DNA of 35,569 bases from Bryobacterales bacterium (lineage in GTDB: Bacteria > Acidobacteriota > Terriglobia > Bryobacterales > Bryobacteraceae), in contig PLZX01000375.1 of NCBI GenBank assembly GCA_003152325.1, forward strand, positions 1 to 35,569. Reading direction: 5' to 3'. A model generated the notes under the pieces. That model ran no database searches, was not told the origin of the DNA, and saw nothing but the letters and a program-made list of their open reading frames with translations. This document shows, piece by piece, positions 1 to 35,569 of the stretch. Position 1 is the first letter of the stretch. Each line of letters begins with the position of its first letter. The position numbers and the translations under genes were made by a program.

Positions 1-386
1 TCACGCAGCGGCAGGCTTGCGAAAAAGCCAAACCGCTTTGGAAAATCGCTCACCACCTTCGCCCCATAGTCGTTGGCTTTCCGTGCGAGGCTGCGGGCCT
101 TCTCCGAACCATCGTAGATGTATTCCGACGGAACGACGAACGAGAGAATGGAGGTCTCCGTGCCGTATTTGTCCATCACGGCGAGGGATGTTTCCGGTGT
201 CCACTGGCTGTTCTGGATGTTTGGCTGGAACGCCGGTAGCATGTGATGGTGCACGTCAATCCTGCCGCGCTTGGCGGTCTGTCCCCGCATCGATCCAACC
301 GCGCCGGACGCCGCACAAACTCCCGCGGCTGCGAAAGCTCTCAGGAAATCTCTTCTGCCGCTGCCGTTTCGATGGTGGGTATGCAT
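1..386 (-). CDS. Amidohydrolase-2 family metal-dependent hydrolase, Tat signal, C-terminus truncated by window edge
   Basis: Own translation of the reverse strand (absent from ORF track because it has no stop in the window): MHTHHRNGSGRRDFLRAFAAAGVCAASGAVGSMRGQTAKRGRIDVHHHMLPAFQPNIQNSQWTPETSLAVMDKYGTETSILSFVVPSEYIYDGSEKARSLARKANDYGAKVVSDFPKRFGFFASLPLR; closely parallels the protein at 18917..19951. Confidence 0.85.
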   Translation of the reverse strand, partial: MHTHHRNGSGRRDFLRAFAAAGVCAASGAVGSMRGQTAKRGRIDVHHHMLPAFQPNIQNSQWTPETSLAVMDKYGTETSILSFVVPSEYIYDGSEKARSLARKANDYGAKVVSDFPKRFGFFASLPLR

Positions 387-414
387 TTGTGCTCCATGTA
401 GCGCCTAAATTTAC

Positions 415-428
415 GATACAAGCGTATC
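415..428. promoter_or_regulatory. Inverted repeat GATAC-AAGC-GTATC in divergent intergenic region (candidate operator)
   Basis: Perfect 5-bp arms; similar GATAC/GTATC motifs in the other divergent promoters of the window. Confidence 0.6.
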
Positions 429-594
429 AAAAATGCTGCAGAGTAATACAGGCGCAATGCGGAACCTTTGCCGGCGTGGCCCTGGCGACCCTTGTTATCT
501 TATCCCACCGGCTGTATACTCTTATTTTAGGACGACTGTATCGTATTGTGGTTCAGCGCTAGGGCTCGAGCTCTGGCGGATCGGAGAAGGTTCG

Positions 595-1488
595 ATGTTG
601 GATAAGAGTAACCTCTCACGGCGGTCATACCTATCCGGCACGTTGCTTGCCGGGCTAGTCGCAGCGGCAGCCAGACCGCTCTCGGCGCTCGGAGCGTCCG
701 GCGCCTCTCCCGTTCCTTCCGACAGCAAGATACCGATCGGGCTTGAACTCTTTTCCGTGCGCAACGATCTGGCAAAAGATCTGAATGGTACTATCCGCCG
801 CGTGGTAGCGATGGGTTTCCCGATCCTCGAGTTCTTCGGTCCTTATTACCAGTGGACACCTGCGCAAGCCAAGGACGTTCGGAAGCTCATGGATGACTTG
901 AACGTCCGGTGCCTCTCCACTCACAACGATGTTGCGGCCTTTACGCCCGCAAGCCTACCGAAAACCATCGAATTGAACAGGATTCTGGGCGCTCATTACA
1001 TAGTGATGGTCCGCCGCGAGCCGATCGATAGTATGGATGCCTGGAAACGCGACGTCGCCGATGTGCTGACCGCCGCCAACAACACGCTGAACCAGCACGA
1101 GATGCATGCGGCCTATCATAATCACGAACAGGAATGGCTGCCCATCCAGGGCAAGCTGCCGCTGCAGGTCATCGCGAGCAACACGCCCGCCGACGTGATG
1201 ATGCAGCTGGACGCCGGCACGTGTTTGAAAACCGGCAACGATCCGATTGCCTGGATTGAAAGAAACCCTGGCCGCACCAAATCGGTTCACCTGAAAGAGT
1301 GGACTCCGACGCGAGGCTATCGGGCAGTTCTGGGAGACGATGGCGTCACACCGTGGAGCAATCTTCTCGCCGCGGCGGAAAGCGTCGGTGGAGTGGAGTA
1401 CTACATCCTGGAACAGGAAGAATGCGATTTCGAGCCGATGGACGCTGTGAAGCGAGGCTTGGCGGTCTTTAAGAAGCTGCAAAGCTGA
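595..1488 (+). CDS. Sugar phosphate isomerase/epimerase-like TIM-barrel protein with Tat signal
   Basis: LSRRSYLSGTLLAGLVAAAARPLSA signal; TIM-barrel motifs VRCLSTHND, AAYHNHEQEW, QLDAGTCLKTG, SVHLKEW. Confidence 0.8.
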   Translation: MLDKSNLSRRSYLSGTLLAGLVAAAARPLSALGASGASPVPSDSKIPIGLELFSVRNDLAKDLNGTIRRVVAMGFPILEFFGPYYQWTPAQAKDVRKLMDDLNVRCLSTHNDVAAFTPASLPKTIELNRILGAHYIVMVRREPIDSMDAWKRDVADVLTAANNTLNQHEMHAAYHNHEQEWLPIQGKLPLQVIASNTPADVMMQLDAGTCLKTGNDPIAWIERNPGRTKSVHLKEWTPTRGYRAVLGDDGVTPWSNLLAAAESVGGVEYYILEQEECDFEPMDAVKRGLAVFKKLQS

Positions 1489-1503
1489 AGCAAAGGAGGT
1501 CAC

Positions 1504-2466
1504 GTGGATAGTTCACGCAGGTTGTTCTTGCGATCCGGCACGGCACTCGCCGCTGCGATCTCCGCATCGTCATCGTCGATGGCTGCGCCACAGCAGGATC
1601 CCAGCTTCTTCAAGCCGCCCGAAATCCTGCCGCCCATCCCACCAGCCTCCGCCCTGCAAGTTCCGAAGATCAAGTTCGGAAACGTGGAGGTGAGCCGGGT
1701 TGTGGTCGGCTGCAATCCCTTCTACGGCTGGTCGCACTTCAACAGCACCCTGGACACGGTGATGAAGGAATGGTACACGCAGGACCGCGTCTGCGATGTG
1801 CTGCACCAGTGTAATCGTTTCGGCATTACCGCGTTCAATTACCTGCACATCGGCCGCGCGCTGGCGGACTTCGAACGATTCCGCGCCGAAGGCGGACACA
1901 TGCACTTGATTGTCCAGGGAGTGGGTGATCCACAACCAGTGATCCAGGCGCTCAAGCCGCTTGCCATTTATCATCACGGCGAAATGACGGACCGCGCTTT
2001 CCTAGCCGGCAAACTGGATACCGTCCGCGAATACTGCAAGAAGCTGCGGCAAGCCGGCGTGCTGGTGGGCGTGGGATCGCACAAGCCGGAAGTCATCGCG
2101 CAGGTACAGGAAGAAGGCTGGGATGTCGACTTTTTCGCCGGCTGCGTATACAATCGCTCGCGCACGCCGGACGAACTTCGCAAGCTGCTGAACGGGCACG
2201 TGCCACTCGCGCCGCCCGATGTGTATCTGGATACCGACCCGCCGCGCATGTACGCGGTGCTACGTCAAACTAGCAAGCCTTGTTTCGCGTTCAAGATCCT
2301 CGCCGCCGGACGCATCGACACGGCGGAGGGCCTGGACCAGGCATTCAAAACGGCATTTGCAAGCATCAAGCCAACCGACGGCGTTTTCGTCGGCATGTTT
2401 CCGCGAATCAAAGAACAGGTGAGAGACAACGCTGAGCGTGTCCATCGCGTCCTGGTGAGCGATTAA
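1504..2466 (+). CDS. Tat-exported hypothetical TIM-barrel/aldo-keto-reductase-like protein
   Basis: GTG start after AAAGGAGG; SSRRLFLRSGTALAAAISA signal; FGNVEVSRVVVGCNPFYGW N-terminal motif. Confidence 0.65.
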   Translation: MDSSRRLFLRSGTALAAAISASSSSMAAPQQDPSFFKPPEILPPIPPASALQVPKIKFGNVEVSRVVVGCNPFYGWSHFNSTLDTVMKEWYTQDRVCDVLHQCNRFGITAFNYLHIGRALADFERFRAEGGHMHLIVQGVGDPQPVIQALKPLAIYHHGEMTDRAFLAGKLDTVREYCKKLRQAGVLVGVGSHKPEVIAQVQEEGWDVDFFAGCVYNRSRTPDELRKLLNGHVPLAPPDVYLDTDPPRMYAVLRQTSKPCFAFKILAAGRIDTAEGLDQAFKTAFASIKPTDGVFVGMFPRIKEQVRDNAERVHRVLVSD

Positions 2467-2504
2467 GCTTGACCATGGCTGTTCCAACAACAGGAGAGCA
2501 CTCT

Positions 2505-3707
2505 ATGCAATACCAAAAGCGGGTCGCCCTCGGATCGATCCTCACGGCCCTGGCCTTTTGCATCACTGCGTACGGGCAGGAGCCTCCCGCCAACGCGGCG
2601 TACCAGGCGGAATTAGAGCGGCAGTGGAGGGCTCACCCGACCTTGACTCTCGGCTCGCCCGCCCCGGATTTCCAGCTACCAGGGATCGACGGTAAGACAC
2701 ACACGCTCGGCGAATATAAAGACAGTCCTATCCTTGCGATTCTGTTTACCTGCAACCACTGCCCGGCGGCCCAGATGTATGAGGCACGGATCAAAGGCAT
2801 GGTGAAGGAATACGGGCCGAAGGGCGTTGCCATTGTTGCCATTCAACCCAATGCCCCGGCCGCGGCCGGGCCACGCGAAATGAACTACACGGATGTCGAA
2901 GACACCCTGGAAGGCATGATCATCCGCGCGCAATTCCGCCATTTCAATTTTCCCTACGTTTACGACGGCGAAACGCAGGCGGTGGCGGAAAAGTTTGGGC
3001 CGAAGGCGACGCCGCACTTATTCCTGTTCGACAAGGACCGGAAACTTCAATACGAAGGCCGCGTGGACGACAACATGCGCGAAGCGCTGGTGAAGACCAC
3101 CGATGCCCGCAACGCCCTGGATGCCATGGTGGCGGGCCGGCCGGTTCCCGTGGCGCATACGGCCGTGTTCGGCTGCGCGACCAAATGGAAATCGCAGGTG
3201 GAGGGAAAGCAGCGCGAAGCGAAAGAATTTGCCGCATTGCCGGTGACCCTGGAACTGGCCACCGAGGAATTGCTCAAGAAACTGCGCACGAATCCTACAG
3301 GCAAGGTACTGATGATTAATCTCTGGGCCACCTGGTGCGGTCCCTGCGTCTCGGAATTTCACGACCTGCTGACGACATTCCTCTGGTATCGCAGCCGTGA
3401 TTTCGAACTCGTCACTGTATCCACTGATTCGCCGGATGCGAAGGCCACTGTCCAGAAGTTTCTTGAGAAGGAGCACTCAGCCGTCCGCAACTACCAGTTC
3501 GCCTCCGACGACATCTACGGACTGCAGGCAGCCTTTGATCCAAAGTGGGAATCGGGCGTCCCCTTTACGATGGTCCTTGCCCCGGATGGCAAAGTGATCT
3601 ATCGCGAAGAAGGCGAGGTGAACCTACTCGCCTTGCGCCGGGCGATCCTCGCCAATCTGCCGGACCAGGCCTGGGTGGGGAACGCCGCATATTGGGCCCA
3701 GCAATAG
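2505..3707 (+). CDS. Two-domain thioredoxin-fold protein (redoxin/AhpC-TSA-like plus TlpA-like domain), exported
   Basis: Domain 1 LGSPAPDFQLPGIDGKTHTL...LFTCNHCPAAQ; domain 2 MINLWATWCGPCVSEFHDLL; N-terminal signal peptide; start at ATG 2505 after AGGAGAG. Confidence 0.8.
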   Translation: MQYQKRVALGSILTALAFCITAYGQEPPANAAYQAELERQWRAHPTLTLGSPAPDFQLPGIDGKTHTLGEYKDSPILAILFTCNHCPAAQMYEARIKGMVKEYGPKGVAIVAIQPNAPAAAGPREMNYTDVEDTLEGMIIRAQFRHFNFPYVYDGETQAVAEKFGPKATPHLFLFDKDRKLQYEGRVDDNMREALVKTTDARNALDAMVAGRPVPVAHTAVFGCATKWKSQVEGKQREAKEFAALPVTLELATEELLKKLRTNPTGKVLMINLWATWCGPCVSEFHDLLTTFLWYRSRDFELVTVSTDSPDAKATVQKFLEKEHSAVRNYQFASDDIYGLQAAFDPKWESGVPFTMVLAPDGKVIYREEGEVNLLALRRAILANLPDQAWVGNAAYWAQQ

Positions 3708-3790
3708 CTACAACCAGGCTGGCATGCCATCTTCCGGATGCCAGGATGGAAATCCCCGGATTAGAGGGAGCACGCTTGAAAGAGTAAGGT

Positions 3791-3808
3791 AGCCGTGTGC
3801 ACACGGCT
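3791..3808. repeat. 18-bp perfect palindrome AGCCGTGTGCACACGGCT in intergenic region
   Basis: Self reverse-complementary by inspection. Confidence 0.8.
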
Positions 3809-3874
3809 GCCTCTACCAGTTACCAGCGAGGCAAGGGACTTTCGACATCCTTGCCTGTCCTTTGGGAGAAAACG

Positions 3875-4375
3875 ATGTTCGAAAAGTACATGATTTGTAC
3901 CCGGGACTTTGGCAATGTGTCCAGCAATGGACAAGTAACCGGTTTCCAGGTGAAGATTCGCATCAACTACTACCGCGGGTGCTACCTGTCTATGATCGAT
4001 ACGCTCCGATTGGTTGTCGACGGACAGGAGTACCCAACCAGTCATATGATGTTTTCGGTTCCCGAACACGGCCCGAATGTCACCAGCCCGGCAAAGGTCT
4101 ATACATTCGCTGAATTGGCCAAGGCAACTGCTGTCAGATGGTTCTTTGGGGATGCCGCTACGCTTACCGTTGAGAAACCCGGCGGGCTCTCGACAGGTAT
4201 GCACAACCTGCAACTGGGCCTCTTCATCCGCAACTCCTACGTGCCCCGGTTCGATCCGGAAGGCCTGTTCTCCTTCTTTGGCGGCGGAGAGCGCGGCGCG
4301 AATGGCGCAACGGGTTACGGCATTCCGCCCAACCCGCTGCCCCTGGTGGCCAGTAAGAGAATGAGCCTTGTGTAG
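3875..4375 (+). CDS. C-glycoside deglycosidase beta-subunit-like protein (DUF6379/CGDB-like), no signal peptide
   Basis: MFEKYMICTRDFGNVSSNGQVTGFQVKIRINYYRGCYLSMIDTLRLVVDGQEYP; small beta protein immediately upstream of an isomerase-like alpha partner, as in known CarBC/DfgAB/DgpBC-type systems. Confidence 0.7.
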   Translation: MFEKYMICTRDFGNVSSNGQVTGFQVKIRINYYRGCYLSMIDTLRLVVDGQEYPTSHMMFSVPEHGPNVTSPAKVYTFAELAKATAVRWFFGDAATLTVEKPGGLSTGMHNLQLGLFIRNSYVPRFDPEGLFSFFGGGERGANGATGYGIPPNPLPLVASKRMSLV

Positions 4376-4398
4376 CGAGAAAAGGAGACATACAAACC

Positions 4399-5475
4399 GT
4401 GACACGAAAAGATTTCTTGAAAACTGTTGGCGCCTCGGCCATAACTGCTGCCGTCTCGTCATCCTTTAACTCCGCGGTTGCCGCTTCTGCAAACGCGCTA
4501 CTCAAGCGCGGAGTCACTCTGTACAGTTACCAGGAGGCGTATTATACGCACGAGATGTCTCTGGAGGATTGTCTTTCGGAGGCTTCGACCATCGGCGCCA
4601 CCCACATTCAAATCCTCCCCGAAGAGATGGTCCCCGATTTCCCCAATCCGTCCGACCGATGGCTGGGCCAGTGGAAAGATTGGATGGCCAAGTATCACCT
4701 GGTTCCCGACACGTATTGCCAGTTCCAAGATACAGTGCTCATGAAGGGTGTTGATCAGTCGCTGGACGACGGATTGGCGATGCTGGAGAGGGATCTGAAA
4801 CTTGCCAATCGCATGGGCCTGACCAAAATGCGACTGTTGATCGGGACCGATCTTACCGTAGCCGAGAAAGCTATTCCCTTAGCGGAAAAGTACAACGTGT
4901 GGATGGGTTTTGAAATTCACGCACCAGCCAAGCTGGACTCCAAGCTGGTTCACCGCTGGATCGAAATTGCCGACCGTAATAAGACCAAGCACCTGGGACT
5001 GCTGCCCGATTTCGGCATATTTCAGAGCAAGCCTTCACGCGTCCAGCGTGACCGGTCGATTCGGGATGGCCTGCTAACCGAAAGTATCGCCCATTACGTC
5101 GAAGAAGAGTGGGCAAAGAAGACCCCAAAGCAGGCGGTGGCGGCGGAAGTGGCCAAGCGGAACCCGAAGCCGGGCGACACGCAGTATGTCACTTCGATTT
5201 ACAACATTCACATGGAGGACCCGAAGATGGTCGTCCAACTCAAGGGATACATTCAGAACATGCACACCAAGTTCTGGGAGATGACCGAGGATTATCACGA
5301 GTATTGCATCCCCTACGAACAGGTGATCCCCGTGCTGCTAGAGGGAGGCGTTGAGGCGTCTCTCTCCAGTGAATACGAGGGACAGCGCTCCACGCAAGAT
5401 GTGTCAACCACTGACGAGTGCGAACAGGTCCGCAGGCACCACGTCATGCTGAAGCGCTTGTTGGGCGAAGCGTAG
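4399..5475 (+). CDS. C-glycoside deglycosidase alpha-subunit-like TIM-barrel protein with Tat-like signal
   Basis: GTG start; TRKDFLKTVGASAITAAVSSS; LLKRGVTLYSYQEAYYTHEMSLEDCLSEAS; GFEIHAPAKLDSKLVHRWIEIADR; GVEASLSSEYEGQR. Confidence 0.7.
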   Translation: MTRKDFLKTVGASAITAAVSSSFNSAVAASANALLKRGVTLYSYQEAYYTHEMSLEDCLSEASTIGATHIQILPEEMVPDFPNPSDRWLGQWKDWMAKYHLVPDTYCQFQDTVLMKGVDQSLDDGLAMLERDLKLANRMGLTKMRLLIGTDLTVAEKAIPLAEKYNVWMGFEIHAPAKLDSKLVHRWIEIADRNKTKHLGLLPDFGIFQSKPSRVQRDRSIRDGLLTESIAHYVEEEWAKKTPKQAVAAEVAKRNPKPGDTQYVTSIYNIHMEDPKMVVQLKGYIQNMHTKFWEMTEDYHEYCIPYEQVIPVLLEGGVEASLSSEYEGQRSTQDVSTTDECEQVRRHHVMLKRLLGEA

Positions 5476-5496
5476 ACTGGAGTAGGGAGACCGAAC

Positions 5497-6324
5497 TCAA
5501 CCGGCCACGGGAGCGGACCGGCCCTTCACCGACAGCAGTTGCTGTAAATCCCCGGCGCATCGCCGTAAGGATGCGACCAACTCATTCTCAATCACGTCGA
5601 AGCGTACTGTCGGTACTGGAATCGAGATGGCGGCCAGTTCGCCTTCAAGTCCCATCACTGCAGCTCCGATCGCGCTAATTCCCTCCGAATGATCCTCCCG
5701 GTCATACGCAATACCGGTCTTGCGTATTTGGGCCAGTTCCGCATCAAGTTGCGGCCAGGTGCGCGCGGCTGTGCCGTCGCTCGCCGTCAGACGGATGCGG
5801 AGTTTGAGACGGGCAAACGATTCGGGATCGAGAGCCGCCAGCATCGCTTTGCCGTTGGCGGTGCAGTGCAGCGGAAAGGAAACCCCCACCGCAGATACCG
5901 CCCGAAGACGATGCGTTCCCTGGACCTGGTCGACGAACACGGCTTTCACGCCATCGAGCAGCGCGAGATCTACCGTCTCCCCCGTCTCACGCGATAGTTC
6001 TTCCAAGTAGGGCCGGGCTAGCTGCGCCAGCTCAAACCGCACGGACTTGGCAATCTGCACCAGCGCCGGGCCCAACCGTACACGCGCGGTGGGAGAAGCG
6101 GCAATCAGGAAGTTCTCATCGTCCAGCGCTCCTACAATTCGCTGAACGGTGGAACGCGGCAAACTCAATTCCTTCGCCAGTTGGCCGAGGCTCAGCCCCT
6201 GGTTCTTTCCCTCAAGGGCACGCAGAATGTCGGCGGCCCTGGCAATTACCTGGATTCCCGGTCTCGCACCTGCAGACGTGGCGCGCGGAGACCGCCCTGC
6301 CGATCTTGCTTGGTCTTTTTCCAT
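5497..6324 (-). CDS. IclR-family transcriptional regulator
   Basis: Winged HTH QVIARAADILRALEGKNQGLSLGQLAKELSLPRSTVQRIVGAL and effector domain GETVDLALLDGVKAVFVDQVQGTHRLRAVSAVGVSFPLHCTANGKAMLA. Confidence 0.95.
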   Translation of the reverse strand: MEKDQARSAGRSPRATSAGARPGIQVIARAADILRALEGKNQGLSLGQLAKELSLPRSTVQRIVGALDDENFLIAASPTARVRLGPALVQIAKSVRFELAQLARPYLEELSRETGETVDLALLDGVKAVFVDQVQGTHRLRAVSAVGVSFPLHCTANGKAMLAALDPESFARLKLRIRLTASDGTAARTWPQLDAELAQIRKTGIAYDREDHSEGISAIGAAVMGLEGELAAISIPVPTVRFDVIENELVASLRRCAGDLQQLLSVKGRSAPVAG

Positions 6325-6334
6325 TTCCCTATTA

Positions 6335-6355
6335 GTGTATCTAATCGCGATGCAC
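6335..6355. promoter_or_regulatory. Imperfect inverted repeat GTGTATC-N7-GATGCAC just upstream of iclR start (candidate autoregulatory operator)
   Basis: 6 of 7 arm positions complementary; 10 nt between IR and ATG at 6324. Confidence 0.5.
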
Positions 6356-6430
6356 GCAAATCATTGAGGTATGCTGCATGGTTTCTTGAGTTTTACTGAT
6401 GGGTGCCGCCGGGCGGGTGGAAATGGGAGG

Positions 6431-7138
6431 CTATCGAGAGGAAATCGCTTCGGCCGGTCGATGGTTGAGCCGGAGTGACATTCGCAGGAGAGCAGAGCCG
6501 AGCGCCGCGAAATAGGAGTCAGTATACGGCACGCGGCCGCGTTCGTGGCCTTGCGGATTGTCCCAAGACTCAATCGGGTAGGCTTCGACAATCGTCCTGT
6601 AATCGAGGTACTGAACGCTGCTTGCTTCCTCGGCACACGCCGACATCTGGTCATTGAGCCGGTCGAAAAAGGTCTGATGAACTTCGCCGCTTTTCGGCGA
6701 CGGCGGACAAACGCAGAAAATCAAGGGAACTGCCATTTGGGAAGATATGGCGCGCACCGCGCGAACCAGTTCCTGGGCGTTTGCCTCGATCTGCGAAAGC
6801 CCCGCCTCGCCGTACTTTTCAATCTGGCCGAGGTCCTCCCAGCGAACCAGCAGGATGTTGATGCCATCGTGGTTTTGCGCGAACACACTGGTCAGGTCAA
6901 GCAGCGTCTGCAGGGGTTGGTTGTAAGGGGCGAACGCGACATCGGATACAGTGTCGTGGGCTCTCGCCCAGACATCCAGAACAGACTGTAGTGGAGCGGC
7001 ATTGAAGGTGGCGCTGATTCGAAATTCCTGGACAAACCTCGGGTTAGACGTGGCACTCCTTAAAGAGATCCAATAATGCAGATCCCACACGAAGATCTGG
7101 ACGAGTCCGTCCGGCGGGCTGGCAGTGTCATCGCACAA
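6431..7138 (-). CDS. Stand-alone protein resembling the SGNH-like N-terminal domain of FkbH-type proteins
   Basis: FRISATFNAAPLQSVLDVWARAHDTVSDVAFAPYNQPLQTLLDLTSVFAQNHDGINILLVRWEDL resembles the FkbH N-terminal region (FAPYNQ...NxxGxNxxLVRxED); no HAD domain follows. Confidence 0.6.
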   Translation of the reverse strand: MCDDTASPPDGLVQIFVWDLHYWISLRSATSNPRFVQEFRISATFNAAPLQSVLDVWARAHDTVSDVAFAPYNQPLQTLLDLTSVFAQNHDGINILLVRWEDLGQIEKYGEAGLSQIEANAQELVRAVRAISSQMAVPLIFCVCPPSPKSGEVHQTFFDRLNDQMSACAEEASSVQYLDYRTIVEAYPIESWDNPQGHERGRVPYTDSYFAALGSALLRMSLRLNHRPAEAISSR

Positions 7139-7173
7139 CTGCGAAAAGCTCGTCGTGTAGCGCTGAACAATAA

Positions 7174-7208
7174 CGGTACATCAGTACTGTTATATGATAC
7201 ATTATATC
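7174..7208. promoter_or_regulatory. Candidate operator: CGGTACATCAGTACTGTTAT followed by GATACATTATATC
   Basis: The 20-mer at 7174-7193 matches 17118-17137 at 18/20 positions; lies between divergent genes. Confidence 0.55.
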
Positions 7209-7249
7209 TGAATCCATCCGGATGCGCAAGCAAAACAACGCCGTTTCCG

Positions 7250-8356
7250 ATGGTGTGCGTCATCATCGCCCATGTCGAGGTGAATGTGGAAAAACGAATT
7301 GGCCGAAGGAACTTCTTAGGTAAAGCCGCCGCCGTCGCAGCCTTGCCTCTGGTCGCCCGCGAAGGCATCGCAGACAGCCCGCAGCCATCCCCAAAGCGAA
7401 TCTCCGTCGAGGAACATTGGACCAACCCGGACATGGGCGGGTCACAAAGGCCAAGAACCTGGCTAACGGAAACGCGGCTGGGAACCACTCCCGAGCGGGT
7501 TCGCCGCATCGGGGATCTTGGGGATCTACGGTTGTCCGACATGGACCGCGACGGAATTGCGATGCAGGTTATCGGCGGCACCTCACTGCAGGCCATCACC
7601 GACACTGCCAAAGCCATCGAATTAGCCAAGAAGAGCAACGACGTTCAGGCCGCCCTGATCGAGAAGCACCCCAGCCGGTTCGCCGCCTTCGCTTCGATTC
7701 CGACACAGGACCCGAAGGCCGCAGCTGACGAACTGGAGCGCGCCGTGAAGCAACTCGGCTTCAAGGGCGCCATGGTCGGGGGCCGGGCGAACGGCGAGTT
7801 CCTCGACCTGGATAAGTATCGCGTGCTATGGGAGCGCGCAGCGGCTCTTGAAGCGCCAATCTACATCCATCCTTCGGACCCGACTCCGGACGTTCTTGAG
7901 CCCTACGCGTCACGGCCCGTGCTCTACGGGAACACCTGGGTATGGGGCGTTGAGACCGCCACCCACGCGCTGCGTGTGATTGCCAGCGGCATGTTCGACG
8001 CTTACCCCAGGGCGCAGATCATCTTGGGACATTTGGGCGAATCGCTCCCCTCGTTGCTGGGCCGCTTTGATGAGGGGCTGTCTTCCGTGAAACCCGAATC
8101 CAAGGGAATCAAGAAGGTGCTCTCGGCCTACATCAAAGAGAACATCATGATCACCACCAGCGGCTGGTATCAGCCGGAAGCTCTGGTCTGCGCCATCAGC
8201 GCGATGGGGGCCGACCGCATCATGTTCGCAACCGACTATCCGTGGGTGGATGCATCTCTCGCGATCAAGATGTTCGAGCAGACGCCGATGAGCGCCTCCG
8301 ATCGCGGAAAGATCTACCATGGCAATGCAGAGCGATTTCTGAAGGTGAAGGTTTAG
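7250..8356 (+). CDS. Amidohydrolase-2 family protein (ACMSD / gamma-resorcylate decarboxylase-like), Tat signal
   Basis: GRRNFLGKAAAVAALPLVA; RISVEEHW; HPSRFAAFASIPTQDPKAAADELERAV; YIHPSDP; IILGHLGESLPSLLGR; MFATDYPW. Start chosen at ATG 7250; GTG 7280 or 7286 also possible. Confidence 0.85.
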   Translation: MVCVIIAHVEVNVEKRIGRRNFLGKAAAVAALPLVAREGIADSPQPSPKRISVEEHWTNPDMGGSQRPRTWLTETRLGTTPERVRRIGDLGDLRLSDMDRDGIAMQVIGGTSLQAITDTAKAIELAKKSNDVQAALIEKHPSRFAAFASIPTQDPKAAADELERAVKQLGFKGAMVGGRANGEFLDLDKYRVLWERAAALEAPIYIHPSDPTPDVLEPYASRPVLYGNTWVWGVETATHALRVIASGMFDAYPRAQIILGHLGESLPSLLGRFDEGLSSVKPESKGIKKVLSAYIKENIMITTSGWYQPEALVCAISAMGADRIMFATDYPWVDASLAIKMFEQTPMSASDRGKIYHGNAERFLKVKV

Positions 8357-8360
8357 TTCA

Positions 8361-9329
8361 ATGACTGATCCCGCACGAGCGCAGAATCGGACCCGCGAGG
8401 AAATTCGCACCCGCGGAGCCATTTTCAATATCAACGAAGGCATCGACATCGATAACGGCCAGGACTGCATCACCCGCCTGATCGGCTGGCCCGGCGTGGG
8501 CACCCGCATGGTGGCGTTCCACCTTCTCATCCATAAGCCCGGCGGCAGCTTTGCCATGGAGAGCCATCCGATTTCCGAAGAGTGCATCACCTGCATTCGA
8601 GGCAAGGGCGAAGTCAATCTGGGCAACGGCTGGGAGAAGGTGGAAGCCGGCAACGTGGTTTTCGTACCCATCGGTTGCGCCCACGCGACGCGCTGCGATC
8701 CGTCCTCCAAGGAGGACTTCGTCGGGTTGTCCTATACCTGCCCTCCTTTGCTCGAGTATTACCAGGAGATCGGCCTCATGGCGAATGGTGAATTCGACAC
8801 CACGAAGATCGATCTCCTGCTTCTCAACGCGCGGCGCGACTCCATTCCGAAACAGTGCGTCATGAAGCCCAACGAACTCGGCGGAGCCGACCGGGCCGAA
8901 GTGAAAGGTTACGCCGAAGTGGCCCGTAGCGGCGGCATCTTCAATATCTATCGGGGCGCGCCGTTTGGCGCCTATGGCGGGGCGATGAAGTTCATTGTTT
9001 GGCCGGGCGTAGGGGCCAAGCACTGCGGGTTGCACAACGCCTGCCACAAACCGGGCATTGCGTTCAAACCGCACGTTCATCCCATCGCTGAAGACGCGGT
9101 GATGTTTTGGGACGGCGAAGGGATGGCCTATCTGGAGAGCCGCTGGATTGAGTGCTCGGAAGGCGACATCCTGTACGCTCCCGCGCTGGTGCGGCACGGA
9201 ACGGCTTGCCGCGAGGGCCAGCGTGGCCCGATGAACTCAAGCGGCTGCGCCTCACCGCCACAGTTCGACCTCTACCAATTGGCCGGGTATCTAAAGGATG
9301 GCCAGTTCGTCGATTTCCCGGTGGAGTAA
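8361..9329 (+). CDS. Bicupin protein (two cupin domains)
   Basis: Repeated cupin halves: KPGGSFAMESHPISEECITCIRGKGEV...GNVVFVPIGCAHATR and KPGIAFKPHVHPIAEDAVMFWDGEG...GDILYAPALVRHGT. Confidence 0.85.
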   Translation: MTDPARAQNRTREEIRTRGAIFNINEGIDIDNGQDCITRLIGWPGVGTRMVAFHLLIHKPGGSFAMESHPISEECITCIRGKGEVNLGNGWEKVEAGNVVFVPIGCAHATRCDPSSKEDFVGLSYTCPPLLEYYQEIGLMANGEFDTTKIDLLLLNARRDSIPKQCVMKPNELGGADRAEVKGYAEVARSGGIFNIYRGAPFGAYGGAMKFIVWPGVGAKHCGLHNACHKPGIAFKPHVHPIAEDAVMFWDGEGMAYLESRWIECSEGDILYAPALVRHGTACREGQRGPMNSSGCASPPQFDLYQLAGYLKDGQFVDFPVE

Positions 9330-9332
9330 GCG

Positions 9333-10349
9333 TTAGCGGGCGCTGTAGGCCGGCTGCGACTCGAGTTTCGTCTCCGCGCGGTCGATGAGCGATAGTCCCA
9401 GGTTGTTGAGCAGTTCCCACAGAGTGTCGATCTCGGCCTGTTTGGGCTGGGGCATCGGCGGTCGCATGAAGGGGCTGGGGATCAGCCCGCGCAGCCAGGT
9501 CGCAGTCTTATAGCGGATATGCAGGCGTCCCATATCCGCCACGTATTCCTGCAACTGGACCAGGCCACCGTTCCAGATCCGGCATGCTTCATCGATGTCG
9601 TGGCGATCCCAGGCTTCCAGATGATCGAGCATCGGCTCCAGCGCGAAATTCCAGAAGCCGCTCAACGTGCCGTCGAACAGACCAGTGGCTCTGTATTCGT
9701 GGAAGCGTGACGCCAAAGCGCCCATCACAGCAACGTGCCGGTTCAGGGAACGCAAGCCGTTGGCAACGATTCGGAAGCCATCGTACCCGTAGGTCATCTT
9801 CCACCCCACCACGTTGGGGATCTCACGGCATATAGCCAGGGTGGCGTTCAAAGGCAGGCCCGGGCTGTATGGCGGTCGTGAGCCGGAGACCGGATGGGTG
9901 ACGATTGGGAGATCGACGGCGCGGTCCTGCGCCTTGATCTGATCCACCCAGATTTCGGGATAGGCGTCGGCATCCCAGCAAGACGTGACGTCCTGCGCGC
10001 CCCCGGGAGGAGTCACAAAAATGCCGTCGGCTCCCAGTGCCTTGACGTCCTTCGCGGTTTCCACGGTCTCCTGGGTGGTGAGCGCCCAAGTGCCGGCGAT
10101 GACCGGCACTCTGCCCTGGACTTCCTCCATGGCGATCTCAAGAATACGCCGTTTCTCTGCGCGCGTCAGATAGAAAATTTCGCCGGCCTCCGGATTGATG
10201 CACAGACCTCCTTTGGCAGCGAACCGGTCGTTCCGAATGAAGTAGCGAAGAAAGCGGCGGTAGGCAGTTTCATCCACATGCAAGGACTCTGTCAGCGGGA
10301 GCACAACGGCTGCGTAGTAACGGTCTGTCACGTTGGTCATCGTTCTCAA
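9333..10349 (-). CDS. Dihydrodipicolinate synthase / N-acetylneuraminate lyase family aldolase
   Basis: GGLCINPEAGEIFYLTRAEKRRILEIAMEEVQGRVPVIAGT and candidate Schiff-base lysine in NVVGWKMTYG. Confidence 0.85.
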   Translation of the reverse strand: MRTMTNVTDRYYAAVVLPLTESLHVDETAYRRFLRYFIRNDRFAAKGGLCINPEAGEIFYLTRAEKRRILEIAMEEVQGRVPVIAGTWALTTQETVETAKDVKALGADGIFVTPPGGAQDVTSCWDADAYPEIWVDQIKAQDRAVDLPIVTHPVSGSRPPYSPGLPLNATLAICREIPNVVGWKMTYGYDGFRIVANGLRSLNRHVAVMGALASRFHEYRATGLFDGTLSGFWNFALEPMLDHLEAWDRHDIDEACRIWNGGLVQLQEYVADMGRLHIRYKTATWLRGLIPSPFMRPPMPQPKQAEIDTLWELLNNLGLSLIDRAETKLESQPAYSAR

Positions 10350-10383
10350 CCTCTAGCGAGCGGCGGAAAATCGCCCACAATGC

Positions 10384-10397
10384 GATACGAATATATC
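10384..10397. promoter_or_regulatory. Candidate operator GATAC-GAAT-ATATC between divergent genes
   Basis: 4 of 5 arm positions symmetric; flank TGCGATACG identical to the 17111-17119 site. Confidence 0.55.
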
Positions 10398-10441
10398 ACA
10401 ATGGCGTACTAGAATGGAGAAGCAGGAGGTAACTGAAATCG

Positions 10442-11929
10442 ATGTTGGACATCACGCGAAGAGCCTTTGTGAGTTCCATCTCCGCCACGGCGCTGGCGAT
10501 GGCAGCGGCCGGCGACGAGTGGATCGAACTCTTCAACGGCCGAAGCCTCGAAGGTTGGCGGCCTAATGGCAACTCGGATTCCTGGAAGGTTTCCGACGGC
10601 TTGCTGGTCGGCTCAGGGCCGGCGTCCCATCTGTTTTATGACGGGAAAGTGCATAACGCCGCCTTTCGGAATTTCGACCTGGTGGCGGAACTCAAGACCA
10701 CCGCGCAGTGCAACTCCGGTATCTACTTCCACACGGCCTGGCAAGAGAGCGGGTTTCCCACCAAAGGCTTTGAAGTCCAGGTGGACAACACCTACATCGG
10801 GTCGGATACCTATCGTGAGCGCGCCAAGACGGGCTCATTGTACGGCCTGAGGAACGTCTACAAACAACTGGTCCCGGACGATCAATGGTCCACCATGCAG
10901 ATCTCCGTGCACGGCAAGAATGTGCAGATCCTCTTGAACGGGACGTTGATAGTCGATTACGTCGAACCCACACCGCCTGTGATTCCGGACGGGCCGGAGA
11001 ACGGTCGTTTTCTCGATCGTGGCACCTTCGCGCTGCAATGTCACAACCCGGGGCCTTCCGTCTCTTACCGCAGCGTAACGGTGCGTCCATTGCCTGACGA
11101 CCTTACGGCCGCCGGCCCGGCTGTGATTGCGGACGACGTCTATCGCAAGATCATCCAGAACGGCCGGCACAATATCCCGATGGTCGATTTTCACGTTCAC
11201 TTGAAGGAAGGTTTGACGCTGGAGCAGGCACTGGCCAAATCCCGCCGGGACGGAATCTTTTACGGGATTGCGATTAACGGTGGCAAGGGTTTTCCGATCG
11301 AGAACGACGAGGGGGTACGGAAGTTTTACGAAAGCATGAAGGGACAGCCGATCTTCATCGCCATGCAGGCAGAAGGCCGCGAGTGGACCAAGATGTTCTC
11401 CCAACCCATCGCCGCACTGTTCGATTACGTATTCACGGATTCGATGACGTGGACCGATGACAGCGGAAAGCGCATGCGCCTATGGATTCCCGAGGAAGTG
11501 GGAACCATCGCCGATCCCCAGGCGTTCATGGAACAGTTGGTGTCGCGAACCGTCGGGATACTGGAGCGGGAACCCATCGACATTTATGTGAATCCTACGT
11601 TCCTGCCGGACGTGATCGCCAAAGACTACGACCGCTTGTGGAGTCCGGAGCGTATGGACAAGGTGATCGGAGCCGCGGTGAAGAACCACGTTGCGATTGA
11701 GATCAACAACCGCTACAAGATCCCCAGCGCCACCTTCATCAAACGCGCCAAGGCCGCCGGATGTAAGTTCACCATGGGGACGAACAACGCCGGACCAAGC
11801 GACCTGGGCCGCTGCGAATATGCCCTGGGACTGGTGGATGAATGCAAATTGGTCTGGCAGGATTTCTTTGTGCCGCAGGCATGGTGGCCGAAAGCGGTAG
11901 ATCGCAAACCTGACGTATTGCGGGGCTAG
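10442..11929 (+). CDS. DUF1080 (3-keto-disaccharide hydrolase-like, PF06439) domain fused to a PHP/amidohydrolase-like domain, Tat signal
   Basis: ITRRAFVSSISATALAMAAA; WIELFNGRSLEGWRPNGNSDSWKVSDGLLVG...SGIYFHTAW (DUF1080); then MVDFHVHLKEGLTLEQALAKSRRDGIFYGIAIN...HVAIEINNRYKIPSATFIKRAKAAGCKFTMGTN. Confidence 0.8.
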   Translation: MLDITRRAFVSSISATALAMAAAGDEWIELFNGRSLEGWRPNGNSDSWKVSDGLLVGSGPASHLFYDGKVHNAAFRNFDLVAELKTTAQCNSGIYFHTAWQESGFPTKGFEVQVDNTYIGSDTYRERAKTGSLYGLRNVYKQLVPDDQWSTMQISVHGKNVQILLNGTLIVDYVEPTPPVIPDGPENGRFLDRGTFALQCHNPGPSVSYRSVTVRPLPDDLTAAGPAVIADDVYRKIIQNGRHNIPMVDFHVHLKEGLTLEQALAKSRRDGIFYGIAINGGKGFPIENDEGVRKFYESMKGQPIFIAMQAEGREWTKMFSQPIAALFDYVFTDSMTWTDDSGKRMRLWIPEEVGTIADPQAFMEQLVSRTVGILEREPIDIYVNPTFLPDVIAKDYDRLWSPERMDKVIGAAVKNHVAIEINNRYKIPSATFIKRAKAAGCKFTMGTNNAGPSDLGRCEYALGLVDECKLVWQDFFVPQAWWPKAVDRKPDVLRG

Positions 11930-11938
11930 TTCTCAAAA

Positions 11939-11981
11939 ACACCGATACCAGCGAGCCTCCCCGAGCCGCCGGCATCGGTGT
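11939..11981. terminator. Hairpin between convergent genes (possible bidirectional terminator)
   Basis: ACACCGATACC (11939-11949) pairs with GGCATCGGTGT (11971-11981), 10 of 11 bp. Confidence 0.5.
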
Positions 11982-12013
11982 GAGCAATCGTCGAACCCAT
12001 GCTTGTGGATTAC

Positions 12014-12865
12014 CTACGCCGCGGACTGTGCCAGCAGGCGCTTCATCAGGGCGTGATGTGCTTTTACGACCTCGAAGGAGTTCGGATAATCACCCAACAC
12101 GCCTCCCTCGAACTCAGTCGACATCCAGCCTTTGAATCCACCTTCCGTAAGGACCTTCGCGATCTTAGCGAAGGGAACCTCGGGGATTTCGCCGTTCACG
12201 ACGCGGTGGAACTTGCCGTGGATGCCCATGATGAGCGGCATGATGCCGGCGAGCTTCGCCGGATCGGACGGCGGATACTCAGTTTTCTGGCCCGCTCCCG
12301 CCACCGTGCCCTGCGCCTGACGTACGCCCGCCATATCTTCAAAGATGGAACAGTCCGGCAGCAGCCCGAGGGATTCCGAAGACACCTTCTTGACCATTTC
12401 GATCAAGGCTTGGCATTCGGGATTTTCAAACATCAGAGGCGTGTGGATTTCGATGGCCAATTTGAGCTTCATCTTCTCCGCGACGCGCGTGAGTTTCTCC
12501 ACGATCGGATCGGCGCCGGGGGACTGTATGCGAACCAGGGGGAAGCCCAATCGCTTGGCGGTTTCAAGCTGGGTGACGTGGAATTGAAAGCGGTCATCCA
12601 GGTTCGGGTATACCGTCATGTCCGCATAGGCATCGTAGTGTGTCGGGATCAACTGCCATCGCGCCACGGAACTCTTGAAAACTCGTTCAAATTCCCTTGA
12701 GAGCCCCGGCCAACAGCGGTGGTCCATGACGCCGACGATCTCCACGCCTCGATCCCCGCCGGTCTGCGCCGCCAGTTCCATGCAATCTTCAAACGACCAG
12801 CGGCACGTGAGGTATTCCAGCTGAAAGCTATAGAGGGTCGTGCCGATTTGAAATGTCTTTGCCAT
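12014..12865 (-). CDS. Second C-glycoside deglycosidase alpha-subunit-like TIM-barrel protein, no signal peptide
   Basis: MAKTFQIGTTLYSFQLEYLTCRWSFEDCMELAAQTGGD; LAIEIHTPLMFENPECQALIEMVKKV; GWMSTEFEGGV; parallels 4399..5475. Confidence 0.7.
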   Translation of the reverse strand: MAKTFQIGTTLYSFQLEYLTCRWSFEDCMELAAQTGGDRGVEIVGVMDHRCWPGLSREFERVFKSSVARWQLIPTHYDAYADMTVYPNLDDRFQFHVTQLETAKRLGFPLVRIQSPGADPIVEKLTRVAEKMKLKLAIEIHTPLMFENPECQALIEMVKKVSSESLGLLPDCSIFEDMAGVRQAQGTVAGAGQKTEYPPSDPAKLAGIMPLIMGIHGKFHRVVNGEIPEVPFAKIAKVLTEGGFKGWMSTEFEGGVLGDYPNSFEVVKAHHALMKRLLAQSAA

Positions 12866-12870
12866 GGTTT

Positions 12871-13512
12871 TCAGGCCTCCCTATAGGGAGCGGCAGGTTT
12901 CAACGTCAGCCGTTCCTTGGCAGCGACCACAGCCAGATCGGCGGCCGCTCTCCCGTAAAGGTTCGTATACGTCAGGCGGACCTCGACATCATGCTCGCCC
13001 TGGTTCAAACCGCCGGTTTTGGGAACGAACACCGTAGCCCAGTCGAACACCCACCACCCTACTCCAACCTGCTTTTGTAGTTCCGCCACTTTGTATCGGT
13101 GATGATCGAGCGTGAAGACAATATCGTCTTGGGAGATTGCCTTCCCATCTACCGTGAGATCTATGCCTTTGACTGCCCAGAGTGGGATTCCGCGATAGCC
13201 AGTGGGCTTGATCTGCACTTCAAAGCCCTTCCCGCCGTCGAGCACTGCCTCTTTGAGCCCTTCCTCCAGATTGATGAGATTGGTGAGGCGGTGTTGAGCC
13301 CCTCCCGGGCCCCCGGTGACTTGCGCGTCTCTCTTGAGGGGTTCCTCTTTTTCCAGCTAGGCGGTGGGAACACCAGCGTTGACCCCACCGGTTGACGGTG
13401 GCGTGACCTTTGCCGCCGAACAGCCCACCAGCCCGCCCACGAGTGCCGCGCCGGTGGCCGTTATGAGCGACCGCCTCCCAATGGCCCCTTGGGGATGATT
13501 CTGTTGTTCCAT
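12871..13512 (-). pseudogene. Second C-glycoside deglycosidase beta-subunit-like gene with Tat/lipoprotein-like signal, interrupted by in-frame TAG at 13359-13357
   Basis: Same-frame reading: MEQQNHPQGAIGRRSLITATGAALVGGLVGCSAAKVTPPSTGGVNAGVPTA*LEKEEPLKRDAQVTGGPGGAQHRLTNLINLEEGLKEAVLDGGKGFEVQIKPTGYRGIPLWAVKGIDLTVDG...; parallels 3875..4375. Confidence 0.75.
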
Positions 13513-13542
13513 TCGATGTGACTCCTGATTCGGTTCACACAA

Positions 13543-13577
13543 ATTGATCCCGCGCATAGGAAATGCGCGGGATCAAT
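13543..13577. terminator. 15-bp perfect stem, 5-nt loop hairpin between TonB receptor gene and downstream beta/alpha genes (attenuator or mRNA-processing element)
   Basis: ATTGATCCCGCGCAT (13543-13557) / AGGAA / ATGCGCGGGATCAAT (13563-13577); no T-tract on the minus strand. Confidence 0.75.
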
Positions 13578-13613
13578 CATCTTCAAACAAACGTCTAGCG
13601 CTAGCGCTTGCAG

Positions 13614-16600
13614 CTAGAAAATCAGCTTCAGAGCAAACTGGATTTCGCGCGGCTTGGAAAAGGTGTTCGTGCTTGTGATGGCGCCAAAGAGCCCGGCTTT
13701 GGTTGCAACACCGTTAGAGTCAAAGGAAGCTACCGTCAAGTTGGGCGTGCCGAAATTCGGCGTGTTGCTGATGTTGAAACTCTCAGCGCGGAACTGCAGC
13801 TTCACGTTTTCCTTGATCTGGAAATCTTTGAAGACCGAGAGGTCCAAGTGGCGGAACGGCGGCATGAAGAAGTCATTCTCTCCTTCATTGCCGGCTGTAC
13901 CGAACTTCTGTTGCCGGAACTGCGTGGTGTCAATCCATTGGCTGGTACTTCGTTGGAAGCTGCTGGAGACCGGCACTACGTTCATGCGCTCATTATTGCC
14001 GGCGGAGAGGGCAGTGTTCTGGGTGTCAATACCGTCCACGACAGTGAACGGAATGCCGGTGGAATAAACATAAATTCCGTTCAGCTGCCAGCCCTTGCCA
14101 AACATTCCGGCAACACCCTTAAGGGTACTGCCGAACGGCAATTCATAGCTGGAAGAGATGGTGAACCGATGGCGGACCATATACATGTTAGCGCCGTAAT
14201 CGCGTCCCCAGTCTCCGACTACTCCCGAGCAGGAGGGGCAGGTGCCGCCCGGTCCGCCGGTATCGGCCAGATTGCTGGTGTAGGTGTAGTTGGACGAGAT
14301 CGTCAAGCCCTTGCTCAAGTGCCGCAAGAATTGCACTTCGAGCGCATTGTAGTTGACAATCCCATTGCTTTCCAGCAACTGAATGCTGCTCACCAGCGGG
14401 ACGGAACTGTAGTACGGCTGGCAGGGGCTGGGGAGACTCATAGTGGTCTGAACTCCACAACCTCCGGGGCCGTTCGGCGGCAGAGGCATGTCGATGTTTG
14501 GAATGACGCGGCCCAGGCTACGGGTGAATTGGCCGACGTAGCTGGCGCTGATGACGTTGCTGGCAATTTCCTTCTCCAGCGTGACGTTCACCATATAGAC
14601 TACAGGCCACTTGAAATTCAGAGCGGTAGCGCTAGGCACGGAACCGGTGCCGGTCAATCCGCATTTGGCAGTGAGGCAAGTGGAGTCGGGTGTGGTCGGC
14701 GGAGCGGAGGTCCACCCCGGGAAGACGGCCGTCGCACTGGACGTGATGGGCGCGTTCTTCTGGTACGCCGGAGAGGCTTGCGTATCCGGGAAGAACGACA
14801 TTCCGAAGCCGCCACGCAGCACGGTTCCGTGGCCCAAGGTCGCGGCAAAACCGAGACGAGGCTGGAAGTCGCCCCACTGAGTATTGAATCCGTCGGTGGC
14901 GCTGACGCCGCCCTTGCCGGCCACCTGGATCTGCCCGCTCGCGAGCATGGCCGCATTGGTCGGATCGAAATCGGAAAGAGCGTTGTGCTTTTCCGTCATC
15001 GGCGTGAAGACGTCCCAGCGGATGCCGAGATTCAGAGTGAGCCACTTAGTGGCACGCCAGTCGTCCTGGACAAACATGCCGATTTCGTTTGCCCTGTACT
15101 GGGGCGCGGTCAGACTCATGTTGCGCATGAATATGAATGGATTGCCGTCCAGCATCGCCGCAAAGTCATTCCCCGTTCCGGTGCCGCCGGTAAACATGTA
15201 GGCGGCCTTGAACAGTTGCTGGTTGACGCTCCAGTCACGGTGGATCAGACTTGCACCGAACTTAATGGAGTGCGCCCCTCTGGTCCAGTTCATATTGCCT
15301 GAATACTGGTAAGTGGTGTCGTAATAAATGGTCGGGAGGGCGAACTGATCGCCAACATCGTTATAGTCGCCGTCCAGGAACCACGCCATCGCCAAGCCGC
15401 TACTCCCAGCCTGGGACGTGTTGATGTTATTCGGGCCGCCAAATGCAGTGTTCACGTTCACGCCATTGTTGAGCGCCTCTGAATCGGTCACGTAGCGGGA
15501 GACTTGCCCGCCGAGCTGCAATACCAGGCTAGAACCGAAGATGTGCGTATAGCCCAGCGTCAGACTCTGCTGGCGCTGTTCCGCCGTGCCCGGGAACTGG
15601 GCGTTAAAGTTCGCGCCGGTCCCCTGTACTCCCTTCAGACCGGCGACATCGACTGCCGGAATCAGAGGGGGTGTGAAGGTTGTGGTCTGGTTGATGGAGT
15701 ACCGTCCGAAGAACGCATTTTTATCGCCAATGTGGTAGTCGATGCGGGCGTCAGCCGTATGGGCGAACTGGGTGGCGTTCGGACTGGAGGTGAACAAGCA
15801 CGTGGTTCCCTGGCAACCGGAGGCCGGCAGCGTGGGATACAGCGCCGCATAATTCTGCGAAACCTGGTTGATCATCGTCAAGGGAATGATGTTCTTGGGA
15901 AAGGGAGTGCCGTTGGAACCGATCGTCCCGCTGGTCAGGTCGGAGAAGTTCCCGATCTGGGTGACGCCATTGCAGCTGGCCCGGCCCAGTTCGCACGCCG
16001 TCGGAATCAGCGCCGAATTGGTGGTTCCCTCAATCTTGCGGAAGCCCTCGTAATCAATAAAGAAGAACAGCTTATCCTTCTTAATCGCGCCGCCCACACT
16101 GGCGCCGAACTGATTTTGCCGGTATTCCGGCTTTACTCCGGCGAGAGGATTGCCGATCTGGGGAGTGTTGAAGAAGTTCTTGGCATCGAACTTGTCGTTG
16201 CGCACGAACTCATACACACTTCCATGGATCTGATTTCCACCGGACTTGGTGATCTCGTTGATCACAGCGCCGCCTGCCCGTCCGACCGATGCCGGATACA
16301 GACTGGTCTGCACCTGCACTTCAGCCAACGCGTCAATCGACGGCTTCACGACGACCGTGCCAATGGCTCGCTCGTTGTTGTCCATGCCGTCGAGCATGAA
16401 ATTGTTAGCCGAATCGTTCTGGCCGTTAGCGGAAACCGTGGAAGTGGCGCGCCGGTCATCGGGACGGCCGCCGCCACCAAGCGAACTCTGGTTGGACTCA
16501 TTCATGCCCGCGCCCACTTGCACCAACGTGATGAAATTGCGTCCATTGGTAGGCAGATCCTGCACGCCGGTACCGGTTACCGAAGCGCCCACCGTGGCGC

Positions 16601-16997
16601 TATCGGTCTGGAGGGCAGCAGTCTGTCCGGTAACTTCCAGCACCTGGTTCACTTCGCCGACTTGCATCTTCGCGTCGATGCGGGCCCGGTCGCCGGCCGT
16701 CAGAGTGACGTTCGAAGTGACGAATTTCTTGAATCCCGTCGCTTCGACAACCACGGAATAGTTTCCCATCGGCAGTTGTGTGAAAACGTAGTCGCCAGCC
16801 GAATTCGTTTCCATGGTGCGCTTCACGCCGGTGCTGGCGTGCGTGATTGTAACATTTGCATGGGGCATGACACCCCCGGAATTATCGACGACGGTGCCCA
16901 CGATATCAGCGGTCGTGATTTGCGCCATCGCAGTAGCGGCCACGAGCATGAACATGCATGCCGCAATAAACCAGACAAGGGTTCGAGAACGACTCAC
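13614..16997 (-). CDS. TonB-dependent receptor with N-terminal carboxypeptidase-regulatory-like domain (Oar-like outer-membrane transporter)
   Basis: Signal peptide; ADIVGTVVDNSGGVMPHANVTITHASTG...; plug-like VQDLPTNGRNFITLVQVGAGM; barrel C-terminus IQFALKLIF. Confidence 0.95.
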   Translation of the reverse strand: MSRSRTLVWFIAACMFMLVAATAMAQITTADIVGTVVDNSGGVMPHANVTITHASTGVKRTMETNSAGDYVFTQLPMGNYSVVVEATGFKKFVTSNVTLTAGDRARIDAKMQVGEVNQVLEVTGQTAALQTDSATVGASVTGTGVQDLPTNGRNFITLVQVGAGMNESNQSSLGGGGRPDDRRATSTVSANGQNDSANNFMLDGMDNNERAIGTVVVKPSIDALAEVQVQTSLYPASVGRAGGAVINEITKSGGNQIHGSVYEFVRNDKFDAKNFFNTPQIGNPLAGVKPEYRQNQFGASVGGAIKKDKLFFFIDYEGFRKIEGTTNSALIPTACELGRASCNGVTQIGNFSDLTSGTIGSNGTPFPKNIIPLTMINQVSQNYAALYPTLPASGCQGTTCLFTSSPNATQFAHTADARIDYHIGDKNAFFGRYSINQTTTFTPPLIPAVDVAGLKGVQGTGANFNAQFPGTAEQRQQSLTLGYTHIFGSSLVLQLGGQVSRYVTDSEALNNGVNVNTAFGGPNNINTSQAGSSGLAMAWFLDGDYNDVGDQFALPTIYYDTTYQYSGNMNWTRGAHSIKFGASLIHRDWSVNQQLFKAAYMFTGGTGTGNDFAAMLDGNPFIFMRNMSLTAPQYRANEIGMFVQDDWRATKWLTLNLGIRWDVFTPMTEKHNALSDFDPTNAAMLASGQIQVAGKGGVSATDGFNTQWGDFQPRLGFAATLGHGTVLRGGFGMSFFPDTQASPAYQKNAPITSSATAVFPGWTSAPPTTPDSTCLTAKCGLTGTGSVPSATALNFKWPVVYMVNVTLEKEIASNVISASYVGQFTRSLGRVIPNIDMPLPPNGPGGCGVQTTMSLPSPCQPYYSSVPLVSSIQLLESNGIVNYNALEVQFLRHLSKGLTISSNYTYTSNLADTGGPGGTCPSCSGVVGDWGRDYGANMYMVRHRFTISSSYELPFGSTLKGVAGMFGKGWQLNGIYVYSTGIPFTVVDGIDTQNTALSAGNNERMNVVPVSSSFQRSTSQWIDTTQFRQQKFGTAGNEGENDFFMPPFRHLDLSVFKDFQIKENVKLQFRAESFNISNTPNFGTPNLTVASFDSNGVATKAGLFGAITSTNTFSKPREIQFALKLIF

Positions 16998-17113
16998 GGC
17001 TAACCTCCCTGCTCACCCGGGATCCAAGCCAACGCTTCCACGGGTGCGCCCCATTGCAACTACTTTCATCAGCCATCCAGAGATCGCTACCTGATCTGCG
17101 GATAGTGTTCTGC

Positions 17114-17137
17114 GATACGGTACATCTGCACTGTTAT
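17114..17137. promoter_or_regulatory. Candidate operator GATACGGTACATCTGCACTGTTAT
   Basis: CGGTACATCTGCACTGTTAT matches 7174-7193 at 18/20; intergenic between divergent TonB receptor and MocA genes. Confidence 0.6.
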
Positions 17138-17210
17138 TACTATATGGCGACTCGTCGCCCCTGTAAACACAAATCAGAAAATAAATCCTATTTAAGCATC
17201 TTCTTCTACT

Positions 17211-17227
17211 GTATCGACAGGCGATAC
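17211..17227. promoter_or_regulatory. Inverted repeat GTATCG-ACAGG-CGATAC (second candidate operator)
   Basis: Perfect 6-bp arms in the same divergent intergenic region. Confidence 0.6.
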
Positions 17228-17480
17228 TCAGACGCCGCCATTGAAAACAAAGGGAAATGGCTCTAAGGGGGATCTTCAATGCCGAACACACCTGGGGTGA
17301 GTTATGCTGGCCGCCCAACGCGAGCGCGAAGTTTCTCAGCTCGGTCGAACGTCAAACGCGAACAGACCTCTTCACAAACAACGGCGCTATAACAAACGAT
17401 ACACCTGTATTGCTATCCGGCCAGACAGGCGGTGGCTCAAGGCTTGGCGGTTGTGCCTGGCAGAAAGGGCGACACTAATT

Positions 17481-18838
17481 ATGGATCGAAGGCGATTCAT
17501 CGCGGCGGCAGGCGCGGCGCTCACCAGTTCGTTGTTGACCACGAACGTCCAAGGCGCACCGGATCGCGTGCGAATGGGATTCATTGGGGTTGGTGCCATG
17601 GGGACGGGCAACCTGTCAGCCGCGATCGCGGCGGGGGCGGAGCCGACCGCGGTCTGCGATGTTTACCAGCCGAACCTGGACAAATGCGTTGCCCTGGCAG
17701 CCAAGGCAGGCAGGTGAAGGCCGTGAAGGATTTCCGCCAGATTATCGCGGGCCCGTCGATTGACGCGGTGTGCATCTCCACACCCGACCACTGGCACGCG
17801 TACATGATGGTGGAGGCCTGCAAAGCCAAGAAGGATGTGTACGTGGAGAAGCCGGTCTCCGCGACCGTCGACGAAGCGAATAAAATGCTGGAGGCCGCGC
17901 GGAAATACTCGCGCGTGGTGCAGGTGGGGACGGCCAGACGTTCCTGCGCACACGTGAAGCGGGCGATGGAGTTGGTGCAGAGCGGCGCGTTGGGTCAGGT
18001 CAGTTTCACGCGCGCGTGGGTATTTGGCCTGGAGCCGCCCGAGTGCATCGGCAATCCGCCGGACGGACCTCCGCCGGAAGGGCTCGACTGGGATATGTGG
18101 CTGGGACCGGCGCCCCTGAGGAAATACAATCCGAACCGCTTTGGCGTTTTGCCGGACCGCATGTGGGCCTCTTTCCGCTACTTCTGGGACTATGCCGGCG
18201 GGCAGATGACGGACAACGTAATCCACATGCACGACCTAGTGCACATGCTGATGGGTGAGCCCGTGGCGAAATCCGTAACCGGCTTCGGCACCAAGTATTA
18301 CCTGAAAGACAATCGCGAGACACCGGACACCGGCATGGTCACCATTGAGTATCCTAATTTCATTTCGTCGCTCGAGTACCGTTATGGCAACGCGCAGACG
18401 CTGGTGAAGGATGCGTTCATGCCGATGATGGCGATGAGCATCCATGGCGACAAGGGCACGCTGCAGTTAGACCAGGGCGGATTTCAATTCATTCCGGAGA
18501 ACCAACCGGTCAGTTTCTTGTTCAAGGATTCCTTTGAGCGGATCATTCGCGGAGAGAAACCACCGGACGTGGAAGTGACGCGGGTCAAGGCGGATAAACC
18601 CTCGCCCGATTACGAGGCACACTGGCGCGATTTCCTGGAGTGCGTGAAGACGCGGCAGAAGCCGGTGGGTGATCTGGAGTATGTCACGCGGTCGTCCATT
18701 GCCTGCCTGCTTGGGAACGTCGCGACCCGCGCCCAGACCAGCGTAGACTACCAGGCAGCCACCGGGAAGGCGGTGCAAAAGGAGGCGCAGCAGTACATGA
18801 GTCGCCCTTACCGTGCACCGTGGAAGCTGGAAGTATAA
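17481..18838 (+). pseudogene. Gfo/Idh/MocA-family oxidoreductase with Tat signal, split by a frameshift near 17705-17717
   Basis: Frame 1 (17481-17717): MDRRRFIAAAGAALTSSLLTTNVQGAPDRVRMGFIGVGAMGTGNLSAAIAAGAEPTAVCDVYQPNLDKCVALAAKAGR*; the second frame continues VKAVKDFRQIIAGPSIDAVCISTPDHWHAYMMVEACKAKKDVYVEKPVS... to 18838. Confidence 0.85.
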
Positions 18839-18860
18839 GGAAGTCTGCGACGCTTACGCT

Positions 18861-18902
18861 GCGAGCAGCCGTGGCTCTTTGCCTGGAAGGACGGCTGCTC
18901 GC
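18861..18902. terminator. 12-bp perfect stem hairpin between convergent genes (possible bidirectional terminator)
   Basis: GCGAGCAGCCGT (18861-18872) pairs with ACGGCTGCTCGC (18891-18902). Confidence 0.65.
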
Positions 18903-18916
18903 TGCTTTGGCCTTAA

Positions 18917-19951
18917 TTATTTCAATCGCGGCCAGAGGCGTTCGGCGTTGCCACGATCCAGAGCGTATTGCACATCGGGCGACAATTTGAGATCTGGCAT
19001 CGGACCCATTGTAGCCGCGTAGTTCACCACCGGGAAATCGGTTCCAAACAGGTATTGTGTCGGCGGTGCGAAGGCCCGCAAAGCCGCCATAGGCGCCGCC
19101 GAAGTTGCAGTCGCACACTCATAATAGAGCCGCTGCAATTCGTAAAACACGCCTTTCGGAGTCTTGTCGGTAATACCCGCATTGGCCTGCAGGCCCGTGG
19201 CGCCGCGTCCCCGGCCTATGGAGTTTCGGATACGGGCCGAGAGCGCCGGCAGGGCAGCTCCCGAGTGGTTGACAATCCAGTGGATGTCCTGGCAGCGCGA
19301 CAACGTACCGCTTACCAGCAGGCTGGTAATGGCGCGGGTGGTATCAAATTCATATTCCAGCGTCGCATCGCCGATGCCAGGGACCAGATTCATGCAGCAT
19401 GTCGGGACAGCAGGGTGGAAGAAGACCGCCGACTTGCGCCGGCTCAATTCGTCGAAGACGGGCGCAAACAGCGGATCGCCGGGCCATTTCGCGCCCGCAT
19501 TGGTCATGAGTACGACGCCGTCGCAAAGGAGGCTGTCGAAGGCGTACGCAATTTCCTTGAGGCTCGCGGCGACATCCAGCAGCGGCAGAGCCGCAAAGAA
19601 TCCAAAGCGCCGCGGGTGATCGGCCACCACTCTCGCGCCGAACTCATTTGCCCGCCGCACCAGCGCCGCGGCCTTTTCCGATCCGTCATAAATATATTCC
19701 GGAGGCACGACAAACGACAGGATCGCCGTCTCACATCCGTACTGGCCCATGGCGTCCAGTGACTGCTGGGGCGTCCAGTCCGAATTCGGCAGGTTCGGCA
19801 TGAAGGACGGCAGCATGTGATGGTGGACGTCAACGCGCCCACGTTCGGCTGCCGCCATCGCCGCCGTGCCAGAGATTGCTCCCGCCGCGATCATCTTGAA
19901 CAGACTGCGCCGGCAAATTGCGTTCTTATGGAATTGATGCATGTCTTTCAC
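18917..19951 (-). CDS. Amidohydrolase-2 family protein with Tat signal
   Basis: CRRSLFKMIAAGAISGTAAMA; RGRVDVHHHMLPSF; FFHPAVPTCC; IHWIVNHSGAALP; YLFGTDFPV. Confidence 0.9.
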   Translation of the reverse strand: MKDMHQFHKNAICRRSLFKMIAAGAISGTAAMAAAERGRVDVHHHMLPSFMPNLPNSDWTPQQSLDAMGQYGCETAILSFVVPPEYIYDGSEKAAALVRRANEFGARVVADHPRRFGFFAALPLLDVAASLKEIAYAFDSLLCDGVVLMTNAGAKWPGDPLFAPVFDELSRRKSAVFFHPAVPTCCMNLVPGIGDATLEYEFDTTRAITSLLVSGTLSRCQDIHWIVNHSGAALPALSARIRNSIGRGRGATGLQANAGITDKTPKGVFYELQRLYYECATATSAAPMAALRAFAPPTQYLFGTDFPVVNYAATMGPMPDLKLSPDVQYALDRGNAERLWPRLK

Positions 19952-21072
19952 CTCAGGATGCTTTCGGCCTGCTCTTGTTCGCGCGGAGACTCGGTATTGT
20001 GTTGGCCCTTCCTCGGAACACCTTTTGGATGACAGTCAAGGCATTTCACGAAGTGGATGTTGTGCTTGCTGCCGGTGGCAAGGAAAGTGGTATCCATCAT
20101 CTCGACATCCAAGCCACAGTTGGACATCTTCGGATGGCAGTCCGCGCACGATGCACGGGTCTTCTGGCCGTGTTTCGAGTGGCACGCCAGACAACTGATG
20201 CCCTCATGCACGCCGATCGCGGTGCGGTCGTCGCCAGTGCCGACGCGCATGCTGGAATCGGGCGCATGGCATTGGTAGCAGAGCGCCTGGCGCCGGTCCG
20301 GGCTCATCTTCACCGTTCGGTCCTGGTCGAGCATGGTGGGCAAGGGCAGGAATTCGACGGCGACATATTGTTGGGTGCGGCGATCGAAAAGTGCCAGCGA
20401 CGGGCGATTGGTCTCCTGCGAACGCCCCGGCACTCGCGCCTGCAAGTCCGCTTTGGTCATGGGCGAACCGAGTCGATGCATCTGGTGGCAAGTGAGGCAC
20501 GGCATCACGGGCCGATCGGCCAATTCGGCCGGCAGCACCTTCCACGGTCCCTTCCGGTCCAGGGGCGTGACTAAGTCGCCGATGCCGCCTTCGAAATGCA
20601 TACCGTGGCACCGCAGGCAGTCGTCCATCAATTGCGTGCCGCTGTTGTGCTTCCGGTCGAGAAATATCCGCGCATAAGTCGAACTGTGAGGGCCGGACTG
20701 CCACTGGGCAAACTCCTGCCGATGGCAGGCGGCACATCGCGCCATCATGTTTTGGACGTCCACGTTCCGCAGGCGGGTGTTCTCCGGCAGGTCCCCCTTC
20801 ACATGCTGGTAGAGTCGATTCACGTTGTTCCAATGGAACGACGGGTCCATGGTCATCGCTCCACCGTGGCATTCCTGGCATTTCACTTCGCGGTGACTCG
20901 AAAGGTGCCAGGTGTCGTAGAAGGGGGTCATCTCATGACAGCGAGTGCAGGTGACGCCGCCGCTCGATTCGTAATAGAGGCTTGCTCCCGGTACCAGCAG
21001 GAGCAGCGCGATGGCCACCAGGGCGCCCGTCGCCAGGATCCGGATTATCACCTCAGACGTGTGCCTTTCCAT
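19948..21072 (-). CDS. Membrane-anchored multiheme cytochrome c, nine CxxCH motifs
   Basis: N-terminal TM segment; CTRCH, CQECH, CAACH, CLRCH, CLTCH, CYQCH, CLACH, CADCH, CLDCH. Confidence 0.93.
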   Translation of the reverse strand: MERHTSEVIIRILATGALVAIALLLLVPGASLYYESSGGVTCTRCHEMTPFYDTWHLSSHREVKCQECHGGAMTMDPSFHWNNVNRLYQHVKGDLPENTRLRNVDVQNMMARCAACHRQEFAQWQSGPHSSTYARIFLDRKHNSGTQLMDDCLRCHGMHFEGGIGDLVTPLDRKGPWKVLPAELADRPVMPCLTCHQMHRLGSPMTKADLQARVPGRSQETNRPSLALFDRRTQQYVAVEFLPLPTMLDQDRTVKMSPDRRQALCYQCHAPDSSMRVGTGDDRTAIGVHEGISCLACHSKHGQKTRASCADCHPKMSNCGLDVEMMDTTFLATGSKHNIHFVKCLDCHPKGVPRKGQHNTESPREQEQAESILR

Positions 21073-22700
21073 TTCTTGATCAAGTTGTCGGATGAGTAAT
21101 ACGCCATCGCCAGAATAGTCAGCGCCGGATTGAAACCGCCGTTCGTCACGTGTACGCTCCCATCCATCACAAACACGTTGTCTACGTCATGCAACTGGCA
21201 AAACCGGTTCACCACCGAAGTCTTCGGATCGTCGCCCATCCGGCAGGTGCCCGCCTGATGCTGGCCTCCCACCGCCATCGGAGGATGCAGCGTGGTCCAG
21301 GTGAGATTCGCGCCGGCCTCTTTCATCCACGCCTCGGCTTTCGTCGCAATATATCGCTGGATCTCCATGGTGTGCGGATGTTTCCGGCCTGAAATCCGTG
21401 CCACCGGAACGCCCCAGTAGTCTTTCACTTTTGGATCCGCCTGGACCCTGATATTGAAAACCGGCATCTCTTGCACCGGACCAGTCACCACCACCGTGCG
21501 CTTGTATGCTTTGCGAACGAATTCCTTGTGCGCCGCTCCCCAGCGCGGCACCGATGGTGGAATCCGGTCAAGAAACTGGTACGGAAGCCGGATGAACTCG
21601 TTGGCCAGCATGGCGCCGCCTGCCAGGCCGGGATTGCCATGGTTGTAATCGGAGACGGCAAGCTGTGCGCCGGGGCCCAGATCGTCGTAAGTGTCATGGT
21701 CGAACAGACCCATGGCCGCCGGGTACGCATGACTTTGCAGGTTCCGGCCGACCCAGTCGTAGCGATTGCCCAAACCATTCGGAAACAGCCGGTGCTTCGT
21801 GTTCAGGAGCAGGCGCGCCGATTCCACAGCGGAGCCGGACACCACCACCACGTCCGCCGTTTGCCGGCGCAACTCATCGCGCCCATCGAAATATGCGACA
21901 CCGGTTGCCCGGCCGCGATCGTCCAGGAGAATCTCTTTGACCATGCAGCCGGTGCGCAGCTCGCAATTGCCTGTCGCCAGCGCAACGGGGATCACCGTGT
22001 TGTGCGTGCCGGTGCGCGCGTTTACTTCACAGGCGAAACCAGCGCACCATCGACAACGCATACAGGCGGACCGGCCGTTGTATTGCACGGTATTCCGCAG
22101 CATCGGAATATCGAACGGATGAAGACCCAGGCGCCGGGCCGCCGGCTCCAGGATTCGATACTCCAGATTCGGCGACAGAGGCGGCATGGGAAGCGGCCTC
22201 CGGCGGGGTGCCTTGAATATGTTGCCGGAGTCATCGCCGGAAACCCCCATCTCCCACTCGGCCTTCTCGTAATAGGGCTCCAGGTCGTCGTAAGTGATCG
22301 GCCAATCCTCTAGTGTGGATCCAGCCACCGCGCCGTACGTCGATCGCATGCGGAAGTCTTTTTCCATGTAGCGCCAGGCTTGAGCGCCATAACTGAAGGT
22401 CCCGCCGCCCACGCACGCCGCCACGTTGCTGTAACCGAATTCCCTTGCCAGGACCACCTGTTCACGACCGTCATCATCGACGTGCACTCGCGGGTTCCGT
22501 GCTTCATCTGGACCGAAAGCGTTGCCCAGTACGCAGGTTCGCTGATTGAGCAAGTCATCCTTGCGGCAATCTGCAGCCGAGTACCACTGCCCGCGCTCCA
22601 GCAGAACCGTGCTCAGCCCGGCCGAAGCCAACTCCTTCGCTGCGACACCGCCTCCGGCGCCAGCTCCCACAATCACTGCGTTGACATGCTTCAGCGCCAT
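21048..22700 (-). CDS. GMC-family FAD oxidoreductase
   Basis: VNAVIVGAGAGGGVAAKELASAGLSTVLLERG; GQHQAGTCRMGDDPKTSVV; VFVMDGSVHVTNGGFNPALTILAMAYYSSD; start at ATG 22700. Confidence 0.93.
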   Translation of the reverse strand: MALKHVNAVIVGAGAGGGVAAKELASAGLSTVLLERGQWYSAADCRKDDLLNQRTCVLGNAFGPDEARNPRVHVDDDGREQVVLAREFGYSNVAACVGGGTFSYGAQAWRYMEKDFRMRSTYGAVAGSTLEDWPITYDDLEPYYEKAEWEMGVSGDDSGNIFKAPRRRPLPMPPLSPNLEYRILEPAARRLGLHPFDIPMLRNTVQYNGRSACMRCRWCAGFACEVNARTGTHNTVIPVALATGNCELRTGCMVKEILLDDRGRATGVAYFDGRDELRRQTADVVVVSGSAVESARLLLNTKHRLFPNGLGNRYDWVGRNLQSHAYPAAMGLFDHDTYDDLGPGAQLAVSDYNHGNPGLAGGAMLANEFIRLPYQFLDRIPPSVPRWGAAHKEFVRKAYKRTVVVTGPVQEMPVFNIRVQADPKVKDYWGVPVARISGRKHPHTMEIQRYIATKAEAWMKEAGANLTWTTLHPPMAVGGQHQAGTCRMGDDPKTSVVNRFCQLHDVDNVFVMDGSVHVTNGGFNPALTILAMAYYSSDNLIKKWKGTRLR

Positions 22701-22701
22701 G

Positions 22702-23238
22702 TCAGGATGCCTTCGACTCGTATTTGATCCGCCCACGCACCGGTGGGAAAGGCAGCCCGAGCATCTTCCAGCTCGCTCCGTCTCGATTTCCGCCATGACG
22801 TGGATCGCCATAGAATCCCTGCATCGTATGGGCCACGATGAGATTGAAAAACGGCGTCGCGCGCTTCTCAAGATCCATCAGTACTTGCGTCTGTTGCACC
22901 CAGGAGAGTTGCACGAAGCGTCCGCCAAATCTCTGGCGGCTCAGGTTGTCCACTGTGGCGAGTCCCTGGCGATATGCCTGCTGGTGGCGCTTCAGATGCA
23001 GCGTCAACTGCCGATCGATGTAGTTCGGAACGCCGGCCTCGGCGGCGCCTGGACCGCGACCCGGAGGGATCAACTGCTCGCAGATCGCCTGGATGGTTAG
23101 TGACTGGTCGTCGGTAAAGAACCGCCATGACGGGCCTTTGACCCGTCCGCAAGATACCAGCGTCGCCGCGCCGCTGGCCGCAAGCCCCATTCCCAGGAAC
23201 TTGCGGCGACCGAATCCATTCCACTTTGGCATCTTCAA
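22702..23238 (-). CDS. Gluconate 2-dehydrogenase subunit 3-like protein with Tat/lipobox signal
   Basis: GRRKFLGMGLAASGAATLVSCG; DDQSLTIQAICEQLIPPGRGPGAAEAGVPNYIDRQL; directly upstream of the GMC gene. Confidence 0.88.
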   Translation of the reverse strand: MKMPKWNGFGRRKFLGMGLAASGAATLVSCGRVKGPSWRFFTDDQSLTIQAICEQLIPPGRGPGAAEAGVPNYIDRQLTLHLKRHQQAYRQGLATVDNLSRQRFGGRFVQLSWVQQTQVLMDLEKRATPFFNLIVAHTMQGFYGDPRHGGNRDGASWKMLGLPFPPVRGRIKYESKAS

Positions 23239-23263
23239 ATCTCTTCACCGTACAGCGCGCCGC

Positions 23264-23869
23264 TTAACTCCCGGGCTCCGGAGGAAACGGCAGGAACACG
23301 TTGTCTTCGGCCGGGTTATACGGATTGTAGATTGAGCTGACAGGCGGAAACCCGGCCTCGTGGAGCCCTTCGACAATCGGCTGCTTAACCCAACCGTCTT
23401 GATAGGGCGTTCGGAAAATGACGTACCACTTGAATTCCAGGAACTTCCACTTGCCGTCCTCTTTCACGAACACATTGTCATACTTGCCGGCTTGCCACAT
23501 GGCCTCCAAAGCGCCGCTGTCCGTCATGTAAGTATTGGCGCCCAGAGAGTTCCACATTCCGTGCGCCCGCGTGCAATCCCGGCTAACTTCCAGCACCGGC
23601 GTCAGTAACATGTGGACGAACAGTCCGCCCTTCATGTGATATTTCGTTCCCAGATGCTGAAACAACTTGCCGACACCATCCGGCCCTTGCCACAGGCCGC
23701 TGTCGGCCATCTCAGCCTTCAGCCCCGGCGTCTTCATGGCGAATAGCTCGGGCAGTTTCCCAGGTAGCTGGCCGGTAGCCAGGTAATGGTTGTATCTCCC
23801 TTGCAGATTGCAGATATCCCGAAAGGCTTCCAGTCCGGCAAGCCGTGACTCCAGATCTTCATGTGCCAT
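23264..23869 (-). CDS. SnoaL/NTF2-like polyketide-cyclase-fold protein
   Basis: MAHEDLESRLAGLEAFRDICNLQGRYNHYLATGQ...; KYDNVFVKEDGKWKFLEFKWYVIFRTPYQDGW; start set at ATG 23869. Confidence 0.75.
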   Translation of the reverse strand: MAHEDLESRLAGLEAFRDICNLQGRYNHYLATGQLPGKLPELFAMKTPGLKAEMADSGLWQGPDGVGKLFQHLGTKYHMKGGLFVHMLLTPVLEVSRDCTRAHGMWNSLGANTYMTDSGALEAMWQAGKYDNVFVKEDGKWKFLEFKWYVIFRTPYQDGWVKQPIVEGLHEAGFPPVSSIYNPYNPAEDNVFLPFPPEPGS

Positions 23870-23877
23870 CGTGTTCC

Positions 23878-24789
23878 CTACGCAATCATCCCGCCGCCGA
23901 GTTCCTTGTAGATCTCGGGAAGGAAGGCTCCAAAGTTCTTGAACTCCCGGACGTTGTGCCGGGCGAGTCCCTGGATGGCTGCGGTCGGCACCGAAATCCC
24001 AGGGGGCAGGCACAGTTCAGGCTTGCCATTCGACATCCGATATCCCATCCAGAACCGTGTGCGGTGCTCCAGACCGCCCGGGACCTGGCGGAAAATGTGG
24101 CACATTAATGCCGGCGCAGTGATCGATTCATCGGTTTTGAATACCGTGCAGGCCCAGCCTGAACCGCCCGCGAATGTGGAGACATTGGGCTCCTTCCACC
24201 GGGTCATGTCGAAGCCGAAATCTTTCGGCGACATGAAACTGATGTCTATATTCTCCATGCCGCAATCACAATTCTCGGTAACATGATGGGTGACACCCCA
24301 GTTCTTCTCGCGGATGGGGATGTTCGGATTGAGAATGCGCTTGCGGGCCTCCGGGCTGATCATGATGCCCCCATGCTGAGGCGGATACCAGATCCGGTAG
24401 CGAAGGTCTTCAAGCGGGTGCCAGGCAAACCACCAATCGATCATCTCCGCCGTTACGCCGCTGTACTGATAACGGTTCGCGATGAACCCGGCGCCGTTGG
24501 GCAGGTTGCACCATCCGATCTCGATTTCCAGGTCACCCGGGTTGAGCAGGTCGTTCATCTGCTCTGGAAAAATAGCCTTCGCCGGGTCACAGGGCGTATC
24601 CATCATCGCCAGATGAGCGGGATCCGCCGGCACCGGGTCACGGTAGTACTTGGCAAATGGCCGCGCCTGTTCTTCCGGAGTGAGAGGCGGCCGTTCCGCC
24701 TTTTTGGCGGTCGAAGCGTACCAATCCTTGTAGTTCTTCTGTGCCTTCCACTCAGGGATTACTTCCATTCCATTCGCAGTCGTAGTCAT
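23878..24789 (-). CDS. PhlG / phloretin-hydrolase-like C-C hydrolase (DAPG hydrolase family), copy 1
   Basis: MIDWWFAWHPLEDLRYRIWYPPQHGG; WGVTHHVTENCD; GLARHNVREFKNFGAFLPEIY (HxxxE as in the PhlG zinc site). Confidence 0.8.
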   Translation of the reverse strand: MTTTANGMEVIPEWKAQKNYKDWYASTAKKAERPPLTPEEQARPFAKYYRDPVPADPAHLAMMDTPCDPAKAIFPEQMNDLLNPGDLEIEIGWCNLPNGAGFIANRYQYSGVTAEMIDWWFAWHPLEDLRYRIWYPPQHGGIMISPEARKRILNPNIPIREKNWGVTHHVTENCDCGMENIDISFMSPKDFGFDMTRWKEPNVSTFAGGSGWACTVFKTDESITAPALMCHIFRQVPGGLEHRTRFWMGYRMSNGKPELCLPPGISVPTAAIQGLARHNVREFKNFGAFLPEIYKELGGGMIA

Positions 24790-24821
24790 GGCGTCTCCTT
24801 TTCAACCTGTTCTCGGCGAAA

Positions 24822-25604
24822 TCAACTTCTGGGTGTATCCCGAACGATGGGGACCTGGCGCGTGTAAAGGAAGAACGACTTGGACCAGTTCGCAAACTTC
24901 TTCGGATAGGCTTGCAGCGCCTCATTGTATTGACGGAATGCGCCGGCTTGCTCCATGGAGTCGAACCAGAAGCTCACAATCATGTCGAAGACAGGCGGAT
25001 CCACCATCTGGAAGTGTTTTCTGGCGGCGCCGTCGTTGTCATTCACCCGGCAGCGCTTGTTCATCACGCAGCGGCGCATCTGCTCAGACGCGTACGGCGA
25101 TTTCGCCATGGCCGCGTCATGCGCTTCTCGCCAAAGCTGGTAATAATCTTCGCGGTAGACTTCGTCGTCCCGCATGATGTACTGCAGGACCTTGAGAGCG
25201 CCCACGGACTGCACGATTCCAAGTCCGGGATTGAAGACCGTCATAGGATTGGGAACCGGGATTTCTTCTTCCTCAGCCATGACGATGATGTTGGTCGGCT
25301 CGTCCGCAAAGAATTTCCCGTCCTTCGACGCCGCTGAAGGTACCGCCGGCTCCAGCGTGGCCAGCATGTCCTGGAAGTTCTCGAAGACCAGCTCCACCAC
25401 GGCTTCCCGATCGGAAACCTGCTGGTGCGTACGATCGGACAGGGCGCCAAAGGCGCCGTCGATCACATGGTTTTGAATATACGAAGAGATCTTGAAGCGC
25501 TCCTGGCGGGCAATCGTGCCATGGTAATACTCGATGTAACGAAAATATTCCGCCCGTGTCAGCCCGGGACGTCGCCGCGAGGCTGCCATGAGTTTGATCG
25601 GCAT
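24822..25604 (-). CDS. Tandem EthD-domain protein
   Basis: MPIKLMAASRRRPGLTRAEYFRYIEYYHG...; second half LKVLQYIMRDDEVYREDYYQLWREAHDAAM...FDMIVSFWFDSMEQAGAF. Confidence 0.75.
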   Translation of the reverse strand: MPIKLMAASRRRPGLTRAEYFRYIEYYHGTIARQERFKISSYIQNHVIDGAFGALSDRTHQQVSDREAVVELVFENFQDMLATLEPAVPSAASKDGKFFADEPTNIIVMAEEEEIPVPNPMTVFNPGLGIVQSVGALKVLQYIMRDDEVYREDYYQLWREAHDAAMAKSPYASEQMRRCVMNKRCRVNDNDGAARKHFQMVDPPVFDMIVSFWFDSMEQAGAFRQYNEALQAYPKKFANWSKSFFLYTRQVPIVRDTPRS

Positions 25605-25635
25605 GTATCGGACTCCTTCCTAAATTGCAAGATCC

Positions 25636-26289
25636 TTAGTGGATCGGCATCTCTGCCACGTTGTACGGAATAATGAGCCAGGCTCCGGTGCTCGCCACCA
25701 CCTGCTCCACACTCACGCCCGGAGCCGTCTCGCGCAGCACCAGCCCTTCTTCGACCGGCTCGATTACGGCCATCTCCGTCACGATAAGGTCCACCCGCCG
25801 CACCGACGTCAGCGGCAATGTGCAGCACTTCAGGATTTTCGGCTTACCCTTTACGGTGTGAGTCATGGCGACGATCACCCGCCTGGCTCCGGTCACCAGG
25901 TCCATGGCTCCGCCCATCCCAGCCACCATCCTGCCGGGTACCATCCAGTTCGCCAGGTGGCCCTGTTCATCAACTTCCATGCCGCCCAGCACCGTGAGAT
26001 CGAGGTGGCCTCCGCGAATTAATCCGAAAGAGAGACAGCTATCGATGCTGGCGGCCCCTGGAATCGCGCCGGTGTAGCCGCCGCCTGCGTCGGTCAGTGA
26101 TGGATCCGCCATACCCGCTCCCGGCAGCGGCGCCATACCAATAATGCCGTTTTCCGACTGGAAATAAATCTGCACGCCAGGTCGAAGGTAGTGTGGAACC
26201 GTGGTCGGGAGGCCGATGCCGAGATTGACCAGATCGCCGTCTTTCAATTCCAGGGCCACCCGTTTCGCAATGAGGACCTTATCGTCCAT
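25636..26289 (-). CDS. CoA-transferase subunit B (3-oxoacid CoA-transferase type)
   Basis: [32 protein letters not shown] (catalytic Glu context); [36 protein letters not shown]. Confidence 0.93.
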
Positions 26290-26944
26290 TGGTTCCACAC
26301 CTCTCAATGATGTAGTCGACGCAGACAAAAGGAGTCGCCACCATGTCTGGCGGAATGACCCCTATGGGAACGATGTGCTCCGGTTCCGCGATTACCGTCC
26401 GTCCGGCCAGGGCCATCACAGGATTGAAATTGCGTGCCGTGAGAGAATACTCCAGGTTGCCGTGATAGTCCGAGCGGTGAGCCGCGATAATCGCGAAGTC
26501 GGCCGTCATCGGTCGCTCCAGCAGAAAATATCTACCGTCGATCTCCACCGTCGGTTTGTTCTCGGCTGCCAGGGTTCCGATGCCCGTGGGCGTGAGCACG
26601 CCTCCAAGACCAAATCCGCCGGCTCGAATCCGCTCGGCGAGTGTTCCTTGCGGAGAAAGTTCAACTTCGATTTCGCCGGCCAGCATCTGCTGCTGTGCCT
26701 CCGGATTCAATCCGATATGCGTCGAGACCAGCCTGCGTATCAGCCGTGCCCGAATCAACCTGCCTATTCCGTAATCCGGCAACCCCGCGTCGTTGGCGAT
26801 CACCGTCAGATCGCGACGTCCTTGCAGGACAATCTCAGCGATGACGCGATGTGGCGATCCCACGCCCATGAACCCGCCGATCATCAACGAGGATCCGTCC
26901 GGGATCATCTCGACTGCCCTGGCACAGCTTAGGGACTTATTCAT
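26279..26944 (-). CDS. CoA-transferase subunit A
   Basis: IPDGSSLMIGGFMGVGSPHRVIAEIV; LSPQGTLAERIRAGGFGLGGVLTPTGIGT; short overlap with subunit B. Confidence 0.93.
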   Translation of the reverse strand: MNKSLSCARAVEMIPDGSSLMIGGFMGVGSPHRVIAEIVLQGRRDLTVIANDAGLPDYGIGRLIRARLIRRLVSTHIGLNPEAQQQMLAGEIEVELSPQGTLAERIRAGGFGLGGVLTPTGIGTLAAENKPTVEIDGRYFLLERPMTADFAIIAAHRSDYHGNLEYSLTARNFNPVMALAGRTVIAEPEHIVPIGVIPPDMVATPFVCVDYIIERCGTNGR

Positions 26945-26957
26945 TGGCATCCGTTTC

Positions 26958-27893
26958 TTAGAAGGCAGTCGCGGCAACGCCCTTTAGACCCAGGATTTGA
27001 CGCATCTCGTCCGGCGTTGCGATCTCCCTGTCGAATTCGCGCGCCAGCCGCACCACTTTCTCGACCAGTTCCGCATTGGTGGCCAGGCGACCTCGTCCGA
27101 CAAAGATGTTGTCCTCCAATCCGACGCGGACATGCCCTCCCATCATGATCGCCATGGCAGCCATGTTGAATTCGGCCGGATACCCGACGCCGATCACCGA
27201 CCAGCGGTAGTTCTCTGTGCCGAACAGCCGGTCGGCGGTCTGCTTCATCACCATCAGGTCTTCCGGCGTGGCGGCCAGCCCGCCCAGAACGCCTAGGACG
27301 AATTGAATCCAGAACGGAGGCTTCGCAATGCCGTTCTTCATCAGGAACCGCAGGTTATATAGGTGGCCCACATCGTATGCCTCGAACTCCGGACGGACCC
27401 CGTGTTGCGCAAACGCAGCGCTATAGGTTTCCATGTCGCCGAAGGTGTTGCGGAAGATGAAGTCCTTGGTGCCGGCGGCGTATGCCTGCTCCCAATCATA
27501 TTTGTAGTCTTCCGGCTTATACCGGCGGGCAACCGGATGAATCGAGAAATTGATGCTCCCCAAGTTGAACGACGCCAGCTCCGGCTGGTAACGCGGAATC
27601 ACGCGCAACCGGTCCTGTGGAGACATTCCCATGCCGCCGCCAGTGGTGATGCCAATCACCGCATCGCAGCCTGCGTTGATGCCTCGCAAGATGGGTTCGA
27701 AAAGATCCGGGTCCGACAGCGGCCTGCCGTTTTGCGGATCTCGGGCGTGCACGTGAACCGCGGCGGCTCCGGCCTTGCGGCAGGCAATCGCATCCGCAAT
27801 CAGGTGCTCCGGCGTGAACGGCAAATGGGGCGACTGCGTCGGGATGGTAATGGCGCCCGTCAGCGCCGAAGTAATAATCAACTTCTCAGCCAT
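26958..27893 (-). CDS. BKACE family beta-keto acid cleavage enzyme (3-keto-5-aminohexanoate cleavage / triacetate lyase-like)
   Basis: MAEKLIITSALTGAITIPTQSPHLPFTPEHLIADAIACRKAGAAAVHVHARDP; GITTGGGMGMSPQDRLRVI; GGHVRVGLEDNIFVGRGRLATNAELVEKVVRLA. Confidence 0.92.
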   Translation of the reverse strand: MAEKLIITSALTGAITIPTQSPHLPFTPEHLIADAIACRKAGAAAVHVHARDPQNGRPLSDPDLFEPILRGINAGCDAVIGITTGGGMGMSPQDRLRVIPRYQPELASFNLGSINFSIHPVARRYKPEDYKYDWEQAYAAGTKDFIFRNTFGDMETYSAAFAQHGVRPEFEAYDVGHLYNLRFLMKNGIAKPPFWIQFVLGVLGGLAATPEDLMVMKQTADRLFGTENYRWSVIGVGYPAEFNMAAMAIMMGGHVRVGLEDNIFVGRGRLATNAELVEKVVRLAREFDREIATPDEMRQILGLKGVAATAF

Positions 27894-27912
27894 GGCACGC
27901 TCCGTATTTCGT

Positions 27913-27938
27913 GATACGATAGTACTGCATTGCAGTAC
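27913..27938. promoter_or_regulatory. Candidate operator in central divergent promoter: GATACGATA followed by perfect inverted repeat GTACTGCA-T-TGCAGTAC
   Basis: 8-bp perfect arms (27922-27938), adjacent GATACG shared with other sites. Confidence 0.65.
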
Positions 27939-28038
27939 ATAAGACAAGAGCATCTTTTGTCCATTCAGGCTCCGCCTGCAGCCCTTCGCCCACGTCATGG
28001 CCGGCACGAACCCGATGCCGCGTTCAAGGAGCTTCGGT

Positions 28039-28293
28039 ATGCATATCATCAAGATCGATCTGGAAAAGTGTATTGGCTGTAAGGAATGCTACTGGGCTTG
28101 CTTCGTGGATGTCATCCGCTGGGATGACGCGCAAGACCGGCCGGTGGTGGCCTACCCCGAAGAGTGCGCTACCTGCAACTGGTGTGAGTTGTCCTGCTGC
28201 AACGAAGCCGTTGAAGTAATCCCCGTCAATCCAGTTCCCTACCCCGAACCCTACCCGAAGTTCGCCTACCCGGCCTCATACGTCACTTCTTGA
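28039..28293 (+). CDS. 4Fe-4S ferredoxin-type protein
   Basis: MHIIKIDLEKCIGCKECYWACFVDVIRWDD...YPEECATCNWCELSCCNEAVEVIP. Confidence 0.9.
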   Translation: MHIIKIDLEKCIGCKECYWACFVDVIRWDDAQDRPVVAYPEECATCNWCELSCCNEAVEVIPVNPVPYPEPYPKFAYPASYVTS

Positions 28294-28326
28294 GCGATCG
28301 CCGCGGAAGTAGAAGGAGATAGAGTT

Positions 28327-30051
28327 ATGCCTGATTTGACAAACCTCGGAGAGGTGTTTCAGACGGATGTCCTGATCCTCGGCGGCGGCCTGGCCGGGCT
28401 CATCGTAGCCTGCAGGATCAAGGAGACCAACGGCGACACTGATGTGCTGGTGGTTGAGAAATCCACGGCGGGTTCTGCTGGCGGCAAGGCCAACAAGGGC
28501 GCCGGTGTGATGTGGGTCATGGATGAGACCGACGATGTGGATGCATTCCGCGAGTATTACTGCAAAGTCCACGGGCACGACCTGTGTGATCAGGAACTGC
28601 TCGAAAAGCTCTGCGGTTCCACGCTCGAAATGGTGAGACATCTGGAGCGATGGGGGATCGATATTAAGCGGGAAGCTGACGGCCGGTTGGCTAGGCTGGA
28701 GGCCCTTCCCCTATGGTCGCTCTGCGCGTACGATCTGGACATTTTGAACAAGTTGAAGGCAAGGGCCGTCCAACTCGGGGTGAAGACCCTCGATAAAACC
28801 CAGTCGGTCGAGCTGCTGACCGAAGCGAATCGCGTGGTGGGCGCCGTCGGTTTCGACCTGATCGATGGCACTTACCGCATCTTCAAGAGCAAAGCCGTTG
28901 TACTCGCCACTGGATCCTGCAATTGGATGGTAAGCAACATGTGGTTCTCCGGGCGCGGAGACGGCATCGCAGCCGCATACCGCGCCGGCGCTGAACTGCG
29001 CAACGCCGAGTTCTCCAATTTTTACAACCTCGGCGTCCGCGGCAGCATGGAAGCCCTGGTGGGCGGCCAGTTCGCGCTCTACAACAGCGAAGGCGAGTAT
29101 CTTGCTGCTAAGTACTGTGGGGACTCCGAAGTGGACATCGATATCGGCATCCTGCTGGGTATGGAAAAAGAGGTGATGGAAGGAAGAGGCCCGATCGTAT
29201 TTGAAGAATCGGAATTCTTCGCCAACAATGCGATCGGCGCCAGCGGGCTTCTCTTCCGGTGGAAGCGGCCGGTGGCCGACGCATTCTGGCACAGGCTCAT
29301 GGAGAAGCAGGCTAAGTATAACTCGGATACCGCGTGGAGGCCGGAAGTCATCCCTATGTTTATCGGTGAGTTCGCTGCGATGAAGACCGATCACGATATG
29401 CGCACCACTTTGGAAGGTGCGTGGGCTCTCGGTGACACCAACCGCACGGGATCAGGCTGGTCCGGAGCGCGGCCGCACCCATCCGGACTCAGAGGGTCGG
29501 GGCTAACGTGGGCCGCCGTTTCGGCGCTCCTCAGCGAGAAGTCCCTGGTACAGTATGCCAAAGAGGCTGCCGAGCCTAAGATCGACCCCGAACAGGTGAG
29601 CGCCTTCAAGGAACAGATCTATACTCCGATGAAGCGGGAAGGCGGCCTTTCGCCCAGGGACGCCATCCGCCGATTGCAGGAAGTGCTGACGCCTCCCAGA
29701 TTCGGCGTGCGCAAAAGCAAGGAACGCATCGAGGAAGCGCTAGTCCGAGTGCGCGAGGTCTGGCACCAGGCCGAAACCGAAGTCACCGCGGCCAAAGACT
29801 GGCACATGCTGGGTCTGTGTTCGGACCTCAGGAACATGACCCAGTGTGCCGACCTCTATTACACAGCCTGCCTTGCTCGCACAGAAAGCCGGGGCTGGCA
29901 CTACAGAGAGGACTTCCCGGCTCGCGACGACGAAAAGTGGCTCCGCTGGATTGATTTGAAGCAGAACGACGGTAAGACCGCAATTTCCACGCATAGGATA
30001 CCCATAGAGCGTTATAAGACGAAGCCGGAAGTAGTGACAGCGGTGCGCTGA
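28327..30051 (+). CDS. FAD-binding fumarate reductase / adenylylsulfate reductase alpha-like flavoprotein
   Basis: TDVLILGGGLAGLIVACRIKETNGDTDVLVVEKS; AVVLATGSCNWMVSNMWFSGRGDGIAAAYRAGAELRNAEFSNF; TLEGAWALGDTNRTGSGWSGA. Confidence 0.85.
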   Translation: MPDLTNLGEVFQTDVLILGGGLAGLIVACRIKETNGDTDVLVVEKSTAGSAGGKANKGAGVMWVMDETDDVDAFREYYCKVHGHDLCDQELLEKLCGSTLEMVRHLERWGIDIKREADGRLARLEALPLWSLCAYDLDILNKLKARAVQLGVKTLDKTQSVELLTEANRVVGAVGFDLIDGTYRIFKSKAVVLATGSCNWMVSNMWFSGRGDGIAAAYRAGAELRNAEFSNFYNLGVRGSMEALVGGQFALYNSEGEYLAAKYCGDSEVDIDIGILLGMEKEVMEGRGPIVFEESEFFANNAIGASGLLFRWKRPVADAFWHRLMEKQAKYNSDTAWRPEVIPMFIGEFAAMKTDHDMRTTLEGAWALGDTNRTGSGWSGARPHPSGLRGSGLTWAAVSALLSEKSLVQYAKEAAEPKIDPEQVSAFKEQIYTPMKREGGLSPRDAIRRLQEVLTPPRFGVRKSKERIEEALVRVREVWHQAETEVTAAKDWHMLGLCSDLRNMTQCADLYYTACLARTESRGWHYREDFPARDDEKWLRWIDLKQNDGKTAISTHRIPIERYKTKPEVVTAVR

Positions 30052-30080
30052 AGCGCACTCGTGGGACATGAGGTGAAGTG

Positions 30081-30917
30081 ATGACCGCTATTCAGACAGA
30101 CTTGACTGCCGCCGAAAAGGCGAAACCCTACTCCAAGTATTTCTATCGTCCGCCCGCCCAACCCGTACCGGAAAGGTTGGCGGTGATGGATAAGCCCATG
30201 GATCCATCCAAGGCGTTGCCCGTCGAGCGCATCAACGATCTGCTCAATCCGGGGTATTTCGAGGCGGAGTCGGGATGGTGTGTCCTGCCCAATGGCGCCG
30301 GCTACGTGGCCAATCACACCGTCATGCCCGGCGTCACGGTAGACATGATCGACTGGTGGATGGCGTGGCACGGCCTGGAAGATCTCCGTTACAGGATCTG
30401 GTTCCCGGCGGGGCACTACGGCGTTTCCATGAGCGAGAAAGACCGAGCTAAAATCCTCAATCCAAACCGCCCGATGGCGCGGAAGCTATCGGGTGTCACT
30501 CACTTTGTCATCGAGAACGTCGGCGGCCCTAGCGCCGAGAAGATCGCAATCAGTTTCATGTCCCCGGAAGACGTCGGCTTCGACATGGCCAGGTTCCACG
30601 CCCCCAATGTCGGGACCATCGTGGCGGCGAACGGCGTCTCCCTGATGTTGAACCCGCCACCCGGCGTTCCGAATTTCAAGGCGCCGGCCTTCATGATTCA
30701 TTTCATCCGCGAAGTCCCTCGCGGCATCGAATATCGGACGCGCTTCTGGCTCGGCTATCATATCCTGAACCGCAAACCGTGGTTCCTGTTGCCCGGAGGC
30801 GTGAGGATTCCGGAGTTTGTTTCTCGCGGCCTGGCCATTCACAACGTATGCGAATACACCAACCTCGGGTCCTTCCTCCCGCAGTTGTACGAAGAACAGA
30901 ACGGGGTCCTTGCCTGA
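30081..30917 (+). CDS. PhlG / phloretin-hydrolase-like C-C hydrolase (DAPG hydrolase family), copy 2
   Basis: MIDWWMAWHGLEDLRYRIWFPAGHYGV; GVTHFVIENVGG; GLAIHNVCEYTNLGSFLPQLYEE; parallel to 23878..24789. Confidence 0.8.
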   Translation: MTAIQTDLTAAEKAKPYSKYFYRPPAQPVPERLAVMDKPMDPSKALPVERINDLLNPGYFEAESGWCVLPNGAGYVANHTVMPGVTVDMIDWWMAWHGLEDLRYRIWFPAGHYGVSMSEKDRAKILNPNRPMARKLSGVTHFVIENVGGPSAEKIAISFMSPEDVGFDMARFHAPNVGTIVAANGVSLMLNPPPGVPNFKAPAFMIHFIREVPRGIEYRTRFWLGYHILNRKPWFLLPGGVRIPEFVSRGLAIHNVCEYTNLGSFLPQLYEEQNGVLA

Positions 30918-32008
30918 AGACCGGCACCGCCTCGCTTGCGGCCGTGTTTCGTGCCGCGGGTGAGCCGCTCACGCTTGAGCAGTTTCCTATTCCCGCGTTG
31001 GCGGCCGGTGAATTGCTCGTTCGCGTGCGCTGCGCCACCATTTGCGGCAGCGATCTGCATTCCTGTTTCGGACGCCGCCCCTCGCCCACACCAGGCATCC
31101 TGGGCCACGAAATGGTGGGCGAGATCGCCGGCATTGGCCCTGGCGGTGGCCTGGATTATCGCGGCACGCCGCTCCAACTCGCAGATCGCGTCACATGGTC
31201 CATGGTGTGGAGTTGCGGCCAATGCTTCTATTGCCGCCACGGATTGCGGCCGAAGTGCGATCGCTTGATGAAATTCGGTCATGAGAAACTTATCCCGGGT
31301 CGCGCCTTGACGGGCGGCATGGCTGAATACTGTCATTTGCCTCCAGGGACCGCGATCTTCCGTGTCCCGTCGAACGTGCCGGATTCAGTGGCCTGCCCGG
31401 CCAATTGCGCCACCGCAACAGTGGTGGCCGTGTTTCGCCATGCCGGTCCGGTGACAGGCGAAGTAGTAATAATCCATGGCGCGGGAATGCTGGGACTGAC
31501 GGCATGCGCGATGGCAGCCACCGCGGGCGCCGCCCACGTAGTCGTCATCGAGCCAGACCCAGGTCGACGCCAGCGTGCGTTGCGATTCGGCGCCGACGTG
31601 GCGCTCGACAGTGCGCAGCCGCCCGCTACAATCGTCGAGCATGTACTCGAATTGAGCTCCGGACGAGGAGCCGATGCGGCTTTGGAATTCGCCGGCTATC
31701 CGGAATCGGTCGAACTCGGCGTCCAGCTCCTTCGCCCCGGCGGCAGGTTCGTAATCGCCGGCGCCACGTTTCCCACGCCTCCGGTACAACTCTCCGCCGA
31801 ACATATCGTGCGGCGCATGTTGCGGCTCACTGGCGTCTATAACTACTCCCCGGAGGATTTGGAAAACGCCCTTGCCTTTCTGTCCGGCGCTGTGGACCGC
31901 TATCCTTTTCAGGAACTGGTGGAGGCCAACTATCCGCTTCGCGAGGTCAATGCCGCCATCGCGTTTGCCGAGAGAGAGCGCCCAACGCGCGTCGCCCTTG
32001 TCCCTTGA
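30914..32008 (+). CDS. Zinc-dependent alcohol dehydrogenase (MDR family; resembles phosphonate-associated ADH type)
   Basis: CATICGSDLHSCFGRRPSPTPGILGHEMVGEIAGIG; SCGQCFYCRHGLRPKCDRLMKFGHE; VVIIHGAGMLGLTACAMA; start codon uncertain (non-ATG, overlaps preceding gene). Confidence 0.85.
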   Translation: MKTGTASLAAVFRAAGEPLTLEQFPIPALAAGELLVRVRCATICGSDLHSCFGRRPSPTPGILGHEMVGEIAGIGPGGGLDYRGTPLQLADRVTWSMVWSCGQCFYCRHGLRPKCDRLMKFGHEKLIPGRALTGGMAEYCHLPPGTAIFRVPSNVPDSVACPANCATATVVAVFRHAGPVTGEVVIIHGAGMLGLTACAMAATAGAAHVVVIEPDPGRRQRALRFGADVALDSAQPPATIVEHVLELSSGRGADAALEFAGYPESVELGVQLLRPGGRFVIAGATFPTPPVQLSAEHIVRRMLRLTGVYNYSPEDLENALAFLSGAVDRYPFQELVEANYPLREVNAAIAFAERERPTRVALVP

Positions 32009-32044
32009 GCACAAAATCATGAGGCCGCTTTTTGCGGAGCAGGA

Positions 32045-32866
32045 ATGAGTCAGAATATGCAATCGCACGGTGTCCGCGCCGTCATCTTCGACATATCCGG
32101 CACCACTCTTGACTTCGGCAGTCGCGGGCCCGTCGTGGCCTTCGTGGAACTCTTCGGCCGGCACGGGGTAGCCGTCACGGAGGCGGAAGCTCGCGCTCCC
32201 ATGGGCATCCACAAGAAGGATCACATCTGGGCCATGCTCACGGATGCCTCAATCGCAGAGCGCTGGAAGCGAGTCGCTGGCGCGGCCCCGGCACTTGAGG
32301 ACCTCGATCGCCTCTACGCGGAATTTACGTCGCTGCTGGTGGAGGTGCTGAAGCGTCACTGCGACGTGATTCCGGGCGTGCCGGAAGTGGTGCGAGAACT
32401 GCGCGCTCGCGGCATCAAGATCGCCAATACCACCGGCTTCGATTCCGCCATGATGGTTGACCTCATCCGCCTTGCCGCCGAGGGCGGCTATACGCCCGAT
32501 CTGTGGGTGTGCCCGGACCACGTCGGCATAGGGCGTCCCGCACCTTGGATGGCCTTCCACGCCGCCAGGCAACTCGACATATACCCCATGTCAACCTTCG
32601 TCAAGGTTGGAGACACTCTGGCAGACGTTCAGGAAGCACATGCGGCAGGGATGTGGGCTGTCTCGGTGCTGCGGCACGGCAATGAAGTCGGATTGTCCCG
32701 CGAGGCCCTGAGCCAGCTTTCGCCCGCCGAATGGGACCAGCGCATGAGCCACGCACGTGGCCGCCTCGCCGCAAAGGGCCCTCACTACATCATCGACAGC
32801 ACCGCCAATCTGATTCCGGTGGTGGACAGCATCACCGCGCGCCTGGTGCGTGGTGAACGTCCATAA
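32045..32866 (+). CDS. HAD-family phosphonoacetaldehyde-hydrolase (phosphonatase)-like protein
   Basis: AVIFDISGTTLDFGSRGPVVAF; PMGIHKKDHIWAML (Schiff-base Lys context); GRPAPWMAFHAARQLDIYPMSTFVKVGDTLADVQEAHAAGMWAVSVL. Confidence 0.8.
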   Translation: MSQNMQSHGVRAVIFDISGTTLDFGSRGPVVAFVELFGRHGVAVTEAEARAPMGIHKKDHIWAMLTDASIAERWKRVAGAAPALEDLDRLYAEFTSLLVEVLKRHCDVIPGVPEVVRELRARGIKIANTTGFDSAMMVDLIRLAAEGGYTPDLWVCPDHVGIGRPAPWMAFHAARQLDIYPMSTFVKVGDTLADVQEAHAAGMWAVSVLRHGNEVGLSREALSQLSPAEWDQRMSHARGRLAAKGPHYIIDSTANLIPVVDSITARLVRGERP

Positions 32867-32949
32867 TCAAATTCCTCAATCCCTCACGTGAAATAAGATA
32901 TAAAGGGATTATTATAAATGGCTGAACCTCGCGTTTCCATGGGCCGGCG

Positions 32950-33164
32950 CGCGTTCGGAACGCACGGCCGGCCTGATCGCCGCGGCCCTGGCGACGCTCG
33001 GTGTGACACGCGGCTTCGTGGTCCATGGCTCGGACGGCCTGGACGAAATCACCACAACCCGTCTGGAGGGAGAACTCGGATGGTCGGCGGCGATGCGATC
33101 TCCGTTCAAGAGGCACGTTGAAAAACTCATAGAGGCCGAAAGGAAGAAGTCGGCGAAACGGTGA
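32950..33164 (+). pseudogene. Remnant resembling a segment of anthranilate phosphoribosyltransferase (trpD)
   Basis: Read-through gives RTAGLIAAALATLGVTRGFVVHGSDGLDEITTT (TrpD-like VVHGxDGLDEI motif) with no full-length gene around it. Confidence 0.55.
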
Positions 33165-33203
33165 AAGCGGGTGGCGTGGGTGGGGCGGGATGCTGTGGTG
33201 CAC

Positions 33204-33461
33204 TCACTTGGCCCTATGCATTCTACGCAGCACCTTCCACGTCGCAACGAGTTGTTGAACTGTGGCGACGAGTGGGAGTCGCTTTCCGTCATAGTGGCAG
33301 TCCGCATACGCCGTCTGGTAAATTTTCTCCACGCCATCCATGCTGAACATCTGCAAACGGCGAGTGAACTCAGAGAGTTGTTCCCGGTTCAGAAATGGCT
33401 TCCGGATTCCGGGCGGCCGGATTTTTGGCAGATTCGCTTTTTTGTTCGCTACAGATGTCAC
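33204..33461 (-). CDS. Small hypothetical protein (weak support)
   Basis: Open reading frame of 85 aa in an otherwise empty region. Confidence 0.25.
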   Translation of the reverse strand: MTSVANKKANLPKIRPPGIRKPFLNREQLSEFTRRLQMFSMDGVEKIYQTAYADCHYDGKRLPLVATVQQLVATWKVLRRMHRAK

Positions 33462-33643
33462 GGAGCCGAAGAATGGAGCACGAAGTTAATTGGGTGGATT
33501 TTCTGCGGGTCCGCGGTGTCGTAATCTATACAAACTGACACCGTGTTCGTCGTTTCGTTGTAGCGCAGGTTCCAAGTAATGCAAACTGGAATGCAAACCA
33601 AAAGCGCAAAATCAAATAACCAGCTTGGTTTCGATGAGTTGGT

Positions 33644-33726
33644 GCGGATGAGAGGACTTGAACCTCCACACCCTTGCGGGTACATGGACCTGAACCATGC
33701 GCGTCTGCCAATTCCGCCACATCCGC
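33644..33726 (-). tRNA. tRNA-Leu (anticodon CAG)
   Basis: Reverse strand GCGGATGTGGCGGAATTGGCAGACGCGCATGGTTCAGGTCCATG...GGTTCAAGTCCTCTCATCCGCA; anticodon loop TTCAGGT between CATGG/CCATG; long variable arm. Confidence 0.95.
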
Positions 33727-33800
33727 ACGTTGGATGGAAACTCCATTTTTTCAGACCGCGAAGCGGGAGTCAACTTTTTCGCGGCGTGCCCGGCGCGGCC

Positions 33801-34229
33801 CTAAACTACGTCCACGCCCATGCTGCGCGCGGTGCCGGCCACCGAACGCATGGCCGCTTCGAGATCGAAGCAGTTCAGGTCCGGCATCTTGATCTTGGCA
33901 ATCTCTTTAATCTGCTCCTGCGTAATCTGGCCGACCTTCGTCTTGTGCGGCTCGGGCGACCCCTTCGCCAAATTGCAGGCGCGCTTAATCAGCACCGGCA
34001 CCGGCGGCGTCTTGGTGATGAACGTGAAAGAGCGGTCCGAAAAAATCGTGATCACCACGGGGATGATCAGGCCTTCCTGGTCCTTGGCGGATGTCTTGGC
34101 GTTGAACGCCTTGCAGAAATCCATGATGTTGACGCCCTGCGGACCGAGCGCGGTTCCAACCGGCGGCGCCGGAGTGGCCTTGCCGGCCGGAATCTGCAAT
34201 TTCACCGATGCGGTAATCTTCTTTGCCAT
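33801..34229 (-). CDS. rplK: 50S ribosomal protein L11
   Basis: [46 protein letters not shown]. Confidence 0.98.
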
Positions 34230-34230
34230 A

Positions 34231-35010
34231 TCAACCCTTTTCCACTTGCAGGAACTCCAGCTCCACCGGTGTGGCGCGTCCGAAAATTGTCACCATCACG
34301 CGCAGCGTTCCGCGCTCCGCATTGACCTCGTCCACTTTTCCGGAGAAATTCGCGAACGGTCCCTCGACGATGCGCACCGAATCGTTCTTCTCGAACGTCA
34401 TCTTCGGCCGCGGCCGTTCCGCCGAGGACGCCTGCCGGTACAAAATCTGGTTCACTTCTTCCGGGCTCAGCGGCACCGGCGAATTCCCGCCGCCCACAAA
34501 ACCCGTCACGCGCGGCGTATTCTTCACTTCATGCCACAGCGCGTCGCTCATTTCCATTTCCACCAGCACGTAACCGGGATAAACCAGGCGTTTGCTCGTG
34601 ACCTTCTTGCCGTTGCGCAGTTCCACCACTTCCTCGGTGGGGATCAGCACTTGCCCGATCTTGTCCGCGAAACCGAAGGCTTCGGAACGCGTGCGCAACG
34701 ATTCCGCCACCTTGTTCTCAAACCCCGAGTAAGTGTGGATGATATACCACTTCTTCGGAGAGGACTCGTCATACACCGGCGCGGGCGGTACGGCTTCCAC
34801 CGCGGCTTCCTCGCTTGCGGGCGCCGGTTCCGGCGCTGCCTCGGCGGCCGCTTCCGGAGCTTCGATTGGATCGGCCTCTACCGCAACGGGCTCCTCGACG
34901 GCGGCTTCATCGGGTTGCGCCGCGGATTCCGCGGAGACTTCGCCGGCCGGCTCCGCCTCGGCGGATTCTTCCCGCTCTTCCTCCAAGGGTACGTTCTCTT
35001 CAGATTCCAT
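34231..35010 (-). CDS. nusG: Transcription termination/antitermination protein NusG with acidic N-terminal extension
   Basis: [20 protein letters not shown]...; [35 protein letters not shown]. Confidence 0.97.
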
Positions 35011-35015
35011 ATGCG

Positions 35016-35231
35016 CTACTTCGAAAAAAACTTCAGCACTCCGGCTACGCCCCGTTGCAGCACAAAGTCCACCATAAAGAAGTAAGTGGCAAAGGCAAAC
35101 ACCGAGAAAATCACCACCGCGGTGGTGCCTTCCACCTGCTTGCGGTTCGGCCAGGTCACGCGACGCATCTCAAGCTTCAAGTCGTTCACGTAATCCTTCG
35201 TGCTGTGCCACCAGTTCGTTCCGTCGGCCAT
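35016..35231 (-). CDS. secE: Preprotein translocase subunit SecE
   Basis: LKLEMRRVTWPNRKQVEGTTAVVIFSVFAFATYFFMVD; located upstream of nusG. Confidence 0.95.
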   Translation of the reverse strand: MADGTNWWHSTKDYVNDLKLEMRRVTWPNRKQVEGTTAVVIFSVFAFATYFFMVDFVLQRGVAGVLKFFSK

Positions 35232-35275
35232 AAATCCTTACCTTGCTGACTCCCAATTGTAAGCGGGATAGCTGG

Positions 35276-35347
35276 CAGGGGCGGAGGGATTCGAACCCCC
35301 ACTCGCGGTTTTGGAGACCGCTGGTCTGCCGTTAAACCTACGCCCCT
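35276..35347 (-). tRNA. tRNA-Trp (anticodon CCA)
   Basis: Reverse strand AGGGGCGTAGGTTTAACGGCAGACCAGCGGTCTCCAAAACCGCGAGTGGGGGTTCGAATCCCTCCGCCCCTG; CTCCAAA loop; upstream of secE as is common. Confidence 0.95.
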
Positions 35348-35384
35348 GGGTCGCACCCCCCAAGCGGGGTGCCATCCAACCATT

Positions 35385-35537
35385 CTACTTGATTTCCTTG
35401 TGTGGCTGGTGTTTCCGGCAGTGCCGGCAGAATTTCTTCATCTCCAGGCGCTCGGTCGTGGTTTTCTTGTTCTTCGTCCCGGAATAGTTCCGGTTTTTGC
35501 ACTCGGTGCACTGAAACGTAATGATGTCGCGAGCCAT
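35385..35537 (-). CDS. rpmG: 50S ribosomal protein L33
   Basis: Own translation (50 aa, below ORF-track cutoff): [50 protein letters not shown]. Confidence 0.96.
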
Positions 35538-35569
35538 TGCTCTACTCCTACTTTATGATCTCGGTTACC

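Follow-up and report, generated by a model that had tools for sequence, protein, structure and literature searches.

Organization of the Locus

The window, the whole stretch of DNA analyzed, is a 35,569-base contig of a 5.88 Mb MAG (82% complete), most likely from an acidobacterium of the Bryobacterales, the order whose MAGs hold relatives of its cytochrome. Three consecutive genes on its minus strand encode, in this order, a protein of the gluconate 2-dehydrogenase subunit 3 family (G2DH3), an FAD-dependent dehydrogenase catalytic subunit (GMC) and a cytochrome (CYT9), all listed in Table 1. The spacing between G2DH3 and GMC is 1 nt, GMC and CYT9 overlap by 25 nt, and CYT9 overlaps the following amidohydrolase gene by 4 nt. 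The coordinates, the strand and the 25-nt overlap given in an earlier sequence-only reading of this DNA were all borne out when the sequence was read again, and its description of a TM-anchored cytochrome with nine CxxCH motifs beside GMC and subunit 3 agrees with our motif count and hydrophobicity analysis. The GMC start is most likely the ATG at 22700; a longer frame of 607 aa, prolonged upstream to a TTG at 22871, finds no support in homologues.

Table 1. Genes of the three-gene unit and its surroundings in the window
Feature	Position	Strand	Basis
AP_endonuc_2 protein, AtOGE-related, Tat-signalled	433..1488	+	8bvk 5.5e-11; RRSY leader
TIM-barrel protein, Tat-signalled, no Pfam match	1504..2466	+	predicted fold
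Gfo/Idh/MocA gene, Tat-signalled, frameshifted near 17714	17481..18838	+	leader and catalytic part in different frames
Amidohydro_2 protein, Tat-signalled, last operon gene	18917..19951	-	PF04909 9.1e-23; RRSL leader
CYT9, membrane-anchored nonaheme c-type cytochrome, 374 aa	19948..21072	-	nine CxxCH
GMC, FAD-dependent dehydrogenase catalytic subunit, 550 aa	21048..22700	-	PF05199/PF00732
G2DH3, gluconate 2-dehydrogenase subunit 3 family	22702..23238	-	PF13618, 101 bits, 6.6e-29; twin-arginine leader
SnoaL-like protein	23264..23869	-	PF13577; start from codon-usage caller
PhlG1, DAPG/phloretin hydrolase-like	23878..24789	-	PF18089 4.9e-73
EthD-domain protein	24822..25604	-	PF07110 4.4e-17
3-oxoacid CoA-transferase subunit B	25636..26289	-	TIGR02428 286 bits, cut-off 243.55 exceeded
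3-oxoacid CoA-transferase subunit A	26279..26977	-	TIGR02429 222 bits, cut-off 128.5 exceeded
BKACE, triacetate:acetoacetate-lyase-like, first operon gene	26958..27893	-	PF05853 1.7e-102

The trio lies within a predicted ten-gene minus-strand operon with intergenic distances of -25 to +32 nt, in the order BKACE, CoA-transferase A, CoA-transferase B, EthD, PhlG1, SnoaL, G2DH3, GMC, CYT9 and Tat amidohydrolase. Phloroglucinol-type genes, not sugar genes, dominate this operon, and the genes at its start look like components of the breakdown of phloroglucinol and phloretin (PMC10470551). The BKACE protein scores 403.6 bits against the triacetate:acetoacetate-lyase (TAL) model NF053538, close below the cut-off of 430. 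A second PhlG-like gene is found at 30081-30917 (+); the two PhlG-like genes, the TAL-like BKACE and the CoA-transferase form a probable acylphloroglucinol catabolic cluster. Adjoining this cluster at 31025-32866 (+) are phosphonate genes, an HpnZ-like alcohol dehydrogenase (TIGR03366) and then a phosphonoacetaldehyde hydrolase (TIGR01422), both above cut-off.

Sugar genes are also present in the window. The probable start of the AtOGE-like gene lies inside its ORF, and AtOGE itself is an O-glycoside beta-eliminase. The Gfo/Idh/MocA gene, with its leader and catalytic part in different frames, is either a pseudogene or the product of misassembly, and both of these genes sit outside the transcription unit of the trio. 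The protein without a Pfam match has a predicted TIM-barrel structure (pLDDT 79) for which KDO8P synthases and aldo-keto reductases score alike, and 11-14 of the 80 relatives have a homologue of it next to the trio. The window also encodes a Tat-signalled DUF1080 (3-keto-disaccharide hydrolase) protein.

Conservation of the Trio in Other Genomes

In a set of 61 genomes comprising the window's own genome and its relatives, CYT9 is present in 15, all within the window's own family, and 13 of these 15 carry the full G2DH3-GMC-CYT9 order on one contig; a contig end cuts G2DH3 in G017, and the trio of G013 is divided between two contig ends. A GTDB-wide scan with a 14-sequence CYT9 alignment, from which 80 loci were kept, shows that CYT9 is spread over Bryobacterales, other Acidobacteriota and Opitutia. 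Of the 80 loci, 78 have GMC directly upstream of CYT9 and on its strand, and 74 have G2DH3 as well, with every missing GMC or G2DH3 falling at a contig end. A codon-usage gene caller was used at GC-rich loci, where longest-ORF calls gave shadow ORFs. The trio, which the sequence-only reading had proposed to look for elsewhere, thus occurs as a unit and is a real, conserved module. That reading had also raised the possibility of a cytochrome conserved independently of GMC genes; no such conservation was seen, and one divergent lone paralogue was found. Genome G301 (contig C660; L181:3221-4303) bears a second CYT9 copy that stands alone; it has nine CxxCH, and no GMC gene lies alongside.

Full-length CYT9 is found in just 4 of 247 genomes across the phylum, where the other profile matches are weak (35-55 bits) and cover the NrfH-like N-terminal part only. 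Six of 188 genomes in the class of an Opitutia genome have CYT9, and a GMC sequence is directly upstream in all six loci, the one at L197 being a degraded remnant. Gfo/Idh is directly downstream of CYT9 in three of the six (L194, L195 and L196); in the cytochromes of these three, which contain eight CxxCH, a leader-like N-terminus stands where the NrfH-like first heme and anchor would be. A plasmid search with CYT9 gave a sole match, a Selenomonas NapC/NirT gene (2e-4). Neighbors of the trio in relatives include GH3 and other sugar genes and are diverse overall. Phloroglucinol genes are beside the trio in none of the 80 relatives, so that this arrangement is found in the present window only and phloroglucinol genes are ruled out as a general partner.

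The closest GMC-G2DH3 sisters (in G044, G019, G216 and G270), with 56-62% identity, are without CYT9. Judging from this comparison, CYT9 is not essential to the enzyme type, because such sister pairs do without it, and it was probably either gained in this clade or lost by the sisters. Among the other acidobacterial G2DH3-GMC pairs sampled, no CYT9-profile gene is nearby except at L132, whose GMC belongs to the same clade; the three-CxxCH proteins of L145 and L146 fail to match the CYT9 profile. The earlier statement that such complexes normally pair with a triheme cytochrome is right for GDH, FDH and GADH, but not for GlycDH, which has a monoheme partner, nor for the sampled acidobacterial pairs, since a neighboring multiheme gene is absent from most of them.

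Features of the Three Proteins

In the PDB, GMC comes closest to FAD-GDH and FDH of bacteria, with E-values from 1e-46 to 1e-40 (6a2u, 3.5e-46; 8xcm, 1e-41), whereas pyranose oxidases match it solely at C-terminal residues ~480-544 with E about 1e-4. This contrast supports the earlier view that GMC differs from the O2-using CarA-type enzymes; however, "oxidase", the name then given to it, is the wrong word, as GMC groups with electron-transferring dehydrogenases. His481 and Asn524 are conserved. The four invariant Cys of a CxxCxxCx4C motif at residues 213-224 line up with the cysteine region of GDH and FDH, and GMC would probably hold an Fe-S cluster. The FAD electrons of GDH go first to a 3Fe-4S cluster (PMC9727119).

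In a tree of 56 GMC sequences, none of them a characterised GlycDH and with the position of FDH unsure (long branch), the CYT9-linked GMCs fall in a clade of 21 sequences with SH-aLRT 100. Also in this clade are a Microvirga/Deinococcus/Paenibacillus group and a single acidobacterial sequence that is not linked to CYT9. The Deinococcus gene is a G2DH3-GMC fusion beside GH3, Gfo/Idh and two sugar-phosphate-isomerase genes, a set that the GlycDH/AtOGE operon of A. tumefaciens is reported to contain (PMC10628242). Natural G2DH3-GMC fusions of Paenibacillus and Deinococcus (L119, L120 and L123) lack a neighboring cytochrome gene. An Agrobacterium plasmid match (H21) was considered as a GlycDH operon and rejected on inspection.

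GMC has no signal peptide and G2DH3 has a Tat leader, as the hitch-hiker pattern predicts. The G2DH3 of the window bears a twin arginine (RR11-12) and, after the Tat leader, a lipobox Cys30. Because the twin arginine is kept in 73 of 73 homologues and the lipobox Cys in 71 of 73, G2DH3 is probably a Tat lipoprotein. In the sister pairs without CYT9, this lipoprotein pattern is missing in L177 and L178 and present in L185.

CYT9 contains exactly nine CxxCH (at residues 42, 65, 113, 152, 192, 265, 294, 309 and 344), while 20,000 composition shuffles of it gave a mean of 0.06 and a maximum of 3; the motif is absent from all other proteins in the window set. Its one hydrophobic helix is N-terminal (residues 9-27, mean Kyte-Doolittle 2.67). 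All nine motifs are kept in relatives, with nine CxxCH in 75 of 77 extended CYT9 sequences, and nine more histidines (H60, H90, H129, H142, H199, H289, H301, H337 and H340) are 90-100% conserved. As candidate distal ligands they fit a putative pairing of one to each heme, under which CYT9 would have nine low-spin bis-His hemes and function as a wire, not a catalyst. Residues 13-156 match the NrfH model TIGR03153 at 5.2e-14 (52.5 bits, below the cut-off of 134.2), and CYT9 matches the NrfH structure 2j7a at 4.7e-05. An AlphaFold model of CYT9 from 14 sequences had a pLDDT of 54.7 and no PDB fold match, and was set aside.

Proposed Function and Alternatives

We consider it reasonably likely that the trio forms a periplasmic membrane-associated dehydrogenase complex, in which electrons would pass from a sugar, likely at C3 of a glycoside, to FAD, an Fe-S cluster and the CYT9 hemes. 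GMC would load FAD, and probably the Fe-S cluster, in the cytoplasm and cross the membrane on the Tat signal of G2DH3, its PF13618 partner, which as a lipoprotein would then anchor it. There it would oxidise a sugar hydroxyl, most likely glycoside C3, and the electrons would move through FAD and Fe-S to CYT9, which may be held by its N-terminal NrfH-like helix and may hand them on either to the menaquinone pool or to c-type carriers of the periplasm. From either they could go on to terminal oxidases, and two heme-copper oxidases are encoded in the genome. The 3-keto product would be cut by the exported AtOGE-type and related enzymes. Gene content, linkage, export signals, the conservation of heme and ligand residues and the place of GMC in the phylogeny can be read from the sequences; what we infer is complex formation, the substrate, the Fe-S cluster, and the direction and destination of the electrons. 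Glycoside C3 oxidation is favoured on phylogeny and genomic context; the GMC clade includes the Deinococcus fusion in a GlycDH/AtOGE-type operon. Counted for the complex are the strict linkage, the nine CxxCH with their candidate distal His, the Tat leader and lipobox, the GDH/FDH kinship, the Deinococcus fusion in the GMC clade, the sugar neighbors, the AtOGE-like gene, the ferricyanide activity of GlycDH and the two heme-copper oxidases; counted against it are the phloroglucinol-dominated operon, the position of the window's sugar genes in other transcription units, the CYT9-free sisters, the lone paralogue, the diverse neighbors and the Opitutia versions without the first heme.

The operon itself could argue for another substrate. 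Its spacing and its PhlG1, BKACE and CoA-transferase assignments are what one would expect if the same complex, with the same electron path, oxidised an alcohol of acylphloroglucinol breakdown as a partner of these enzymes. This is unlikely in our estimate, as none of those genes is near the trio in the 80 relatives, and both the GMC kinship and the sugar neighbors point to sugars; because the trio is conserved without them, the phloroglucinol genes do not define its substrate. A coherent scenario, at the level of a guess, would join both gene sets: a phloretin- or phloroglucinol-type glycoside might have its sugar oxidised in the periplasm, after which the aglycone would be eliminated and degraded inside the cell.

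The direction of the electrons can be questioned from the N-terminal similarity of CYT9 to NrfH, a quinol oxidase. CYT9 might then act as a quinol dehydrogenase like NrfH, passing electrons outward, either to a reductase in the periplasm or to a GMC working in the reducing direction, and accept no sugar electrons. At the loci seen, however, its linkage is with a GMC dehydrogenase, and a reductase gene, NrfA-like or other, never takes that place; the known homologous complexes oxidise sugars and reduce their cytochrome, which makes an outward flow distinctly improbable. A third alternative would make GMC a glycoside 3-oxidase of the CarA/PsG3Ox type, using O2, and give the cytochrome some other role. 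Membership in the GMC superfamily is all that speaks for it; the PF13618 partner and the obligate cytochrome linkage are dehydrogenase traits, and the marginal C-terminal match to pyranose oxidases against 1e-46 for GDH leaves very little room for it.

Under the preferred reading of a glycoside dehydrogenase complex, one may go further and see in the nonaheme subunit a distinct respiratory wire of Acidobacteriota and Opitutia, through which glycoside oxidation in the periplasm would feed acceptors of low potential or outside the cell (menaquinone, humics, Fe(III)), in an undescribed class of sugar dehydrogenase complex; we hold this extension to be rather doubtful. The proposed complex itself would be a respiratory sugar-oxidising one that recurs in abundant, hard-to-culture soil and peat bacteria. 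It would show how plant glycosides can be oxidised outside the cytoplasm without H2O2, and its nine-heme electron-transfer subunit would be of interest for direct-electron-transfer biosensors.

Comparison with Known Systems

In the open PMC literature, no description of a GMC/multiheme or nonaheme pairing was found. The trio is most readily compared with Burkholderia FADGDH (6a2u, 8grj), Gluconobacter fructose dehydrogenase (7w2j, 8xcm) and gluconate 2-dehydrogenase, in which a GMC, a PF13618 hitch-hiker and a membrane-bound c-type cytochrome are likewise co-encoded. The GDH and FDH heterotrimers share with the GMC of the trio the cysteine motif in the Fe-S position, but the cytochrome of GDH, FDH and GADH is triheme whereas that of the trio is nonaheme and NrfH-like, and the lipobox on the hitch-hiker subunit is a feature of the trio unlike these heterotrimers. 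GlycDH of Rhizobium sp. GIN611 and Agrobacterium (PMC10628242) also has a GMC with a Tat partner and a non-O2 acceptor, as proposed for the trio, and, by its published description, is associated with AP_endonuc_2 and Gfo/Idh genes; in the window, an AtOGE-like gene and a frameshifted Gfo/Idh gene lie in transcription units other than that of the trio, while the Deinococcus relative has such genes in one row with its fusion. Ferricyanide gives GlycDH an activity at least 100-fold above that seen with O2, which agrees with a cytochrome as acceptor; this acceptor is a monoheme CYTc (PMC9915066), in contrast to the nonaheme protein here.

The CarA/PsG3Ox glycoside 3-oxidases (PMC10646112) have the GMC superfamily and the proposed glycoside C3 oxidation in common with the trio, but they use O2, are without a PF13618 or cytochrome partner, and show marginal sequence similarity to its GMC. 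NrfH (2j7a) and the NapC/NirT family resemble CYT9 in the N-terminal anchor and first heme region; they are quinol-oxidising and have four hemes, whereas CYT9 has nine and its C-terminal two thirds are unique. In our judgement the trio belongs with the Tat-exported GMC dehydrogenase complexes, as a variant that uses a nonaheme NrfH-like cytochrome for electron transfer where GDH and FDH have a triheme and GlycDH a monoheme one.
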